A stretch of 64,000 bases of DNA from Oscillospiraceae bacterium (lineage in GTDB: Bacteria; Bacillota_A; Clostridia; Oscillospirales; Oscillospiraceae). Every line of letters begins with the position of its first letter. The stretch's first letter is position 1. Positions 1-64,000 of the stretch are shown here, in pieces. The stretch spans positions 1-64,000 of the forward strand of contig JAFUCD010000002.1 of assembly GCA_017459865.1 (NCBI GenBank), written 5' to 3'. The position numbers and the translations under genes are program-made. The notes beneath the pieces were generated by a model, which ran no database searches, was not told where the DNA came from, and saw nothing but the letters and a program-made list of their open reading frames with translations.

Positions 1-36
1 TACTGCCCCGGCGGCAATGAAGCAATGAATCAGCAG

Positions 37-65
37 CAGTACGCTGACGGAAAGTCGGCGTACTG
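37..65. repeat. Hairpin, left flanking duplication of repeat element A1
   Basis: An inverted repeat (AGTACGCTGAC, short loop, GTCGGCGTACT) that could be the terminator of a gene left of the window. Bases 41-65 recur at 451-475 with only two changes, on the other side of element A1, so the pair looks like a duplication created when the element inserted. No T-run follows directly because the element begins within a few bases. Confidence 0.7.
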
Positions 66-71
66 ATGTTG

Positions 72-449
72 AGACTGCCAAAAAACTATGCTTCTGACTT
101 GCGAAACAGAGCAGCGGGGGAGCTGCGTCGGACTGACTTGCGCAAGTCACCATAAGAGGCAGAACCTCTTATGGATGACGGCGAAAGTCATTCCTCCTTC
201 ACCAACATGCACAAGCGTGTGCATGTTGGAAAGGAAGACCGGGGAAGCGGATATGGAGCCGGTGCGCATACGCGCAGCTGCGGAATGGAGCGCGCCCGGT
301 CTGACGTTAAGACCGCCTCGAGTCAAATCCAACGTCGCCGCAAATCGACTGAAAACCCTTGGTTTTCAGTCGATTTGCTGTTTGCACAGCAAACATATCG
401 GCGACTGCGCAGCTTGTCAAAAAGTCCGTCAAGGACTTTTTGACAAGCT
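72..449. mobile_element. Hairpin-rich repeat element A, long copy (A1), MITE-like
   Basis: This 378-bp block shares its left end (72-122) and right end (about 310-449) with the shorter copy at 31415-31620. Its ends are imperfect inverted repeats: AGACTGCCAAAAAA at the left, and AGCTTGTCAAAAAG when the right end is read on the other strand. Internally it is a chain of hairpins, for example AAATCGACTGAAAAC paired with GTTTTCAGTCGATTT at 351-385 and GCTTGTCAAAAAGTCC paired with GGACTTTTTGACAAGC near 412-448. The middle 123-310 is absent from the other copy and holds further hairpins (CATAAGAGG/CCTCTTATG, AACATGCAC/GTGCATGTT). No protein is convincingly encoded. It is probably a non-autonomous mobile or structured RNA repeat; the class is inferred. 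Confidence 0.75.
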
Positions 450-450
450 G

Positions 451-475
451 ACGCTGACGAAAAGTCAGCGTACTG
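451..475. repeat. Right flanking duplication of element A1
   Basis: A near copy of 41-65 (23 of 25 bases identical) immediately outside the right end of element A1. It is itself a hairpin (CGCTGAC/GTCAGCG). Bases 476-704 between here and gdhA are AT-rich; they must hold the gdhA promoter but show no clear TTGACA/TATAAT pair. Confidence 0.65.
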
Positions 476-689
476 TTGTTTTTTAGCCGCGGGTTATTCC
501 ATTTTTTAATAGAAGCATAAGAATTTGTTAATGTTGCTGAATCGAACACCGTTAATTACATCGCAATCTAGCGTTTTGCACAAAACTTGAAAAATATTTT
601 CTTTCGAATTCACTAATTGCATTCTGCCCGCAAGGGTAGTAAACTGAACATGGATCCAAGGGGATTCATTCCCGGCTCCGGTGTTTTGA

Positions 690-2075
<1,386 letters not shown>

Positions 2076-2111
2076 TCCTGCGTCCGTGTGACATCGTAAA
2101 CAAATAAAAAG

Positions 2112-2150
2112 ATTCCCTCTGCGGACCTCCAACCGCAGAGGGAATTTTTG
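2112..2150 (+). terminator. Intrinsic terminator of gdhA
   Basis: A perfect 13-bp stem (ATTCCCTCTGCGG / CCGCAGAGGGAAT) followed by TTTTT, placed 36 bases after the gdhA stop. It also separates gdhA from the convergent SGNH gene. Confidence 0.9.
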
Positions 2151-2158
2151 CGCAATTT

Positions 2159-2872
2159 TTATTCCGTAAACAGCGTGTCATAGATCGCCTGCGCGATCGC
2201 CCTGTTCCCGTCTGCATCCGGGTGGACCCCGTCGGGGAACCACTCGGGATGGTCGCGGGTGGCGGCGTAGAGATCCACGACCGTAACGCCCTTTTCGGCG
2301 CAGACCTCGGAGAGGATCGCCCGGACCTCGGCGAGCGTGTTGTCCGACATGCCGAACGAGGCGATGTCGCCGCTCACCGGATAGATGCACGGCGGCAGGA
2401 GGAAGACGACCTGATCCGCGCCGAGCGCCGCAGCGTGCGCGTCGATCAGCGCTTCCGCGCTCGCGCGAAAGGCGTCCGCGTGAAACAGGGAGGGGGAGGC
2501 GTCGTTCGTGCCGAACTGCAGCAGCACCATGTCCGCCCCGGCGTTCAGCGCGGGGGAGGCATAGACCGATGCCTCGTGCAGCGTCTCGCCCGGCGTTCCG
2601 TATGCGATCACGCGCGCGCGTTCGCCGAGCAGCTCCTGCAGATACGCGCTGAACATCTCATCATTTGTATAGACGCCGTAGCCCGCGGTGATGCTGTCTC
2701 CCATGCAGACGATCAATGGGCGATCGGCGGCTGCCGACGGCTCCGGCGCGGTCGGCGCAGCGGAGGCGGCCGGCGTGCCGGTCGGGTCGGGGGAGGGCTC
2801 CGGCTGCGCCGCGCAGCCGGAGAGCAGGAGCAGCGCCGCGGCACAGCTCAGAAACGCGCCGCGCGCTGTCAT
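2159..2872 (-). CDS. SGNH/GDSL-family hydrolase lipoprotein
   Basis: A 237-residue exported esterase or acyl hydrolase of the SGNH superfamily. Residues 1-20 form a lipoprotein signal ending in the lipobox LSGC (Cys20), followed by a Pro/Ala/Ser/Thr-rich linker to about residue 50. Catalytic blocks are visible: block I GDSIT (Ser60), GTND (Asn123) and DGVHP near residues 214-218 giving the Asp/His pair. The substrate cannot be read from sequence. The ATG overlaps the stop of the carbonic anhydrase gene by 4 bases (ATGA), with GGAG 8 bases ahead, so the two are translationally coupled. It is the last gene of the leftward run. Confidence 0.88.
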   Translation of the reverse strand: MTARGAFLSCAAALLLLSGCAAQPEPSPDPTGTPAASAAPTAPEPSAAADRPLIVCMGDSITAGYGVYTNDEMFSAYLQELLGERARVIAYGTPGETLHEASVYASPALNAGADMVLLQFGTNDASPSLFHADAFRASAEALIDAHAAALGADQVVFLLPPCIYPVSGDIASFGMSDNTLAEVRAILSEVCAEKGVTVVDLYAATRDHPEWFPDGVHPDADGNRAIAQAIYDTLFTE

Positions 2873-3423
2873 GACAGAAACTCCACGGCGCCGGTGTCCA
2901 CATGGTACAGCGCGGCGCGGACCTGCAGACCCGCCTCCTCCTGATGGCGGATCTCGAGACTCTCCTCGATGCGCCGGACGCTGTGCAGGGCGTTTAAGCG
3001 GCAGGCCGTCTCCTCGTCCTGCTCATCCGCGACGGCGAGCGCGATCTCGTCCGTGATGAACCGGATGAAGCCCTCCGGGTCATGGTGCATGGCGGCGTCC
3101 ACCGCGCCGCAGCGCGTGTGCCCCAGCACGACGAGCAGCTTCGCGCCGAGATGGGACGCTGCATACTCGATGCTGCCGAGCTGGTGGTTGTCGATGACGT
3201 TGCCCGCCACGCGGATCACGAAGAGCTCGCCGATGCCCGCGTCAAAGATCGCCTCCGGGATCACGCGCGAGTCTGAGCACGCGATCACGATGGCGTAGGG
3301 CTGCTGCCCGTGCTCCGCGGTGTGCAGGCGGATCTCCGCGCCCGTGTCGCCGATGGTGTGTTCTCCGGCGCAGTACGCCGCGTTTCCGGCGCGCAGCCGC
3401 GCCAGAGCCTCTTTTGCTGTCAT
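2869..3423 (-). CDS. Beta-class carbonic anhydrase
   Basis: This 184-residue cytoplasmic enzyme would interconvert CO2 and bicarbonate. The zinc ligands and catalytic Asp/Arg dyad of the beta class are all present: CSDSR (Cys49, Asp51, Arg53) and GHTRCG (His102, Cys105). Length suits the short prokaryotic beta-CA type. It lies 17 bases downstream of the GDPD-like gene and overlaps the SGNH lipoprotein gene by 4 bases, so the three are probably co-transcribed. The start has GTGAGG 7 bases upstream. Confidence 0.93.
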   Translation of the reverse strand: MTAKEALARLRAGNAAYCAGEHTIGDTGAEIRLHTAEHGQQPYAIVIACSDSRVIPEAIFDAGIGELFVIRVAGNVIDNHQLGSIEYAASHLGAKLLVVLGHTRCGAVDAAMHHDPEGFIRFITDEIALAVADEQDEETACRLNALHSVRRIEESLEIRHQEEAGLQVRAALYHVDTGAVEFLS

Positions 3424-3440
3424 GGTTTCGCCTCACTTTC

Positions 3441-4748
3441 TCATTGTGCCGCGGCGCGCACGTCGCCGTAGTCCGTGTACATGCCGTAGGCGCCCGCGGA
3501 CGCCCATTTGGTCTGCTCTGCCGGTTCGTTCGGCGTATAGACATATACCGGGATCCCCGTGGAGACCAGATAGTCGAACACGTCCCGGACGGAATCCTGC
3601 GCCGCGATGGTCACGGCGAGGATCCGGCTGCTGCCGATGAAGTCCGCCAGACGCTCGAGATCCCGGTACTCCGCCCAGGGGATGCGGTACATGGTCAGAA
3701 TGATGTTCTCATAGCCCAGCGCGCAGATTGGCTCATATTCGTCGATGCTGTAGATCTGCACGATCATCCGGTCGCGCAGGTCGGGATAGTGCTCGGCGAG
3801 CCATTGCATCGCGCGCACATTGTCCTCCTTGACGTCGGTCACGATCATGGCGTCCGGATGCGCCTCCAGCCATGGCTTCAGCAGCTTGGGCGTGAAGGAT
3901 TGGAAGGCGGGGTTTTCGGCGTTCACGCGCTCAAACTCCGTGCTCGACAGCGGGATCTCCATCGACAGCCCCAGCTGGTGCCGCACCAGATTCCCCCAGT
4001 CGTGGAGGCAGGCGAGCGCGCCGTCGCTCGTCCAGTTGAAGTCGAGCTCCAGCCAGCGATAGCCCGCGTCATAGGAATGGTTTGCCGCCTCGATGCTGTT
4101 GGTGTGCAGCTGCCCGTCGGCTGTTATGCCGCCCATGTGGAGAATGAAGTGCGGCAGATCGTGCCGCTCCGGACGCAGCTTTCCCGTGGCGCGCAGCGAG
4201 AGGGCGCCGTCGGCGCTCCGCGCGCTGCTCAGACACAGCGGTCCGCTGCAGAGCTCCACCGTCAGCGGGAGATAGGTCACGCCCCGGTATTCCAGAAACG
4301 GATAGGGCGCCTCGGCGTTGTCGTATGGCACGCCGACCACGGTGATCGGGCAGTCGAGCACCGCGGCGCTGCTGCGCTTGGGGTTGGGCAGCGCCCGGGT
4401 CTCGGGGGCGTCCGGCTGCGCTTCTCCGGTCACGGAGACGGAGAGCCCCGCCTCCGCCGTACGCTCCATTTTCAGCCCGAGACTGCCCACGGCGGTCTCC
4501 GGCAGATAGGTCACGCCGCGATAGGACAGCAGCGGATAGGCCGCCCTGCGGTTGTCCCATTCCTGTCCGCCCAGCGTGACCGGCTGCGTCGGGAGCGTGA
4601 CGGTCACGGCGGTGTCCGCCCGGTGCCGAAGCAGCGCCAGCGCGACGGCGGCGGCGATCAGAACGAGGATCAGCACCCGCGCAAGACGCCGCCCGGAGCG
4701 CGGCAGCCGCGGCTTCGGCAGGACAAGGGTTCGGTTTTTGATCTTCAA
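3441..4748 (-). CDS. Membrane-anchored PI-PLC/GDPD-superfamily phosphodiesterase
   Basis: A 435-residue protein with a basic N-terminus, one membrane anchor (about 22-41), two related stalk-like repeats (about 55-85 and 135-165, each with a ...YRGVTYLP motif) and a C-terminal TIM-barrel domain of the glycerophosphodiester phosphodiesterase / PI-PLC superfamily from about residue 200. Active-site positions visible are His204 (HMGG, where classical GDPD has HRG), Asn217, Glu234 and Asp236 (ELDF) and His249 (HDW). This HxGG...TNS variant occurs in uncharacterised members of the superfamily, so the substrate (glycerophosphodiester, teichoic acid or inositol lipid) is open. It starts 46 bases after yolD with an AGGGGG ribosome site. 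Confidence 0.8.
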   Translation of the reverse strand: MKIKNRTLVLPKPRLPRSGRRLARVLILVLIAAAVALALLRHRADTAVTVTLPTQPVTLGGQEWDNRRAAYPLLSYRGVTYLPETAVGSLGLKMERTAEAGLSVSVTGEAQPDAPETRALPNPKRSSAAVLDCPITVVGVPYDNAEAPYPFLEYRGVTYLPLTVELCSGPLCLSSARSADGALSLRATGKLRPERHDLPHFILHMGGITADGQLHTNSIEAANHSYDAGYRWLELDFNWTSDGALACLHDWGNLVRHQLGLSMEIPLSSTEFERVNAENPAFQSFTPKLLKPWLEAHPDAMIVTDVKEDNVRAMQWLAEHYPDLRDRMIVQIYSIDEYEPICALGYENIILTMYRIPWAEYRDLERLADFIGSSRILAVTIAAQDSVRDVFDYLVSTGIPVYVYTPNEPAEQTKWASAGAYGMYTDYGDVRAAAQ

Positions 4749-4794
4749 TGCAACGCTTCCCCCTCTGCGTGCTTTCGTTCCGGTGAGATCCCGG

Positions 4795-5133
4795 TTACAG
4801 TCTCTGCAGATCCAGCAGATCGGCGAAGGCGATGCGCGTCACGCCGATGGTGAGCGTGTGCGTCACGCCGTCGATCGCCGCAACATAGCCGGTGATCACG
4901 CGCTGCGCGCCCCGGCGATAGTACCGCGCGGTCACGCGGTCGTCCGGCTGCAGGGCGCAGAGTGCATCATTTAAGTCCGCGCAGCGCTCCTCCGGCAGGA
5001 TGGGGCGCTCGGTGCGCTCACGCTCTCGCCGCTTGCGCTCCAGCGCCGCGCCAAGTCCGCTCAGCGCGTCAAAGGGCGCGAACTGCTTGGCGCGCTGGGA
5101 TGGGGGCATCTTTGCCCGGATCGCTTCAGCCAC
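4795..5133 (-). CDS. YolD-like family protein
   Basis: A 112-residue YolD-like protein. Family members are small and commonly sit beside Y-family polymerase genes of the UvrX/YqjW type in Bacillota. The conserved core PPSQRAKQFAPFDALSGL is at the N-terminus and a Lys/Arg/Glu-rich helix follows. The GTG at 5133 is chosen because GGAGG lies 7 bases upstream and the product then starts with VAEAIRAKMPP. It overlaps the polymerase stop by 8 bases. The biochemical role of the family is poorly known; the operon position suggests the SOS response. Confidence 0.85.
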   Translation of the reverse strand: MAEAIRAKMPPSQRAKQFAPFDALSGLGAALERKRRERERTERPILPEERCADLNDALCALQPDDRVTARYYRRGAQRVITGYVAAIDGVTHTLTIGVTRIAFADLLDLQRL

Positions 5134-6397
5134 TTTTGTGTCCTCCGATCTGTCCGTTGCGCTCGATGGCGGTGGCGCAGTCTGTGAGATCCACGCCCTT
5201 GAGCACGGCGTTCTTGCCATAGCGCTGCTTGAGCGCCAGCACCGTCTGCTGCAGCTTGCGGTCGCGCTGCAGCGTCTCGCGCGTGTCGCCGTCGAGCAGG
5301 GAATATTGATATGCGTCCGTCTCGGGCGCGAGCTGGTTGCAGCTGATGTTCACGCGCCGGATCGCCCGCTGCGGCGAAACGACGCGGTCATAGACCTCCA
5401 GCGCCGCGCGCACCAGCGCCCGGGCGCTGTTCGTCTCGGTCTCGAGGGAAGCGGTGCCGCTCGCGCTGTCGTGCCGCTCGCGCCCGGAGTAGCCGATCCA
5501 GATCGTCACGGAGCGCGTCGCCACGCCCTCGGCCATCATGTCGAGCGCGAGCTGCTCCATCATCTCGCGCAGGATGACCTTGCCCTCCTCAAAGGCATAG
5601 TCGCGCATGAGCACCTGACCGCTCGAGAGCGAGCGGGAGGCGGTGTGATAGTGGTGGATGTCCTCCATCGTCGTGCTCTCGCGGCCCCAGGCGTGGTCGA
5701 TCAGCAGTTCCGCGTCGATGCCGAAGCTCTTGTAGAGCGCGTCCACGTCCGCGTGGGCGACGTCGCGCATCGTGTACAGCCCCAGACGCTCCAGCCGCCG
5801 GACCGTGCCGGGACCGATGCGCCAGAAATCCGTGAGCGGGCGGTGCGTCCAGAGCGTCTCGCAATAGGTCTTCTCGTCCAGCTCCGCGATGAAATCCGGC
5901 GCGTGCTTGGCGTGGATGTCCAGCGCGATCTTCGCCAGATAGAGATTCGTGCCGACGCCGCAGGTGGCGCGGATGCCGAGCCGGTCGCGCACCTCGTTCA
6001 TCAGGAAGGCCGCCATCTGCCGGGGCGTGAACCCGTAGAGCGGCAGATACCGCGTCACATCCAGAAACACCTCGTCGATGGAGTAGACGTGCATGTCCTC
6101 CGGCGCGATGTGCTCCAGATAGATGCCGTAGATCTCGGCGGCGTAGTCGATATACAGCTGCATGCGCGGCACGGCCATGATATAGTCCAGATCCTTCGGG
6201 ATCTCATAGACACGGCAGCGGTTGCGCACGCCGAGCCGCTTGAGCTCCGGCGACACCGCGAGACAGATCGTGCCCGTGGACCGCTCCGGATCCGCGACCA
6301 CGAGCCGCGCCTTCATGGGGTCGAGCCCGCGCTCCACACACTCTACCGAGGCATAAAACGACTTTAAGTCGATGCAGAGATAGGTGTGCTGCTTCAT
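5126..6397 (-). CDS. Y-family DNA polymerase (UmuC/DinB type)
   Basis: An error-prone translesion polymerase of 423 residues. The metal-binding motifs are clear: CIDLKSFYASVEC near the N-terminus (Asp10) and YSIDEVFLD (Asp108, Glu109). The palm/thumb region with helix-hairpin-helix (WRIGPGTVRRLERLG) follows, then the little-finger domain. The form resembles Bacillus UvrX/YqjW, usually paired with YolD as here. It begins 4 bases after the lexA stop, so it belongs to the LexA-controlled transcript. Confidence 0.92.
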   Translation of the reverse strand: MKQHTYLCIDLKSFYASVECVERGLDPMKARLVVADPERSTGTICLAVSPELKRLGVRNRCRVYEIPKDLDYIMAVPRMQLYIDYAAEIYGIYLEHIAPEDMHVYSIDEVFLDVTRYLPLYGFTPRQMAAFLMNEVRDRLGIRATCGVGTNLYLAKIALDIHAKHAPDFIAELDEKTYCETLWTHRPLTDFWRIGPGTVRRLERLGLYTMRDVAHADVDALYKSFGIDAELLIDHAWGRESTTMEDIHHYHTASRSLSSGQVLMRDYAFEEGKVILREMMEQLALDMMAEGVATRSVTIWIGYSGRERHDSASGTASLETETNSARALVRAALEVYDRVVSPQRAIRRVNISCNQLAPETDAYQYSLLDGDTRETLQRDRKLQQTVLALKQRYGKNAVLKGVDLTDCATAIERNGQIGGHKSG

Positions 6398-6401
6398 GGC
6401 C

Positions 6402-7019
6402 TTACACCCGGCTGCCGAAGCGGTGCATCACGCCCACGGCCACGCCCTGCACCTGCAGCGCGTCGACCGGGATATCCGGGTACTGCGCGCGGTCGGCGTT
6501 GCACGAGCGCAGCACGAGCCGGTCTTCCTCGCGGGCGAGCAGCTTCAGGTTGCTCAGCCCCTCGTTATACAGCGCCACGACGATGTCGCCCTCGTGGGCG
6601 GTGTTCTGCTTGCGGATCACGACGTAGTCGCCCGGGCTGATACCCGCATCCAGCATCGACTCGCCCTTCGCCACGAGCACGAAGAAATCGCCCTCGCCGT
6701 AAAAGCTCTCGGGCAGGCGGATGTACTCCAGCACGTCCTCTTCCTCCCATTGTCCGGGACCGCAGCTGACCGAGCCGAGCACCGGCGCGCTCATCATGCG
6801 GACCTCCTTGTGGATGCGGGGCGTGTTGATGCTCCGGCGACCCTCGTAGCGCAGCTCGCCGGACTGCTTCATGTCCACCAGATAGCGGTGCACGGTCGCC
6901 ACGGGCAGCCCTGTGCCCTCGGCGATCTCGCGCACGGAGGGAGGTGCGGCGCTCTCGTCATAAAAGGAATTGATATACGCCAGGATCGTGGCGCGTCTGC
7001 CTTCGTCAAGCTTTCGCAT
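6402..7019 (-). CDS. lexA: LexA-type SOS repressor
   Basis: A 205-residue self-cleaving repressor: winged-helix DNA-binding domain (1-65, recognition helix near LPVATVHRYL), then a C-terminal S24 protease domain. Catalytic Ser121 (KGESM) and Lys159 (SNLKLL) are present. The cleavage site reads VLGSVSCGPG, a Cys86-Gly87 bond like UmuD rather than the Ala-Gly of E. coli LexA. It heads an operon with the Y-family polymerase and yolD. Its promoter is excellent and a palindrome overlaps the predicted start of transcription, consistent with autoregulation. LexA is preferred over a UmuD-like identity because of the intact DNA-binding domain. Confidence 0.93.
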   Translation of the reverse strand: MRKLDEGRRATILAYINSFYDESAAPPSVREIAEGTGLPVATVHRYLVDMKQSGELRYEGRRSINTPRIHKEVRMMSAPVLGSVSCGPGQWEEEDVLEYIRLPESFYGEGDFFVLVAKGESMLDAGISPGDYVVIRKQNTAHEGDIVVALYNEGLSNLKLLAREEDRLVLRSCNADRAQYPDIPVDALQVQGVAVGVMHRFGSRV

Positions 7020-7052
7020 GGGATCTGCCTCCTCAGGTTTGTGAAGTATACA

Positions 7053-7070
7053 AAACGAAACATATCGTTT
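7053..7070 (-). promoter_or_regulatory. Candidate LexA operator
   Basis: An inverted repeat AAACGA-N6-TCGTTT located at about +1 of the predicted lexA transcript. It resembles a degenerate form of the Bacillota LexA box (CGAAC-N4-GTTCG). Related CGAAACGAAA half-sites are found further upstream near 7120-7130 on the same strand. Binding is inferred from position and symmetry. Confidence 0.6.
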
Positions 7071-7075
7071 TCTAT

Positions 7076-7105
7076 ATCATAACACACCCGGAAGCGCGTT
7101 GTCAA
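7076..7105 (-). promoter_or_regulatory. Sigma-A-type promoter of lexA operon
   Basis: On the minus strand TTGACA (7105-7100) and TATGAT (7081-7076) are separated by 18 bases. Transcription would start near 7069, inside the candidate operator. Confidence 0.8.
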
Positions 7106-7136
7106 GAGAAAATGAAAAGTTTCGTTTCGTGTGAGA

Positions 7137-7172
7137 GCAAAAATCTTCCCCGCTCAGAAGCGAGCGGGGAAG
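7137..7172 (-). terminator. Terminator of the HAAS-protein operon
   Basis: An 11-bp stem (CTTCCCCGCTC / GAGCGGGGAAG) followed on the minus strand by ATTTTTG. It lies just after the stop of the small membrane protein gene. Confidence 0.85.
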
Positions 7173-7180
7173 GGAATGCT

Positions 7181-7405
7181 TCAGCGTACGATCGCCTGTA
7201 CCCATTCGATGCAGCTGCGGATTGGCTGCTGCACGTTTTCGGACTGGAAGAATGCGACCATGTTGTCAAAGCCAAACATCTCGTTGGCAGTGTTCCAGAC
7301 GGTCTGCGGGCTGCCCTGCATGAGCAGACCCACGCCCAGCACAACCTCGCCGAGGATCAGTACGACGAGCGCGATGATCAATACGACCTTCCATGCTTTT
7401 TTCAT
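7181..7405 (-). CDS. Small single-pass membrane protein
   Basis: A 74-residue protein with one N-terminal hydrophobic helix (about 5-28) and a C-terminal amphipathic tail. No family recognised. It overlaps the stop of the upstream HAAS-domain gene by 4 bases (ATGA), so it is translated by coupling and probably works with that membrane protein. Its codon use is like its neighbours and it is closed by its own terminator, which supports a real gene. Confidence 0.75.
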   Translation of the reverse strand: MKKAWKVVLIIALVVLILGEVVLGVGLLMQGSPQTVWNTANEMFGFDNMVAFFQSENVQQPIRSCIEWVQAIVR

Positions 7406-8649
7406 ACGATCTCGACCTCCTTCCGGCTGAGACGCTTACCGCCGCGGGTCATGAGACGGACCCAGCCGCAGGTCACGCGCAGGAAGAACCAGATCGTGAA
7501 CCACAGCAGCACCAGACCGACCGCGAGCGCGGCGGCGGCTCCGCCGAAGCAGAGCAGCTTGTCCGGCAGTCCGAGCGGCGTCAGTCCCGTGAGCACCAGC
7601 AGCACAGCCGCGGCGAGCACGGCGGCGGCGACGGCCAGGAACGCAAGATTCAAAACCAGAAGCACCAGGAACACCGGCAGACCGATGACCAGACCCGGGA
7701 TGATGAAATACAGGATGGCGAGGAAGGTGTTGACCTTCGTGACCGTGAGCGGCTCGTCCTCTTCTTCGGCGTCCAGCTCGGGCATCTGATCGGAGAACAG
7801 CTCCTCGTCCTCGATGGCGTCGAGCGCTTCCGCCTCGGCCTCGGCGTCGATCTCCGGCAGCGCTTCGTCCTCCGCCTCCGCCGTCTCGGGCACTTCGGGC
7901 GCGAGCGGCTCGTCTTCGATGAAATTGTCGGTCTCCTCGACCGTCGGCGCTTCCGCGTCGAGCGCTTCCCGCGCGGGGGCGTCCAGATCGGCAGCCTCGG
8001 AGAAGAAGCCGCTGCCGTCGATCGGCTCTGCCGCTTCCGGCGCGGACTCGGCCGGGACCTCGGGCGTTTCGGGTTCGTCCTCCGGGAGCGCGTCCTCGGG
8101 CGCGCCGGTCTTCTTGCCGGTGAATACCTCGAACAGATCCAGCGGCGCATCCGTCTCGGCGTCCTCGGCGGCCGCCTCGGGGCCCTCCGGCGCCTCGTCG
8201 GGGACGGGCTCGTCCTCCGGCACCGGCTCGGACGCTTCGACCTCCGGCGCCTCGTCGGGGGCGTCGGCAGTCTCGTCGTCGACTGCTTCGGGCTCGGGTT
8301 CGGTCTCAGTCTCAGCCTCGGGCGCTTCGGTCTCCGATTCGGGGATCAGAAGCTCCGGCTGCGCGTCGAGGGAGCTGAGTGTGTCAAAATCGTCTTCCTG
8401 CTCCGGTTCGTCATCGGTCACGGAGTCGATCACGGCTGCCGCTTCCGGCGTGACGACACCGTTGTCCGCGTAACGGATCAGAGCGACGGCGACCTTCGTG
8501 GGGCTGCCGATATCATGGATGAGCTTCTGCTCATCCTCCGCCGCGTCGAACATGCGCTCCATCTTCTTGATGAGCACTTCGCGGGTATCCTCGTCGGTGA
8601 TCAGGCCGAGCAGGCTGCTGATCTCCGCCATATAGCTCTGTCTGTTGAT
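7402..8649 (-). CDS. HAAS-domain (DUF1700-like) membrane protein with acidic linker; apparent ATC start
   Basis: About 415 residues. The N-terminal 90 residues look like the HAAS domain (INRQSYMAEISSLL...IGSPTKVA), followed by a roughly 190-residue Glu/Asp/Pro/Ala-rich low-complexity linker and three or four hydrophobic segments at the C-terminus. HAAS proteins usually accompany PadR-type regulators or membrane signalling; the function is unknown. The start is odd: a perfect TCACCTCC complement (GGAGGTGA, 8655-8662) lies 5 bases before an in-frame ATC at 8649, and the protein then starts INRQ, where relatives are expected to start with Met. The first in-frame ATG, at 8631, is too far from that site. 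Confidence 0.75.
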   Translation of the reverse strand: MNRQSYMAEISSLLGLITDEDTREVLIKKMERMFDAAEDEQKLIHDIGSPTKVAVALIRYADNGVVTPEAAAVIDSVTDDEPEQEDDFDTLSSLDAQPELLIPESETEAPEAETETEPEPEAVDDETADAPDEAPEVEASEPVPEDEPVPDEAPEGPEAAAEDAETDAPLDLFEVFTGKKTGAPEDALPEDEPETPEVPAESAPEAAEPIDGSGFFSEAADLDAPAREALDAEAPTVEETDNFIEDEPLAPEVPETAEAEDEALPEIDAEAEAEALDAIEDEELFSDQMPELDAEEEDEPLTVTKVNTFLAILYFIIPGLVIGLPVFLVLLVLNLAFLAVAAAVLAAAVLLVLTGLTPLGLPDKLLCFGGAAAALAVGLVLLWFTIWFFLRVTCGWVRLMTRGGKRLSRKEVEIV

Positions 8650-8654
8650 AGGTG

Positions 8655-8662
8655 TCACCTCC
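8655..8662 (-). promoter_or_regulatory. Strong ribosome site preceding an ATC codon
   Basis: GGAGGTGA on the minus strand, with 5-base spacing to ATC (8649-8647). It decides the proposed start of the HAAS-domain gene. In the forward direction an in-frame GTG overlaps this site and cannot use it. Confidence 0.65.
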
Positions 8663-8789
8663 AGCTGGCGCGTCGGGGGCGCTGCCCATTCGACGCTGTA
8701 CCATTGAAATATTATATGGGACGATGGGCGCATCGTCAAGAGTGAAAATCGAATTTTCTGCCGGAAAGCGTCAAATCACAGGGTTTTGC

Positions 8790-8818
8790 TTGACAAGACG
8801 CACAGAATTTCATACAAT
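8790..8818 (+). promoter_or_regulatory. Promoter of proS
   Basis: TTGACA (8790-8795), a 17-base spacer and TACAAT (8813-8818). The leader is only about 45 bases, so there is no room for a T-box. Confidence 0.85.
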
Positions 8819-8871
8819 AATTTAGTTATATTGTACCCTGACGATTTTTCATACAAGGAGATTCAACAGCT

Positions 8872-10308
8872 ATGGCAAAAGAGAAAAAAGTGGAGCAGAT
8901 CACCGATATGGAGGTCGATTTTGCCCAGTGGTTCACCGATGTGTGCACCAAGGCGGAGCTCGTGGACTATTCCGCGGTGAAGGGACTGTTCATCCTGCGC
9001 CCCTACGGCTATGCCATCTGGGAGAACATCATGAACACGCTCGATGCGAAATTCAAGGCGACGGGGCATGAAAACGTGTCCATGCCGCTGCTGATCCCGG
9101 AGAGCCTTCTGCAGGCGGAGAAGGATCACGTCGAGGGCTTCGCGCCGGAGTGCGCGTGGGTCACGGTCGGCGGCAGCGAGGAGCTGCCGGAGCGCCTGTG
9201 CATCCGTCCCACGTCCGAGACGCTGTTCTGCCAGCACTGGAGCCACGTCGTGCACAGCTGGCGCGACCTGCCCTGCCTGTATAACCAGTGGTGCAGCGTG
9301 CTGCGCTGGGAGAAGACGACCCGCCCGTTCCTGCGCGGCCGCGAGTTCCTCTGGCAGGAGGGACACACGATCCACGCGACCGAGGCCGAGGCGCGCGCCG
9401 AGACCCTGCAGATGCTCGAGATCTACGCCGACACGCTGGAGCACGACATGGCGATGCCCGTCATCCGCGGCGACAAGACCGAAAAGGAGAAGTTCGCCGG
9501 CGCGGAGAACACCTACACCGTCGAGTGCATGATGCACGACCACAAGGCGCTCCAGTCCGGCACGAGCCACTATTTCGGCGACGGCTTTGCCAAGGCGTTC
9601 GACATCACGTTTACGAATAAGGAAAACAAGCTCACGCACCCCTTCCAGACCTCGTGGGGCATGTCCACGCGCGTGATCGGCGGTCTCATCATGACGCACG
9701 GCGACAACAGCGGCCTCGTTCTGCCGCCCAAGATCGCGCCGATCCAGGTCATCGTGCTGCCCATCGCGGCGCACAAGCCCGGCGTGACCGAGAAGGCCGA
9801 GGAGCTGGTGAGCCGCCTGAAGGCCGCGGGTCTGCGCTGCAAGGGCGACTTCAGCGACAACAGCCCCGGCTGGAAGTTTGCCAACTGGGAGATGAAGGGC
9901 GTGCCGCTGCGCGTCGAGATCGGTCCCAAGGACATGGAAAAAGGCCAGTGCGTCGCCGTCCGCCGCGACAACGGCGAAAAGATCACCGTCGCACTTGAGG
10001 AACTCGAGGCGCGCATCCCCGAGCTGCTCGGCGACGTGCAGCAGGGCCTGTTCGACAAGGCGAAGGCCAACCTCGACAGCCACATCTTCGAGGCGCACTC
10101 CATCGAGGAGGCCAAGGAGCTGCAGGAGACCAAGGGCGGCTTCATCAAGACCATGTGGTGCGGCGATCTGCAGTGCGAGCTCGACATGAAGGAGAAGGCC
10201 GGCATGTCCAGCCGCTGCATTCCCTTCGAGCAGGAGGATCTCGGCGAGACCTGCGCCTGCTGCGGCAAGCCCGCCAAGAAGATGATCTACTGGGGCGTCG
10301 CATACTAA
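8872..10308 (+). CDS. proS: Prolyl-tRNA synthetase, type 3 (archaeal/eukaryotic-like)
   Basis: Charges tRNA-Pro with proline. The 478-residue length, lack of the bacterial editing insertion and a C-terminal zinc-binding extension with CACCGKP near the end mark the short type-3 ProRS found in many Clostridia. Class II motifs are visible: LPERLCIRPTSET, the motif-2 loop RWEKTTRPFLRGREFLWQEG, and motif 3 near GGLIMTHGDNSGLVLPP. AAGGAG lies 11 bases before the ATG. It has its own sigma-A promoter and is followed by a repeat block and a bidirectional terminator. Confidence 0.95.
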   Translation: MAKEKKVEQITDMEVDFAQWFTDVCTKAELVDYSAVKGLFILRPYGYAIWENIMNTLDAKFKATGHENVSMPLLIPESLLQAEKDHVEGFAPECAWVTVGGSEELPERLCIRPTSETLFCQHWSHVVHSWRDLPCLYNQWCSVLRWEKTTRPFLRGREFLWQEGHTIHATEAEARAETLQMLEIYADTLEHDMAMPVIRGDKTEKEKFAGAENTYTVECMMHDHKALQSGTSHYFGDGFAKAFDITFTNKENKLTHPFQTSWGMSTRVIGGLIMTHGDNSGLVLPPKIAPIQVIVLPIAAHKPGVTEKAEELVSRLKAAGLRCKGDFSDNSPGWKFANWEMKGVPLRVEIGPKDMEKGQCVAVRRDNGEKITVALEELEARIPELLGDVQQGLFDKAKANLDSHIFEAHSIEEAKELQETKGGFIKTMWCGDLQCELDMKEKAGMSSRCIPFEQEDLGETCACCGKPAKKMIYWGVAY

Positions 10309-10313
10309 GCTTC

Positions 10314-10345
10314 ACCGAAAATGTGCTGCGCGCATTCCCGGTGAG
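10314..10345 (+). repeat. Imperfect hairpin after proS
   Basis: CACCGAAAATGTGC pairs imperfectly with GCGCATTCCCGGTG. The right arm is identical to that of the hairpin at 17905-17935. It may be a decayed terminator adjoining repeat B1. Confidence 0.45.
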
Positions 10346-10499
10346 GGGATCGCACTCCGCAGGGCGCTCTTGGACGAAAGTGCGACTTTCGCGAAAAGAG
10401 CGCCCTGCTCCGTGAGCGGTATTTTTGCCGCCCGGCAAAAGCCGCGCGGCAAAAACGATCGAACCCTATTCGCCGCTGCGGCGGCGAACTCTGCGAGGC
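10346..10499. repeat. Dispersed intergenic repeat B, copy 1
   Basis: Shares an ordered set of blocks with 49843-50002: GGGATCGC at the left, then a variable hairpin (here AGGGCGCTCTT / AAGAGCGCCCT), then the highly conserved core TATTTTTGCC...GGCAAAAGCCGCGCGGC..AAAAA.GAT, a GC-rich hairpin, and AACTCTGCGAGGC at the right. No coding potential stands out. Function unknown: a structured RNA or a repetitive palindromic element are both possible. Confidence 0.7.
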
Positions 10500-10504
10500 A
10501 AAAT

Positions 10505-10541
10505 AGCTCCCGCTGCATCGTGCGTGCAGCGGGAGCTTTTT
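10505..10541. terminator. Bidirectional terminator between proS and the six-helix membrane protein
   Basis: A 13-bp perfect stem (AGCTCCCGCTGCA / TGCAGCGGGAGCT) with TTTT on the plus strand and ATTTT on the minus strand. It serves both convergent genes. Confidence 0.85.
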
Positions 10542-10545
10542 GCGC

Positions 10546-11175
10546 TTATTTTTCTTTTGCGCCGCCGAGGGCGCGCAGTAGGATGGCGAGGACCCAGGTC
10601 GCGAGCGCGAGGGCGAGCGCGATGGCGATGCCGGTCGGCCAGCCCCACATCAGAAAGCCGTAAAAGTCGTGCCGGTCGGGCCAGTCGCCGATGCCCTGCA
10701 CGAGGATGTTGCCGAGATAGCCCACGGCGTAGATCCCCACGGGTACCATGGCCCAGAGCGTCGCGCGAAACGGCAGCCGCTGTCCGCGCTCGAGCAGGAT
10801 GAAGCTCAGCATCGAGAGCACCGGCAGCAGGAAGTGCAGAAAGAAGTTCGCGCCGTTGAACATATATTGATACCCGAACACGGGACCGAGAAAGCCCATC
10901 ACCGTCGTGAACGTGAGTCCCGCGGCGGCGGTGCCGACGAGCTTCCAGGTCTTCAGCCGCCGCGTGATCCAGCCGCTGCCCAGCAGCCGCGCGGCGTAGA
11001 CCAGACAGATCGCGCCGTTGAAAAGATTGGACAGGTTGGTGAAAAATTTCAGACTGCGCAGCCCGCCGTCCGCGAGCGGCCCGCCGTGGCTGATCGCGAA
11101 CACCATCCAAAGCCACGCGGCATAGCTCATCACGCCGATGAAGAGATTCAGAAAAATGGAAAGCCTGCGTTTCAT
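10546..11175 (-). CDS. Six-helix integral membrane protein (Pr6Pr-like)
   Basis: A 209-residue polytopic membrane protein with about six hydrophobic helices and a Lys-rich C-terminus. The early segment LKFFTNLSNLFNGAICLVY resembles the FTxxSNL signature of Pr6Pr-type membrane proteins; the assignment is tentative and the function unknown. The ATG at 11175 is chosen because GGAGG lies 7 bases upstream and the codon overlaps the MATE stop by 4 bases (ATGA). The long upstream extension of this frame lies inside the MATE gene and is rejected. Confidence 0.75.
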   Translation of the reverse strand: MKRRLSIFLNLFIGVMSYAAWLWMVFAISHGGPLADGGLRSLKFFTNLSNLFNGAICLVYAARLLGSGWITRRLKTWKLVGTAAAGLTFTTVMGFLGPVFGYQYMFNGANFFLHFLLPVLSMLSFILLERGQRLPFRATLWAMVPVGIYAVGYLGNILVQGIGDWPDRHDFYGFLMWGWPTGIAIALALALATWVLAILLRALGGAKEK

Positions 11176-12542
11176 GTGGTTCCTCCTTCCGGAAGCTTGT
11201 CCCGCTTCATGTGCTTCAGCTCGCTCATCGCGAGCGGCACCGCCATCAGGAACGTGAGCACGTCCGCCCACGCCTGCGTCATCTCCACGCCGAGCAGCCC
11301 GAAGCAGCGCGGCAGGATGAGGATCAGCGGGATGAAAAAGATGCCGTTGCGGGCGGAGGACGCGATCGAGGCCTTCAGCCCGCGCCCCATCGACTGGAGC
11401 ATCATGTTCGTGAGGATCGAAAACGTCAGCAGCGGCAGCACGGACGCCTGCCAACGCAGCGCCGTGGTGCCGACGGCGATGACCGCCGGGTCATCGCGGA
11501 ACCAGCCCACGACCGTCGGCGCAAAGAGCTCACAGAGCACCCCCGCGATCGTCATCATCAGCGTGCCCCAGCGCAGGCAGTAGAAAAAGCCCGCCCGCAC
11601 GCGCGTATAGCGCCCCGCGCCGTAGTTATAGGAGCACACGGGCTGATACGCCTGACCGAAGCCGATCAGCAGCGAGACGTTCAGCATCAATATGCGCGTC
11701 ACGATGCTCATGCCCGCGATGGCGGCGTCGCCGCCGCAGACGCGCGCGTAGCGGTTTAAGAGCAGCGTCGAGACCGCCGCGAGCCCCTGCCGCGCGAGCG
11801 AGGGCATGCCGCCGTTCACGATCTGCCCGAGGTTGGGCGGCGTGAGGCGGACGTTCTTTGCCCGCAGACGGAGGTTTTCGCCCCGGCGCGAGCCGATGAA
11901 GAGCGCGAAGAAGCTCGTGATCTGTCCCATGACGGTCGCGATCGCGGCCCCGCGCACGCCGAGCCCGCACACGAACATCAGCAACGGATCGAGCCCGATG
12001 TTCATCACCGCGCCGAGCATGAGCCCCACCATCGCGTACATGGCGCTGCCCTGAAAGCGGAGCTGGTTGTTGATCACGAACTGCCCCATCGTGAACGGCG
12101 CACCGAGCAGGATGATGCGCATATAGGCCAGCGTGTCGGCGCGGGAGGTGTCCGTCGCGCCGAGAAAGTCCGCGACCGCCGGGGCAAAGAGATTGCCGAC
12201 CGCCGCGACGACCGCTCCGAGCAGGAGCGCGAGCGCAAAGCCCGTCGCCGCCATCTCCTCGGCGTCCCGCCGCCGCCCCGCGCCGAGCATGCGCGACAGG
12301 CTGTTGCCCGAGCCGTGCCCGCAGAAGAAGCCCAGCGCCTGGATGATCGCCATCACGGAGAACACCAGCCCCACCGCCGCGGTCGCCTGCGTGGAGATGC
12401 GCCCGACGAAATAGGTGTCGGCGGTGTTGTAGATGCCGGTCACGAGCATGCTGATGATCGTCGGCACGGCGAGCCGCCAGATCAGACGCGGGATCGGCGT
12501 CTCGGTGAGCTGGGTGTGTCGGTCTGGTCGCTTTTCGTGCAT
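11172..12542 (-). CDS. MATE-family efflux transporter
   Basis: A 456-residue multidrug/toxic compound extrusion protein with twelve hydrophobic helices in two related halves. The family start PIPRLIWRLAVPTIISMLVTGIYN is present, with the conserved ...NTADTYFVG segment. The ATG at 12542 follows AGAGGCGA at suitable spacing; longer in-frame extensions reach the intergenic region and lack a ribosome site. It is co-translated with the six-helix membrane protein downstream. Substrate cannot be inferred. Confidence 0.93.
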   Translation of the reverse strand: MHEKRPDRHTQLTETPIPRLIWRLAVPTIISMLVTGIYNTADTYFVGRISTQATAAVGLVFSVMAIIQALGFFCGHGSGNSLSRMLGAGRRRDAEEMAATGFALALLLGAVVAAVGNLFAPAVADFLGATDTSRADTLAYMRIILLGAPFTMGQFVINNQLRFQGSAMYAMVGLMLGAVMNIGLDPLLMFVCGLGVRGAAIATVMGQITSFFALFIGSRRGENLRLRAKNVRLTPPNLGQIVNGGMPSLARQGLAAVSTLLLNRYARVCGGDAAIAGMSIVTRILMLNVSLLIGFGQAYQPVCSYNYGAGRYTRVRAGFFYCLRWGTLMMTIAGVLCELFAPTVVGWFRDDPAVIAVGTTALRWQASVLPLLTFSILTNMMLQSMGRGLKASIASSARNGIFFIPLILILPRCFGLLGVEMTQAWADVLTFLMAVPLAMSELKHMKRDKLPEGGTT

Positions 12543-12630
12543 AGCATTCGCCTCTTGAAAATTCTTATTCGATAGTATACCATGGAATCGATCGTTTGCA
12601 CAGAAAATTATCAGATCGGAGTGGATCGAT

Positions 12631-13167
12631 GTGGAGAGCAGACAGACCGGTGTGCGCATCCGCCCGGCGGTATGCGCGGATGCGGAGCGGCTGGCGGAGA
12701 TCTTCGCGTATTATGTTTTGCACACCGCCGTCGCCTTTGACTATGAGCCGCCGTCGGCGGAGACGTTTCGCGCGCGCATCGCGCAGGTGACCGAAGCGCA
12801 CCCCTGGCTCGTCGCGGAGGCGGACGGGCGCGTGCTCGGCTACGCCTATGCCGGACCGTTCGTGGGGCGGGCGGGCTATCGCTTTTCCAGAGAGCTCACG
12901 ATCTATCTCGACCCCGCCGCGCGCGGGCGCGGGATCGGCAGAGCGCTCTATGCCGCGCTGGAGACGCGCCTGCGGGCGCTGGGCGTCCGCAATCTCTATG
13001 CCTGCATCGGCGACCCCGCCGCGGACGACGATCCATACCTGACGCGCGCCAGCGAGCGCTTCCACGCCCGCATGGGCTTTGTCAGAGTCGGCGTCTTCAC
13101 CAAATGCGGCTATAAATTCGAGCGCTGGTACAACATGATCTGGATGGAAAAGCGGCTCGAGGGCTGA
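12631..13167 (+). CDS. GNAT-family N-acetyltransferase (phosphinothricin acetyltransferase-like)
   Basis: A 178-residue acetyltransferase that would move acetyl from acetyl-CoA to an amine. The acetyl-CoA loop RGRGIGRALY is near residues 112-121, and the pattern IRPAVCADAERLAEIF ... LTIYLDP ... YKFERWYNMIWMEK matches the PAT/YncA branch, whose members acetylate amino-acid analogues such as phosphinothricin or methionine sulfoximine. The GTG start has GGAG about 9 bases upstream. Substrate is inferred only at branch level. Confidence 0.88.
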   Translation: MESRQTGVRIRPAVCADAERLAEIFAYYVLHTAVAFDYEPPSAETFRARIAQVTEAHPWLVAEADGRVLGYAYAGPFVGRAGYRFSRELTIYLDPAARGRGIGRALYAALETRLRALGVRNLYACIGDPAADDDPYLTRASERFHARMGFVRVGVFTKCGYKFERWYNMIWMEKRLEG

Positions 13168-13174
13168 AAAAGCA

Positions 13175-13203
13175 TGCAACATTTTGCCCCTTTGCCTCGT
13201 TAT
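13175..13203 (+). promoter_or_regulatory. Candidate ECF-sigma autoregulatory promoter
   Basis: TGCAAC (13175-13180) followed by an ATTTT stretch, 17-base spacing and CGTTAT (13198-13203), the bipartite AAC...CGT architecture recognised by ECF sigma factors such as SigW/SigM. It lies 30 bases ahead of the ECF sigma gene, consistent with autoregulation. No sigma-A hexamers are seen there. Confidence 0.65.
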
Positions 13204-13232
13204 AAAAGCAGAATGCATTCGGGAGTTCTTTC

Positions 13233-13709
13233 ATGGAAACGGATTTTGAAGCTGTTGTGGAGCGGTATACCGCGCCGCTCTACCGGCTGGCGTACAGCTA
13301 TTGCGGCAGCCGGGAGGACGCGGAAGACGTGCTGCAGGAGACCTTTCTGCGCTATCTGAGCAAGCGGCCGCGCTTTTCGGCAGAGGAGCAGCGCCGCGCG
13401 TGGCTCATGACCGTGGCGGCAAACTGCTGCCGCGATCTGCTGCGCCGCCGGGCGCGCCGCGCCGTGGTCCCGCTGGACGAGACGCTCGCCGCGCCGGAGA
13501 CGGAGCGCCATCCGGAGGTCGCCGCGGCGCTCGCCGCGCTGCCGCCGAAGGACCGTGCCATGGTGTATCTGTTCTATTATGAATCGCTTCCCACGCGCCA
13601 GATCGCCCGCATGCTCGGCATGACGGACAGCGCCGTGCGTACCCACCTGACGCGCGCGCGGGGAAAGCTGCGCACCATCCTGGGAGGAAATGCCGATGCC
13701 GAAGGATAA
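13233..13709 (+). CDS. ECF-family RNA polymerase sigma factor
   Basis: A 158-residue extracytoplasmic-function sigma factor. Region 2 covers about residues 10-70 (YRLAYSYCGSREDAEDVLQETFLR), and region 4 about 105-150 (PPKDRAMVYLFYYESLPTRQIARMLGMTDSAVRTHLTRARGKL, with a clear helix-turn-helix). It directs RNA polymerase to envelope-stress-type promoters. An ECF-like promoter precedes it. It overlaps the next gene, a putative membrane-bound regulator, by 14 bases, the usual sigma/anti-sigma layout. Confidence 0.95.
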   Translation: METDFEAVVERYTAPLYRLAYSYCGSREDAEDVLQETFLRYLSKRPRFSAEEQRRAWLMTVAANCCRDLLRRRARRAVVPLDETLAAPETERHPEVAAALAALPPKDRAMVYLFYYESLPTRQIARMLGMTDSAVRTHLTRARGKLRTILGGNADAEG

Positions 13710-14409
13710 ACTGCATGCCTATTATGAAGATCTCGCGCCGTCGCCGGAGCTGCCCGAGCGACTCAAGGCGCTGCGGACCGCGCCGCGAAAGCCCAGGCGC
13801 AGTCCCGCGCGCGTCGTGCTGCCCATTGCGGCGGTGCTGGCGCTGGCGCTTCTGGGCGCGCTGCTGCGCCCGCGTCCCTCGGACGTGATCGCGCCCGGCG
13901 GCGGTGCCGCGCCTGTATCAGATACCGCCGTGCCCGCGTCGGATCCCGTGCCGCCTGCCGCGGACACTCCCGCGCCCGCGGGCGACGCAGCCGCGGCTTT
14001 GCCGACGGCGACGCCGTCTCTGGAGCCGCCGCCGACCGCGGAGGTGCCGCAGACCACGGCACCGATGCCGCCGGACGATGCCCCGACCGTGCCGGGCGAA
14101 ACGAAATGGGAGAATTCCACATCGGGCAGCGGCAGTCCGGCGCCCAATGGTCCCGGCGTGCTCCCGGATGCGGCCACTCCGGAGCTGCCGGAGGGGGCGT
14201 GCCCCGTGACCGGCGCCTATGCGCGCGTCGACGGGCGCGATCTGATCGCGCTCTGGTCGGTGATGACGCCCGAGGATGCCGAGCTGCTCGACGTGACCGA
14301 TCAGCTGCGGGACGGGCGCTATGCCGCCGAGCTGGAGCACGGCGGCGTGACCGTCGCCGTACAGCTTACGCTCAACCCCGACGGGAGCTATACGCTCACC
14401 GTCGATTGA
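13696..14409 (+). CDS. Putative membrane-anchored anti-sigma factor
   Basis: A 237-residue single-pass protein: a short cytoplasmic segment (1-35), a transmembrane helix (about 38-57), a long Pro/Ala/Thr-rich extracytoplasmic linker (60-165) and a small C-terminal domain (about 170-237). No known anti-sigma fold can be named; the role is inferred from coupling to the ECF gene and the topology. The second ATG (13696) fits better than the one at 13690, because GGAGG lies 8 bases ahead. Downstream is the SLH-serpin gene, 12 bases away. Confidence 0.7.
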   Translation: MPKDKLHAYYEDLAPSPELPERLKALRTAPRKPRRSPARVVLPIAAVLALALLGALLRPRPSDVIAPGGGAAPVSDTAVPASDPVPPAADTPAPAGDAAAALPTATPSLEPPPTAEVPQTTAPMPPDDAPTVPGETKWENSTSGSGSPAPNGPGVLPDAATPELPEGACPVTGAYARVDGRDLIALWSVMTPEDAELLDVTDQLRDGRYAAELEHGGVTVAVQLTLNPDGSYTLTVD

Positions 14410-14421
14410 AAGGAGAAGGCT

Positions 14422-16146
14422 ATGAGACACAGAAGATTTCTGGCGCTGCTGCTCACGCTGGCGCTGCTGGTGGGCCTGACGCCCGTCCTCGCCGCGGGCC
14501 GCTTCGCGGATGTGAAGCAGGGCAGCTGGTATTATGACGCTGTGGAGCGATGCGCCGAGAGCGGGCTCGTCAACGGCGTGAGCGCGACGCGCTTTGATCC
14601 CAAGGGTACGATGACCCGCGCCATGGTCGTCACGATCCTTTACCGCATGGGCGGCGGTGTGACGGCGGCGCAGCCCGCGGACTTTGCCGATGTGCCGGAC
14701 GGCGTGTGGTATGCCGACGCGGTCGCGTGGGCGCGGGAAAACGGCGTCGCGGAGGGCGTCGGCGGCGGGCGCTTCGCGCCGAAGGAGCCCGTCACGCGCG
14801 AGCAGCTCGTCACGCTGCTCTGGCGATACGCGGACATGCGCTATGAAAATGATTTCGACCGCTTCTATGCCGAGCAGGCGTTTTCCGACGCCGACCCCGT
14901 CAGCGCCTGGGCGCAGGACGCGATGCGTCTTTCGATCGGCGCGGGGATCGTGCGCGGGCGCGGCGACGGCTGGCACGCCAAAGCGCTGTGCACCCGCGCC
15001 GAGGCCGTGACGATGCTCGACCGCTTTGCGCAGCTCGAGCTGACCGACAAGGAGCCAGGCGTGCTGATCGATCTCACGCCCGCGCAGCTCGATACGCTCG
15101 CGGACCGGTCGCTGCAGCTCTTCAACGCGATGGACAAGCCGGGCAATAACCCCATCGCCTCGCCGCTCTCGGCGCTCTATGCGCTCGCGATGCTGTATAA
15201 CGGTGCCTCGGGGGAGACGGCGGAGCAGCTCGCGGCCTTCTTCGACATGACGCCGGAGGAGACGAACACCGCCCTTGCCGCGCTCAGCGCCGCCCTGCCG
15301 GACGGATTCAGCACCGTGCGGCTGGCAAACGCGCTCTGGCTCCGGCAGGGAGAGCCGGTGGAGCCGGACTTCATCGCCGCGAACCGCGATCAGCTCTCGG
15401 CGGAGGTGTTCCGCCGCGACTTCGGCGGCGACGCGGTGAAGGAGATCAACGACTGGGTCTCGAAGCAGACCGACGGCATGATCCCCTCGATCATCAGCAG
15501 TCTTCCGTCGGACGCCCTGCTCGTGCTGCTCAACGCGATCCTGTTCAAGGCGCAGTGGGGCCGGATCTATGAGATCACGCAGGAGCGCGATTTTCACGCG
15601 GAGAGCGGGGAGACCGAGCGCGCGCAGATGCTCATGAGCGTGGAATACACCTATCTGCACGACGCGCACGCCGAGGGCTTCTTAAAGCCGTTTTTGGGCA
15701 GCCGCTATGCCTTTGCCGTGCTGGTGCCGGAGATGGGCATGAGCCCGGAGGCGTATCTGGCGGGGCTCACGGGCACGTCGCTGCGCGCGCTGCTCACCGG
15801 GGAGCGGTATGACGCCGTGCACACCGGGATGCCGGTGCTTACGGCGGAGCTTCAGACAGACCTGACGAAGGCCTTCTCCAAGGTCGGACTCACGAATCTG
15901 AATGATCTGACAGGGATCAGCGAGGACGCGTATGTCTCCGGCGCGGTGCACCGGGCGAAGATCGAGATCAATGAGAACGGCGTGAGCGCCGCGGCGGCAA
16001 CGGCGATCACCCTCGCCGGCTCCGCAGCGCCGAAGCCGGACCCGAAGGAGGCCACCGTCATTGCCGACCGTCCGTATGTGTACATGATCGTGGACACCCA
16101 GACGAACCTGCCGCTCTTTATCGGTACGGTCGACACGGTGGCATGA
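14422..16146 (+). CDS. SLH-domain surface-anchored serpin
   Basis: A 574-residue secreted protein: signal peptide (1-25), three SLH repeats (about 27-195) that tether to cell-wall polymers, and a full serpin domain (about 205-574). Serpins are suicide protease inhibitors. The hinge is intact (Glu518-Asn-Gly-Val-Ser then AAAATA), followed by a reactive loop and the conserved RPYVYMI breach segment near 549-555. Counting from Glu518 as P17 puts P1 at Ser534 and P1' at Ala535, with Leu at P4, suggesting elastase- or subtilisin-like targets. Gut clostridial serpins (siropins of Eubacterium siraeum) inhibit neutrophil elastase-type enzymes. It follows the ECF sigma and putative anti-sigma genes and is likely co-regulated. 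Confidence 0.93.
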   Translation: MRHRRFLALLLTLALLVGLTPVLAAGRFADVKQGSWYYDAVERCAESGLVNGVSATRFDPKGTMTRAMVVTILYRMGGGVTAAQPADFADVPDGVWYADAVAWARENGVAEGVGGGRFAPKEPVTREQLVTLLWRYADMRYENDFDRFYAEQAFSDADPVSAWAQDAMRLSIGAGIVRGRGDGWHAKALCTRAEAVTMLDRFAQLELTDKEPGVLIDLTPAQLDTLADRSLQLFNAMDKPGNNPIASPLSALYALAMLYNGASGETAEQLAAFFDMTPEETNTALAALSAALPDGFSTVRLANALWLRQGEPVEPDFIAANRDQLSAEVFRRDFGGDAVKEINDWVSKQTDGMIPSIISSLPSDALLVLLNAILFKAQWGRIYEITQERDFHAESGETERAQMLMSVEYTYLHDAHAEGFLKPFLGSRYAFAVLVPEMGMSPEAYLAGLTGTSLRALLTGERYDAVHTGMPVLTAELQTDLTKAFSKVGLTNLNDLTGISEDAYVSGAVHRAKIEINENGVSAAAATAITLAGSAAPKPDPKEATVIADRPYVYMIVDTQTNLPLFIGTVDTVA

Positions 16147-16229
16147 GGCTGCTGCGGGCCGGAAGTTCTGAAGAATTCTTAAAAGTTTCAAATTCGTGAC
16201 AAAATAATTAAATTTTATTAACATAACGC

Positions 16230-16258
16230 TTGAAAAAGCGGTTGACATCTGCTATGAT
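16230..16258 (+). promoter_or_regulatory. Promoter of the SLH-SGNH gene
   Basis: TTGAAA (16230-16235), 17 bases, TATGAT (16253-16258). A TTGACA inside the spacer has no partner at the right distance. The start codon follows 22 bases later. Confidence 0.8.
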
Positions 16259-16280
16259 ATTGCCTACGAGGTGAAGGATC

Positions 16281-17840
16281 ATGTCTCAAATCAAGCGAAA
16301 TACCGCTGCGCGCGTGCTGGCAATGCTGCTGGTCGTCGTCATGGCGTTCGGTCTGTTTGCGACCAGCGCAGGCGCCGCGGATGTCTCGAATGTAAAGCAT
16401 TATAACTACTATGTCTGCATCGGCGACAGCATTGCCGCCGGTTACGGACCCTATGCCAACTGGATCCGCGGCTTTGAGAAGGTGCCCCAGGCGTATCACA
16501 GCCTGGTCGCCAACGCCGTGGGCGCGGACTTCAAGCAGCTGGCCCACGTCGGCATGCGCACCGTGGAGGCGCGCTGGCTGCTGGACGATGATTACTCCGC
16601 CAGTCTCGAAGCACAGAGTCTGAACGCCATGTATTTCAATGGCATGAGCGGCTATCTCTATTGGATGGCGGGCCGCAGCAGCGCGGAGGATCCGGGCGAT
16701 TATGAGCGCTGGGGCGTCACCGAGGCGCAGCGCGCCGAGCTTCAGGACTATTACGGGGACTACGGGCTGAAATATCTGTACCGCGACAACATCGCCAAGG
16801 CGGATCTGATCACGGTCGCGCTGGGACTGAACGATGTCTTCCTCTATGCCATGAAGATGACGGCGGCGCGGCTGGACGATCCGGGCATGAATCTGGTCAC
16901 CGAGGTCGCGACGTTCCTTGCGTACATGAACGCGGGCTATCAGGGCTTCATGAACAACTGGGTCCCGCTCATCAACGCCATCAAGAGCATCAACCCCAAT
17001 ATCACGATCGTGGTCGTGGGGCTGTATAACCCCTTCAGCAAGGTCAAGCTGACGGACGCCTCCTGGCAGAACGTCGGCCGAGTCGCCGACGGTATGGTCA
17101 TGGGCATGAACAGCTATATGCAGCAGCAGGCGGACGCGCTCGGCTACAAGTATGCCGACGTCATGGACACCGAGATCTGCGATACCGTGCCGTTCACGGA
17201 CCCGACCTTCTTTGATGAGATCGTCAAGGACTGCCACCCCACCGAGGCGGGTCATGTCTACATGATGGAACAGATCCTCTCCGTGCTGCCCGAGCGCGGC
17301 GATGACTTCCCGTTCAAGGACGTCTATCCCTCCAAGTGGTATTACAACGACGTGCGCTACTGCTGGGAAAACGGCTTGATGAACGGCGTGTCGGCGGACA
17401 CGTTCCAGCCGGACGGCACCACCACGCGAGCGCAGTTCGTCACCACGCTGTACCGGCTGGAAAACGAGCCGGATGTCAGCGGCATGAGCTGTCCGTTCAC
17501 GGATCTGAAGCCCGGCTCGTGGTACAACAACGCTGTGATCTGGGCGTATAACAACAACGTCGTCAACGGCACCAGCGCCACGACGTTCTCGCCCGACGCC
17601 AGCATCACGCGCGAGCAGCTGACCGCGATGCTCTTCCGCTATTCCGGCGCCGCGGAGCCGACCGGCTCGCTCGATCAGTTCACCGACGCCGCCCGCGTGA
17701 GCGCTTATGCGGTGCCCGCCGTGATCTGGGGCGTGCAGAGCGGCATCATCAGCGGCATGGGCGACGGCACCTTCAACCCGAAGGGACAGGCCACCCGCGC
17801 CCAGCTGGCGAAGATCCTGCACGCATACAGCACGATGTAA
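16281..17840 (+). CDS. SLH-anchored SGNH/GDSL hydrolase
   Basis: A 519-residue secreted esterase or lipase-like enzyme: signal peptide (about 1-32, ending ATSAGAA), SGNH hydrolase domain (about 40-325), then three SLH repeats (about 333-519). Block I GDSIAAG (Ser50), GLND near residue 194 and DCHPTEAG near 317-323 give the catalytic set. SLH domains place it on the cell wall, like the serpin gene just upstream, but it has its own sigma-A promoter and terminator. The substrate is unknown; polysaccharide deacetylation is one possibility for surface SGNH enzymes. Confidence 0.92.
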   Translation: MSQIKRNTAARVLAMLLVVVMAFGLFATSAGAADVSNVKHYNYYVCIGDSIAAGYGPYANWIRGFEKVPQAYHSLVANAVGADFKQLAHVGMRTVEARWLLDDDYSASLEAQSLNAMYFNGMSGYLYWMAGRSSAEDPGDYERWGVTEAQRAELQDYYGDYGLKYLYRDNIAKADLITVALGLNDVFLYAMKMTAARLDDPGMNLVTEVATFLAYMNAGYQGFMNNWVPLINAIKSINPNITIVVVGLYNPFSKVKLTDASWQNVGRVADGMVMGMNSYMQQQADALGYKYADVMDTEICDTVPFTDPTFFDEIVKDCHPTEAGHVYMMEQILSVLPERGDDFPFKDVYPSKWYYNDVRYCWENGLMNGVSADTFQPDGTTTRAQFVTTLYRLENEPDVSGMSCPFTDLKPGSWYNNAVIWAYNNNVVNGTSATTFSPDASITREQLTAMLFRYSGAAEPTGSLDQFTDAARVSAYAVPAVIWGVQSGIISGMGDGTFNPKGQATRAQLAKILHAYSTM

Positions 17841-17854
17841 GCATATAAAAAATG

Positions 17855-17890
17855 ACTCTGCCGAGGGAAGCACCCCCGGCAGAGTTTTTT
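17855..17890 (+). terminator. Terminator of the SLH-SGNH gene
   Basis: A 9-bp stem (ACTCTGCCG / CGGCAGAGT) followed by TTTTTT. Confidence 0.88.
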
Positions 17891-17904
17891 GTGCGCGCAA
17901 AAAT

Positions 17905-17935
17905 CACCGGGAATGCGCGTCGCGCATTCCCGGTG
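17905..17935 (-). terminator. Terminator of the pspA-TPM pair
   Basis: A 14-bp stem (CACCGGGAATGCGC / GCGCATTCCCGGTG) followed on the minus strand by ATTTTTG, immediately beyond the TPM-like gene's stop. Its right arm recurs after proS (10314-10345). Confidence 0.85.
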
Positions 17936-17941
17936 AAGGCG

Positions 17942-19240
17942 TCAACTGTATTTGTCTTCCAATTCCTGCAGCGTGGGACTTTTCATTTCCTGCTCGCGGG
18001 CGGTCTCGTATGTGTCCACCCGGTTGAAGGGTCCGTAGCTCGGCTTGTCTTCCTTTGCCTTTTCGGCCGCGGACGACGCGGCGGCTGTGCTCGCCGTGCC
18101 CGTCGACGCGGATGGATAGCTGTCGTACTTGCCCTCCAGATCGCTGAGCGTCGGGTCGTTTGCCAGATCGTTGATGTCCGCGTTCAGGATCGCCTCGGCG
18201 TGTGCCGCCTCCTTGTTCTTCTGCTCCTTGACCTTCTGCCACCAGCGGAACAGGACCATGAGGATCACGAGCACCACGACGGCGATCACGAAGTACATCG
18301 TGTAGTTCGGCGTCACCTGCATGATGCGGTCGGCGGTATCGGAGAACACGTTGGAGTAGAATTCATCCAGACCGATCTGGTCATAGACCAGCTCGTCGGC
18401 ATAGTGATCGATATAGGTCTCGAAGATCTCCTGCGCCTCGGAGTCGAACACCGTCTCGGCGTTGTGACCGACATAGTACCAGTAGCCGACATAGTCGTAG
18501 GACACGACAAGAAGGTGGCCCTCGTCCTCGAACAGCTCGTCATACAGCTGCGCGCAGAATGCGTCCATCTCGGAGCTGGAGGGGTTCGTGTCGCCGTTGA
18601 CATCCTCTGTCACATAGAGATACGGCTGCACGCCGGTCTTGTCATAAAAGGCTCTGAGTCCGGTCTCCAGCTTGGAGGAGCTGCCGATCCAGCCCGCGGT
18701 GTCGTCGAAAAACGCGGTCCGCGTGACATACTTGGAGGCCAACTTCGTGCGATCCACGGTGGAGCGGGGGACGTCGCTGATCATGCGCGGCAGAAACGAC
18801 ATCAGCAGGAAGAAGATCAGCACGATCGCCAGCGCCACCAGACAGCCGCTGCTGCCGGATCTGCGCGCGGCGGTCTGCTGCTGCGGCTGCTGCTGCGGCT
18901 GCTGATACTGCGGCTGGTATTGCGGCTGATATTGCGCCTGGTACTGCTGGGTTTGCTGGGTGTAAGGGCTCTGCTGCGTGTGGTAGCCGGTCTGATGCGG
19001 CGTGCCCTGATAGCTGCCGGGGCGGTTCTGGTTCGACATCATGCTGCCGAACAGCATCCCCTGCCAGAAGCTGCCTCCGCTTGAGCCGGAATGATAGCTG
19101 CCGCCGGAATATCCGCCCGAGGGGCGAAATCCGCCGGAGGGACGGCTGCTGCCGGAGGGGCGGCTGCTTCCACGTCCGCCGCCGCCGATCCGACCGCCGC
19201 CGGAGCTATGTCCGCCGCCGCCGGCTTTTCCGCCGGGCAT
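17942..19240 (-). CDS. Gly/Gln-rich membrane protein with TPM-like domain
   Basis: A 432-residue protein. Residues 1-60 are Gly/Ser-rich, and 75-125 are Gln/Pro/Tyr-rich with QPQYQ-type repeats. A transmembrane helix follows (about 133-152), then an extracytoplasmic region (about 160-300) resembling TPM domains (PYLYVTEDVN...EDEGHLLVVSYDYVG), a second helix (about 303-320) and a cytoplasmic tail with two related motifs (DPTLSDLEGKY and SPTLQELEDKY). TPM domains occur in membrane-quality and photosystem-repair proteins. It starts 3 bases after pspA, so it probably acts with the PspA scaffold. The TPM assignment is moderately sure. Confidence 0.75.
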   Translation of the reverse strand: MPGGKAGGGGHSSGGGRIGGGGRGSSRPSGSSRPSGGFRPSGGYSGGSYHSGSSGGSFWQGMLFGSMMSNQNRPGSYQGTPHQTGYHTQQSPYTQQTQQYQAQYQPQYQPQYQQPQQQPQQQTAARRSGSSGCLVALAIVLIFFLLMSFLPRMISDVPRSTVDRTKLASKYVTRTAFFDDTAGWIGSSSKLETGLRAFYDKTGVQPYLYVTEDVNGDTNPSSSEMDAFCAQLYDELFEDEGHLLVVSYDYVGYWYYVGHNAETVFDSEAQEIFETYIDHYADELVYDQIGLDEFYSNVFSDTADRIMQVTPNYTMYFVIAVVVLVILMVLFRWWQKVKEQKNKEAAHAEAILNADINDLANDPTLSDLEGKYDSYPSASTGTASTAAASSAAEKAKEDKPSYGPFNRVDTYETAREQEMKSPTLQELEDKYS

Positions 19241-19243
19241 GCG

Positions 19244-19921
19244 TTAAAGCCCCAGCTCCGCCTTCAGCGCAGACAGCTCGTCGTCCACGGAGGAGACGGA
19301 GCCCGCGCCGTATTTCTCCTCGAGAGAGGTGGTGGCGGAGTCCACAGCGCCGTTCAGCTCGGCCTCGGCGTTGGCCTTGTCGAGCATCTCCTGTGCCTTT
19401 TCCTCCATGCGGTCGAACGCGGCGAGCGAGCCCTTCGCGCTGTTGGCGGAGGCGGTGGCCTGGTTGATGCGCTCCTGTGTCTTGGCGACGGCGACGGTCG
19501 CCTTGATGTTGGCGCGGCGCTGCTGCAGGTTCTGCACGTCGTTGGAGAGCTTCTCGTACATCTGGCGCATCTTGTCCGCGTTCGATGTGGCGACGTCAAA
19601 GGTCTTCTGCGCGACGGAGAGATTCTGCTCGAGCTCCTGCTTGCGGGCGATGAACACGCGGGCGTCGCCCTCGTTGCCGGCGACGAGCGCCTTCTTCGCC
19701 AGATCCTCATATTTCTGCACACCGGCGGCGGCCTCGTCCAGAACGCGCTTGGCGCGGGCTTCCTCCGCCATGACGGCGGCGGTCTCCTGCTTGACCTGCG
19801 CGAGATCCTCCTTGGCCTTGATGAGATACTGATCGATCATTTTGGCGGGGTCCTCTGCTTTATCCAGCAGCGCGTTGATGTCGGCTGCAATGATGTCTCT
19901 GAAACGGGAAAGAATGCTCAT
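19244..19921 (-). CDS. pspA: PspA/IM30-family membrane-stress protein
   Basis: A 225-residue, almost entirely coiled-coil protein (about 25-190) with an amphipathic N-terminal helix (MSILSRFRDIIAADINALL), the PspA/Vipp1 layout. These proteins form ESCRT-III-like assemblies on the inner face of stressed membranes. The conserved EDPAKMIDQYL segment is present. GGAGG lies 7 bases before the ATG. It has a sigma-A-type promoter with a palindrome just downstream of the -10, and is co-transcribed with the TPM-like gene. Confidence 0.93.
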   Translation of the reverse strand: MSILSRFRDIIAADINALLDKAEDPAKMIDQYLIKAKEDLAQVKQETAAVMAEEARAKRVLDEAAAGVQKYEDLAKKALVAGNEGDARVFIARKQELEQNLSVAQKTFDVATSNADKMRQMYEKLSNDVQNLQQRRANIKATVAVAKTQERINQATASANSAKGSLAAFDRMEEKAQEMLDKANAEAELNGAVDSATTSLEEKYGAGSVSSVDDELSALKAELGL

Positions 19922-19958
19922 GTTCGGTTCCTCCTGTAAAAAATAATGTACATATTTG

Positions 19959-19981
19959 TGTGGGTTGCCTGTTTACCCACA
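19959..19981 (-). promoter_or_regulatory. Palindromic operator candidate of pspA
   Basis: A perfect inverted repeat TGTGGGT-N9-ACCCACA lying right after the -10 box, where a repressor would block initiation or a 5' hairpin would form. No matching regulator gene is adjacent. Confidence 0.55.
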
Positions 19982-19984
19982 TAT

Positions 19985-20013
19985 AGTATAGCACTTTAGC
20001 AATCAAAAGGCAA
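19985..20013 (-). promoter_or_regulatory. Promoter of pspA-TPM operon
   Basis: On the minus strand TTGCCT (20013-20008), 17 bases, TATACT (19990-19985). Confidence 0.75.
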
Positions 20014-20085
20014 TGTCAGAAATGGGTGTCTGAAATTGTGCAATTCTAACAGGCGTCGTGCGTTTCTGAAAAAACGGATAAGGGC

Positions 20086-20114
20086 TTGTAACCCGGCTGC
20101 GGCAGGTGTAAAAT
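20086..20114 (+). promoter_or_regulatory. Promoter of the lipoprotein gene at 20145
   Basis: TTGTAA (20086-20091), 17 bases, TAAAAT (20109-20114); the start codon follows 30 bases later with GAAGGGAG in front. Confidence 0.75.
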
Positions 20115-20144
20115 GGAAATAACGAAACGAAGGGAGCTTCTGCT

Positions 20145-21086
20145 ATGAAATTTAGAAAAAATCTGCTCGCGCTCGCGCTCGTGCTGGTGCTGCTCTCGCT
20201 CTCGCTCGCGGCGTGCGCGCCACGGTCGGAGGAGGAGCAGACGCCCGCGGCGGCGGAGGACGTCGTGTTCGAAAACGGCGGCATGCAGCTCACGATCCCC
20301 GCGGCGTACGCCGACCTGGTGGTCGTGGACGCGCAGCCGGAGGAGGAGAGCGTATTTTTCTCCGTCAGCGAAAAGGCGTCCGTCGAGGCGGGCGAGGCGG
20401 TCCATCCCGGCGAGGACTGGGGCGACGGCTGGCTGTTTTCGATCGGCAGGGTGGATCCGGCGCAGCTTAAGGAGCTGCGCACGAACGACATGTCCGGTGC
20501 GGACGTGTTCGCAAAGGACGCGGAGCACTACTATATTTGGTATCACCCGACCGATGTGCGCATCATGCGCGAGGGGGATATCACGGAAGCGGACACCGCC
20601 GGGTGGACGGAGATCAACGAGTGGGCAAACAGCGTTCGGGAGACCTTCGTTGCCGAGAACACGGGGCTGGAGCCCGTCGAGATGACGAATACGGAGCTTG
20701 ACATCCACCTCTGCCGCGTCGCCTATCTGGATGATGTGCCCTTCACGATCAGCACCCCGGCGTCCGGTCCGCTGGAGCCGGGCGGCGTGGATAAGACGCC
20801 TTTCGTCGAGCAGCTGCTCAACGGCGTGACCTTCGAATGGACGGACGACGCCGAGGTTCCTGACGGCGAATCTGTCACCCTTGCGCTGCAGGACGGGGAT
20901 ATGGATGTGCGCATCGACTTCTTCGCTGCCGACGGCAACGTGATCCGCGTGACGCGCACGTTCCCGGACGGTGAGGAGACGTTCGCCGACGAGGCGCTCT
21001 ACATTGCGCACTATGCCGACGGCGCCACGGTCGCGCACGACGTCATGCAAGGCTGGTACGACGCCCTTGCCGCAGCGAACGCGTGA
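20145..21086 (+). CDS. Lipoprotein of unknown function
   Basis: A 313-residue exported protein with lipobox LAAC (Cys24), so it is anchored to the outer face of the membrane. The mature part begins acidic (SEEEQTPAAAEDVVFENGGMQLTIP) and has two similar beta-rich segments, about 45-130 and 150-240, each with long runs of acidic residues. No enzyme motif recognised. It is a single-gene transcript, with promoter and terminator on both sides. Confidence 0.85.
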   Translation: MKFRKNLLALALVLVLLSLSLAACAPRSEEEQTPAAAEDVVFENGGMQLTIPAAYADLVVVDAQPEEESVFFSVSEKASVEAGEAVHPGEDWGDGWLFSIGRVDPAQLKELRTNDMSGADVFAKDAEHYYIWYHPTDVRIMREGDITEADTAGWTEINEWANSVRETFVAENTGLEPVEMTNTELDIHLCRVAYLDDVPFTISTPASGPLEPGGVDKTPFVEQLLNGVTFEWTDDAEVPDGESVTLALQDGDMDVRIDFFAADGNVIRVTRTFPDGEETFADEALYIAHYADGATVAHDVMQGWYDALAAANA

Positions 21087-21119
21087 TCCGGTTTTTTTGA
21101 TTCTATTCTTTATAGACCT

Positions 21120-21156
21120 CGCGCCCCGCGGAAATGTTCCGCGGGGCGCGTGCGTT
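21120..21156 (+). terminator. Terminator after the 20145 lipoprotein gene
   Basis: A 13-bp GC-rich perfect stem (CGCGCCCCGCGGA / TCCGCGGGGCGCG), then TGCG and TTTTTT. It may also slow the convergent leftward operon. Confidence 0.88.
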
Positions 21157-21164
21157 TTTTGAGT

Positions 21165-22118
21165 TTACTGCTTCACGTATTGCTTGTCGTAATTGTTCTG
21201 GATGCAGGAGATGATCTCCGCGATGGCGGTGTTGTAGGGCGTCGGGATGCCGAGCCGCTCGCCGTAGCGGGCGATCGCGCCGTTGAGGACGCTGATCTCG
21301 GTCTGGCGCTGGTGCAGCACGGCGTCCTGCGCCATGGAGGGATAGTAGTTGCCGAGCCCGGCGAGGATCTTCGGCTCCTCCGCGACCATCAGCGGCCGCA
21401 GGTCGCCGATACCCATGGCCTCGGCGACGGCGCACCCCTCCTCCCAGACGTGGCGGACGATCTTCATGCCGAAGGGATCGCCGAACACGTCCTTGACGCG
21501 CATGCGCATCACGGCCGAGACGCCGTTGTAGCCGGAGTTCGCGATGACCTTTTTCCACACATAAGGGCGCACGTCCTCATCGAAGCTCGCGAGACAGCCG
21601 CCCGCGGTGAAGCATTCCTCGAGCGCTTTGCCCGCGGCGTCGGTCTTGGGGTTGTTCTTCACGGCGCCGAAGTGCATCATGATGCCCTCCTCGGGCTTCG
21701 AGACGCACACGCCGGGACCGGCGAGCTCCGTGCCGATCAGACCGCTGCCGTAGAGGATCCGATCCTCAGACACGAACTGCGCGAGTACCTCGTCGTTGCC
21801 GAGGCCGTTCTGCAGGCTGCAGATCACGGTGTCCGGGCCGATGGCGGGCATGGTGGCCTCCATGACGTCGACGGTCTGCGTGGCCTTCACCATCAGGATC
21901 ACCATGTCCATCACGCCGATGCCGCTTGCGTCGGGCGCGGTGTGAAAGCCCGTGAGCACCTCCTCGCCGTCGGGCGTGCGGAACACGAGCCCGTCCGCGG
22001 CGATCTTGTCCATGTGCGCTTTGTATTTGTCGATGAGCCAGAGCTCCGCGCCGCCCTTTCTCAGATAGGCGGCGAACACGCTGCCGGCAGCGCCGGAGCC
22101 GACCATTGCGATTTTCAT
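21165..22118 (-). CDS. Ketopantoate reductase (ApbA/PanE) family protein, paralogue 1
   Basis: A 317-residue NADP(H)-dependent 2-oxoacid reductase of the ApbA/PanE family: Rossmann start MKIAMVGSGAAGSVFAAYLRKGG, central CSLQNGLGNDE with the conserved Asn, and a C-terminal helical domain with the conserved Lys/Asn pattern KVIANSGYNGVSAV. It is clearly paralogous to the next gene. No panB, panC or panD is nearby, so a catabolic 2-oxoacid substrate may be more likely than ketopantoate. The ATG at 22118 follows GGAGAAA; the frame's upstream extension covers an attenuator hairpin. Confidence 0.88.
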   Translation of the reverse strand: MKIAMVGSGAAGSVFAAYLRKGGAELWLIDKYKAHMDKIAADGLVFRTPDGEEVLTGFHTAPDASGIGVMDMVILMVKATQTVDVMEATMPAIGPDTVICSLQNGLGNDEVLAQFVSEDRILYGSGLIGTELAGPGVCVSKPEEGIMMHFGAVKNNPKTDAAGKALEECFTAGGCLASFDEDVRPYVWKKVIANSGYNGVSAVMRMRVKDVFGDPFGMKIVRHVWEEGCAVAEAMGIGDLRPLMVAEEPKILAGLGNYYPSMAQDAVLHQRQTEISVLNGAIARYGERLGIPTPYNTAIAEIISCIQNNYDKQYVKQ

Positions 22119-22138
22119 AGAGCGTTTCTCCTTACTGA

Positions 22139-22168
22139 AAACCCCGCCGACCGGGATCGGCGGGGTTT
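22139..22168 (-). terminator. Hairpin between the two ketopantoate-reductase-like genes
   Basis: A 12-bp stem (AAACCCCGCCGA / TCGGCGGGGTTT), with a short T-run on the minus strand, between the paralogues. It is likely a partial terminator that lowers expression of the second gene. Confidence 0.7.
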
Positions 22169-22182
22169 GGGATCTGGTATTT

Positions 22183-23214
22183 TTACTTGTTGTAGAAGAG
22201 GTAGTCGCCCAGGTACTGCTTGTCATAGTTGCCCTGGATGCAGCGGACGATCTGGCTCAGAACGGTGCAGCAGGGAGTGGGGATGCCCAGCTCCTGGCCG
22301 TACTCGGCGATCTTGCCGTTGAGCACGTCGATCTCGGTCTGGCGCTTGTTGAACAGCGCGTCCTGGCACATGGAGGGATAGTAGTCGGCGATGTTCGTGA
22401 CGATATCCTGATGATCGTGGGCGATGAACTCGTCGGCGTCCATCGGCACGCCCTTCGCGGTGGCGACGGCGCAGGTCTCACGGATGACGCCGTGGAACAG
22501 CCACTGACCGAACGGATCCGCCTCGACCTCGCCGATCTTCAGACGCAGGACGGCGCAGACGGTGTTGACGGTCGCGTTGACGCAGACCTTCTTCCAGATG
22601 AACTTATAGATGTTGTTGTCCTCGCCGGGCAGACCGTCGCGCCAGTAGGCGTCGCAGCCGCCGTCGCGGTAGCACTTGAGCATCTCAGCGCAGACAGCGT
22701 CGTTCAGCTCGCTGCGGACAGCGCCGCCGAAGTTCATCTGCACGCCGCCGGCGGGGGTGGAGATGCAGTGGCCGGGCTCGGGCAGTCTGGTGCCGAGAAC
22801 GCCGGAGCCGATCACGCAGCGCTCTTTCGGGAAGACCTTGAAGAGGTTGTCGTCGTTGCCCAGACCGTTGATCAGGCTGCAGGCGACGGTGGTGTCGCCG
22901 ACCACGGGCAGGGAGTCCTGGATGGCCTGCGGCAGCTGGGTGGCCTTGGTCATGTAGATGATGCAGTCGACCTTGCCCTCGGCCTCGGCGGCAGCCTCAG
23001 CGGAGGTGTAGGTGCGGAAGCCGGTGAGGACCTTCTCATAGTCGTGATAGACGCCGTCTTCTTCCTGATGGATCGTGAAGAGCATGCCCTCCTCGGCGAC
23101 CTTCTTCATGTGAGCCTCATAGCGGTCGATGAGGATGATGTCCGCGCCGCCGTTGCGCAGGTAGGACGCGAAGACGCTGCCGGCCGCGCCGGAGCCATAC
23201 ATTGCAAATTTCAT
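22183..23214 (-). CDS. Ketopantoate reductase (ApbA/PanE) family protein, paralogue 2
   Basis: A 343-residue relative of the downstream gene with the same layout: MKFAMYGSGAAGSVFASYLRNGG, CSLINGLGNDDN and KVCVNATVNTVCAV. Both end in the motif NYDKQY, indicating a tandem duplication followed by divergence. It carries extra acidic insertions. The ATG at 23214 has GGAGAG upstream at 10 bases; a start 7 codons earlier would lie inside that site. The product may reduce a branched 2-oxoacid with NADPH; substrate unproven. Confidence 0.88.
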   Translation of the reverse strand: MKFAMYGSGAAGSVFASYLRNGGADIILIDRYEAHMKKVAEEGMLFTIHQEEDGVYHDYEKVLTGFRTYTSAEAAAEAEGKVDCIIYMTKATQLPQAIQDSLPVVGDTTVACSLINGLGNDDNLFKVFPKERCVIGSGVLGTRLPEPGHCISTPAGGVQMNFGGAVRSELNDAVCAEMLKCYRDGGCDAYWRDGLPGEDNNIYKFIWKKVCVNATVNTVCAVLRLKIGEVEADPFGQWLFHGVIRETCAVATAKGVPMDADEFIAHDHQDIVTNIADYYPSMCQDALFNKRQTEIDVLNGKIAEYGQELGIPTPCCTVLSQIVRCIQGNYDKQYLGDYLFYNK

Positions 23215-23286
23215 GGTTTGTTCTCTCCTTTTCAAATTAAAAATACATACTGTGTGTTTTGTTACGCCTATGTACTTTAAAATAAC

Positions 23287-23315
23287 TTACAGAATCAGAA
23301 GCGTTTCTTCTGTAA
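23287..23315. promoter_or_regulatory. Inverted repeat in the ketopantoate-reductase promoter region
   Basis: TTACAGAA-N13-TTCTGTAA, with a nested CAGAAG/CTTCTG, lies about 70 bases upstream of paralogue 2 and 45 bases beyond the FAH gene stop. It could be a regulator site for the leftward pair or the terminator of the FAH gene, since T-rich sequence surrounds it. Bases 23215-23359 hold nothing else recognisable. Confidence 0.45.
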
Positions 23316-23359
23316 CTTAAATCACAAAAGAAGTGTTTTTCCACAGAAAAGCTGTGAAT

Positions 23360-24211
23360 TTACCGCACTGTGTTCGTCAGATCGCCGATGCCCTCGATGC
23401 GGCAGGTGACCGTGTCGCCGGGCTTGAGCCATTTCGGCGGGTCAAAGCCCATGCCGACGCCCGAGGGCGTGCCGGTGGAGATGATCGTCCCGGCGCGCAG
23501 CGTCATGCCCCGGCTCAGCTCGGAGATGCAGTAGGCGGTGTCGAAGATGAGCATGTCGATCGTGCTGTCCTGTCGCAGCTCGCCGTTGACAAAACACTGG
23601 ATCTTCTTCGGCTGCGTGACGTCGAAGGCGTCCTTCGTCACGATGCAGGGGCCCAGCGGCGTGAAGCCGTCGAGACTCTTGCCGCGGTACCACTGCTGGT
23701 GCACGCGCTGGATCGTGCGGGCGCTGACGTCGTTGAGGATCGTATAGCCGAACACGGCGTCGAGCGCCTCGGCCTGCGAGACGCCGCAGACGTCCTTTCC
23801 GATGATCACGGCGAGCTCCGCCTCATAGTCGAGGTCGGCGACGATGTCGCTGTGGCTCGGGATGTCGCCGCCGGGCGCGACGCATTCGTTCACGCGCTTG
23901 GCGAAATAGATGGGATCGCTCGGCACGTTGTCCTGCTTGCCGGTCACGGTGCCGGACTCGGCGGCATGGTCATAGTAATTGATGCCCAGGCAGATCACGT
24001 CCTGCGCGGGGTGCGGGATCGGCGCGCGCAGCTCCACGTCCGCGAGCGGGATCGGCGCGCCTGCCGTGAGCGCCGCTGCGTCGAGCGTGTCCCACGCCGC
24101 GATCAGCGCTGTCATATCCGAAAAGCCCGGCACGGGATGCACCGCGTCCTCCGCCGCGCTGAGCACGCCGACGGCGGTCTTGTTTTGATAGGAAAAGGTA
24201 ACCAACTTCAT
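23360..24211 (-). CDS. Fumarylacetoacetate hydrolase (FAH) family protein
   Basis: A 283-residue enzyme of the FAH superfamily, whose members cleave or decarboxylate 2,4-dioxo acids, hydrate dienoates or tautomerise oxaloacetate. Metal-site features are visible: the C-terminal domain has DYEAELAVIIGKDV (Glu and Glu ligands) and later DVSAR and STGTPSGVGMGF, the family signature. It is divergent from the YkvI transporter gene and upstream of the two ApbA-like reductases on the same strand, suggesting a small organic-acid pathway. GGAAAGGATG precedes the ATG. Confidence 0.9.
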   Translation of the reverse strand: MKLVTFSYQNKTAVGVLSAAEDAVHPVPGFSDMTALIAAWDTLDAAALTAGAPIPLADVELRAPIPHPAQDVICLGINYYDHAAESGTVTGKQDNVPSDPIYFAKRVNECVAPGGDIPSHSDIVADLDYEAELAVIIGKDVCGVSQAEALDAVFGYTILNDVSARTIQRVHQQWYRGKSLDGFTPLGPCIVTKDAFDVTQPKKIQCFVNGELRQDSTIDMLIFDTAYCISELSRGMTLRAGTIISTGTPSGVGMGFDPPKWLKPGDTVTCRIEGIGDLTNTVR

Positions 24212-24474
24212 GTTTCTTCATCCTTTCCGGCCCGTCTGCCCGACAGGCTGCGTCAATCGGACGGGTCCGGCGTGCAGCGCGCGCCCCGAGGTACCCGATT
24301 CGGCATTATCTTAGCATGAAAGATTTTGCGTGACAATACCTTTTCCACGATTCACCGCGATAAAACTTTGCCGAATGATTCACAATGCCACGCTTTAGCA
24401 AGGAAAAGAATTCCAATTATTTTCGGCGAAATCTACAAATTTTTCGATTTTGCACAATTTTCCTATAGGAGATA

Positions 24475-24503
24475 TTGACTTTTACGAGGCAAAGCATTAT
24501 AAA
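24475..24503 (+). promoter_or_regulatory. Promoter of the YkvI transporter gene
   Basis: TTGACT (24475-24480), 17 bases, TATAAA (24498-24503). The leader is about 130 bases and contains a short ORF. The AT-rich 24212-24470 interval holds no recognisable gene or riboswitch. Confidence 0.8.
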
Positions 24504-24593
24504 ATGTTCGTCAGCCTTGTTAACAGATCATTCACATTGATCGTGCTTTAACACAGGATATCCGGCCCGGATCCCGCAAAACAGGAGAGAGCA

Positions 24594-24647
24594 ATGCGGC
24601 GCGAACGGACGGAAATAATTCAAAGAGAGGAACATGTTAATGAGTAG
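24594..24647 (+). CDS. 17-residue leader peptide overlapping the transporter start
   Basis: An ORF of 17 codons (MRRERTEIIQREEHVNE) with AGGAGAGAG about 3 to 8 bases ahead of its ATG. Its TAG stop lies 5 bases inside the transporter gene, whose ATG at 24640 is in another frame. The peptide is rich in Arg and Glu. The arrangement suggests translational coupling or leader-peptide control; that it is translated is inferred. Confidence 0.5.
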   Translation: MRRERTEIIQREEHVNE

Positions 24648-25929
24648 CAACAACAAAAAAGCGTTGACCAGCTCGTGGGCGATCGCCTTTACAGTCGCGT
24701 CTGTGTGGTTTGGTACGCATGTCGGCGGCGGCTTTGCCACCGGCAACCAGGTCATTGGCTATTTTGCGCAGTATGGTCAGATCACCTCGCTGATCTTCCC
24801 GCTTCTGGCGATGGGTCTTCTGGCGATCGTCATGCACATCTGGCTGAAGTTTGCCCGCCTGAACGGATTCGACAATTATAAGGATACGGTCTCGGCACTT
24901 TATCCGAGTCCGAAATTTGAGTTCCTGTTCGAGATCTTCTATATCGTTATCATCCTGGCCGCCGTTGCCGCCGCTGTCGCCGGCGCCGGCGAGGTGCTCG
25001 CGAACTTCCTGGGCGTGCCCTATGTGGGAGCAACCAAGGTTCTGTTCAACCTGATCGTTGTCGCGCTGCTCGTGGTGCTGAGCATTTTCGGCGTCAAGCT
25101 TGTGGCTGCGGCCTCCACGGTCCTGTCCGTTGCGATCATGATCATCTCCGGTCTCATGATCCTGTTCGGTCTGCTGAAGGCGAACATGATCAACGACCTG
25201 TTCCAGCAGTTCGCGGTCGATCCTGCCTCGTATACGACCGGCAGCGCCGTGCTCGCGAACGCCTTTGCGGAAGACGGCGCGAAGGTCGCCACCGTTTACA
25301 GCAGCTGGCCGCTGAACTCCATGTGGCGCGGCATCCTGGTGTATGCGGCGTTCCAGTGCGTCTCCATCCCGCCGATGATCGCCGCTGCCAAGGACATGAC
25401 GCACAAGGGCACCACCCGCGCCTGCATCCTCGGCTGGCTCATGAACGGTCTTGCGCTGGGTCTGTCCGGCTTCACCCTCGCAAAGTGGTATCCGCTGCTG
25501 ATGGGTCTGCAGAAGGCTGAGGTCGACGGCTTCCTGAACGCCACCGGCATCCCGAACCAGACCATGCTCACCCTGATGGGCATCAAGTGGCTGCTGTACA
25601 TCTTCAGCATCCTGCTGTTCTGCGCGTTCGTCTCCACCTGCGTCACGCTCGTGTTCACGATGGTGCAGCGCTTCTCCCCGAAGCTGGTCAAGGTCGATGA
25701 CGCAGGCAACCACGTTCGCGGCATCAAAAATGAGACCGTTCGCCGCGTGATCGTTGCGATCGTTGCGATCGCTGTCTGCTTTGCGATCTCGCTGCTTGGT
25801 CTGACCAACATCACCAAGATCCTCTACGGCTATGACGGCTACTATGCGCTGATCGTTGTCGTCCTCCCGGCGTTCATCTGGGGCATCCCCAAGATCAAAA
25901 AGCTCGAGGCGGAGAGCAAAACGGCGTAA
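24640..25929 (+). CDS. YkvI-family membrane transporter (APC superfamily)
   Basis: A 429-residue polytopic protein with about ten helices. The N-terminal helix SWAIAFTVASVWFGTHVGGGFATGNQ contains the GGGFATG-type unwound motif of LeuT-fold carriers, and the overall pattern matches the YkvI family of predicted amino-acid or amine permeases. The ATG at 24640 has GAGG 9 bases upstream; an ATG two codons earlier is too close to it. A strong promoter, a leader ORF and a terminator make it a single-gene unit. Substrate unknown. Confidence 0.87.
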   Translation: MSSNNKKALTSSWAIAFTVASVWFGTHVGGGFATGNQVIGYFAQYGQITSLIFPLLAMGLLAIVMHIWLKFARLNGFDNYKDTVSALYPSPKFEFLFEIFYIVIILAAVAAAVAGAGEVLANFLGVPYVGATKVLFNLIVVALLVVLSIFGVKLVAAASTVLSVAIMIISGLMILFGLLKANMINDLFQQFAVDPASYTTGSAVLANAFAEDGAKVATVYSSWPLNSMWRGILVYAAFQCVSIPPMIAAAKDMTHKGTTRACILGWLMNGLALGLSGFTLAKWYPLLMGLQKAEVDGFLNATGIPNQTMLTLMGIKWLLYIFSILLFCAFVSTCVTLVFTMVQRFSPKLVKVDDAGNHVRGIKNETVRRVIVAIVAIAVCFAISLLGLTNITKILYGYDGYYALIVVVLPAFIWGIPKIKKLEAESKTA

Positions 25930-25981
25930 GCGTCCATGCCCCGGATCGGTGCAGCTCTCCGGCATCGTGATCTGAAAAACG

Positions 25982-26015
25982 ATCTCCCGCACCCAAACGG
26001 TGCGGGAGATTTTTT
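25982..26015 (+). terminator. Terminator of the YkvI gene
   Basis: A 12-bp perfect stem (ATCTCCCGCACC / GGTGCGGGAGAT) followed by TTTTT. Confidence 0.9.
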
Positions 26016-26086
26016 AAAAAAAGCTGGTCATATCGTTCAGATTCTGTTATAACAAATATATTCTGTGTGGGAAGGCGGTGCGCGTC

Positions 26087-26683
26087 ATGCCGACGTCGGT
26101 CATACCCGCTTTTGTTCTCTATTGCTTCATCACGTCCATCACGCCCGGGCCGGCGAACCTCTGCTCGCTCTCCGCCTCGATGCACTATGGCACGGCGGCG
26201 GCGCTGCGGCAGTGGCGCGGGCTCATCACCGGCTTTTTCATCGACGCCATGGCGGCGGTGCTCCTCAACCGGCTGCTCGGGAGCGTGCTGGGGGAGTACG
26301 TGCGCTATCTGACGTGGATCGGCGCGGCGTATATCCTCTGGATGGCGTGGCACATGCTCCGGTCTGCCGGAGGCGATCCGGCGGAGGAGACGCGTCAGCC
26401 CAGCTTCCGCACGGGGCTGCTGATCAACCTGACCAACGGCAAGGTGATCCTGTTCTGCGTGACCACGCTCAGCGCCTACGTCCTGCCGTATACGGATTCG
26501 TGGGCGTGGCTCATCGGGACGGCGCTGTTTCTGGTGCTCATCGGGCCGAGCTGCTGTCTCGTCTGGATCTTCGCGGGCGCGAAGCTCAAGGCGCTGTTCG
26601 CCCGCCATCAGAAGACCGCCGATATCGTCATGGCGGTCGCCCTCGCCCTGTGCGCGGTGAATCTCGTCGTGCCGCTGTGGTGA
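26087..26683 (+). CDS. LysE/RhtB-family amino-acid exporter
   Basis: A 198-residue membrane protein with about six helices. The start, PTSVIPAFVLYCFITSITPGPAN, contains the LysE-family signature (TPGPN/A near the first helix), and the middle has the conserved FRTGLLINLTNGKVILFCV segment (family: F..G...N..NPK...F). Such carriers export basic or neutral amino acids. The ATG at 26087 is favoured over a GTG 9 bases upstream because GGAAGG lies 11 bases ahead. It follows a terminator, so it has its own weak promoter or is read from TATAAC near 26050. Confidence 0.88.
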   Translation: MPTSVIPAFVLYCFITSITPGPANLCSLSASMHYGTAAALRQWRGLITGFFIDAMAAVLLNRLLGSVLGEYVRYLTWIGAAYILWMAWHMLRSAGGDPAEETRQPSFRTGLLINLTNGKVILFCVTTLSAYVLPYTDSWAWLIGTALFLVLIGPSCCLVWIFAGAKLKALFARHQKTADIVMAVALALCAVNLVVPLW

Positions 26684-26696
26684 GGACGGGCGTCTG

Positions 26697-26764
26697 CGGG
26701 CGGATGATATCCGCCCCTACGGTTCTGAGTGAGTGCGTGCGTAGGGGCGGATACCATCCGCCCG
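26697..26764. repeat. GTAGGGGCGGAT short repeat, inverted pair (family C)
   Basis: Two 24-base copies of GTAGGGGCGGATAYCATCC (plus GCCCG) in opposite orientation (26697-26720 and 26741-26764), forming a long stem. Each unit is itself palindromic (CGGAT/ATCCG). The same unit recurs at 51462-51485 and a variant at 51508-51532. They are intergenic and non-coding. Confidence 0.75.
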
Positions 26765-26781
26765 TTTCCGCAATCAAAAAG

Positions 26782-26820
26782 AGCGTCATTGCCACGGGCA
26801 CCCGCCCTCGCAATGACGCT
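26782..26820 (-). terminator. Terminator of the FAD-dehydrogenase operon
   Basis: AGCGTCATTGC / GCAATGACGCT stem (11 bp), followed on the minus strand by CTTTTTG, 7 bases beyond the stop. The CGTCATTGCGAG-type arm resembles a widespread bacterial repeat that often serves as a terminator. Confidence 0.8.
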
Positions 26821-26827
26821 CATGTTT

Positions 26828-28414
26828 TTAGTTCTGCAATGCCTGCAATACCGCCTCCGCGCAGCGCATGCCATCCACGGCGGCGCTGGTGATGCCGCCG
26901 GCGTAGCCCGCGCCCTCGCCGCAGGGGTACAGGCCCGCGGCGCCGACGGAGCAGCAGTCCTCGCCGCGCGGGATGCGCACCGGGGAGGACGAGCGCGTCT
27001 CCGGCGCTGTGAGCACGGCGTCGGGATCATCAAAGCCCCGCAGCTTTCGCCCCAGCGCGGGCAGCGCCTCGGCGAGCACGGTCGTGATCTGTTCTGGCAG
27101 CACGACGGAGAGGTCGCCCCATTTCACGCCCGGACGGTACGTCGGCTGCACGCTGCCGGGCCCCGTGCTCGGCACGTTTGCGAGAAAGTCGCCCACGCGC
27201 TGCGCCGGGGCGTGATAGTTCTCCCCGCCGTACCGGAAGGCCGCCTGCTCGATCTCGCGCTGCCACTCCATCCCGGCGAAGACGCCGTTTCCCGGGAAAT
27301 CTGCGGGCGTGAGCGTCACGAGCAGGGCGGCGTTGGCGTTCTCGCCGTCGCGCTTTGAGCGGCTCATGCCGTTCGTGACCACGCCGCCGGGCTCCGACGC
27401 CGCGGCAAACACCTCGCCGCCGGGGCACATACAGAAGGTGTAGGCGCTGCCGTGCGCCGTGCGGCAGTTGAGCGAATAGTCCGCCGGGGGCAGCGCGTCG
27501 CCGCGCGGCTGCGCGTATTGCGCCCGGTCGATCGCGTCCTGCTTATGCTCGATGCGCACGCCCATCGAAAAGGGCTTCGGCTCCATCGGGATCCCGGCGG
27601 CGTGCAGGGCGCGGAAGGTGTCGCGCGCGCTGTGCCCGATCGCGAGGATGGCGTGCCGCGTCTCGATGCGCCGCGTGCCCGCCGGGGTCTCGACGGTCAG
27701 CGCCGTGAGCGCGCCGTCTTCCGATTCGATGCCCGTGACGCGGTGCTGAAAGCGCACCTCGCCGCCGCGGGAAATCACGTCCTCGCGGATCCGCCGCACC
27801 ACATCCACGAGCACGTCTGTGCCGATGTGGGGCTTGGCGTCATAGAGGATATGCGCCGGCGCGCCGTGCGCCGCGAACTGCTCCAGCACCCAGCGGATGC
27901 GCTTGTCGTGCGTGTTCGTGTTCAGCTTGCCGTCAGAGAAAGTGCCCGCGCCGCCCTCGCCGAACTGCACGTTGCTCTCCGGGTCGAAGGGGCCGCCCGC
28001 GCGGAAGGTCTCCACGGCGCGGCAGCGCGCGTCCACGTCCTGCCCGCGCTCGAGCACGATCGGGCGCGCCCCCGCCATGGCGAGCAGGAGCGCGGCGAAC
28101 ATGCCCGCCGGACCGAAGCCGATCACGACCGGGCGATCCGACCCCGGCTGCACCTGCGGGACGGGGTAGGGGACATCCTGCACCACCGACGCGGTCTTGC
28201 ACCGCTTGGCGAGCGTGCCCTCGTCCCCCGCGACGGTCACGCCGACGGTATAGACCCACCAGAGCGCGGGCTTGCGCCGCGCATCCAGCGACTTTTTGCG
28301 GATCGTCAGCGTCTCGATGCCCCCGGGATCGATCCCGAGCGCGCGCGCCGCCTTTTTCCGCAGCAGCGTCTCCGGCTCCCCGGGACGTAATTTTAAGTTC
28401 GATATTGCGATCAT
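26828..28414 (-). CDS. FAD-dependent dehydrogenase (COG2509-like)
   Basis: A 528-residue flavoprotein. An N-terminal approximately 90-residue domain (IAISNLKLRPGE...) precedes the FAD-binding GFGPAGMFAALLLA (99-112) and FGEGGAGTFSDGKLNT, the hallmark of this uncharacterised oxidoreductase family; near the C-terminus CGEGAGYAGGITSAAVDG closes the FAD fold. Substrate unknown. The ATG at 28414 overlaps the stop of the upstream HI0933-type gene by 4 bases (ATGA), so both flavoproteins are made together. Confidence 0.88.
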   Translation of the reverse strand: MIAISNLKLRPGEPETLLRKKAARALGIDPGGIETLTIRKKSLDARRKPALWWVYTVGVTVAGDEGTLAKRCKTASVVQDVPYPVPQVQPGSDRPVVIGFGPAGMFAALLLAMAGARPIVLERGQDVDARCRAVETFRAGGPFDPESNVQFGEGGAGTFSDGKLNTNTHDKRIRWVLEQFAAHGAPAHILYDAKPHIGTDVLVDVVRRIREDVISRGGEVRFQHRVTGIESEDGALTALTVETPAGTRRIETRHAILAIGHSARDTFRALHAAGIPMEPKPFSMGVRIEHKQDAIDRAQYAQPRGDALPPADYSLNCRTAHGSAYTFCMCPGGEVFAAASEPGGVVTNGMSRSKRDGENANAALLVTLTPADFPGNGVFAGMEWQREIEQAAFRYGGENYHAPAQRVGDFLANVPSTGPGSVQPTYRPGVKWGDLSVVLPEQITTVLAEALPALGRKLRGFDDPDAVLTAPETRSSSPVRIPRGEDCCSVGAAGLYPCGEGAGYAGGITSAAVDGMRCAEAVLQALQN

Positions 28415-29625
28415 GGCAGCGTCCTCCCGGCCAGTCTGCCGCTGGACCATGCCCATTGCAGATTATAGCCGCCGCAGTCGCCGTCGATATCCAGCACCTC
28501 GCCGCAGGCGTACAGCCCCGGCACGAGGCGGCTCTGCAGCGTCTCGGGATCGAACTCCGCGCAGCGGATGCCGCCCGCCGTGACCTGCGCCCCGGCAAAG
28601 CCCTCCGTGCCGCGCACGGGGAGCGAGAAGCCCTTGCACGCGCGCACCACCTGCCGCAGCGCGTCGCGGCTGAGCGCGGACAGCGGCGTGTCGGCTTTCA
28701 GGTTTACATAACGTATAACCGTCTTGCCCAGACGGTTGTGCAGCGCGCCGGTCAGCAGGTCCTCTGCCGCGAGATGCGGCGCCGCCTTGCACCGGGCCTC
28801 CAGCAGCGCGAGCACGTCCTGCGGCGTATAGTCGCGCAGCAGGTCGAGTACGAGCGTGAGCCCCTCGCCGCCCGTGGCCACGGCGCGCGCCAGATCGAAC
28901 GCCGCGGGGCCGGAGACGCCCTTTTCCGTGAACTGCACCTCGCCCTCGCGCTGCGCGAGCACGGCGCGCTTTGTGCGCAGCGTCAGCCGCGCGTCGGCGC
29001 GCACGCCCTTCAGCGCGCGGGGATATGTCGGGTCGGTCGTGAGCTGCACGAGCGCGGGGTGGAGCGCCGTGCGCGTGTGTCCGAGCGCGTCGAGCAGCGC
29101 ATAGCCGTCCTGCACGCCGCCGAGCTTGCCGCCCGCCATGCCGCCGCAGGCGACGATCACCTTGTCGGCGCGGAGCGTTCCGCCGTCGGTGTCGGCCTCG
29201 AAGCCGCCGCCCGTGCGCCGCAGCGCCGTCACGGTCACGCCCGTGAGCAGGTCGATGTTAGAGCGCTCCGCGATCGCGAAGCGCAGCACGTCGAGCACGC
29301 TGTTGGCGCTGTTCGAGAGGGGATACACCCGCCCCGAGGGCTCCGTCACGGTGAGCAGCCCGTGCGCGCGGAACCACGCCAGCGTGTCCGCGATGCCGAA
29401 TGCGCGCAGCGCGTGCGCGGCAAAATCCGGCGTCTCGCCGTGGTAGTGCGGCAGCTCCGCGTGCACGTTCGTGAGATTGCAGCGCCCGTTGCCCGTGGCG
29501 AGCAGCTTGCGTCCCACGCGCGCCTGCCGCTCGAGCAGGAGCACGCGGTTTTCCGCGTCCTCCGCCGCGGTGAGCGCCGCCAGCATGCCGCTCGCGCCCG
29601 CGCCGATGATCAAAATGGTTGACAT
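28411..29625 (-). CDS. HI0933/YhiN-family NAD(P)/FAD-dependent oxidoreductase
   Basis: A 404-residue flavoprotein with Rossmann motif IIGAGASGMLAAL (6-18), the family signature GNGRCNLTN near residue 48 and the closing GEVLDIDGDCGGYNLQWAWSSG. The BaiN flavoprotein of bile-acid 7-dehydroxylation belongs to this broad family, but no bai genes are here and such a role is not implied. The ATG at 29625 is chosen over an in-frame TTG three codons upstream; AAGGG lies about 12 bases ahead. First gene of the two-gene flavoprotein operon. Confidence 0.9.
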   Translation of the reverse strand: MSTILIIGAGASGMLAALTAAEDAENRVLLLERQARVGRKLLATGNGRCNLTNVHAELPHYHGETPDFAAHALRAFGIADTLAWFRAHGLLTVTEPSGRVYPLSNSANSVLDVLRFAIAERSNIDLLTGVTVTALRRTGGGFEADTDGGTLRADKVIVACGGMAGGKLGGVQDGYALLDALGHTRTALHPALVQLTTDPTYPRALKGVRADARLTLRTKRAVLAQREGEVQFTEKGVSGPAAFDLARAVATGGEGLTLVLDLLRDYTPQDVLALLEARCKAAPHLAAEDLLTGALHNRLGKTVIRYVNLKADTPLSALSRDALRQVVRACKGFSLPVRGTEGFAGAQVTAGGIRCAEFDPETLQSRLVPGLYACGEVLDIDGDCGGYNLQWAWSSGRLAGRTLP

Positions 29626-29681
29626 AATACACAACCCTTCACAAACTTCGATTTTCCTTATTTAATCATATTTTCCCCGGA

Positions 29682-29711
29682 TTGACAAGGGCTGACCGCG
29701 CGTGGTACGAT
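29682..29711 (+). promoter_or_regulatory. Promoter of the DMT transporter gene
   Basis: TTGACA (29682-29687), 18 bases, TACGAT (29706-29711); the start codon follows 33 bases downstream. Confidence 0.75.
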
Positions 29712-29744
29712 GGCGTCATTCCAACGGAAACCGGGGCGATACCC

Positions 29745-30629
29745 ATGGAACAACGAAACGACCCCAGAGCGCTCGGCAGGGTGCTGTTGTCGATGGCGAT
29801 CTTCGGCACGATCGGGCTGTTCCGGCGGCTGATCGATCTGCCGTCGAGCTTCATCGCGTTTGCGCGCGGCGTCATCGGCGCGGCGTTCATCCTTCTGCTG
29901 CTCGCCGTGCGCCGCCGGCGCTTTCAATGGGAGACGATGCGCGGATATTGGCCGCGCGTGCTGCTCTCGGGCGCGCTGCTGGGCTTCAACTGGATCATGA
30001 TGTTTGAGGCGTACCGCTTCACGACGGTGTCCGTCGCGACGCTTTGCTATTATATGGCGCCGGTGCTTGTGGTGCTGCTCTCGCCCGCGCTGCTGCGCGA
30101 GCGGATGAGCCCGCGGCGCATGCTGTTCATGGCGCTCGCGGTGCTGGGCATGCTGCTTGTATCGGGCGTGCTCGGCAGTCGGATCCAGGGCGCGCGCGGC
30201 GTGGCGCTGAGTCTTGCCGCCGCGGGGCTCTATGCCGCCATCGTGCTCATGAACAAGACCGTGCGCGGCGTGCCGGGGCTGGACAAGACGCTGGTGCAGA
30301 TGCTCGCCTGCGCAGTCGTGCTGCTGCCGTACGTGCTGCTCACGGAGCCGGTCGCGTCGCTTGCGTTCACGCCGCAGGCGGTCGCGCTGCTGCTTGTGGT
30401 CGGCGTGGTGCACACGGGCGTCACCTACGCGCTCTATTTCAGCTCCATGGACGGGCTGCGCGCGCAGACCGTCGCCCTCGCGAGCTATATCGACCCCGTG
30501 GTCGCGGTGGCGGTGTCGGCGCTGTTCCTGCACGAGCAGATGACGGCGCTGCAATGGGTCGGCGCGGCGCTCGTGCTGCTCGCCACGATGGCGGGAGAAG
30601 TCTTACCGGAAAGGGGAACGAAAGCATGA
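29745..30629 (+). CDS. EamA-family (DMT superfamily) transporter
   Basis: A 294-residue carrier with ten hydrophobic helices in two EamA halves (about 10-145 and 150-290). Typical features are the LRxxxRGVIG-like start of helix 2 and the C-terminal half ending in ...YIDPVVAVAVSALFLHEQMTALQWVGAALVLLA. It probably moves a small metabolite or amino acid. The ATG at 29745 is used; the frame's earlier TTG is the -35 box. It overlaps the flavodoxin gene by 3 bases. Confidence 0.9.
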   Translation: MEQRNDPRALGRVLLSMAIFGTIGLFRRLIDLPSSFIAFARGVIGAAFILLLLAVRRRRFQWETMRGYWPRVLLSGALLGFNWIMMFEAYRFTTVSVATLCYYMAPVLVVLLSPALLRERMSPRRMLFMALAVLGMLLVSGVLGSRIQGARGVALSLAAAGLYAAIVLMNKTVRGVPGLDKTLVQMLACAVVLLPYVLLTEPVASLAFTPQAVALLLVVGVVHTGVTYALYFSSMDGLRAQTVALASYIDPVVAVAVSALFLHEQMTALQWVGAALVLLATMAGEVLPERGTKA

Positions 30630-31369
30630 TCCTGTACTATACCGGCACGGGCAACAGCGCCCATGTCGCCAAAAGACTCGGCGCGCTGCTGCACGACGAG
30701 GTCGAGGACCTGTTCTCGCGCCTGCGCGACGGGGATCACACGAGCCTGTATTCCGACGACGCGTGGGTCATCGTCACGCCGACATACGGCTGGCGCATAC
30801 CGGGCATCGTAACGGACTGGCTGCGGAAGACGGAGCTTGTCGGAAGCCGGAGCGTGTATTTCGTGATGACCTGCGGCGACGGGATCGGCGCGGCGGGGAA
30901 GTACGCCGAAAAGCTCTGCCGCGACCGCGGGCTGCAGTATCGCGGCTGCGCGCCGGTCATCATGCCGGAAAACTACATCGCCATGTTCGACGCGCCTGGG
31001 GAAGCCGAGGCGCGGCGCATCGTCGCGGCGGCGGAGCCTGTCATCGCGGAGCTCGCGCAGAGGATCGCGGGCGGCGAGACGCTCTCCGTGCCTGTCGGGC
31101 GGACGGACGCCCTTCTGAGCGGCCCGGTGAACCGCGGCTTTTTCGCCTTTTGGGTAAAGGACCGGGCCTTCCGGGTCTCCGACGCGTGCGTCGGCTGCGG
31201 CGTGTGCCGTGACGTCTGCCCGATGCGGAACATCACGCTCGTGTCCGACCGCCCGCGGTGGAACGGGACGTGCACCCACTGCATGGCGTGCATCACCCGC
31301 TGTCCGAAGCAGGCGATCGAATACGGACGCATCAGCCGCGGCAAACCGCGCTACCAATGCCCGAAATAA
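30626..31369 (+). CDS. EFR1-family flavodoxin/ferredoxin protein
   Basis: A 247-residue electron carrier joining an N-terminal flavodoxin-like FMN domain (MILYYTGTGNSAHVAKRLG, the phosphate loop) to a C-terminal two-cluster ferredoxin domain with CVGCGVCRDVCP (about 188-199) and CTHCMACITRCP (about 216-227), each able to ligate one [4Fe-4S]. Proteins of this type shuttle low-potential electrons in anaerobes. The ATG overlaps the transporter stop (ATGA) and AAGGGGAA lies ahead. Confidence 0.92.
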   Translation: MILYYTGTGNSAHVAKRLGALLHDEVEDLFSRLRDGDHTSLYSDDAWVIVTPTYGWRIPGIVTDWLRKTELVGSRSVYFVMTCGDGIGAAGKYAEKLCRDRGLQYRGCAPVIMPENYIAMFDAPGEAEARRIVAAAEPVIAELAQRIAGGETLSVPVGRTDALLSGPVNRGFFAFWVKDRAFRVSDACVGCGVCRDVCPMRNITLVSDRPRWNGTCTHCMACITRCPKQAIEYGRISRGKPRYQCPK

Positions 31370-31379
31370 GAGAACATGA

Positions 31380-31413
31380 AAACGCCGGAAGCGCTGTTTC
31401 GCTTCCGGCGTTA
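31380..31413. repeat. Left copy of the 34-bp duplication flanking element A2 (terminator hairpin)
   Basis: AACGCCGGAAGCG / CGCTTCCGGCGTT hairpin just after the EFR1 stop, the natural terminator of the upstream operon. The 34 bases 31380-31413 are repeated without change at 31622-31655 on the other side of element A2. Confidence 0.85.
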
Positions 31414-31414
31414 G

Positions 31415-31620
31415 AGACTGTCAAAAAACTATGCTTTTGACTCGCGAAACAGAGCAGCGGGGGAGCTCGAGGGGGCAAGGCCCGCCTCGAATCAAATACA
31501 TTGTCGCCGCAAATCGACTGAAAACCAAGGGGTTTCAGTCGATTTGCTGTTTGCACAGCAAACATGTTGGCGACTGCGCAGCTTGTCAATAATGCCCGTC
31601 AAGGGCTTTTTTGACAAGCT
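31415..31620. mobile_element. Hairpin-rich repeat element A, short copy (A2), MITE-like
   Basis: A 206-bp element. Its ends are inverted repeats matching at 12 of 14 positions (AGACTGTCAAAAAA at the left; AGCTTGTCAAAAAA for the right end on the other strand). It is nearly identical to the outer parts of A1 (72-122 and 310-449) and contains the same hairpins, such as AAATCGACTGAAAAC / GTTTCAGTCGATTT and GCTGTTTGC/GCAAACA. It sits exactly between two identical 34-bp copies of a terminator hairpin. There is no transposase, so movement would need a partner in trans; this is inference. Confidence 0.8.
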
Positions 31621-31621
31621 G

Positions 31622-31655
31622 AAACGCCGGAAGCGCTGTTTCGCTTCCGGCGTTA
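31622..31655. repeat. Right copy of the 34-bp duplication flanking element A2
   Basis: Identical to 31380-31413. It now stands beyond the stop of the convergent lipoprotein gene and could act as that gene's terminator. Confidence 0.85.
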
Positions 31656-31670
31656 TTGTGTATCAACAGG

Positions 31671-32789
31671 TCAATCCTCCGCCGCGGAGATGCCGACGTC
31701 CTCCATGAAGTCGTACAGGGGGGTAAATTCGAGCTCGGCCTCGGTGTAGCGCTCCTCGATCGCGGCGGCCTCGGTGAGACTGATCTCCTCGAAGGTGCTG
31801 TCGTCGCTGAAGCTCACGGAGCTCCGGTAGCGCTCTCCGTCGCCGGAGATCACGGCGTCGAGCAGCCGCAGGCTGCTGTTATAGTAGCTGAACACGGCGA
31901 ACACGTTCTGCCCTTCCTCGTTTCGGGTGTTGAGCAGGATCTCGTTTCCGGTCGAGAGCGTGTGGCGGTTTCCGTCGGTGCCGGAGAGCACGTTCACGAT
32001 CCTGCCGTTGTAGACGGTGTAGAGATCATAGATCACGGGTCGGGCATACTGTCCGCTGCTGCCGATGAGCAGCTCCATGGTGCCGTTGTCGTCCAGATCG
32101 ATGAACGCATAGCCGATGTCGTGCTTGTTCGGCTCGGTGTCATACAGCGGGGAGAACAGCATCTCGTTGAGCACGACGGGCGCGTCGCCCTCCATCGCGA
32201 TCAGGGCGGCGCCCAGCGTGGAGAGAACGAGATCATAGCCGTGATAGTCGGAGTCCTCTGTCACGGCGAAGGAATAGTTGTCCTGCGCGGTCTCGGATCC
32301 GGCGGCGTCGGAGAGCGTGGAGTAGAACAGCGCGATGTAGGTGCCGTCGTTGGCGGTCACCTTGGTGAGATAGCCGTGGCGCTCCTCATAGTTTTCCCGG
32401 TCGCCATAGAGCACCATGCCCCAGAGCGGCTCCTGCGCGGTGCCGGACACGAGCAGCGCCGTTCCGTCGTCACACGGGGCGAGCAGCACGGCCTTGTAGG
32501 TGTCCTCCGTCTCGTCGAGCTTCACGCCCGCGGGGAGCACCGGCGCGCCGCCGAGCTTGTTTTCGTATTTCTCGCCCTCGCGGATGCCGCTGGAGATCTT
32601 CACGGGCATGCCGGTCAGATCATAATCGATCTGGTACTGGTCGACCAGCGCGCCTTTCTTGGAATAGATGTTCACGCGGGTGAGATATTTCGCTTCCTGG
32701 CTTCCGGTGTTGTCCTGCGGGGACGAGCGGGCACAGCCGCTGAACGCCAGCGTCAGCAGCAGGAGAAGACATACGAGTTTTCGACGCAT
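31671..32789 (-). CDS. Lipoprotein with FG-GAP/EF-hand-like DxDxxG motif
   Basis: A 372-residue exported lipoprotein with lipobox FSGC (Cys19). The central segment YAFIDLDDNGTMELLIGSSG has the Asp-rich calcium-loop pattern common in secreted clostridial lipoproteins; another lipoprotein of this window (53346) has the same motif (DLDRDGVEELLLW). The rest is beta-rich and without catalytic signature. Function unknown. It is followed at once by the duplicated hairpin of element A2 and preceded by the prfB stop 32 bases upstream, so it may be the second gene of the prfB transcript. Confidence 0.83.
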   Translation of the reverse strand: MRRKLVCLLLLLTLAFSGCARSSPQDNTGSQEAKYLTRVNIYSKKGALVDQYQIDYDLTGMPVKISSGIREGEKYENKLGGAPVLPAGVKLDETEDTYKAVLLAPCDDGTALLVSGTAQEPLWGMVLYGDRENYEERHGYLTKVTANDGTYIALFYSTLSDAAGSETAQDNYSFAVTEDSDYHGYDLVLSTLGAALIAMEGDAPVVLNEMLFSPLYDTEPNKHDIGYAFIDLDDNGTMELLIGSSGQYARPVIYDLYTVYNGRIVNVLSGTDGNRHTLSTGNEILLNTRNEEGQNVFAVFSYYNSSLRLLDAVISGDGERYRSSVSFSDDSTFEEISLTEAAAIEERYTEAELEFTPLYDFMEDVGISAAED

Positions 32790-32821
32790 TGGATATCATC
32801 CTTCCTCGGGGGAGATGGGGA

Positions 32822-33931
32822 TCAGTGCTTGGCGTTCATGCTGAGATACGCGTTGATGAAGCCGTCGAGATCGCCGTCCATCACGGCCTGCACATTGCCG
32901 TTTTCAAAGCCGGTGCGCGTGTCCTTCACGAGCGTGTAGGGCATGAAGACATAGTTGCGGATCTGGCTGCCCCACTCGATCTTCATCTGCACGCCCTTGA
33001 TATCGGAGATCTTCTCCAGATGCTCGCGCTCCTTGATCTCGGCCAGACGGGCGCGGAGCATGTTTTTGCAGTTTTCGAGATTCTGGAAGTGGCTGCGCTC
33101 GACCTGACTCGCCACGACGATGCCCGTGGGGATGTGCGTCAGACGCACGGCGGAGGAGGTCTTGTTGACCTTCTGGCCGCCCGCGCCGGAGGAGCGGTAG
33201 ACGTCCATCTTGATGTCCTCGTCTCTGAGCTCGATCTCGTTGTCCTCGGTGATCTCGGGCATGACCTCCACGGCGGCGAAGCTCGTCTGGCGGCGGGCGT
33301 TGGCGTCAAAGGGGCTCACGCGCACGAGACGGTGCACGCCGTTTTCGCTCTTGAGAAAGCCGTAGGCGTTGTCGCCGTTGATCTGCAGCGTCGCGCTCTT
33401 GATGCCGGCCTCCTCGCCGTCGAGATAGTCCAGCACCTTGCAGGTGTAGCCGTGGCGCTCTGCCCACATGCTGTACATGCGGTAGAGCATCTGCGTCCAG
33501 TCCTGCGCCTCGGTGCCGCCCGCGCCGGCGTGGAAGGTGAGGATGGCGTTGTTCGCGTCATACTCTCCGGTGAGCAGCGTCTGCAGACGCATGGTCTCCA
33601 GCTTTTCCTCAAAGGACTTGTATTCGCTCTCCAGCTCTTCGAGCATGGAGTCGTCGTCCTCCTCGAGCGCCATCTCGCAGATCGTGAGCATGTCGTCATA
33701 CTGCGTGTTCAGGCGGTCGTATTTCTCGATCTTGTTTTTCAGCGCGCTGATGCGCTTTTGCACCCGCTGGCTGTTTTCCGTGTCGTTCCAGAAGCCCTCC
33801 TGCGCACTCTCCTCCTCCAGCTTTTCGACCTCGTTGCGGGCCTGATCGAGCTTGAGCGCCGCGCCCAGCTCCTCGAGCGGCTGGCGCATGCCGGCGAGTT
33901 TGTTCTTGTACTCTTCAAATTGGATCAGCAA
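32822..33931 (-). CDS. prfB: Peptide chain release factor 2, without programmed frameshift
   Basis: RF2 recognises UAA and UGA and triggers peptide release. The 369-residue protein has the recognition tripeptide SPF (206-208) and the catalytic GGQ (251-253). In many bacteria prfB carries an in-frame UGA near codon 25 that requires +1 frameshifting; here the corresponding ELGAALKLDQA stretch reads straight through, so that autoregulation is absent. The TTG at 33931 is chosen, with GGAAAG upstream; no ATG is available. The promoter is a perfect consensus. Confidence 0.92.
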   Translation of the reverse strand: MLIQFEEYKNKLAGMRQPLEELGAALKLDQARNEVEKLEEESAQEGFWNDTENSQRVQKRISALKNKIEKYDRLNTQYDDMLTICEMALEEDDDSMLEELESEYKSFEEKLETMRLQTLLTGEYDANNAILTFHAGAGGTEAQDWTQMLYRMYSMWAERHGYTCKVLDYLDGEEAGIKSATLQINGDNAYGFLKSENGVHRLVRVSPFDANARRQTSFAAVEVMPEITEDNEIELRDEDIKMDVYRSSGAGGQKVNKTSSAVRLTHIPTGIVVASQVERSHFQNLENCKNMLRARLAEIKEREHLEKISDIKGVQMKIEWGSQIRNYVFMPYTLVKDTRTGFENGNVQAVMDGDLDGFINAYLSMNAKH

Positions 33932-33985
33932 GGTTTCGTCACTACTTTCCGTTAGATTGGATTTGCACAAAATAATACAGTATAG

Positions 33986-34014
33986 ATTATAATGGATTCG
34001 AACCGCAATGTCAA
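33986..34014 (-). promoter_or_regulatory. Consensus promoter of prfB
   Basis: On the minus strand TTGACA (34014-34009), 17 bases, TATAAT (33991-33986): a perfect sigma-A promoter. The rest of 34015-34230 is AT-rich; TATAAT at 34166-34171 is the likely -10 of the divergent prs gene, without a good -35. Confidence 0.88.
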
Positions 34015-34230
34015 TGAGAAAGGAACAGAACGATCGGATCTGCATTGTCATTTTGTACAACTCAGAACGCCCGGATTCGTCAAAATGACAAAAGCGATTC
34101 GGAAATCGAGAAAAAATTTGGAATCGAATCGCGCGGTTTCTCTTTCCATTCGGTGTAAATGCTGTTATAATAAATCTGTATCATTGGATACCTTGAAAAT
34201 CACATAGAGAATACAGTGAGGTAAACGAAC

Positions 34231-35193
34231 ATGATTTCACACGGCAAAGAGATCAAGGTTTTCACCGGCAATTCCAATCCCGCGCTCGCGGATCTGATCT
34301 GCAAGAATCTCGGCACTGCGATCGGCTGCTGCTCAGTCAAGCAGTTTGCCGACGGCGAATGTGCCATCAGCATCGAGGAACCCGTGCGCGGCGCGGACGT
34401 GTTCATCGTGCAGCCGACCTGCAAGCCCGTGAACGACAGTCTCATGGAGCTGCTCGTGATGATCGACGCGATGAAGCGCGCCTCCGCCGGGCGCATCACC
34501 GCCGTGATCCCGTATTTCGGCTACGCCCGTCAGGACCGCAAGGCCAAGGCCCGTGATCCGATCTCTGCCAAACTCGTTGCAAACCTCATCACCAAGGCGG
34601 GCGCGGACCGCGTGCTCGCGATGGATCTGCATGCCGCGCAGATCCAGGGCTTCTTCGACATCCCCGTGGACAATCTCTTCGGCGCGCCTATCTTTGCCGC
34701 GCACTATCTGCGCCGCTTCGGCTACGGCAACGAGGACATGATCGTCGTCTCGCCCGACGTCGGCAGCGTGGCGCGCGCGCGTCAGTTCGCCATGAAGATG
34801 GGACTCGGTCTCGCCATCGTGGACAAGCGCCGCGAAAAGGCCAACCAGTCCGAGGTCATGAACCTCATCGGTGACGTCAAGGGCAAGACCTGCATCCTGC
34901 TCGATGACATGATCGACACCGCGGGCTCCCTCTGCGGCGCGGCAAAGGCCTGCGTCGAGGTCGGCGGCGCGAAGAGCGTCATCGCCTGCGCCAGCCACGG
35001 CGTCCTGTCCGGTCCTGCGATCGAGCGCATCTCCCAGAGCGTCATCGATGAGGTGCTCCTGCTCGATACGATCCCCTATCCGAAGGACAAGCCCGCCTGC
35101 GACAAGGTCAAGTATCTCACGGTCGCGAACGTCTTTGCCGAGGCGATCCAGCGCATCTATGAGGAGGTCAGCATCTCCTCGCTGTTCGAGTAA
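34231..35193 (+). CDS. prs: Ribose-phosphate pyrophosphokinase
   Basis: Makes PRPP from ribose-5-phosphate and ATP, feeding purine, pyrimidine, His and Trp synthesis. The 320-residue length is standard. Recognisable parts are the pyrophosphate-binding FADGECAISIEEPVRG, the flexible loop YARQDRKAKARDPISAK and the PRPP-binding site CILLDDMIDTAGS. It is followed 3 bases later by pth, a frequent pairing. Confidence 0.96.
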   Translation: MISHGKEIKVFTGNSNPALADLICKNLGTAIGCCSVKQFADGECAISIEEPVRGADVFIVQPTCKPVNDSLMELLVMIDAMKRASAGRITAVIPYFGYARQDRKAKARDPISAKLVANLITKAGADRVLAMDLHAAQIQGFFDIPVDNLFGAPIFAAHYLRRFGYGNEDMIVVSPDVGSVARARQFAMKMGLGLAIVDKRREKANQSEVMNLIGDVKGKTCILLDDMIDTAGSLCGAAKACVEVGGAKSVIACASHGVLSGPAIERISQSVIDEVLLLDTIPYPKDKPACDKVKYLTVANVFAEAIQRIYEEVSISSLFE

Positions 35194-35196
35194 GCA

Positions 35197-35790
35197 ATGC
35201 TGTTTCAGAGAAGCGGCGGCGTGGAGTGGCTGCTGGTGTTTCTCGGCAATCCCGGTCTGAAGTACCACGGCACGCGGCATAACGCCGGCTACATGGTCGG
35301 CGACGCCGTGAGCAAAAAGCTCGGCGTGCGCATCGAGCGGCTGCGCTTTCGTGCGCTCACGGCGCGCTGCGACGTCGAGGGCCGCGGCGTCCTGCTCATG
35401 AAGCCGCAAACCTATATGAACCTTTCCGGCGAGGCGGTCAGCGCGGCGGCGAAGTTCTATAAGATCCCGCCGGAGCGCATCCTCGTCGTCTCGGACGAGG
35501 TGCATCTGCCGCCGGGCAGGATCCGCGTGCGCACGAAGGGCTCCGCCGGGGGTCAGAACGGGCTGAAGAACATCATCGCGCAGCTCGGCACAGACGCCTT
35601 CCCGCGCGTGCGGCTGGGTGTGGGCGCGCCGCCCCATCCGGACTATGACATGGCGGACTGGGTGCTCGGCACGTTCCGGAACGAGGACGCCGCCCTCATG
35701 GCCGAGGCGGCGGACCGCGCCGCGGACGCCTGCCTGTGCTATATCGCCGAGGGCGCCGACGCCGCCATGACGCGCTATAATCAGAAATAA
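35197..35790 (+). CDS. pth: Peptidyl-tRNA hydrolase
   Basis: Releases peptides from prematurely dropped peptidyl-tRNA. The Pth core is LGNPG...GTRHNAGYMV with catalytic His near residue 28, MKPQTYMNLSG and KGSAGGQNGLKNII. The ATG at 35197 lies 3 bases after the prs stop, but no strong ribosome site precedes it. Family members usually begin just 4-6 residues before the LGNPG motif, so the in-frame GTG at 35221 (VEWLLVFLGNPG) is an equally good start. Position after prs suggests co-transcription. Confidence 0.93.
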   Translation: MLFQRSGGVEWLLVFLGNPGLKYHGTRHNAGYMVGDAVSKKLGVRIERLRFRALTARCDVEGRGVLLMKPQTYMNLSGEAVSAAAKFYKIPPERILVVSDEVHLPPGRIRVRTKGSAGGQNGLKNIIAQLGTDAFPRVRLGVGAPPHPDYDMADWVLGTFRNEDAALMAEAADRAADACLCYIAEGADAAMTRYNQK

Positions 35791-35893
35791 CGTTCAGACC
35801 GCCGTCGGACCGGTTACCGCGCCGCGTCTGGACATTAATTGTACGAGATAGAGAAAAAGAAACAAAACGATCATGGCTTGAGCCGTGGTCGGG

Positions 35894-35910
35894 AAGGAGT
35901 GGTCATTCTG
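35894..35910 (+). promoter_or_regulatory. Ribosome site and CTG start of glgC
   Basis: AAGGAG (35894-35899), 8 bases, then CTG (35908-35910). The following codons read [15 protein letters not shown], matching the usual ADP-glucose pyrophosphorylase N-terminus. The only in-frame alternative nearby, GTG at 35899, overlaps the ribosome site. Confidence 0.6.
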
Positions 35911-37107
35911 AAGAAAACCTGTATTGCCATGCTGCTGGCCGGCGGACAGGGCTCGCGTCTGTATGCGCTCACGGCAAAGGTCGCAAAGCCCGGCATGCCC
36001 TTCGGCGGCAAGTACCGCATCATCGACTTCCCGCTGTCGAACTGCGCCAACTCCGGCATCGATACCGTCGGCGTGCTGACGCAGTATCAGCCCCTGCAGC
36101 TCAACCGCTATGTGGGCTCCGGCCAGCCCTGGGATCTCGACACGACGGACGGCGGCGTGTACATCCTGCCGCCCTATCAGAGCGCCGGGGAGCGCGGCTC
36201 CTGGTTCTCCGGCACGGCGAACGCCATCTACCAGAACATCGATTTCATCGAGATGTATGATCCGGACCACGTGCTCATCCTCTCGGGCGACCATGTCTAT
36301 AAGATGGACTATGCCGACATGCTCCGCAAGCACCGTGAGGCGGAGGCCGCCTGCACGATCGCGGTCATCCAGGTCTCCATGGAGGAGGCCACCCGCTTCG
36401 GCATCATGAACGTCGGCGAGGACGGCTTCATCAACGAGTTTGAGGAGAAGCCCGCTCATCCGAAGAGCGATCTTGCCTCCATGGGCATCTACATCTTCGA
36501 CTGGAAGAAGCTGCGTCAGGCGCTCATCGAGGACGAGGCCGACCCGAACTCCAGCAAGGACTTCGGCAAGAATATCATCCCCAAGATGCTCGCCGCCGGC
36601 GAAAAGCTGCTGCCCTATCGCTTCGAGGGCTACTGGCGCGACGTCGGCACCATCACCAGTCTCTGGGACGCGAACATGGATATGCTCTCCACCACGAGCC
36701 TGAACCTCTTCGATCCCCAGTGGCCGATCCGGGCGCGCAGCCCGATCCGCCCGCCGCACTATGTCGGCGAGGACGGCCGCATCGTCCACTCCATCGTCAC
36801 CGAGGGCTGCGACGTGGACGGCAAGGTCGAAAACTCCGTCCTGTCCCACTCGGTCAGGGTCGGCGCGGGCGCGAAGGTGTCATACAGCGTCATCATGCCG
36901 GGCGCGGTCATCGAGCCGGGCGCGGTCGTGGAGTACGCTATCGTGGGCGAGAACGCCCACATCGGCGCGGGCGCGCATGTCGGCGCCGAGCCCGACGGCA
37001 GTGAAAGCTGGGGCGTGGCCACGGTCGGCCCCGAGGTGCAGGTCGGCGCGGGCGTTTCCGTGCCGCCGAGCGCCATGATCTATGATAGTTCGGAGGTGCA
37101 GTCATGA
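35908..37107 (+). CDS. glgC: Glucose-1-phosphate adenylyltransferase catalytic subunit
   Basis: Makes ADP-glucose from ATP and glucose-1-phosphate, the committed step of glycogen synthesis. The 399-residue protein has the nucleotidyltransferase signature [16 protein letters not shown] at its N-terminus, the substrate region [15 protein letters not shown], the catalytic-aspartate loop [22 protein letters not shown], and a C-terminal left-handed beta-helix (from about 285). It appears to use a rare CTG start, set by AAGGAG 8 bases ahead. It overlaps glgD by 4 bases (ATGA). Confidence 0.93.
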
Positions 37108-38210
37108 TGGATGTCCATGGTATCGTCTATGCCTATCACAGCTCCCCGAAGCTGGGCGAGCTGACCCGCACCCGCACGAACGCGTCGCTGCCGTTTGCCG
37201 GGCGCTACCGCCTGATCGACTTTGCACTCTCGAGCCTGTCCAACGCGGGCGTGCGCGACGTCGGCGTGATCATGCAGCGCGATTTCCAGTCCCTGCTCGA
37301 CCATGTGGCCGGCGGCAAGGCGTGGGACATCTCCCGCCGCCGCGGCGGCATGCGTCTGCTGCCCCCGTTCGGCGATAACCGCGGCGGCGACTATGCCGGC
37401 ACCGCCGAGGCGCTCAACGCCGTCGTCGGCTATCTGCGCGATATCCCGCAGGAGCACGTCGTGCTCTATCCCGCGGATGTGCTGTGCAACCTCGATCTCG
37501 TCGATGTGATCCGGCAGCACCTGCGCTCCGGCTGCGGCATCACCGCCGTGACCACGAGCTGCGATCCCGCTGTGGAGCACTATCGCTTCGTCGTCGGTGA
37601 GGACGGTCTGGCGCAGCAGCTGCTGTTCCGTCAGGTCGGTCCCGGCAAGGGCGCCGCCGCGGCTGAGATCTATGTCGCGCGCAAGGACGTCCTGCTCGAG
37701 CTCCTCGACCGCTGCGAGGCGGCCAACCGCTTCCACTTCCATGCCGACTGCCTGGCGGCTTATCTGGAAGAGGGCGGCAAGATCGATCTCTATGCGCACA
37801 AGGGCTTCCTGAAGCGCATCGACTCCGTTGAGGACTACTACAGCGCCAGCATGGCGATGCTCAAGCCCGGCCCGCGCGCGGAGCTGTTCCCGACCGACCG
37901 CCCGGTCCGCACGAAGGAGCGCTCCGACGTGAGCACCTACTACGGCGAGCAGGCGCGTGTGGAAAACAGTCTCATCGCCGACGGCTGCTACATCGAGGGC
38001 ACCGTCAGAAACTCCATCCTGTTCCGCGGCGTGCGTGTCGCGCCCGGCGCGGTGGTTGAAAACTGCATCCTCATGCAGGACACCGCTGTCGGCGCGGACG
38101 CGACGATGAAGTTCATCATTGCCGACAAGGATGTGTCCGTCTCCGACCGCGAGCTGCTCGCGGGCAGCGAAAAGCTTCCTCTCGTGATCCCGAAGAGAAG
38201 CAAGATCTGA
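37104..38210 (+). CDS. glgD: ADP-glucose pyrophosphorylase regulatory subunit
   Basis: A 368-residue GlgC paralogue. In Bacillota GlgD pairs with GlgC to raise activity. It lacks the GGxGxRL catalytic loop: the N-terminus reads [24 protein letters not shown] instead, while retaining [17 protein letters not shown] and a C-terminal beta-helix. Directly after, a hairpin (38233-38264) separates it from glgP. Strictly adjacent glgC-glgD-glgP order is typical of clostridial glycogen loci. Confidence 0.93.
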
Positions 38211-38232
38211 GTCATCCCTTTTTTACAAGCGG

Positions 38233-38267
38233 TGTCATCCCACGCGTGACAGCGTGGGATGACATTT
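38233..38267 (+). terminator. Hairpin between glgD and glgP
   Basis: A 13-bp stem (TGTCATCCCACGC / GCGTGGGATGACA) followed by only TTT; a partial terminator. TATACT near 38313 may be the -10 of a separate glgP promoter. Confidence 0.7.
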
Positions 38268-38358
38268 GCCGCCCTGAATTTGTTTGCTGCAGCGCTTTGC
38301 GCTGTTCATATATACTGTTCAACGTTTGGAACTGTGTTTGGAAAGGACGAAGAAATCT

Positions 38359-40767
38359 ATGAGTATGACCAACGAAATCTCCCGTGACGAGCTCCGCAGC
38401 GCGATCGAAGACAAGCTCTGCGCCCACTTCGGCGTCGCCGCGGAAAATGCCACCGACGCGCAGGTGTTTCAGGCGAGCGCCATCGTGATCCGCGAGATCA
38501 TGTCCCGCGTGCTCTCCTTCGACAGCGCCACGCCCCCTGAGCGCGAGGTGCACTATCTGTCCATGGAGTTTCTGATGGGGCGTTCGCTGATGAAGAACGC
38601 CTTCAACCTCGGCGTTGCCGACGCGCTCACCGGCGCGCTGGAGGATATGGGCCGCAGCGCCGCCGATATCTTTGAGACCGAGCCCGACGCCGGTCTGGGC
38701 AACGGCGGTCTGGGCCGTCTCGCCGCGTGCTATCTCGACGCCATGACCACGCAGGACATCCCCGCCTCCGGCTACAGCCTGTGCTATGAGCTGGGCATGT
38801 TCCGCCAGAAGATCGAGGACGGCAAGCAGGTCGAGGTCGCGGACAACTGGCGCAGCGCGGCGGAAAGCTGGCTCGTGCCCCGCATCGATGAGATCGTCGA
38901 GGTCCGCTTCGGCGGCCGCGTCGAGCCGCATTGGGATGAATTCGGGCACTTCCACGGCGAGCTGAAGGGCTATGAGACCGTGCTCGCCCTGCCGCGCGAC
39001 ATGCTCGTCGCCGGCTACGGCAATTCCCGCATCAACAAGCTCCGCCTCTGGGAGGCGCACACCACGAACGACCTGGACATGTATCTCTTCGCCAGCGGCA
39101 ACTATGTCAAGAGCATGGAGAACCGCACCATGGCCGAGGTCATCACGAAGGTGCTCTATCCCGCCGACGATCACATCGAGGGCAAGACGCTGCGCATCCG
39201 CCAGCAGTATTTCTTCGTGTCCGCGACGGCGCAGAGCATCGTGCGCGAGCACCGCGCCCGCTACGGCACCGTGAAAAACTTTGCCGAGCACCACGCCATC
39301 CAGATCAACGACACGCACCCGACGCTCATGATCCCCGAGCTCATGCGCATCTTCATGGACGAGGACCGTCTGGAGTGGGACGAGGCGTGGGAGATCGTGA
39401 AAAACTGCTTCAACTACACGAACCACACCGTCATGTCCGAGGCGCTGGAGACCTGGCCGCAGGGTCTCGTGCAGAGCCAGATGCCGCGCATCTGGGAGAT
39501 CATCTGCGAGATCAACCGCCGCTGGTGCGACTATCTGCGCGAGAAATTCGGCGATGACTACCGCGTGGGCGGCAGCCTCATCATCACGGGCGGCAAGGTG
39601 CACATGGCGAACCTCTGCCTCGCGGCCTGCCAGATCGTCAACGGCGTTTCCAAGCTGCACGGCGACATCCTGAAGAACGATCTCTTCCGTGACGTCTGCA
39701 GTCTGGACCCGAGCCGCTTCACCTATGTCACGAACGGCATCGACCACCGCCGCTGGCTCGCGCAGGTGAACCCCGGTCTGCACAGTCTCGTGTGCGATCT
39801 GCTCGGCAGCGACAGCTATCTCCTGCACCCCGAGGAGATGGACCGCCTGAAGGACTTCACGACCGACCCCGTCGTGCAGGCGCGCGTCGAGGCGATCAAG
39901 CTGGAGAACAAGCAGCGTCTGGCGAAGTACCTCGCCAAGACGTCCGATTTCACGCTCAACACCGACGCGATCCTCGATGTGCAGGTCAAGCGTCTGCACG
40001 AGTATAAGCGTCAGCTGCTGTGCGCCATGCTCATCATCCACCTGCGCCAGCGTCTGCACGATGATCCGAACCAGGAGTTCGTGCCGCGCACGTTCCTCTT
40101 CGGCGCGAAGGCCGCCGCGGGCTATGTCACCGCCAAGCGCATCATCCAGATGCTCTGCTCGCTCGCCAACGACGTGAACAACGACCCCGTCTGCAAGGGC
40201 AGACTGCAGGTCCACTTCGTGGAGAACTATCGCGTCTCCGTCGCCGAGGTGCTGATGCCCGCCGTGCAGGTCTCTGAGCAGATCTCCACCGCCGGCAAGG
40301 AGGCCTCCGGCACCGGCAACATGAAGATGATGATGAACGGCGCCGTCACGATCGGCACGCTCGACGGCGCGAACGTCGAGATGTACGAGCGTCTGGCAGA
40401 CCGCAATATGTTCCTGTTCGGGCTGCGCACCGAGGAGGTCAACCACCTGAAGGCGACCGGCTATCAGCCGATGCATTACGTGCAGTCGAGCTTCCGCCTG
40501 CACCGCGTGCTGGATCAGCTGAACACCGGCTTCTCCGACGGCGAGAGCTATTCCGATCTCACCGGCGGGCTGATGTACGGCGGCGACCCCTATATGCTGC
40601 TGGCGGACTTTGAAAGTTATGTAAACTGCCATGACCGCATGTATTCCATCATCTCCGATCCCAATGAGCGCGCGCGCATCTCGCTCGTGAACACGGCCGA
40701 GAGCGGCTTCTTCGCCGCCGACCGCGCGATCCTGGAGTACGCAAAGAACATCTGGCATGTGAACTAA
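38359..40767 (+). CDS. glgP: Glycogen/starch phosphorylase
   Basis: Phosphorolyses alpha-1,4-glucan to glucose-1-phosphate. The 802-residue protein carries the complete family set: LSMEFLMGRSL, the EPDAGLGNGGLGRLAACYLDAM block, NDTHPTLMIPELMR, and the PLP-binding EASGTGNMKMMMNGA with Lys656. The ATG at 38359 follows AAAGGA at suitable spacing. It completes the synthesis/degradation set with glgC and glgD; no glgA or glgB lies in the window. Confidence 0.96.
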   Translation: MSMTNEISRDELRSAIEDKLCAHFGVAAENATDAQVFQASAIVIREIMSRVLSFDSATPPEREVHYLSMEFLMGRSLMKNAFNLGVADALTGALEDMGRSAADIFETEPDAGLGNGGLGRLAACYLDAMTTQDIPASGYSLCYELGMFRQKIEDGKQVEVADNWRSAAESWLVPRIDEIVEVRFGGRVEPHWDEFGHFHGELKGYETVLALPRDMLVAGYGNSRINKLRLWEAHTTNDLDMYLFASGNYVKSMENRTMAEVITKVLYPADDHIEGKTLRIRQQYFFVSATAQSIVREHRARYGTVKNFAEHHAIQINDTHPTLMIPELMRIFMDEDRLEWDEAWEIVKNCFNYTNHTVMSEALETWPQGLVQSQMPRIWEIICEINRRWCDYLREKFGDDYRVGGSLIITGGKVHMANLCLAACQIVNGVSKLHGDILKNDLFRDVCSLDPSRFTYVTNGIDHRRWLAQVNPGLHSLVCDLLGSDSYLLHPEEMDRLKDFTTDPVVQARVEAIKLENKQRLAKYLAKTSDFTLNTDAILDVQVKRLHEYKRQLLCAMLIIHLRQRLHDDPNQEFVPRTFLFGAKAAAGYVTAKRIIQMLCSLANDVNNDPVCKGRLQVHFVENYRVSVAEVLMPAVQVSEQISTAGKEASGTGNMKMMMNGAVTIGTLDGANVEMYERLADRNMFLFGLRTEEVNHLKATGYQPMHYVQSSFRLHRVLDQLNTGFSDGESYSDLTGGLMYGGDPYMLLADFESYVNCHDRMYSIISDPNERARISLVNTAESGFFAADRAILEYAKNIWHVN

Positions 40768-40774
40768 AATACGC

Positions 40775-40808
40775 TTTCCCTGCGGCGGAACGCCGCAGGG
40801 AAATTTTT
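40775..40808 (+). terminator. Terminator of glgP
   Basis: A 13-bp stem (TTTCCCTGCGGCG / CGCCGCAGGGAAA) and TTTTT. The next gene begins 11 bases later, so read-through is probably its main source of transcript. Confidence 0.85.
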
Positions 40809-40819
40809 CGGGAGGACGT

Positions 40820-41716
40820 ATGAAACAGGAACCGTTTGTCGCCGTCATCGGGGCGGTGAACATGGATATCTGCGGCAGACCGCGCAGGAAGCTGATCTTC
40901 CGGGACTCCAACCCCGGCACGGTGCGGCTCACGCCGGGCGGCGTAGGGCGCAACATCGCCCACGATCTTTGCCTGCTGGGCACGCCGGTGCGTTTCGTCA
41001 CCGTTTTCGGGGACGATGCCAACGGCGCTGCGCTGCGCCAAAGCTGCGAGCGGCTCGGCATGGATCTCTCCTGCGCGCAGACGCTTCCGGGCGTGCACAC
41101 CTCGTCGTATCTCTATATCACAGACGAGCGCGGGGAGATGCAGCTCGGTCTGAGCGACACGGACAGCTCCGCGTGCATTACGCCCCAATACCTTTCGGCG
41201 CATCTGGACGCGCTGAACAGCGCGGCGGTCGTCGTCGCGGAGGGCAATCTCCCTGCCGAGACGCTGCATTGGATCGGGGGACATGTGACGCGGCCGCTGT
41301 TTGTCGATCCCGTTTCCGTGACCAAGGCGGAGCGCCTGCGCGGGATGCTCGGGCGCATCCACACCTTCAAGCCGAACATCACCGAGGGCTCCGAGCTCAC
41401 GGGGGAGACCGAGCCTGAGGCGATCGTCACGGCGCTGCTGCGGCAGGGGGTGCACCGCGTGTTTCTCAGCATGGGGAGTCTCGGCATCCTCGCCGGGGAG
41501 GGCGAGCTGCGCGCGCAGCTGCCGTGTCTGCCGACGCAGCTCGTGAACACCACCGGCGGGGGAGACGCCGTGATGGCGGCGCTCGTCTGGGCGCACCTGC
41601 ACGGTCGCGGCCTGCGCGAGAGCACGCTCTGCGCCCTCCGCGCCGGAAAATGCGCCGTGGAATACGACGGGACGAACAATCCCGCGCTCTGCGCAGAGCT
41701 GTTGGAGACAACATAA
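40820..41716 (+). CDS. PfkB-family sugar/nucleoside kinase
   Basis: A 298-residue ribokinase-family kinase. The family N-motif is LTPGGVGRNIAHDLCLLG with FGDDANG, and the C-motif NTTGGGDAVMAAL contains the catalytic Asp (GAGD is GGGD here). The GGVGRNIA pattern is close to that of pseudouridine kinases, but no psuG is present, so substrate is left open. GGGAGGA lies 5 bases before the ATG. Directly downstream of the glgP terminator. Confidence 0.88.
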   Translation: MKQEPFVAVIGAVNMDICGRPRRKLIFRDSNPGTVRLTPGGVGRNIAHDLCLLGTPVRFVTVFGDDANGAALRQSCERLGMDLSCAQTLPGVHTSSYLYITDERGEMQLGLSDTDSSACITPQYLSAHLDALNSAAVVVAEGNLPAETLHWIGGHVTRPLFVDPVSVTKAERLRGMLGRIHTFKPNITEGSELTGETEPEAIVTALLRQGVHRVFLSMGSLGILAGEGELRAQLPCLPTQLVNTTGGGDAVMAALVWAHLHGRGLRESTLCALRAGKCAVEYDGTNNPALCAELLETT

Positions 41717-41758
41717 ATAATATTATGTAAATGATATTATGTAAACTTAAAGGACGAT

Positions 41759-41790
41759 CAAAAGGGCGCGTTTCGCAACGCGCCCTTTTG
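41759..41790. terminator. Bidirectional terminator
   Basis: CAAAAGGGCGCG / CGCGCCCTTTTG, a 12-bp perfect stem with T-rich arms on both strands, between the convergent PfkB and zinc-ribbon genes. Confidence 0.85.
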
Positions 41791-41796
41791 CTGTCC

Positions 41797-42882
41797 TTAT
41801 ACCCAGTCTTCGATGGCTGCCACGGGGACAAGACCGCCGTAGCTGTTGTTCAGATAATCCTCCTTGAGGTTGACGCCGTAGAGGCAGGGCTTGTTGTCAT
41901 ACCACAGCCCGTCAAACTTTACCAGCTCCATGCCGAGCAGATAGTCCGTGCCGTCGACCTTCAGCTCGATGTAGCAGAACGCCGCGTCCTCTGCGCCGAG
42001 CGCGTCGGCGAGATTCTGCATGTTTTCCTCGTACGCGGCGACGCCCTCCTCGGAGAGCTTGTCCGTCACGAGAAACGCCTTGCCGATCTCCAGGCTGGAG
42101 AAGGGCGCCGCTTTCAGCAGCTGGGCAAGATAGTCCTGCATGTCTTCATCATTCTCCAGCTCGACCAGATACAGCGCGTTGTCCTCGTCGTAGGTGAAGT
42201 GGGAGTTGGCGCTCAGCAGGGGATAGGAGAACTGGTTCATGATGAGATCGATCAGTGCGCTGCGGGTCTTCTCCGCGGCGACGGCTTTGGCAAGCGCCGA
42301 GTCGGACGCCTGCAGCTCCCCGAGACTCACGCCCCAGATCCTGTATGTCTCGCCGCCGTCGAAGTTCGTTTCGTAGAAGGCCTCGGTCGGCAGCTTCGAG
42401 AGATAGACGGGCGCGGCATAAGACGCGAGCATGCGGCTCAGATCGCCGTCCTTGAGCGCCGCGGCGTAGTCCTCCAGCACGCCCTCGGGCGTCTTGGAGT
42501 CCTGCTCGGAGACGACCTCCTTCGCGTCCGTGCCGCCGACGGCGGCGCCCCGCTGGAGCACGCCGGTCAGCAGCAGCGCCGCCACCGCGACGACCGCGCA
42601 CAGCAGCCCGAGCAGGAAGCCCAGCCAACCGCCGCCGCCCTTCTTCCGCGTCTTCTTCGGACGCGCCGGAGACTGATAGACCTCTGGCTCCGGAGCCGCC
42701 TCTGCTTCCGGTGCGGGCGCGGGCGCGGGTGTGGGGGCCGGTGCGGGCTCCGGCTCCGCGACGGGCTGCGGCTGCGCGGGCGCTTCGGCCTCCGCCGCTG
42801 CCGGCTCGTCAACGGACTTCATGCATTCCGGGCAAAAGTCCAGCCAATCGGGGAACTCTGCGCCGCAATGTTTGCATTTCAT
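41797..42882 (-). CDS. Zinc-ribbon membrane protein of unknown function
   Basis: A 361-residue protein: N-terminal zinc ribbon (CKHCGAEFPDWLDFCPEC, four Cys), a Pro/Ala/Glu-rich linker (about 25-75, PAPAPTPAPAPAPE-like), a Lys/Arg stop-transfer patch, one transmembrane helix (about 87-108) and an extracytoplasmic domain of about 250 residues with no known signature. The ATG at 42882 has AAAGGA 9 bases upstream. Such zinc-ribbon/TM proteins are common in Clostridia and uncharacterised. It has a clear promoter with a large hairpin at the start of the transcript. Confidence 0.82.
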   Translation of the reverse strand: MKCKHCGAEFPDWLDFCPECMKSVDEPAAAEAEAPAQPQPVAEPEPAPAPTPAPAPAPEAEAAPEPEVYQSPARPKKTRKKGGGGWLGFLLGLLCAVVAVAALLLTGVLQRGAAVGGTDAKEVVSEQDSKTPEGVLEDYAAALKDGDLSRMLASYAAPVYLSKLPTEAFYETNFDGGETYRIWGVSLGELQASDSALAKAVAAEKTRSALIDLIMNQFSYPLLSANSHFTYDEDNALYLVELENDEDMQDYLAQLLKAAPFSSLEIGKAFLVTDKLSEEGVAAYEENMQNLADALGAEDAAFCYIELKVDGTDYLLGMELVKFDGLWYDNKPCLYGVNLKEDYLNNSYGGLVPVAAIEDWV

Positions 42883-42929
42883 TGTGATCATCCTTTCATC
42901 CATCCGGCGGATGGACAGATATTAAGTGT

Positions 42930-42973
42930 AGTATCGGGGAGGCGAACCGGCGCGGGTTCGCCTCCCCGATACT
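42930..42973 (-). promoter_or_regulatory. 19-bp perfect inverted repeat at the 5' end of the zinc-ribbon transcript
   Basis: Arms 42930-42948 and 42955-42973 are perfectly complementary over 19 bases (AGTATCGGGGAGGCGAACC) with a 6-base loop. It begins within the -10 box, so most of it would be the first structure of the mRNA, without a T-run. It may stabilise the message or bind a protein. Confidence 0.6.
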
Positions 42974-42999
42974 ATAGTACAAGCGGGGAAGAACGTCAA
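42971..42999 (-). promoter_or_regulatory. Promoter of the zinc-ribbon gene
   Basis: On the minus strand TTGACG (42999-42994), 17 bases, TATAGT (42976-42971). Confidence 0.78.
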
Positions 43000-43121
43000 G
43001 CTTCAGCGCCCCGAAAAAGGCGGGCAGGCACGTCGGGCGTCCTTTTTGTAAACTTTTTTTCAACAATGCGCACATCACCCGAATTGCCCCAAAAACAGTG
43101 CTCCGCGACTGCCGCGCGCGG

Positions 43122-43150
43122 TTGACACGCCGGATATTATTTTGTATAAT
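43122..43150 (+). promoter_or_regulatory. Consensus promoter of the U32 peptidase gene
   Basis: TTGACA (43122-43127), 17 bases, TATAAT (43145-43150). The start codon is 72 bases further on. Confidence 0.88.
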
Positions 43151-43221
43151 GTACCCTGTATCTTTAGGTGTATGCGGAGCTGCTGATCGGGCCGCTTGCG
43201 CGCATACAGATCGGGGAAACT

Positions 43222-45309
43222 ATGCTGGAACTGCTTTCTCCCGCCGGAAGTCCCGACGCCGTCATCGCGGCGGTGCAGAACGGGGCGGACGCGGTTTATC
43301 TGGGCTTCGGGTCCTACAACGCCCGTCGGGGCGCGAATAATTTCACGGATGAGGAATTTGCCAAGGCCGTGCGCTATTGCCGCATCCGGGGCTGCAAGGT
43401 GTACGTAACGATGAACACCCTTGTGGGCGACCGGGAGATGGCGCAGGCGGTGGACCTTGCCCGGCGCGCCTCCGAGTTGGGGGCGGACGCCGTGCTGGTG
43501 CAGGATCTGGGACTGCTGCGTGTGCTGCACGAGGCGCTGCCGGACCTGCCGCTGCACGCGAGCACGCAGATGAGCGTGCACGATCTCGCCGGAGCGGAGG
43601 CGGCGGCGGAGCTGGGCTGCAGCCGCGTGGTGCTCGCGCGCGAGCTGAGTCTGGAGCAGATCCGCTATATCTCGCAGCATTGCTCGGTGGAGACCGAGGT
43701 CTTCGTGCACGGGGCGCTGTGCTTCTGCTATTCCGGTCAATGCTATATGAGCGCGCTGATCGGCCGCCGCAGCGGCAACCGCGGCGCCTGCGCGCAGCCC
43801 TGCCGCATGCAGTACAGCATGGGCGGGCGCATGGATGAATATCCCCTGAGTCTCAAGGACAACTGTCTTGTGGATTATCTTGCCGAGCTCGAGGACGCGG
43901 GCGTCGCCTGCGTGAAGATCGAGGGGCGCATGAAGCGCCCGGAGTATGTCGCGGTCGTGACGGACGTCTATGCCCGGTGCATCCGGGAAAACCGCCGTCC
44001 CACGTCCGAGGAGCGCAACCGCCTGTCGCTGGCGTTCTCGCGTCAGGGCTTCACACAGGGTTACTTTCTCGGGGAGAAGGGGCCGGACATGCTCGGCACC
44101 CGGACCGAGAACGACCGCCCGGCGGAGAAGCTCTTCAGCGCCGCCCGTAAGCAGTACGGCGACGGCGAGCGTCGCCGCGTGCCGGTGCACTTCTATGTGG
44201 TCGCCCAGGCGGATCAGCCGATCCGCGCCGCGGCGCAGGACGCCGACGGTTATCGCGCCGCCGTCTCCGGCAGCGTGCCGGAGCCCGCGCTCAGCAGCGC
44301 GCTCACGGACGCCGCGCTGCGCGATCAGTTTTCCAAAACCGGCGGCACGCCGTACTATGCCGAGCGCGTGGAGACGATCGTGGAGGAAAACCTCTTCGTG
44401 CCCACCGGCGCGGTGAACGAGCTGCGCCGCCGTCTCATCAACCAGCTCAAGGAGGCGCGCGCCAAGGCGCCCGAGCGCCGCAGTCTGCCGATGCCGCCGC
44501 TGCCCGAGGGGCACAACCGCTATACCACGCCCGCGCGCATCTATCAGATCACGCAGGTCGAGCAGCTCACACCCGCGCTCGCGGCGCTCCAGCCGGACCT
44601 GATGTATATCCCGGTGGAGATCATCGCCGAGCACCCCGAGGCGATGGAGCCGTTCCGCGAGCTGCGTATCCCGATCGCGGCGGTGCTCCCGCGCGTCATT
44701 TCCGACGATGAGAACCGCGAGGTCTCGGATCTGCTGCGCACGGCGTGGAGCTATGGCGTGCGGCAGGTCGTGGTCGGAAATCTCGGGCACATCGCCCTCG
44801 CGAGCCGCGCCGGCATGAAGATGCGCGGCGACTTCGGGCTGAACGTCTTCAACTCCTATACGCTCGACCTGCTGCGGCAGGCGGGCTTCCAGTCCGTCAC
44901 GGCGTCGTTCGAGCTGCGCATGGCGCAGATCCGCGATCTCAGCAAGGCGGTGGATACCGAGGCGATCGTCTATGGCCGTCTCCCGTGCATGATCACGGAG
45001 CAGTGCGTTATCCAAAACAGCGCCGGGCGCTGCACCTGCCATGTGCCGAACGCGCTGACGGACCGGCGCGGCTCCTCGTTCCCGGTCGTGCGCGCCTTCG
45101 GCTGCCGCAACGTGATTTTCAACGCGCACAAGCTCTATCTCGCGGACAAGCACGAGGACTATGAGACCGCGGGGCTCTGGGGCGCGCGGCTGCTGTTCAC
45201 GACCGAGACGCCGCATGAGTGCGTCGAGGTCGCCAAGAGCTATCTCGGCCTCACGGACTACCGCCCGAACGGGCTGACCCGCGGGTTATACTACCGCGGC
45301 GTCGAATAA
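43222..45309 (+). CDS. U32-family peptidase with C-terminal DUF3656-type region
   Basis: A 695-residue protein of the U32 (collagenase-like/YegQ) family. The TIM-barrel start MLELLSPAGSPDAVIAAVQNGADAVYLGF and the signature TEVFVHGALCFCYSGQCYMS with nearby GACAQPCR Cys residues are present. Some U32 members are peptidases; others (TrhP, UbiU/V, RlhA) use the Cys cluster for hydroxylation. The long C-terminal half is typical of the clostridial DUF3656 form. The ATG at 43222 follows GGGGAAA; an ATG 18 codons upstream lacks a ribosome site. It leads maf, 18 bases away. Confidence 0.92.
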   Translation: MLELLSPAGSPDAVIAAVQNGADAVYLGFGSYNARRGANNFTDEEFAKAVRYCRIRGCKVYVTMNTLVGDREMAQAVDLARRASELGADAVLVQDLGLLRVLHEALPDLPLHASTQMSVHDLAGAEAAAELGCSRVVLARELSLEQIRYISQHCSVETEVFVHGALCFCYSGQCYMSALIGRRSGNRGACAQPCRMQYSMGGRMDEYPLSLKDNCLVDYLAELEDAGVACVKIEGRMKRPEYVAVVTDVYARCIRENRRPTSEERNRLSLAFSRQGFTQGYFLGEKGPDMLGTRTENDRPAEKLFSAARKQYGDGERRRVPVHFYVVAQADQPIRAAAQDADGYRAAVSGSVPEPALSSALTDAALRDQFSKTGGTPYYAERVETIVEENLFVPTGAVNELRRRLINQLKEARAKAPERRSLPMPPLPEGHNRYTTPARIYQITQVEQLTPALAALQPDLMYIPVEIIAEHPEAMEPFRELRIPIAAVLPRVISDDENREVSDLLRTAWSYGVRQVVVGNLGHIALASRAGMKMRGDFGLNVFNSYTLDLLRQAGFQSVTASFELRMAQIRDLSKAVDTEAIVYGRLPCMITEQCVIQNSAGRCTCHVPNALTDRRGSSFPVVRAFGCRNVIFNAHKLYLADKHEDYETAGLWGARLLFTTETPHECVEVAKSYLGLTDYRPNGLTRGLYYRGVE

Positions 45310-45327
45310 ATACTGGAGGAAACCGAT

Positions 45328-45900
45328 TTGCACTATGTTCTCGCCTCCGCCTCTCCCCGCAGAAGGGAGCTGGCGGAGCTGATGGGGCTCGACCCCCTGA
45401 AGATCCTGCCCGCCGTCGGGGAGGAGCGTGCCGACCCCGGGCTGACCGGCGGCGCGCTTGCCGAGGCGCTCGCGCTGCACAAGGCGCGCGAGGTCGCGCA
45501 GCGGTGCGAGCCGGACGATATCGTCATCGGCGCGGACACCATCGTGTGTCTCGATGACGCGGTCTTCGGCAAGCCGCGCGACGCTGCGGACGCCGCGCGC
45601 ATGCTCCGCGCGCTCTCCGGCAGGGCCCACACGGTCTATACCGGCGTCGCGGTGGTCCGCGGCGGGGAAACGCGCACGCATGCCGAGGCGACGCGGGTGC
45701 GTTTCCGCGCCCTCACGGAGTCCGAGATCGCGGGCTATATCGAGACCGGCGAGCCGATGGACAAGGCCGGCGCCTACGGCATCCAGGGCAAGGGCTCGCT
45801 GCTGATCTCCGGCATCGACGGCGACTTTTTCAACGTCATGGGATTACCGGTATGTGCCCTGGGCGAAATGCTGAAATTATTCGGGACTGAACTTTTATGA
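45328..45900 (+). CDS. maf: Maf-family nucleotide pyrophosphatase
   Basis: A 190-residue Maf/YhdE protein that hydrolyses non-canonical or m5-type nucleoside triphosphates; it is linked to septum arrest in Bacillus. Motifs: LASASPRRRELAELMG at the N-terminus, IGADTIVCLDDAVFGKP, and DKAGAYGIQGKGSLLISGIDGDFFNVMGLP. The start is TTG with GGAGG 8 bases ahead. Its last 4 bases overlap mreC, the classical maf-mreC gene order. Confidence 0.94.
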   Translation: MHYVLASASPRRRELAELMGLDPLKILPAVGEERADPGLTGGALAEALALHKAREVAQRCEPDDIVIGADTIVCLDDAVFGKPRDAADAARMLRALSGRAHTVYTGVAVVRGGETRTHAEATRVRFRALTESEIAGYIETGEPMDKAGAYGIQGKGSLLISGIDGDFFNVMGLPVCALGEMLKLFGTELL

Positions 45901-46745
45901 ATTGGAAGAAATTTCTAAAATCCAAAGCGCCGCGCCTTTTGGTGCTGGTCATCGTGGCGGCGATCATCGTCGGCGCGGTGGTCGGGGCGCTCGGCGGCAG
46001 GGCTGGCTTTCTGACGGATCTGGACGGCATCCTGCGCGAGCCGTTCCAGCAGGCGTCCGTCACGTTCACGGGCTGGCTGGAGAGCTTATATGGCAACATC
46101 TACCGCTATGACAGTCTCCTGGCGGAGAACCAGCGTCTGCGCGAGGATCTCGCCGCGGCGCAGGCCGAGGCCCGCGAGGGGCGCGAGGCCGTGCAGGAGA
46201 ACGAGCGTCTGCGCGATCTGCTGGATCTGAGCCAGCGCCATTCCGACTTCGAGCTGGAGTCGGCGAAGGTGGTCGCGTCCTCGGCCTCGAACTGGTCGAG
46301 CATCATCACGATCAGCAAGGGCGAGGAGGCCGGCATCGAGCCGGGCGACTGCGTCATCACCGAGGGCGGCTCGCTCGTCGGACAGGTCATGGAGGTCGGC
46401 TCCGGCTGGGCGACCGTGCGCACCGTGATCGACATCGATCTCAGCGCCGGCGGCTATGTTTCCAACAGCGGCGCAACGGGCATGATCACCGGCGACTTCT
46501 CTCTCATGCAGGAGGGCAAGACGAAGCTCGGCTATCTCATGGAGGGCGTGAGCCTCTTCCCGGGCGACACCGTGCTCACCTCCGGCAAGGGCGGCGCGTA
46601 TCCCGCCGGTCTCGTCGTCGGCACCATCGAGGAGGTCCGCACCGCCGCGGGCGGTCAGCAGACGTTCGGCGTCATTGAGCCCGCCTGCGATCTAGGCAAC
46701 CTCCTGCAGGTGTTCATCATCAAGGACTTTGAAGTGGTGGAGTAA
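45897..46745 (+). CDS. mreC: Rod shape-determining protein MreC
   Basis: A 282-residue single-pass protein: short cytoplasmic N-terminus, TM helix (about 14-33), coiled coil (about 70-105, LLAENQRLREDLAAAQAEA) and the beta-barrel MreC domain (about 115-275). It links the elongasome peptidoglycan enzymes to MreB filaments. Overlaps maf and precedes mreD by 3 bases. No mreB gene lies immediately upstream. Confidence 0.95.
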   Translation: MNWKKFLKSKAPRLLVLVIVAAIIVGAVVGALGGRAGFLTDLDGILREPFQQASVTFTGWLESLYGNIYRYDSLLAENQRLREDLAAAQAEAREGREAVQENERLRDLLDLSQRHSDFELESAKVVASSASNWSSIITISKGEEAGIEPGDCVITEGGSLVGQVMEVGSGWATVRTVIDIDLSAGGYVSNSGATGMITGDFSLMQEGKTKLGYLMEGVSLFPGDTVLTSGKGGAYPAGLVVGTIEEVRTAAGGQQTFGVIEPACDLGNLLQVFIIKDFEVVE

Positions 46746-46748
46746 GGC

Positions 46749-47291
46749 ATGTGGCGTGATCTTATCAACAGACGCGCGATCCGCGCGGCGCTCTGGTGCG
46801 CGCTGTATCTGATCGTGACGGTGCTGGCGCAGAACACGATCCTTGCCCGCGTGCGCCTCTGGGGCGTGTATACGATGATCGTCCCCGCCGTGGTCATTGC
46901 CGTGGCGATGTTCCATGGCCCGGTCTGGGGCGCGGTGTTCGGTCTGTTCGCGGGCTTCCTCTGCGACATGGGCTATCCCGAGACGGCGGTGCTGTTTCTG
47001 ACGCTCCTGCCGCTGATCGGTTTCGGCGCGGGCATGGCGGCGGAGTATCTCGTCAACCGCACACTCATGGCGTTTCTGTGCCTGTGTCTGCTGGGCTTCG
47101 TGCTCACGGGCTTCGTGCAGATGTCGCGGCTGTGGATCTTTCACGGTGCGGCGTTCTGGCCGCTGCTCGGCACGGCGCTGCGGCAGTCGATCGTGAGTCT
47201 GCCGTTTGCCGTCCCGTTTTTCTATATCAGCCGCGGCGCTGCGCGCAGACGCGCGCGTGCGGTAAACGTAAAGGAACCTGAACATGGATAA
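46749..47291 (+). CDS. mreD: Rod shape-determining protein MreD
   Basis: A 180-residue integral membrane protein with five or six helices, placed between mreC and the PBP2 gene as expected. MreD sequences diverge strongly, so the call relies on size, topology and order. Ends in a basic tail overlapping the PBP2 start by 8 bases. Confidence 0.9.
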   Translation: MWRDLINRRAIRAALWCALYLIVTVLAQNTILARVRLWGVYTMIVPAVVIAVAMFHGPVWGAVFGLFAGFLCDMGYPETAVLFLTLLPLIGFGAGMAAEYLVNRTLMAFLCLCLLGFVLTGFVQMSRLWIFHGAAFWPLLGTALRQSIVSLPFAVPFFYISRGAARRRARAVNVKEPEHG

Positions 47292-49347
47292 ACCCGTAAA
47301 ATCCGGAAGAACGGCTGTGATGGGCATCCTGCTCATCGCGCTGCTCGTGATTTTCTTCGTCTCGCTGTATAAGCTGCAGATCATCGAGGGCCGCGCCTAT
47401 TATGAGGAGAGCCAGAACAACGTCGCCACCGCGCAGCGCGTGGTCGCGGCGCGCGGCAACATCCTCGACCGCTACGGGCGCATCCTTGTGTCAAACACGA
47501 GCATCAACAACATCGTGCTCAACGCCGAGGTGCTCCTCGCGCAGGACGACCCCAACGCCGCCATCCTGCAGATGGTGCGCACGGTGGAGGCCTGCGGTGA
47601 CACATACAACGATACGCTCCCGGTCACGAAATCGCCCCCCTTTGAATACACGCGCATGAACGAGCTGCAGCGCACGCTCTTAAACGCCTATCTCGAGAGC
47701 GTGGATCTGCCGCAGGACGCGAGCGCCGTGGAATTGATGAGCGTGTTTCGCGATAAATTCGACATCAACAACAATTATTCAGCGGAGGACATGCGCACGA
47801 TCGCCGGCGTCCGCTATGAGCTGAAGGTGCGCTATGTCACGCCGACGGCGGACTATGTCTTCGTCGAGGACGCGAGCATGGATCTGATCGCCGCGCTCAT
47901 GGAGCAGAACGCGCACGGCTTTGAGGTCGCGGTCTCCTTCAAGAGGCAGTACAACACCAGTCTTGCTCCGCACATCCTCGGGCAGACGGGTCTCATGACC
48001 GCAAGCGAGTACCAGACCTACGGCGCGCTGGGCTATTCCATGGACGCCACGGTCGGCAAATCCGGCGCGGAGTATGCCTTTGAAAGCCAGCTCCACGGAA
48101 CGGACGGCACCGCCATCGTCACGCGCAACGCCGCCGGGACCATCACGAACACGACCTATACCACCGAGCCGGTGCCCGGCAACAACGTCAGTCTCACGAT
48201 CGATCTCGATCTGCAGGGCGCTGCCGAGAAGGCGCTCGCCAACGGCATCGAAAATATGCGCCTGAACATGGACGACCCCGAGGGCAAGATCGTCGGCACC
48301 GGCGGCGCGGTCGTCGCCGTCGAGGTCAAGACCGGCGAGCCGCTGGCGATCGCGAGCTATCCCACGTTCGACCTCCAGCGTCTGATGAGCGACTCGGACT
48401 ACGCCTCCGAGCTGAACCACGACGATGAGCACCGCCCGCTCGTCAACCGGGCGGTCGACGGCGCCTACGAGCCGGGCTCCACCTTCAAGCCCTGCACCGC
48501 CATGGCGGGTCTGACCGAGGGCGTCATCACCACGAACACCTATTTCAACTGCGAGGGCGTGTTCACCAAATATGAGGACACGGGCTACGCTCCGCATTGC
48601 TGGGTCTATCCCGGCGCACACGGCACGGACAACGTCACCGAGGCGCTGCGCGACTCGTGCAACGTGTTCTTCTTCACCGTCGGCGACAATCTGAAGATCG
48701 ATACGCTCGGCAAATACGCCGCCGCCTTCGGTCTGGGCGAGCACACCGGCATCGAGCTGTCGGAGAGCACCGGACAGATGGCCTCCGAGGAGCTGAAAAA
48801 GGCGCGCGAGGGCGCGGCCTGGTATAAGGGCGACTCGCTGCAGGCCGCGATCGGGCAGTCGCTGAGTCTGTTCACGCCGATGCAGCTGGCGGAATACTGC
48901 GCCACGATCGCCAACGGCGGCGAGCGGCACTCGGCCTCCATCATGAAGAGCGTGCGCAGCTATGACTATTCCACCGAGATCGCCTCTGCGCAGCACGAGG
49001 TGCTGTCCACCGTGGAATCCGCCGACTACAACTGGGACGCCGTGCACCAGGGCATGTTCCTCGTCGCCAACGATCCCGCCGGCTCGGCTTACCAGACCTT
49101 CGGCGGCTATACCCCGCTCGTCGCCGCCAAGACCGGTACCGCGCAGGTCGGCGACAACCAGGTCAACAACGCCATCTTCATCTGCTACGCGCCCTATGAC
49201 GATCCCCAGATCGCCGTCGCCGTCGTGGTGGAGCACGGCACCTCGGGCGCGAGCATCGCGAGCATCGCCCGCGATGTGCTCAACGCCTACTTTACCGAAA
49301 AAACGCTCAGCACCGATATCGAATCCGAGCTGACGATGCTGAAGTGA
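47284..49347 (+). CDS. mrdA: Penicillin-binding protein 2 (elongasome transpeptidase)
   Basis: A 687-residue class B PBP that cross-links peptidoglycan during cell elongation. One TM helix (about 13-31), the PBP dimerisation domain (VAARGNILDRYGR near 58-70) and the transpeptidase domain with the three catalytic motifs: STFK (Ser399), SCN (Ser458) and KTGT (Lys616). Context with mreC and mreD supports the elongation rather than division role. Symbol mrdA is used by analogy. Confidence 0.93.
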   Translation: MDKPVKSGRTAVMGILLIALLVIFFVSLYKLQIIEGRAYYEESQNNVATAQRVVAARGNILDRYGRILVSNTSINNIVLNAEVLLAQDDPNAAILQMVRTVEACGDTYNDTLPVTKSPPFEYTRMNELQRTLLNAYLESVDLPQDASAVELMSVFRDKFDINNNYSAEDMRTIAGVRYELKVRYVTPTADYVFVEDASMDLIAALMEQNAHGFEVAVSFKRQYNTSLAPHILGQTGLMTASEYQTYGALGYSMDATVGKSGAEYAFESQLHGTDGTAIVTRNAAGTITNTTYTTEPVPGNNVSLTIDLDLQGAAEKALANGIENMRLNMDDPEGKIVGTGGAVVAVEVKTGEPLAIASYPTFDLQRLMSDSDYASELNHDDEHRPLVNRAVDGAYEPGSTFKPCTAMAGLTEGVITTNTYFNCEGVFTKYEDTGYAPHCWVYPGAHGTDNVTEALRDSCNVFFFTVGDNLKIDTLGKYAAAFGLGEHTGIELSESTGQMASEELKKAREGAAWYKGDSLQAAIGQSLSLFTPMQLAEYCATIANGGERHSASIMKSVRSYDYSTEIASAQHEVLSTVESADYNWDAVHQGMFLVANDPAGSAYQTFGGYTPLVAAKTGTAQVGDNQVNNAIFICYAPYDDPQIAVAVVVEHGTSGASIASIARDVLNAYFTEKTLSTDIESELTMLK

Positions 49348-49403
49348 TCCGGATGCGTCCGGAACCTTTACATATAGATCCACCTTCTGGAGAGGAGTAC
49401 CTT

Positions 49404-49796
49404 ATGAACATCGCATTGATCGCACACGACCGGAAAAAAGAGCTGATGGTGCAGTTCTGCATCGCTTACTGCGGTGTGCTGGCAAAGCATAATCTTTGCT
49501 CCACGCGCACCACGGGCAAGCTCATCAGCGACGCTACAGGACTGAATGTGGAGACCTATCTGCATTCCTCGCAGGGCTGTCAGCAGATCGACGCCCGCAT
49601 CTCCTATAACGAGATCGATCTTGTGCTGTTCCTCTGCGACCCCGAGCACGAGAGTGGCTTTGACGACGTCAACCGCATGGCGCGTCTGTGCGACCAGCAG
49701 CGCATCCCGTTCGCCTCCAACGTGGCGACGGCGGAGATGCTCGTCCTTGGCCTCAGCCGCGGCGACCTCGACTGGCGCGAAATTATCAAAGCCTGA
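49404..49796 (+). CDS. Methylglyoxal synthase-like protein lacking the canonical catalytic Asp
   Basis: A 130-residue protein of the MgsA fold. Family landmarks are MNIALIAHDRKKELMVQF, the phosphate loop (TGTTG in MgsA; TRTTG here), FLCDP and NVATAEMLV. Methylglyoxal synthase converts dihydroxyacetone phosphate to methylglyoxal, using the Asp of GGDQQ and the His of PHDPD. Here these stretches read QGCQQID and SGFDDV, so the catalytic Asp is replaced by Cys and the His is missing. The protein may have another function or be an allosteric or inactive relative. GGAGAGGAG precedes the ATG; a longer start is rejected. Confidence 0.8.
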   Translation: MNIALIAHDRKKELMVQFCIAYCGVLAKHNLCSTRTTGKLISDATGLNVETYLHSSQGCQQIDARISYNEIDLVLFLCDPEHESGFDDVNRMARLCDQQRIPFASNVATAEMLVLGLSRGDLDWREIIKA

Positions 49797-49808
49797 CGGC
49801 TTTGATTC

Positions 49809-49838
49809 GATCAACAAAGGCAGATGCCTTTGCTGATC
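49809..49838. repeat. Hairpin at the left edge of repeat B2
   Basis: GATCA-A-CAAAGGCA / TGCCTTTG-C-TGATC, an almost perfect stem just after the MGS-like gene. No T-run follows directly. It may be the local terminator or part of the repeat block. Confidence 0.5.
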
Positions 49839-49842
49839 GAGA

Positions 49843-50002
49843 GGGATCGCGCTTCGCTCCGGCGTCTCGGCCGCAAAAGCCTGCGCTTTTGCGAGAGAGC
49901 CGCCTCCGCTTCGCGAGAAGTATTTTTGCCCCACGGCAAAAGCCGCGCGGCAAAAATGATTGGATTCTATTTGCGGCGTGCGCGCCGCAAACTCTGCGAG
50001 GC
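49843..50002. repeat. Dispersed intergenic repeat B, copy 2
   Basis: Second copy of the repeat found at 10346-10499, with the same order: GGGATCGC, a variable hairpin (CGCAAAAGC.../GCTTTTGCG), the conserved core TATTTTTGCC..., a GCGGCG/CGCCGC hairpin and AACTCTGCGAGGC. It fills the intergenic space in front of hisS. No gene, T-box or riboswitch is seen. Confidence 0.7.
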
Positions 50003-50021
50003 GCTGACTTACAGTGAAATC

Positions 50022-50056
50022 CACAAAACCCGCTCATTTGTGAGCGGCGTTTTGTG
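50022..50056 (+). terminator. Hairpin ahead of hisS
   Basis: CACAAAACCCGCTCA pairs with TGAGCGGCGTTTTGTG. The T-rich right arm and position suggest a terminator or attenuator 30 bases before the hisS start; an anti-terminator form is not apparent. Confidence 0.5.
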
Positions 50057-50085
50057 CTGTCTGAAACGGAAAGGATATACATTTT

Positions 50086-51444
50086 ATGGAAAGAGTCAAG
50101 CCCCGGACCCTGTCCGGCTTCATGGAGCTGCTGCCGCCGAAGCAGGCGCAGATGGAGAAGATGCTCTCCGTCCTGCGCGAGACCTACGCGCGCTACGGCT
50201 TCACGCCGCTCGATACGCCCGCCATCGAGGCCAGCGAGGTGCTGCTTGCCAAGGGCGGCGGCGAGACGGAAAAGCAGATCTACCGCTTCACCAAGGGCGA
50301 CCACGATCTGGCGCTGCGGTTCGACCTCACGGTGCCGCTGGCGAAGTACGTCGCGCTCAACTACGGGCAGCTCACGTTCCCGTTCCGCCGCTATCAGATC
50401 GGCAAGGTCTGGCGCGGGGAGCGCGCGCAGCGCGGTCGCTTCCGCGAGTTTTATCAGGCGGATATCGACGTCATCGGCGACGGTGCGCTGGATATCTCCA
50501 ACGAGGCGGAGATCCCCGCTATCATCTATGACACGTTCACGCGCCTGGGGCTCAAGCGCTTTCGCATCCGCGTGAACAACCGCAAGGTGTTAAACGGCTT
50601 TTTTGCCCTGCTCGGCCTCACGGAGCGCGCGCAGGACGTCATGCGCACGATCGACAAGCTCGACAAGATCGGTGCGGACAAGGTGCGCGAGCTGCTGCTG
50701 GCCGAGTGCGGCGTGGCAGAAACCGCCGCGGACGAGATCCTGCGCTTCATCACGGCTGCGGGCACGAGCGCGGAGAAGCTCGCCTTCCTCGAGACCTATC
50801 GCGGGAAGAACGAGATCTTCGACCGCGGACTCGACGAGCTGAAGACCGTCGCCGCCTACCTGCCCGAGTTCGGCGTCCCGGAGGAGAATTTCGAGATCGA
50901 TCTCACGATCGCGCGCGGGCTCGATTACTACACCGGCACGGTCTATGAGACCGTCATGACCGACCACCCCGAGATCGGCTCGGTGTGTTCCGGCGGGCGG
51001 TATGATAACCTCGCCGAGTATTACACGAACAAGGCGCTGCCCGGCGTCGGCATCTCCATCGGTCTGACGCGCCTGTTCTATGTCCTGCAGGAGCAGGGCA
51101 TGCTGTCCGAGGACCTGCTCACGGCGCCCGCCGACGTACTGATCCTGCCGATGACGGAGGAGCTTTCCGGCGCGATCGCGCTTGCGACAAAGCTGCGCGC
51201 CGCGGGTCTGCGCGTGCAGCTCTATGGCGAAAAGAAGAAGTTCAAGGCCAAGATCGCCTACGCCGATAAGCTTGCGATCCCGTATGTCATCTTCCTCGGC
51301 GAGGACGAGCTGCGGGAAGGGAAGTGCTCCGTCAAGGACATGACCACCGGCGAGCAGCAGACGCTCACGCCCGCCGAGGCCGAGGCTCTGCTCACTGCCG
51401 GGATCGCGAAGAAAAACGCCGGCGCCGTCATCCGCGAGGCGTAA
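50086..51444 (+). CDS. hisS: Histidyl-tRNA synthetase
   Basis: Charges tRNA-His. The 452-residue protein has class II motifs: PRTLSGFMELLPP at the start, ALRFDLTVPLAKYVA, the His-binding ARGLDYYTG (about 275-285) and CSGGRYDNL, followed by a C-terminal anticodon domain. The form is the clostridial variant also close to HisZ, but the catalytic motifs are intact, so it should be an active synthetase. The ATG has GGAAAGG upstream. Followed by aspS, a common pair. Confidence 0.93.
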   Translation: MERVKPRTLSGFMELLPPKQAQMEKMLSVLRETYARYGFTPLDTPAIEASEVLLAKGGGETEKQIYRFTKGDHDLALRFDLTVPLAKYVALNYGQLTFPFRRYQIGKVWRGERAQRGRFREFYQADIDVIGDGALDISNEAEIPAIIYDTFTRLGLKRFRIRVNNRKVLNGFFALLGLTERAQDVMRTIDKLDKIGADKVRELLLAECGVAETAADEILRFITAAGTSAEKLAFLETYRGKNEIFDRGLDELKTVAAYLPEFGVPEENFEIDLTIARGLDYYTGTVYETVMTDHPEIGSVCSGGRYDNLAEYYTNKALPGVGISIGLTRLFYVLQEQGMLSEDLLTAPADVLILPMTEELSGAIALATKLRAAGLRVQLYGEKKKFKAKIAYADKLAIPYVIFLGEDELREGKCSVKDMTTGEQQTLTPAEAEALLTAGIAKKNAGAVIREA

Positions 51445-51461
51445 AGCATCCGAACATCCCC

Positions 51462-51532
51462 GTAGGGGCGGATATCATCCGCCCGCCGCACCGCACCCAG
51501 TTTATTTGTAGGGGCGATTCACGAATCGCCCG
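51462..51532. repeat. GTAGGGGCG short repeats (family C), two copies
   Basis: GTAGGGGCGGATATCATCC plus GCCCG at 51462-51485, and the variant GTAGGGGCGATTCACGAATCG plus CCCG at 51508-51532, between hisS and aspS. Both have a palindromic centre. Related to the inverted pair at 26697-26764. Confidence 0.75.
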
Positions 51533-51567
51533 TTTCGCAACCTATACATCGAAAGAAGGAAATAACC

Positions 51568-53349
51568 ATGTTCCAGAACCGCACCCACAACTGCAACGAG
51601 CTGAGAATCGAGAACGTCGGCGAGCGCGTGCGCATCGTCGGCTGGATGGAAAACGTCCGCGAGGTCGGACAGAACCTCGCCTTCGTCGTCGTGCGCGACT
51701 TTTACGGCACGACGCAGGTCGTCATCGAGACGGAGGCCATGATGGCGGTCGTCAAGCCTCTCAACAAGGAGAGCACCATCGCCGTCGAGGGCACCGTGCG
51801 CGAGCGCGCGAGCAAGAACCCCAAGCAGGCGACCGGCGACATCGAGGTCGTGCCGGACAAGATCGAGGTGCTCGGCAAGTGCCTGTACAACGAGCTGCCG
51901 TTTGAGATCAACCGCAGCCGCGAGGCCGACGAGGCGCTGCGCCTGAAGTACCGCTACCTCGACCTGCGCAACCCCGCCGTGAAGCAGAACATCATCCTGC
52001 GCTGCAACGTCGTTGCCGCTCTGCGGCAGGCGATGCAGGCGCACGGCTTTTTGGAGATCACGACGCCGATCCTCACGGCGTCCAGCCCCGAGGGCGCGCG
52101 CGACTATCTCGTGCCCGCGCGCAAGCACCCCGGCAAGTTTTACGCCCTGCCGCAGGCGCCGCAGCAGTTCAAGCAGCTGCTGATGACCTCGGGCTTTGAC
52201 CGCTACTTCCAGATCGCTCCGTGCTTCCGCGATGAGGACGCGCGCGGCGACCGCAGCCCCGGCGAGTTCTATCAGCTCGATATGGAGATGGCATTCGCCG
52301 ATCAGGACGACGTATTTGCCGTTCTGGAGGACGTGCTGCCGCCGATCTTCGCCAAGTACGGCAAGTACGATATTGCCTCCGAGGCGCCCTTCAAGCGCAT
52401 CGCTTTCAACGACGCGATGGACCGCTACGGCTCGGACAAGCCCGACCTGCGCATCGATCTCGAGGTGCAGGACATCTCCGCGCTCGCCGTGAGCGAGGAG
52501 TTCGCGCCCTTCGCCGCCGGCAACACCGTCAAGGCGATCGTCGTCTCCGATTGCGCCCTCGCGCGCAAGGCGGTGGACAAGCTCTGCGCCGCGGTCGAGG
52601 TGCAGGCGGGGCAGAAGCCCTATTGGTTCAAGGTGGACGATCAGGGCAATTTCGCCGGCGGCGTCGCCAAGTTCCTATCTCCCAAGCAGGAGGAAATCAC
52701 ACAAGCCCTTGGTTTAAAACCCGGCTGCTTTGTCGGCGTCACGGCGGGCAAAAAGCGCGACGCGCAGAAGACCGCCGGCGTCCTCAGAAAGATGCTCGGC
52801 GCGGCGGTGCCCGGTCACATGGACGTCGAGCGCTACGAGTTCTGCTGGATCGTCGACTTCCCGATGTATGAGATCGGCGAGGAGTCCGGCGAGCTGGAGT
52901 TCTGCCATAACCCGTTCTCCATGCCGAACGGCGGTCTGGAGATCCTGGAGAAGGCCGAGCGCGGCGAGGTCGACCCGCTGAGCATCTACGCGTATCAGTA
53001 TGACCTCGTGTGCAACGGCGTGGAGCTTTCCTCCGGCGCCGTGCGAAACCACGATCCCGAGATCATGATCAAGGCTTTTGAAATGGTGCGTCTCGGCGAG
53101 GACGACGTCAAGGCGAAGTTCCCCGCCATGTACAATGCCTTCTGCTACGGCGCGCCCCCGCACGCGGGCATCGCCCCGGGCGTGGACCGCATGGTCATGC
53201 TCCTCGCGGGCGAGGAGTCCATCCGCGAGATCATCCCGTTCCCGATGAATAAAAACGCGCAGGACGTCATGATGGGCGCGCCGGGCACGGTCGAGCAGCG
53301 CCAGCTCGACGAGCTGCACATCGCGCTCGTGCGGGAGGAAGAGGCATGA
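51568..53349 (+). CDS. aspS: Aspartyl-tRNA synthetase
   Basis: A 593-residue bacterial-type AspRS: N-terminal OB-fold anticodon domain (1-105), class II core with motif 2 (FRDEDARGDRSPGEFYQLDMEM) and motif 3 (GAPPHAGIAPGVDRMVMLL), and the bacterial GAD insertion (about 290-415). GAAAGAAGGAAA lies just before the ATG. It overlaps the downstream lipoprotein gene by 4 bases (ATGA). Whether it is discriminating or also charges tRNA-Asn cannot be read with certainty. Confidence 0.96.
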   Translation: MFQNRTHNCNELRIENVGERVRIVGWMENVREVGQNLAFVVVRDFYGTTQVVIETEAMMAVVKPLNKESTIAVEGTVRERASKNPKQATGDIEVVPDKIEVLGKCLYNELPFEINRSREADEALRLKYRYLDLRNPAVKQNIILRCNVVAALRQAMQAHGFLEITTPILTASSPEGARDYLVPARKHPGKFYALPQAPQQFKQLLMTSGFDRYFQIAPCFRDEDARGDRSPGEFYQLDMEMAFADQDDVFAVLEDVLPPIFAKYGKYDIASEAPFKRIAFNDAMDRYGSDKPDLRIDLEVQDISALAVSEEFAPFAAGNTVKAIVVSDCALARKAVDKLCAAVEVQAGQKPYWFKVDDQGNFAGGVAKFLSPKQEEITQALGLKPGCFVGVTAGKKRDAQKTAGVLRKMLGAAVPGHMDVERYEFCWIVDFPMYEIGEESGELEFCHNPFSMPNGGLEILEKAERGEVDPLSIYAYQYDLVCNGVELSSGAVRNHDPEIMIKAFEMVRLGEDDVKAKFPAMYNAFCYGAPPHAGIAPGVDRMVMLLAGEESIREIIPFPMNKNAQDVMMGAPGTVEQRQLDELHIALVREEEA

Positions 53350-54152
53350 GCCGCCGCCTTCCCGCGCTGCTGCTCGCGCTTGTTCTGACGCTGACCCTGC
53401 TCACCGGCTGCAGCACTCTGCGCGGCATCCGCGAGGACATGCTCGCCGACGAGAGTGAAGAGACGACCGACGCGGTCGAGCTTTCGGAAGACACGCCCGC
53501 CGCGCCCGAAACGGAAGCACAGCAGACGCCGACCGTCACCGCTGCCTCTGCCGATCCGACGGAGGCCATGTACAGCGCCTACCGCGAGATCGTGCAGCAG
53601 CGCGAGGCGCAGTACGGGCGCGGGGAGTGCGTGCAGCCCTCCTCCGGAGGCACGTATTACTGGATGCGCGGCGTCGCCTACGTCGGGCTCCGGGATCTGG
53701 ACCGCGACGGCGTGGAGGAGCTGCTGCTCTGGGAAAACACGCTGGTCAATGATTTCCCTGCTGCCGCGAACATCGAGATCTGGACCTGGCGTGGCGGCAG
53801 CGCTGTGTCGCTGTATTCCGGCTTCTGCCGTGCCGGAGGCGATCCGAGCGGACAGTGCCTGGAGCTGAGCAGCATCGACGGCGAAACGATGCTGGTGCTC
53901 GGGGAATACGGGGCTTACGCGGATCTGGAGTATCACGCCGTCCGCGACGGCAGACTGGTGCTTGTCCATACGCTGGTCGAGGACGATAACACCTACGACG
54001 GCTTTTTCTATGACGGCGTGAAGATCTCTGTGGCGGACGGCCAGGCGATCCTGGACCGCTCGGAGTATCTCTGCAACGCCGGCGAGGATGTCAACGACGC
54101 GAACGCCATCCTGAACGCGACCGGCGCGACCCGCGCCAGACTCGGACTGTAA
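53346..54152 (+). CDS. Lipoprotein with EF-hand-like DxDxDG motif
   Basis: A 268-residue exported lipoprotein with lipobox LTGC (Cys22), an acidic Thr/Ala/Glu-rich linker to about residue 72, then a domain containing YVGLRDLDRDGVEELLLWEN, the calcium-loop motif also seen in the lipoprotein at 31671. No enzyme signature; function unknown. Translational overlap with aspS is notable because the two products have no obvious link. Confidence 0.83.
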   Translation: MSRRLPALLLALVLTLTLLTGCSTLRGIREDMLADESEETTDAVELSEDTPAAPETEAQQTPTVTAASADPTEAMYSAYREIVQQREAQYGRGECVQPSSGGTYYWMRGVAYVGLRDLDRDGVEELLLWENTLVNDFPAAANIEIWTWRGGSAVSLYSGFCRAGGDPSGQCLELSSIDGETMLVLGEYGAYADLEYHAVRDGRLVLVHTLVEDDNTYDGFFYDGVKISVADGQAILDRSEYLCNAGEDVNDANAILNATGATRARLGL

Positions 54153-54173
54153 CCATCCAATCAGGAGATCACT

Positions 54174-55691
54174 ATGCTCTCGAAAATCACATCGCTCGGC
54201 TGCCAGGGCGTCGGCGGCTTTCCCGTCACGGTGGAGTGCGCTTCCTCGAACGGACTGCCCCGGTTCGACATCGTCGGTCTGCCCGACGCGGCCGTGAAGG
54301 AGGCGCGCGACCGCGTGCGCTCCGCCATCAAAAATAACGGCATGCGCTTTCCCGTGTGCCATCTGACCGTGAATCTCGCGCCCGCCGATCTGCGCAAGGA
54401 GGGGTCGGTGTATGACCTGCCCGTGCTGATGAGCATCCTGTGCATCACCGGCGACGTCCGCCAGCCGCCCGCATCGACCGCCTTTCTGGGCGAGGTGAGC
54501 CTCTCCGGCGAGCTGCGTTCCGTGCCGGGTGTGCTGCCGATGGCGCTTGCCGCGCGGCGCGCCGGTGTGCGGGAGCTGTTCGTCCCGGCGGAGAACGCCG
54601 CCGAGGCTGCCTTTGCCGAGGGACTCACAATCTATCCCGTGCGCCATGTCAAAGCGCTCGTGGAGCACCTGCGCGGGGAGACGGCGCTCACGCCCGCCAA
54701 GGCACCGGAGCTCGGACGCGAGACGGCGTTTCCCTTTGATTTTTCCGAGGTCAAGTCCCAGCTCTATGTCAAGCGCGCGCTGGAGGTCGCCGCCGCGGGC
54801 GGGCACAATGTCCTGCTCGTCGGTCCGCCGGGCGCGGGCAAGAGCATGCTGGCAAAGCGTCTGCCGGGCATCCTGCCGAAAATGACGCGCGCCGAGATGC
54901 TCGAGACGACAGAGGTGCACTCCGTCATGGGGCTCACGACAAGCGCCGCGCCCGTCGTGGAGCAGCGCCCGTTCCGCGCCCCGCACCATACGGTGTCGGC
55001 GGTCGCCATGTCCGGCGGCGGCACGGCGCTCAAGCCGGGCGAGATGAGCCTCGCGCATAACGGCGTGCTGTTTCTGGATGAGCTGCCGGAGTTCAGCAAG
55101 GACGTGCTCGAGACGATGCGCCAACCGCTGGAGGACGGCACGATCACGATCTCCCGCGCGGTCGGCTCCGTGACGTACCCCAGCCGCTTCATGCTGGTCT
55201 GCGCCATGAACCCCTGCAAGTGCGGATGGTACGGGCACCCCTCCGGGCGCTGCACCTGCACGCCGCAGGAGGTGCGCCGCTATCACCGCCGGATCTCCGG
55301 ACCGCTGCTCGACCGCATGGACATGATCGTCGAGGTCGACGCGCTGGACTTCGACGCCCTGCGCGAAAAGCCGAACGGCGAAAGCTCCGCCTCCATCCGC
55401 GAGCGGGTGAACGCGGCGCGCGCCGTGCAGCATGCCCGCTTCGGCAATGACAGCGATATCAACGCCCACATGGGGCAGCGTGCGCTCGCGGAATACTGCG
55501 CGCTCGACGCGGCGGGGGAGAAGCTGCTGCATCAGGCGTTCGACGCCCTCGGGCTCACCGCCCGCAGCCACGACCGCATCCTGCGCGTCGCCCGCACGAT
55601 CGCGGACCTCGCCGGGAGCGAGACCATCCAGCCCGCCCACATCGCCGAGGCGGTGCAGTACCGCACGTATGACATCAACGCGGGATTATAA
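54174..55691 (+). CDS. comM: YifB/ComM-family Mg-chelatase-like AAA+ ATPase
   Basis: A 505-residue AAA+ protein. The N-terminal Lon-S5-like fold holds PRFDIVGLPDAAVKEARDRVRSAI; the ATPase core has Walker A GPPGAGKSML (218-227) and Walker B GVLFLDELPEF, and the conserved MNPCKCGWYGHP segment. ComM helicases promote branch migration of donor DNA in natural transformation in Haemophilus and Vibrio; in Bacillota the role is inferred. Follows the lipoprotein gene by 21 bases. Confidence 0.93.
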   Translation: MLSKITSLGCQGVGGFPVTVECASSNGLPRFDIVGLPDAAVKEARDRVRSAIKNNGMRFPVCHLTVNLAPADLRKEGSVYDLPVLMSILCITGDVRQPPASTAFLGEVSLSGELRSVPGVLPMALAARRAGVRELFVPAENAAEAAFAEGLTIYPVRHVKALVEHLRGETALTPAKAPELGRETAFPFDFSEVKSQLYVKRALEVAAAGGHNVLLVGPPGAGKSMLAKRLPGILPKMTRAEMLETTEVHSVMGLTTSAAPVVEQRPFRAPHHTVSAVAMSGGGTALKPGEMSLAHNGVLFLDELPEFSKDVLETMRQPLEDGTITISRAVGSVTYPSRFMLVCAMNPCKCGWYGHPSGRCTCTPQEVRRYHRRISGPLLDRMDMIVEVDALDFDALREKPNGESSASIRERVNAARAVQHARFGNDSDINAHMGQRALAEYCALDAAGEKLLHQAFDALGLTARSHDRILRVARTIADLAGSETIQPAHIAEAVQYRTYDINAGL

Positions 55692-55701
55692 TTGCAGAGT
55701 G

Positions 55702-55741
55702 ACGCCGCCGAACAGAGAATCCCTGTTCGGCGGCGTTTTTT
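55702..55741 (+). terminator. Terminator after comM
   Basis: A 14-bp stem (ACGCCGCCGAACAG / CTGTTCGGCGGCGT) followed by TTTTT. Confidence 0.9.
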
Positions 55742-55745
55742 CATC

Positions 55746-55774
55746 TTGCAAAATCCGCTTTGCGGGTCTACAAT
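55746..55774 (+). promoter_or_regulatory. Promoter of guaA
   Basis: TTGCAA (55746-55751), 17 bases, TACAAT (55769-55774). The short leader (about 30 bases) leaves no room for a purine riboswitch. Confidence 0.8.
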
Positions 55775-55811
55775 AAATACCATATTTTTTATCCCAAAGG
55801 AGACTTGTCCC

Positions 55812-57338
<1,527 letters not shown>

Positions 57339-57360
57339 TGAAAAAGTGGGCATTAGAAGC

Positions 57361-57388
57361 AAAAAAACATTGAAAATCAATGCTTTTT
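57361..57388 (+). terminator. Terminator of guaA
   Basis: CATTGA / TCAATG stem flanked by an A-run and by CTTTTT, 30 bases after the stop. It is AT-rich, unlike the chromosomal terminators, so it may belong to the island. Confidence 0.65.
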
Positions 57389-57487
57389 CAGCCCCTTCGG
57401 TTCTCTCGTGATAGCAGTATGATAGCAGGGCAATTTTTGATTTATTCTTGATCGCCTTTTGCTGTTATTCTGAACATCAATTCTTTG

Positions 57488-57540
57488 AGCAAAATGGCTC
57501 TGTTGACTTTTGAGGTCAGCAGAGCCATTTTGCTTTTTCT
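57488..57540. terminator. Strong bidirectional terminator at the island edge
   Basis: AGCAAAATGGCTCTGTTGAC pairs with GTCAGCAGAGCCATTTTGCT (20 bp with one G-T pair), with T-runs on both strands. It closes the XRE gene, read leftwards, and insulates the island from guaA. Confidence 0.85.
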
Positions 57541-57541
57541 G

Positions 57542-58012
57542 TTATTCAGGCAGTTTTACATAGCCGGATGCACCGGCGGGATAGTGGTATCTCCAGTCAT
57601 CATATGCTTCCTTGCTGATTTCTCCATTATGGTACTTCCCGGAGACTTCCATCCAGTCACAAAGGTGTGTGCGCAGCTCACGTGCACTTGGAGACGCCAG
57701 CGCATCGATCACGATATGCGGATTTCCGTCTGTTTTTACGATTCGGATTCCATACAGATCTTCCAGAGCGAACAAGGTGTGCATGACACCGACATAGCTG
57801 TCAATATCCGGGACGGTGAGCGCAGATGGAGAGACGTCCAGAATGGAAGCAAGCTCTTTGATCAGATCCTCTTTGGGTGTTCTGGTTCCGGATTCGTACT
57901 GTGCTAGACGGACATCAGCAGATTTCTCCGGGAAACCGAGCGTCATACCGAGATACTTTTGTGTCATGTTTCTAAGGTTTCGCAGAAAGCGAATGCGTTC
58001 GCCAATTGCCAT
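57542..58012 (-). CDS. XRE-family transcriptional regulator
   Basis: A 156-residue protein with an N-terminal Cro/CI helix-turn-helix (about 3-60: IGERIRFLRNLRNMTQKYLGMTLG...LAQYESGTRTP) and a C-terminal domain of unknown function. It is divergent from the xis-int operon and probably represses it. The ATG at 58012 follows GAGGTG at 8 bases. AT-rich coding, unlike guaA. Confidence 0.85.
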   Translation of the reverse strand: MAIGERIRFLRNLRNMTQKYLGMTLGFPEKSADVRLAQYESGTRTPKEDLIKELASILDVSPSALTVPDIDSYVGVMHTLFALEDLYGIRIVKTDGNPHIVIDALASPSARELRTHLCDWMEVSGKYHNGEISKEAYDDWRYHYPAGASGYVKLPE

Positions 58013-58046
58013 GTGAGACACCTCAAATCATTAGAATCTATCAAAA

Positions 58047-58075
58047 ACTTTATCATATAAGTTTAGAAATGTCAA
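58047..58075 (-). promoter_or_regulatory. Promoter of the XRE regulator gene
   Basis: On the minus strand TTGACA (58075-58070), 17 bases, TAAAGT (58052-58047). Confidence 0.7.
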
Positions 58076-58123
58076 ATACACCAAACAATTTTGTGAAAAA
58101 TGACGATGGATTTTCTTGAATGT

Positions 58124-58150
58124 GCTTAGTATAATGGTAGTACACTAAGC
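58124..58150 (+). promoter_or_regulatory. Palindrome around a TATAAT box upstream of the excisionase gene
   Basis: GCTTAGT and ACTAAGC form an inverted repeat enclosing TATAAT. It could be the operator/promoter through which the XRE protein controls the excision genes. The leader that follows (58150-58315) has GC-rich hairpins such as CGCCCC/GGGGACG and no clear ORF. Confidence 0.5.
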
Positions 58151-58315
58151 TAATTAGCTTTGGTCACAATTAAATGACCGTCTGAGTTCCGATAAACCGC
58201 CATGATCTCGAAAGAGGGAGCGCCCCGAAAGGGGACGACACAGCGCCGAACAGGGTTGCCTGTCAGGAACCGGCTCAGGGAAACGGCAAATGCCCACAAA
58301 AGGGAGGTGGTAAGA

Positions 58316-58507
58316 ATGGCCGAAAGCGTATTTATGAAGGCAGATGAGGTCGCAGAGGCGCTGGGTGTGTCCAAGACCTATGCGTACAAGCTGATTCGGA
58401 AACTGAATGCAGAGCTGAAAGATCAGGGCTGCATTGTTCTCAGCGGACGAATCGATCGAAAGTTCTTTTATGAGCATCTTTATGGCGGACAACAGAAGGA
58501 GGAATGA
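58316..58507 (+). CDS. Excisionase-like DNA-binding protein
   Basis: A 63-residue protein with a winged-helix/MerR-like helix-turn-helix (FMKADEVAEALGVSKTYAYKLIRKL). Its size, fold and place directly before the integrase identify it as a probable recombination directionality factor. GGGAGG lies 8 bases before the ATG; an upstream extension of the frame covers the structured leader and is rejected. Confidence 0.82.
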   Translation: MAESVFMKADEVAEALGVSKTYAYKLIRKLNAELKDQGCIVLSGRIDRKFFYEHLYGGQQKEE

Positions 58508-58510
58508 TCC

Positions 58511-59587
58511 GTGGGAGTTTATAAAGATAAAAAAAGAGACACCTGGTATGTCCAGGTGCGATATACCGACTGGAAGGGAGAACGACTCCAGAAGGTAAAG
58601 CGCGGCTTTCTGACTAAGAAAGCCGCGCAGAGCTGGGAACGGGAATTCTTGCAGTCACAGCAGGCGGATCCCAGTATGACGCTGGATAGCTTTTACAAGC
58701 TCTATGAACGTGATGTAAAAGCAAAGCTGAAAGAAAACACGTGGCTGACCAAGAAATCTGTCTATGAAGACAAAATTCGCCCGTATTTCGGAAAGAAGAA
58801 GCTCAACGAGATTTCGGCGAGCGACATCCTTGCGTGGCATACCACGCTGCTTTCCGCAAAAATGCCCAACGGGAAACCGTATTCACAAACGTATCTCAGA
58901 TCTATTCACGCACAGCTGAGTGCAATTCTGAACCATGCGGTGAAGTTCTATGGACTCCGAGAGAATCCCGCAAAGAAATCAGGCGGGATGGGGAGTAAAG
59001 ACGGTGACGAGATGCTGTTCTGGACGAAGGAAGAATACCTGAAGTTCAGCGATGTGATGATGGACAATCCGCTTTTATATTATGCGTTTGAGGTTCTGTA
59101 TTGGTGTGGCGTTCGAGAGGGTGAACTGCTTGCGCTGACACGTGCAGATTTTGACCTTGAAGCGCGGACATTGCGGATCAACAAGTCCTATCAGCGCATT
59201 CATGGCAAGGATGTGATCACGACGCCTAAGACAAAAAAGAGCATCCGTACGATCAAGATTCCGGATTTTCTCTGTGATGAAATGCGGGATTTCTTTCAGC
59301 AGTTCTATCATTTGGAAGACGACATGCGCCTGTTCCAAATGACGAAATACAAGCTGCTGAATGCTATGGAGACAGGCTCCAAAAAAGCAGGCGTCAAGAA
59401 GATTCGGATTCACGATCTTCGTCATAGCCACATCTCACTGCTGATCGACATGGGCTTTTCAGCTGTTGCTATTGCTGAGCGCGTCGGGCATGAGAGCGTG
59501 GAAATCACTTATCGGTATGCGCATCTGTTTCCGACCGTACAGACTGAAATGGCAGACAAGCTGAATATGGAAAGGAGAGCAAGCTAA
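58511..59587 (+). CDS. int: Tyrosine site-specific integrase
   Basis: A 358-residue phage-type integrase. An N-terminal arm-binding domain (about 1-50: GVYKDKKRDTWYVQVRYTDWKGERLQKVKRGF) precedes a SAM-like core-binding domain (about 65-155) and the catalytic domain with Arg in WCGVREGELLAL, the HDLRHSH motif and VGHESVEITYRYAHL holding the His and the nucleophilic Tyr. It would insert and excise the island, presumably at guaA. The start is GTG with GGAGGA 5 bases ahead. Its TAA overlaps the next ATG. Confidence 0.94.
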   Translation: MGVYKDKKRDTWYVQVRYTDWKGERLQKVKRGFLTKKAAQSWEREFLQSQQADPSMTLDSFYKLYERDVKAKLKENTWLTKKSVYEDKIRPYFGKKKLNEISASDILAWHTTLLSAKMPNGKPYSQTYLRSIHAQLSAILNHAVKFYGLRENPAKKSGGMGSKDGDEMLFWTKEEYLKFSDVMMDNPLLYYAFEVLYWCGVREGELLALTRADFDLEARTLRINKSYQRIHGKDVITTPKTKKSIRTIKIPDFLCDEMRDFFQQFYHLEDDMRLFQMTKYKLLNAMETGSKKAGVKKIRIHDLRHSHISLLIDMGFSAVAIAERVGHESVEITYRYAHLFPTVQTEMADKLNMERRAS

Positions 59588-59910
59588 TGTCTGGAAAACG
59601 AAACGAATACAACCGTACACGGAATGTCGTTGTCGCCTTTCGTGTCAAGCCGCAAGAGGGAAAGCTGATCAATGAAGCAATTCAGCTCTCCGGACAGACA
59701 AAACAGGATTATCTCCTGTCACGGGCGCTGAACCGTGAGGTCAATGTGCAGGGTAATCCGCGCGTATATAAAGCGCTGCGGAACAGGCTGGACGCAGTGT
59801 ATGCCGAGCTTTGCCGGATCGAAGCCGGGACTGGCGTAGATCCGGATCTTCTCGCGATCATTCGCATGATGGCAGAGATCCTGGATGGTTTGAAGGGAGG
59901 ATCGGAATGA
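59587..59910 (+). CDS. MobC-like relaxosome accessory protein
   Basis: A 107-residue basic protein. The N-terminus (RNVVVAFRVKPQEGKLINEAIQLSGQTKQDYLLSRAL) resembles the ribbon-helix-helix part of MobC/mobilization accessory proteins that bind oriT next to the relaxase. The position in the int-mob operon agrees. The assignment rests on pattern and context. Confidence 0.72.
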   Translation: MSGKRNEYNRTRNVVVAFRVKPQEGKLINEAIQLSGQTKQDYLLSRALNREVNVQGNPRVYKALRNRLDAVYAELCRIEAGTGVDPDLLAIIRMMAEILDGLKGGSE

Positions 59911-61043
59911 CAGAAAAAGAAAAGGTCGTCCAAAGCGCATCTGTTGGCGCAGATGCAGGACGGCCAATTCCATATGAACCTGAATCGAGTATAGCAGAGA
60001 CCAAGCTTCCTGACAAGCAGAATTTTTCCGAGACGCTCCGAGAGTTTAAAGAGTTCGTGCGAAAAAATGACCCGGATCAGCTCCGGGCAGTGACGCTCAG
60101 TGAGCTCATGGAGGAAGAAATCGAAACCAAACCGCCTGTTGTGGACGGACTGATCTATCCGGGCGTGTTCCTGTTTGCCGGTGCGGAGAAAATCGGCAAA
60201 TCCTTTCTGGTGCTTCAGCTCGGTTATACCGTAGCGAAGGGGCTTCCGCTCTGGGGACTGAAGACCTCCGGCGATGAGGTTTTGTATCTCTCGCTGGAGG
60301 ATACCAAAGAGCGCCTGCGCCGGCGTGCCTTTCAGATGTTCGACATCGAAACGACGGATCGGATGTATGTTGCGACCAGGAGCAAGAAATTGAGCGAAGG
60401 GCTGGTTGAGGAGCTGGAAGCGTATCGCCGCCAGCGTCCCGGAATCAAATTCATTATCATTGATACCCTGCAGAGGATCCGAGAAGTATTTTCGGAATGC
60501 AGCTACGCCAAGGATTACGAAATGGTTTCCGAGCTGAAGGACTATGCCGACGCCAATGGGCTTTGCATCCTGTTGGTGCATCACACACGAAAGCAGAGCG
60601 CAAAGGACATCTTCGAGACGGTCTCCGGTACACGCGGTCTCAACGGCAGCGTGGATGGAATCATCGTGATGTGCAAGCAGAAACGAACCGATCCATACGC
60701 AACGCTCCAGGCAACGGGTCGTGATGTGATCGATCAGAAGCTGTATCTGAAGCGTGATTCCATAACCCTGCGGTGGGAGCTGGAGCGCATGGAGAGCGGC
60801 GCTGAGATCGACCCGCCGGATCCGCTGTTTGCGGCAATTACAGAGTTACTCACGGATGACCAGCCCCGATGGGAGGGGACGGCGTCAGAGCTCAAGGAGC
60901 TTCTGCAGATCGAGCGCACCGCCAAATCACTCGGCATGTGGCTGAAGGTCCATAAGCAAGAGCTGCTTTCCCGATACGGCATCCGCAGCGATTCGATCAA
61001 AACCAGAGATCGACGGACAATCACACTCGTGCGCGAAGCGTGA
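59907..61043 (+). CDS. RepA-like RecA-fold NTPase
   Basis: A 378-residue AAA_25/RepA-type ATPase. Walker A is AGAEKIGKSF (about 92-101) and Walker B KFIIIDTLQRI (about 180-190), with the arginine/His motif LLVHHTRK and RGLNGSVDGI further on. Proteins of this type act as hexameric replicative helicases of small plasmids and islands, so the element may replicate after excision. A C-terminal wHTH-like segment (about 310-378) follows. The last codons lie in an iteron array. The ATG at 59907 follows GGGAGGA. Confidence 0.85.
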   Translation: MTEKEKVVQSASVGADAGRPIPYEPESSIAETKLPDKQNFSETLREFKEFVRKNDPDQLRAVTLSELMEEEIETKPPVVDGLIYPGVFLFAGAEKIGKSFLVLQLGYTVAKGLPLWGLKTSGDEVLYLSLEDTKERLRRRAFQMFDIETTDRMYVATRSKKLSEGLVEELEAYRRQRPGIKFIIIDTLQRIREVFSECSYAKDYEMVSELKDYADANGLCILLVHHTRKQSAKDIFETVSGTRGLNGSVDGIIVMCKQKRTDPYATLQATGRDVIDQKLYLKRDSITLRWELERMESGAEIDPPDPLFAAITELLTDDQPRWEGTASELKELLQIERTAKSLGMWLKVHKQELLSRYGIRSDSIKTRDRRTITLVREA

Positions 61044-61111
61044 CGACTGTGACAACCGTGACGACCTTTTGACCGCTGCCATTCAGTTGTCACAGTCGTC
61101 ACGGTTGTCAC
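61040..61111. repeat. Inverted array of 9-bp iterons
   Basis: Three head-to-tail copies of GTGACRACY (61040-61048, 61049-61057, 61058-61066) and, after 19 bases, three inverted copies (61086-61111). The arms 61040-61056 and 61086-61102 are perfect 17-bp inverted repeats (GTGACGACTGTGACAAC). The array overlaps the end of the RepA-like gene, the usual place for an origin of replication or a binding site of its product. Confidence 0.75.
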
Positions 61112-61147
61112 CGCGGGAGATTGAACACATCCGTTGACCCCGTAGGG

Positions 61148-61209
61148 CGCAAAGCGCTTTTGATGCGCAGTGTCAAAAGTGCTTTTGCGTTACTCTTGAC
61201 AAGAGTAAC
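61148..61209 (+). other. Candidate oriT upstream of the MobV relaxase
   Basis: An imperfect inverted repeat (CGCAAAGCGCTTTTGA at 61148-61163 against TCAAAAGTGCTTTTGCG at 61173-61189) is followed at once by a 21-base palindrome, GTTACTCTTG/CAAGAGTAAC (61189-61209). Paired inverted repeats directly ahead of the relaxase gene are characteristic of an origin of transfer. The nick site is not identified. Confidence 0.6.
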
Positions 61210-61281
61210 AGAACCCGCCGCTGCGCGGCGAAAGGAAGGAAAGATTATAATGTTATGTAAACTTGATAGGAGAAGATACAA

Positions 61282-62454
61282 ATGCAAAGAACCATCAGCG
61301 CTATGGTGGGCAAAGGGTCCGTGAATCATAACAGCCGCAAATTCAAGGCGGCCAATGTGGACGCTGAGCGCTCCCACCTGAATATAGAATACTGCAATGA
61401 AAGCATCCGGGATGTATACCACAAGCTGTTTGACGCCGCGCAGGAAGAATACAATGCGCGTCAGACACGAGCGGATCGGCGTATCAAAGACTACTATGAG
61501 AAGATCCGCTCCGGGAAACAGGAGAAGCCCTTTCATGAGCTGATCATGCAGATCGGAGACATGAAAACGATGAGCGCCACCGGCGAATACGCAGAGTTGG
61601 CACGGGACATTTTGGACGAGTATTTTCAGGGCTTCCAGGAACGGAACCCCAACCTGTATGTGTTCTCTTCACACATACACATGGATGAGGCAACCCCGCA
61701 TATCCACATCGATTTCGTCCCATTCATCACCGGAAGCAAACGCGGCCTTGAGACCCGTGTTTCACTCAAACAGGCGCTGGCAGCGCAGGGCTTCCATGGA
61801 GGCACTCGCGGCAATACCGAGTGGAACCAGTGGGTGCAGTCGGAAAAGGAGGCACTTGCGGAAATCGCGGCTCGCCACGGTGTTGAGTGGGAGCACTTGG
61901 GGACGCACGAACAGCATCTCTCGGTACTGGACTACAAAAAGAAGGAGCGTGCCGCCGAGGTCAAAGCGCTGGAAGATCGGTTAGAGGCTGACTACGATGA
62001 AGCCGGTGAATTAGAAGCCCGGCTCTCTCAGCTGCGGGAAACGGAAGGGAAGGTTCAGGATCTGCAGAGAGAGCTGAACACCAATCCGGACTATCAGCTT
62101 CCGGAGCCGACTCCGCTCATGTCCGCAAAATCGTATATGACGAAATTGGTGCAGCCCCTGATCGACCGGCTGAAACAGATGCTGCTGAAAATGATCGTCA
62201 AGTACATGGAACTCAAGGGCGACTATGATATGCTCTCAAATCGCTACAGCCGTGCGATGCAGGAAAGAGCACAGTACGGCTCTCGGATCGATGCGTTGGT
62301 TACGGAGAATCACCAACTGAAAAAAGAAAACCGGGATTACCGTCTGCTGCGGAAGGTGTTCGGAGACGAGCAGATCGACGCGCTTATAGACCGAGCGTTG
62401 AAAACACAAACGGTTCGACAAGAGCCACGAATGAAATACCGTGCAGAGCGGTAA
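61282..62454 (+). CDS. mobV: MobV-family relaxase (Mob/Pre)
   Basis: A 390-residue plasmid mobilization/recombination relaxase. The metal-binding motif is HIHMDEATPHIHIDFVPF (about residues 131-148), the hallmark HxDExTPHxH of MobV. The N-terminus carries conserved KGSVNHNSRKF and a long coiled coil follows (about 215-370). It would nick oriT and lead single-strand transfer using a helper's secretion system. AGGAGAAG lies 8 bases ahead of the ATG. Confidence 0.93.
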   Translation: MQRTISAMVGKGSVNHNSRKFKAANVDAERSHLNIEYCNESIRDVYHKLFDAAQEEYNARQTRADRRIKDYYEKIRSGKQEKPFHELIMQIGDMKTMSATGEYAELARDILDEYFQGFQERNPNLYVFSSHIHMDEATPHIHIDFVPFITGSKRGLETRVSLKQALAAQGFHGGTRGNTEWNQWVQSEKEALAEIAARHGVEWEHLGTHEQHLSVLDYKKKERAAEVKALEDRLEADYDEAGELEARLSQLRETEGKVQDLQRELNTNPDYQLPEPTPLMSAKSYMTKLVQPLIDRLKQMLLKMIVKYMELKGDYDMLSNRYSRAMQERAQYGSRIDALVTENHQLKKENRDYRLLRKVFGDEQIDALIDRALKTQTVRQEPRMKYRAER

Positions 62455-62466
62455 CTGCAGCAAAAT

Positions 62467-62491
62467 CGGCGGCAGGATTCTCCTGTCGCCG
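62467..62491 (+). terminator. Hairpin after the relaxase gene
   Basis: An 11-bp stem (CGGCGGCAGGA / TCCTGTCGCCG) with 3-base loop, 13 bases past the stop. No T-run follows, so termination is not assured. The AT-rich rest of 62492-62743 has no recognisable gene. Confidence 0.5.
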
Positions 62492-62743
62492 GTTGAAAAG
62501 TGTCGCGTTCCAGAGTGGTTTTAGGCGTATTTGTCGCTTTTGCTGAACGGAAGAAAAGTTGCCAAGTATTCTTTTGTTGAGAGAAATCGATACAGTATGA
62601 CCTTTTTTTGAAATCATGTTCAGGGGGAACAGCAAATAAAGTCACACATTGATTTACATAATATATGTTTTTGATGCGAATGACGCCATATGTGATCATT
62701 TATACTGTATGATAAAAGCATCACTTTTTGAGGAGGAATCACA

Positions 62744-63346
62744 ATGGACTACGGTTATATCCGCGTATCGACACGAGAGCAGAATGAGGATCGCCAGGTG
62801 ATTGCACTCACGGAATGGGGTATCGATCCAAGACGGATCTATCTGGACAAGCTGTCCGGCAAGGATTTCAATCGGCCGCAGTATCAAAAGCTCCTGCGCA
62901 GATTAAAAGCCGGGGATGCTCTGGTCATCAAGAGCATTGACCGGCTTGGCCGAAACTACGATGAGATTCTGGAGCAGTGGCGCATCATCACAAAAGAAAA
63001 GCGCGTGGATATCGTCGTGCTTGACATGCCGCTGCTGGATACGCGTAGCAGCCGCGATCTGACCGGCACGCTGATCGCGGACATTGTCCTTCAGCTTTTG
63101 AGCTATGTCGCCCAGACGGAGCGGGAGTTCATCCGGCAACGTCAGGCGGAGGGGATCGCGGCGGCAAAGGCGCGCGGTGTACGGTTCGGGCGAAAGCCGA
63201 TAGCGATCCCGCCGGGGTTTGAGTCGGTGTGCCAGGCATATGAAAAGGGGGATCTGACGATACAGAGAGCAGCGTATCAACTGGGAATGAGTCAAACGAC
63301 CTTTTACCGAAGGTATAAACAGCGATTTGCTGAAAAACCGGGGTAA
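62744..63346 (+). CDS. Serine recombinase (resolvase/invertase family)
   Basis: A 200-residue small serine recombinase: catalytic domain (1-130) with nucleophile Ser in YIRVSTREQNEDRQ (Ser9), the SIDRLGRN motif near 65-72, the long E helix, and a C-terminal helix-turn-helix (about 145-195: LTIQRAAYQLGMSQTTFYRRYKQRF). It may resolve dimers of the replicating island or invert a segment. GGAGGAA precedes the ATG. Coding is AT-richer than the chromosome. Confidence 0.92.
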   Translation: MDYGYIRVSTREQNEDRQVIALTEWGIDPRRIYLDKLSGKDFNRPQYQKLLRRLKAGDALVIKSIDRLGRNYDEILEQWRIITKEKRVDIVVLDMPLLDTRSSRDLTGTLIADIVLQLLSYVAQTEREFIRQRQAEGIAAAKARGVRFGRKPIAIPPGFESVCQAYEKGDLTIQRAAYQLGMSQTTFYRRYKQRFAEKPG

Positions 63347-63862
63347 AAAGTCTATTATTTTTTTCTTTTCATATGGTAGAAAATATGAAAAAAGCATAAA
63401 TAATGTAAATCCTGCAGAAAATAGACATAAAAGCTGGACTTTGTTGCGCATTTCGTCCATAGTTCCACACTCTGCATCTTAACATATATTTTCCATTTTG
63501 TCTGATTATTGGAAAACACGGTGTTGATTAACGCGCTTTTGCTGTGGCGCTTGACGATTGGTATTATGCCGTCAGATATGAAATTGGATAGCAGCGGATA
63601 ACCGCTTTTATCATTTGGATGCGAGCCGACTTTCAGCAACCGGTCGGCAAGCGTTCCATTCGGTGGATTGTCAGCAACCGGTCCGCCGATTTCAGAGGCA
63701 GGCAGTCGCAACAAGTCTGCTTCTGACTGCTGCAGCGGTGGGCGCAACACTGCTGCATTTGCACCATGGGTGCGGCGAATGGCGACAGCGGCGCCGCACC
63801 CTCCTTATTCCGTGCGCAAATGTTTTTGAGATAGTTATACCCAATGGAAAGGAAGAATGAGT
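63347..63862. other. Non-coding stretch at the right side of the island
   Basis: This 516-base stretch starts AT-rich and becomes GC-rich from about 63600, so the island boundary probably lies here. CAGCAACCGGTC occurs twice (near 63635 and 63672). Short ORFs cross it on both strands but have no ribosome sites or recognised domains. No attR, tRNA or terminator could be fixed. Confidence 0.5.
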
Positions 63863-64000
63863 ATGAAGAAACGCGCATTATGTTGGCTGCTTGCGCTCGT
63901 CATGATCCTCTCGCTCGTGCCGTTCTCGGCGCTGGCGGAGGGCGAGACCCTGCAGGCGACTGACCCCAACGCCGTGGCGGAGGAGAAAACGAATCTCACC
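63863..64000 (+). CDS. Secreted protein, N-terminal fragment (cut by window end)
   Basis: The first 46 codons of a gene that runs out of the window. A clear signal peptide (MKKRALCWLLALVMILSLVP...SALA, cleavage near residue 25) is followed by an acidic start of the mature protein. AAGGAAG lies 8 bases before the ATG at 63863; an ATG two codons earlier is too close to it. Base composition is again chromosomal. The function cannot be told from this fragment; an SLH or other large exoprotein is plausible. Confidence 0.75.
   Translation, partial: MKKRALCWLLALVMILSLVPFSALAEGETLQATDPNAVAEEKTNLT

Follow-up and report, generated by a model that had tools for sequence, protein, structure and literature searches.

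A 208-bp MITE flanked by two identical copies of a terminator hairpin in an Oscillospiraceae genome, and its candidate mover of the IS1182 family

Target duplications of transposable elements normally comprise a fixed, small number of bases and are used to identify the family to which a transposon belongs. The closest described systems include members of the IS1182 family of insertion sequences (IS). Passages of two papers (PMC4923244, PMC5678879) describe IS1272 and TnSha1 of Staphylococcus, both from this family, as targeting stem-loops with no sequence consensus, several of which are terminators; according to the same passages, the stem-loop hit by IS1272 is deleted or replaced, and no target duplication arises. 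Where they mention palindromic targets in the IS1182 family, both papers credit them to Siguier et al. A hypothetical route drawn for IS1272, ‘pathway b’ in Fig. 13 of PMC5678879 (2017), connects the element's 3′ ends with the 5′ feet of the stem-loop and would duplicate the stem-loop in full. Miniature elements (MITEs) of the IS1182-family ISMac2 are reported from Methanosarcina acetivorans in PMC3852290, the table of which apparently gives a 4-bp duplication or none, and ISs such as ISPpu9 reportedly insert at REP palindromes (PMC8450116, PMC1525189). Our literature search found no passage reporting the duplication of a whole hairpin target as observed; curators of ISfinder may have recorded such repeats.

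The elements described below share with IS1272, as portrayed in those passages, the stem-loop targets and the presumed transposase family, but they duplicate the whole stem-loop. Hairpin duplication is the counterpart of the hairpin deletion by IS1272, and a single family may therefore show both outcomes. Pathway b is drawn, in the passages concerned, without an example, whereas we present many examples together with a correlation of lengths. An IS1182-family partner is a feature shared with the ISMac2 MITEs, which differ in the short or missing duplication if the columns of that table are taken as they read. Finally, the palindromes hit by REP-targeting ISs form a defined repeat family, in contrast to the hairpins of unrelated sequence that are copied whole here.

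The DNA analysed, hereafter the window, comprises 64,000 nucleotides (positions 1 to 64,000 of contig JAFUCD010000002.1, assembly GCA_017459865.1) of an Oscillospiraceae bacterium related to rumen and gut species. Element A2 is located between two convergent genes, one flavodoxin/ferredoxin-like by eye (30626-31369, + strand) that ends at the left hairpin, the other lipoprotein-like by eye (31671-32789, − strand). Positions 31380-31413 and 31622-31655 are identical 34-mers in direct orientation, and each copy forms a hairpin whose 13-bp stem is perfect and whose loop spans 6 nt; the right copy is terminator-like on the + strand. An exact 34-bp repeat spaced by 242 bp lies far beyond chance expectation. 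The spacer, 208 bp long (31414-31621, + strand), is the element itself, which has no transposase gene; the sole open reading frame of at least 80 aa overlapping it is a mechanical one of 85 aa (31332-31589, − strand). An earlier note on this DNA had described a block of 206 bp with 12/14 inverted ends between identical 34-base copies of a terminator hairpin. The identical copies were borne out, the size was about one base off at each end, and 11 or 12 of the 14 terminal positions match by eye, depending on where the boundary is placed. The ends read GAGACTGTCAAAAAA (left terminal repeat, 31414-31428, + strand) and, inverted, CAGCTTGTCAAAAAA; the right terminal repeat TTTTTTGACAAGCTG (31607-31621) makes up the 3′ arm of a right-end hairpin (31579-31621, + strand). 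The A2 family has the properties of a MITE: it is short, lacks a transposase gene, carries terminal inverted repeats, occurs in several copies with shared ends and is flanked by a target duplication that corresponds to a single copy at the empty site.

Group IIC introns, which target terminators, were set aside, since no intron-encoded protein is present in the element and introns of this group are not known to duplicate their target. REP/RAYT elements were also set aside, because the element ends are common to DDE elements of the IS1182 family.

A second element of the same family, A1 (71-450, + strand), is bounded by its own pair of hairpin copies (41-70 and 451-480); these agree in 27 of 30 positions and bear no relation to the hairpin of A2. 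Its core is interrupted by an insert of roughly 188 bp, a second, structured repeat (window 125-312, approximately), parts of which give nine matches in the genome RUG221. The 30-bp duplication of A1 is offset from its palindrome: by eye, its left edge lies 4 nt inward of the 5′ foot, and its right edge extends about 5 nt past the 3′ foot.

RUG221 (G001), an uncultured Clostridiales genome presumably of rumen origin, to judge from its name, was the closest comparison genome found (85% identity in a neighbouring protein), and both empty sites were taken from it, that is, from a species other than that of the window. In the locus that corresponds to A2 (L001), the lipoprotein-like gene has an ortholog (63% identical) followed by just one hairpin, which shares its stem core with the hairpin of A2, and no element is present. 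The gene at 30626-31369 is missing from this locus, and the empty site is therefore orthologous on one flank only. The site that corresponds to A1 lies upstream of a gene with 94% DNA identity; it too has no element, and its one hairpin is followed by TTGATTTTTAG. Judged by this comparison of sequences, a whole hairpin stands on both sides of the element, versus one hairpin in the related genome without it. This bears on the reading that tandem hairpins were present first, as a product of repeat expansion, and that the element went between them. Terminator regions may well contain more than one hairpin, but both tested orthologous sites have one, contrary to the earlier caution that the empty site might already contain two, and we regard prior tandem hairpins as extremely unlikely. 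The copy L156 argues weakly in the same direction: the gene upstream of it was matched in 32 of 40 genomes, and one obvious terminator follows it in 10 of 11 relatives viewed by eye (L252 was ambiguous), none being homologous to the duplicated hairpin of L156. Empty-site searches for L161 and L170, with 40 relatives each, gave short or weak matches in one and two genomes, respectively, the own genome excluded.

Related copies are found in other genomes. The A2 core gave eight matches in RUG221, of which only L082 and L088 are located between hairpin pairs (by eye), and matches in at least 32 of 200 genomes of the family, most of them covering only part of the core; at most four candidates were scored per genome, which makes 32 a lower bound. 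As a sample chosen independently of the flanks, we searched 250 genomes of the family for the left end SAGACTGTCAAAAAACTATG, allowing one mismatch, and took all 54 matches. These matches fall in seven genomes, and the reversed-pattern control listed zero. The right end was located in 31 of the 54, using right-end motifs that were composed after the loci had been viewed. Flanks were duplicated in 27 of these 31 full-length copies, with left/right alignment scores of 28-76, against a maximum of 23 among 930 mispaired left/right combinations. The remaining four (L153, L162, L166 and L205) scored 10-12 and by eye kept a hairpin at one end. Replacement of the IS1272 type, in which the target hairpin is lost without duplication, does not fit the two copies kept in 27/31. 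A hairpin (score of at least 8) stood at the left boundary of 45/54 elements versus 71/2160 random positions in the same loci. Among duplicated loci with long flanks on both sides, an open frame ended towards the element within 200 nt on the right in 13/13 and on the left too in 12/13, by a mechanical count that had no control.

These data also concern the possibility that the hairpins are terminators of the element itself, one per end, kept alike by gene conversion. The element does have internal hairpins, and the flanking hairpins are alike in most full-length copies; yet the duplicated hairpins vary between loci, in contrast to the constant element ends, and at both window sites a hairpin is present in the relative that lacks the element. 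We accordingly give this possibility very little credence. The earlier note's claim of insertion at terminator hairpins, with their duplication, finds support in the 27/31 copies, the two empty sites and the full IS1182 elements described below. The caveat in that note, that most other copies might lack flanking duplications, applies to truncated, core-only copies (2/8 between hairpin pairs in RUG221) and fails for copies with both ends (27/31 duplicated).

A scan across the order with the right end alone gave a much weaker signal: 29 exact matches in 21 of 295 genomes, the control with the pattern reversed yielding 8. As this 15-mer can encode FFDKL, many of the matches are probably coding. 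Eleven of the 29 have a hairpin at the end: three are duplicated (L258, L260 and L277), five are not (L264, L266, L270, L279 and L280), and in three the contig starts within about 250 bases (L278, L282 and L283). L256 shows a weak flank repeat (score 27) and no hairpin. Exact-pattern scans of genome-contig and viral-contig collections with the A2 core gave no match, nor did the core DNA match plasmids. The sole phage match, a 45-bp exact core match at L081 2879-2923, is to an unverified ‘bacteriophage’ record (MT838946.1), which is probably bacterial DNA. At L116, a terminator and the element start occur in tandem (by eye), as expected of unequal recombination between hairpin copies.

In genome G201, nearly the same left end as in A2 (at most one mismatch to the search pattern) opens a longer element that is cut by contig edges, and all eight left-end matches in this genome stand after a hairpin. 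The reading frame of the element includes MEEWRKDARRDAVITDIDALVPKDHLLRKIEKVMDYEWLYERLDPYYCHDNGRP. Its 61-residue N-terminal fragment matched the IS1182 model NF033551 with an E-value of 2.6e-8, under the full-length cut-off, had no Pfam match and was 53% identical over 57 residues to the transposase of L193. The latter came from a search for PF13751, which gave matches in 46 of 300 genomes, from which 30 loci were retrieved. L193 and L194 are complete ISs (NF033551 scores of 401 and 394 bits, E-values of 7e-120 and 1.2e-117, cut-off 270), flanked by identical hairpin copies of 30 and 29 bp, respectively. They are the only two among the 30 transposase loci with an exact direct repeat of at least 16 bp at IS distance; in many of the remaining loci, the ends differ or a contig edge truncates the sequence. 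Nine of the 30, picked by their CAG..TGTC ends (L189-L195, L197 and L198), have a hairpin at the right boundary in 9/9 cases and at the left in 4/6 measured. No PF13751 match at E ≤ 0.001 was found in RUG221, though elements are present there, and they may thus be orphaned. The targeting of palindromes by some members, a mark of the IS1182 family, is seen here in the flanks, in the boundary hairpins and in the plasmid and phage records.

The L194 transposase matched 1751 plasmid records, 331 of them at E ≤ 1e-50, and 17 phage records. From the matches listed we chose 15 records for spread, with flanks unseen; two are plasmids of one Peribacillus strain. In 9/15, identical palindrome copies of 19-30 bp, close to the palindrome in length, immediately flank the element: Sutcliffiella (30 bp), Peribacillus (24 bp), Streptococcus phages Javan87 (26 bp) and YS387 (24 bp), Lactococcus (20 bp), ISBspe1 of Alkalihalophilus (20 bp), Rhizobium NLR16a (19 bp), R. 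ruizarguesonis (24 bp) and ISEfa7 of E. faecium (20 bp). Four others (L285, L288, L291 and L293) have by eye hairpins at both ends that are unlike each other, as recombination between IS copies would give, and in the last two (L292 and L300) the one end that could be placed, the right, has a hairpin (by eye). The property is therefore not peculiar to relatives of the window. Most contigs of the related genomes are metagenome assemblies, and one might suspect the hairpin pairs of being assembly artefacts of repeats. The same structure in plasmid and phage records deposited as complete speaks against this, as does the size of the elements (120-210 bp), which should be within reach of short-read assembly, and the chance of such artefacts seems to us practically negligible.

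For 31 insertions (the 27 duplicated copies, A1, A2 and the full ISs L193 and L194), the duplication was measured solely from left/right similarity and the palindrome solely from the right flank; 28 passed the similarity filter, L152, L156 and L210 being dropped. Duplication length in these 28 ranges from 21 to 42 bp with a median of 30 and correlates with palindrome length (r = 0.91). Counted over the 27 copies and A2, both duplication edges lie 0-1 nt from the stem foot in 21/28. As the length of the duplication tracks that of the hairpin, the stagger seems to be set by the structure of the target. A fixed stagger of about 30 bp, combined with a preference for terminator regions, would account for the median and for the offset of A1 from its palindrome, the fit to whole hairpins being coincidental; it is very unlikely given the spread of 21-42 bp that follows the hairpin, and given the 19-30 bp duplications on plasmids and phages, which are close to their palindromes.

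The proposal we favour is that A2 is a non-autonomous MITE moved in trans by an IS1182-family transposase onto the 5′ feet of an extruded hairpin; resting on comparative sequence evidence, we hold it to be highly probable. The transposase would recognise the palindrome as an extruded hairpin or cruciform and, on each of the two strands, attach a 3′ end of the element to the 5′ foot of the hairpin. The long stagger would then be filled by gap repair, by which the entire hairpin would be copied and the duplication length would be set by the target's structure. Intergenic terminators may be hit most often because they form strong, short palindromes and an insertion there disrupts no gene. Loop orientation adds a complication. 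The loops are direct in A2 and in 20 of the 27 pairs (weakly so in L152 and L164), ambiguous in one and opposite in six (L155, L161, L210, L216, L217 and L224, from genomes G144, G192 and G220). Simple gap repair does not predict these six opposite-loop pairs; template switching that inverts the loop within the palindrome after insertion is a possible explanation.

A broader proposition, which we put forward with some confidence, is that a large part of the IS1182 family, in Clostridia and Bacilli through to Rhizobium and Streptococcus phages, possesses a structure-reading transposase. Such an enzyme would cut an extruded hairpin at both of its 5′ feet, and the target duplication would equal the whole hairpin, with a length dictated by the target rather than the enzyme; one target would become two with every insertion, and the neighbouring genes would receive a structured RNA in their 3′ UTRs. 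A duplication length seemingly set by the folded target provides a simple way of testing whether DNA secondary structure is read in vivo by a DDE transposase. Moreover, a terminator hairpin duplicated around a short insert is a genomic signature able to mark such elements, and the same signature predicts the transcript ends of neighbouring genes.

Only the palindrome is copied, and the original U-tract consequently remains with the copy farther from each gene. In 28 insertions (the 27 copies, A1 and A2, with L152 excluded), at least five T in the 10 nt at the stem end were counted on the + strand in 1/28 proximal versus 16/28 distal copies, and on the − strand in 4/28 versus 22/28. A terminator scan of A2 returned two terminator-like sites, both of them distal copies, whereas shuffles average 0.6. 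The neighbouring genes probably still terminate, with the element placed in the 3′ UTR. Hence, the earlier assertion that the host gene keeps its terminator needs rewording: the U-tract counts show that the gene-proximal hairpin loses its U-tract, while termination is probably kept by means of the distal copy, as the A2 scan also suggests.

The core of the element is structured as well. A2 with both hairpin copies folds with a z-score of −12.4 against shuffles, and A1 alone, without flanking copies, with −12.5. Seven copies, the window A2 and six from RUG221, were aligned. The best-conserved stretch among them is the internal module AGAGCAGCGGGGGAGCTCGAGGGGGCAAGGCCCGCCTCGA (31451-31490, + strand); downstream of it, the consensus structure comprises a closed outer stem (31503-31574, + strand) that encloses two hairpins, one of them variable (31509-31547). 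Over the whole consensus structure, 13/36 pairs have changed on both sides and still pair, and 93.6% of cells are paired. None of 500 shuffles reached any of five measures, and the slid controls were lower too, a comparison in which the consensus structure is favoured, as it was derived from the same sequences. The core may act as RNA or as single-stranded DNA. It is not needed for target choice, as L258, L260 and L277 combine similar ends and a duplicated hairpin with unrelated interiors (by eye). No Rfam family reached the gathering score in the window, and 12 related loci gave only sub-threshold Rfam matches at the element.

Genome G004 (L083 and others) contains 31 matches of the inner module (core 36-80), some about 100-150 bp apart and none extending over the terminal repeats. 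Two further repeats were seen in the window: one at 10407-10476 and 49908-49977, with hairpin-like GGCAAAA..GCCGCGCGGCAAAA parts and copies 81% alike, and a hairpin repeat at 10312-10347 and 17904-17939, the two copies of which match in both orientations.
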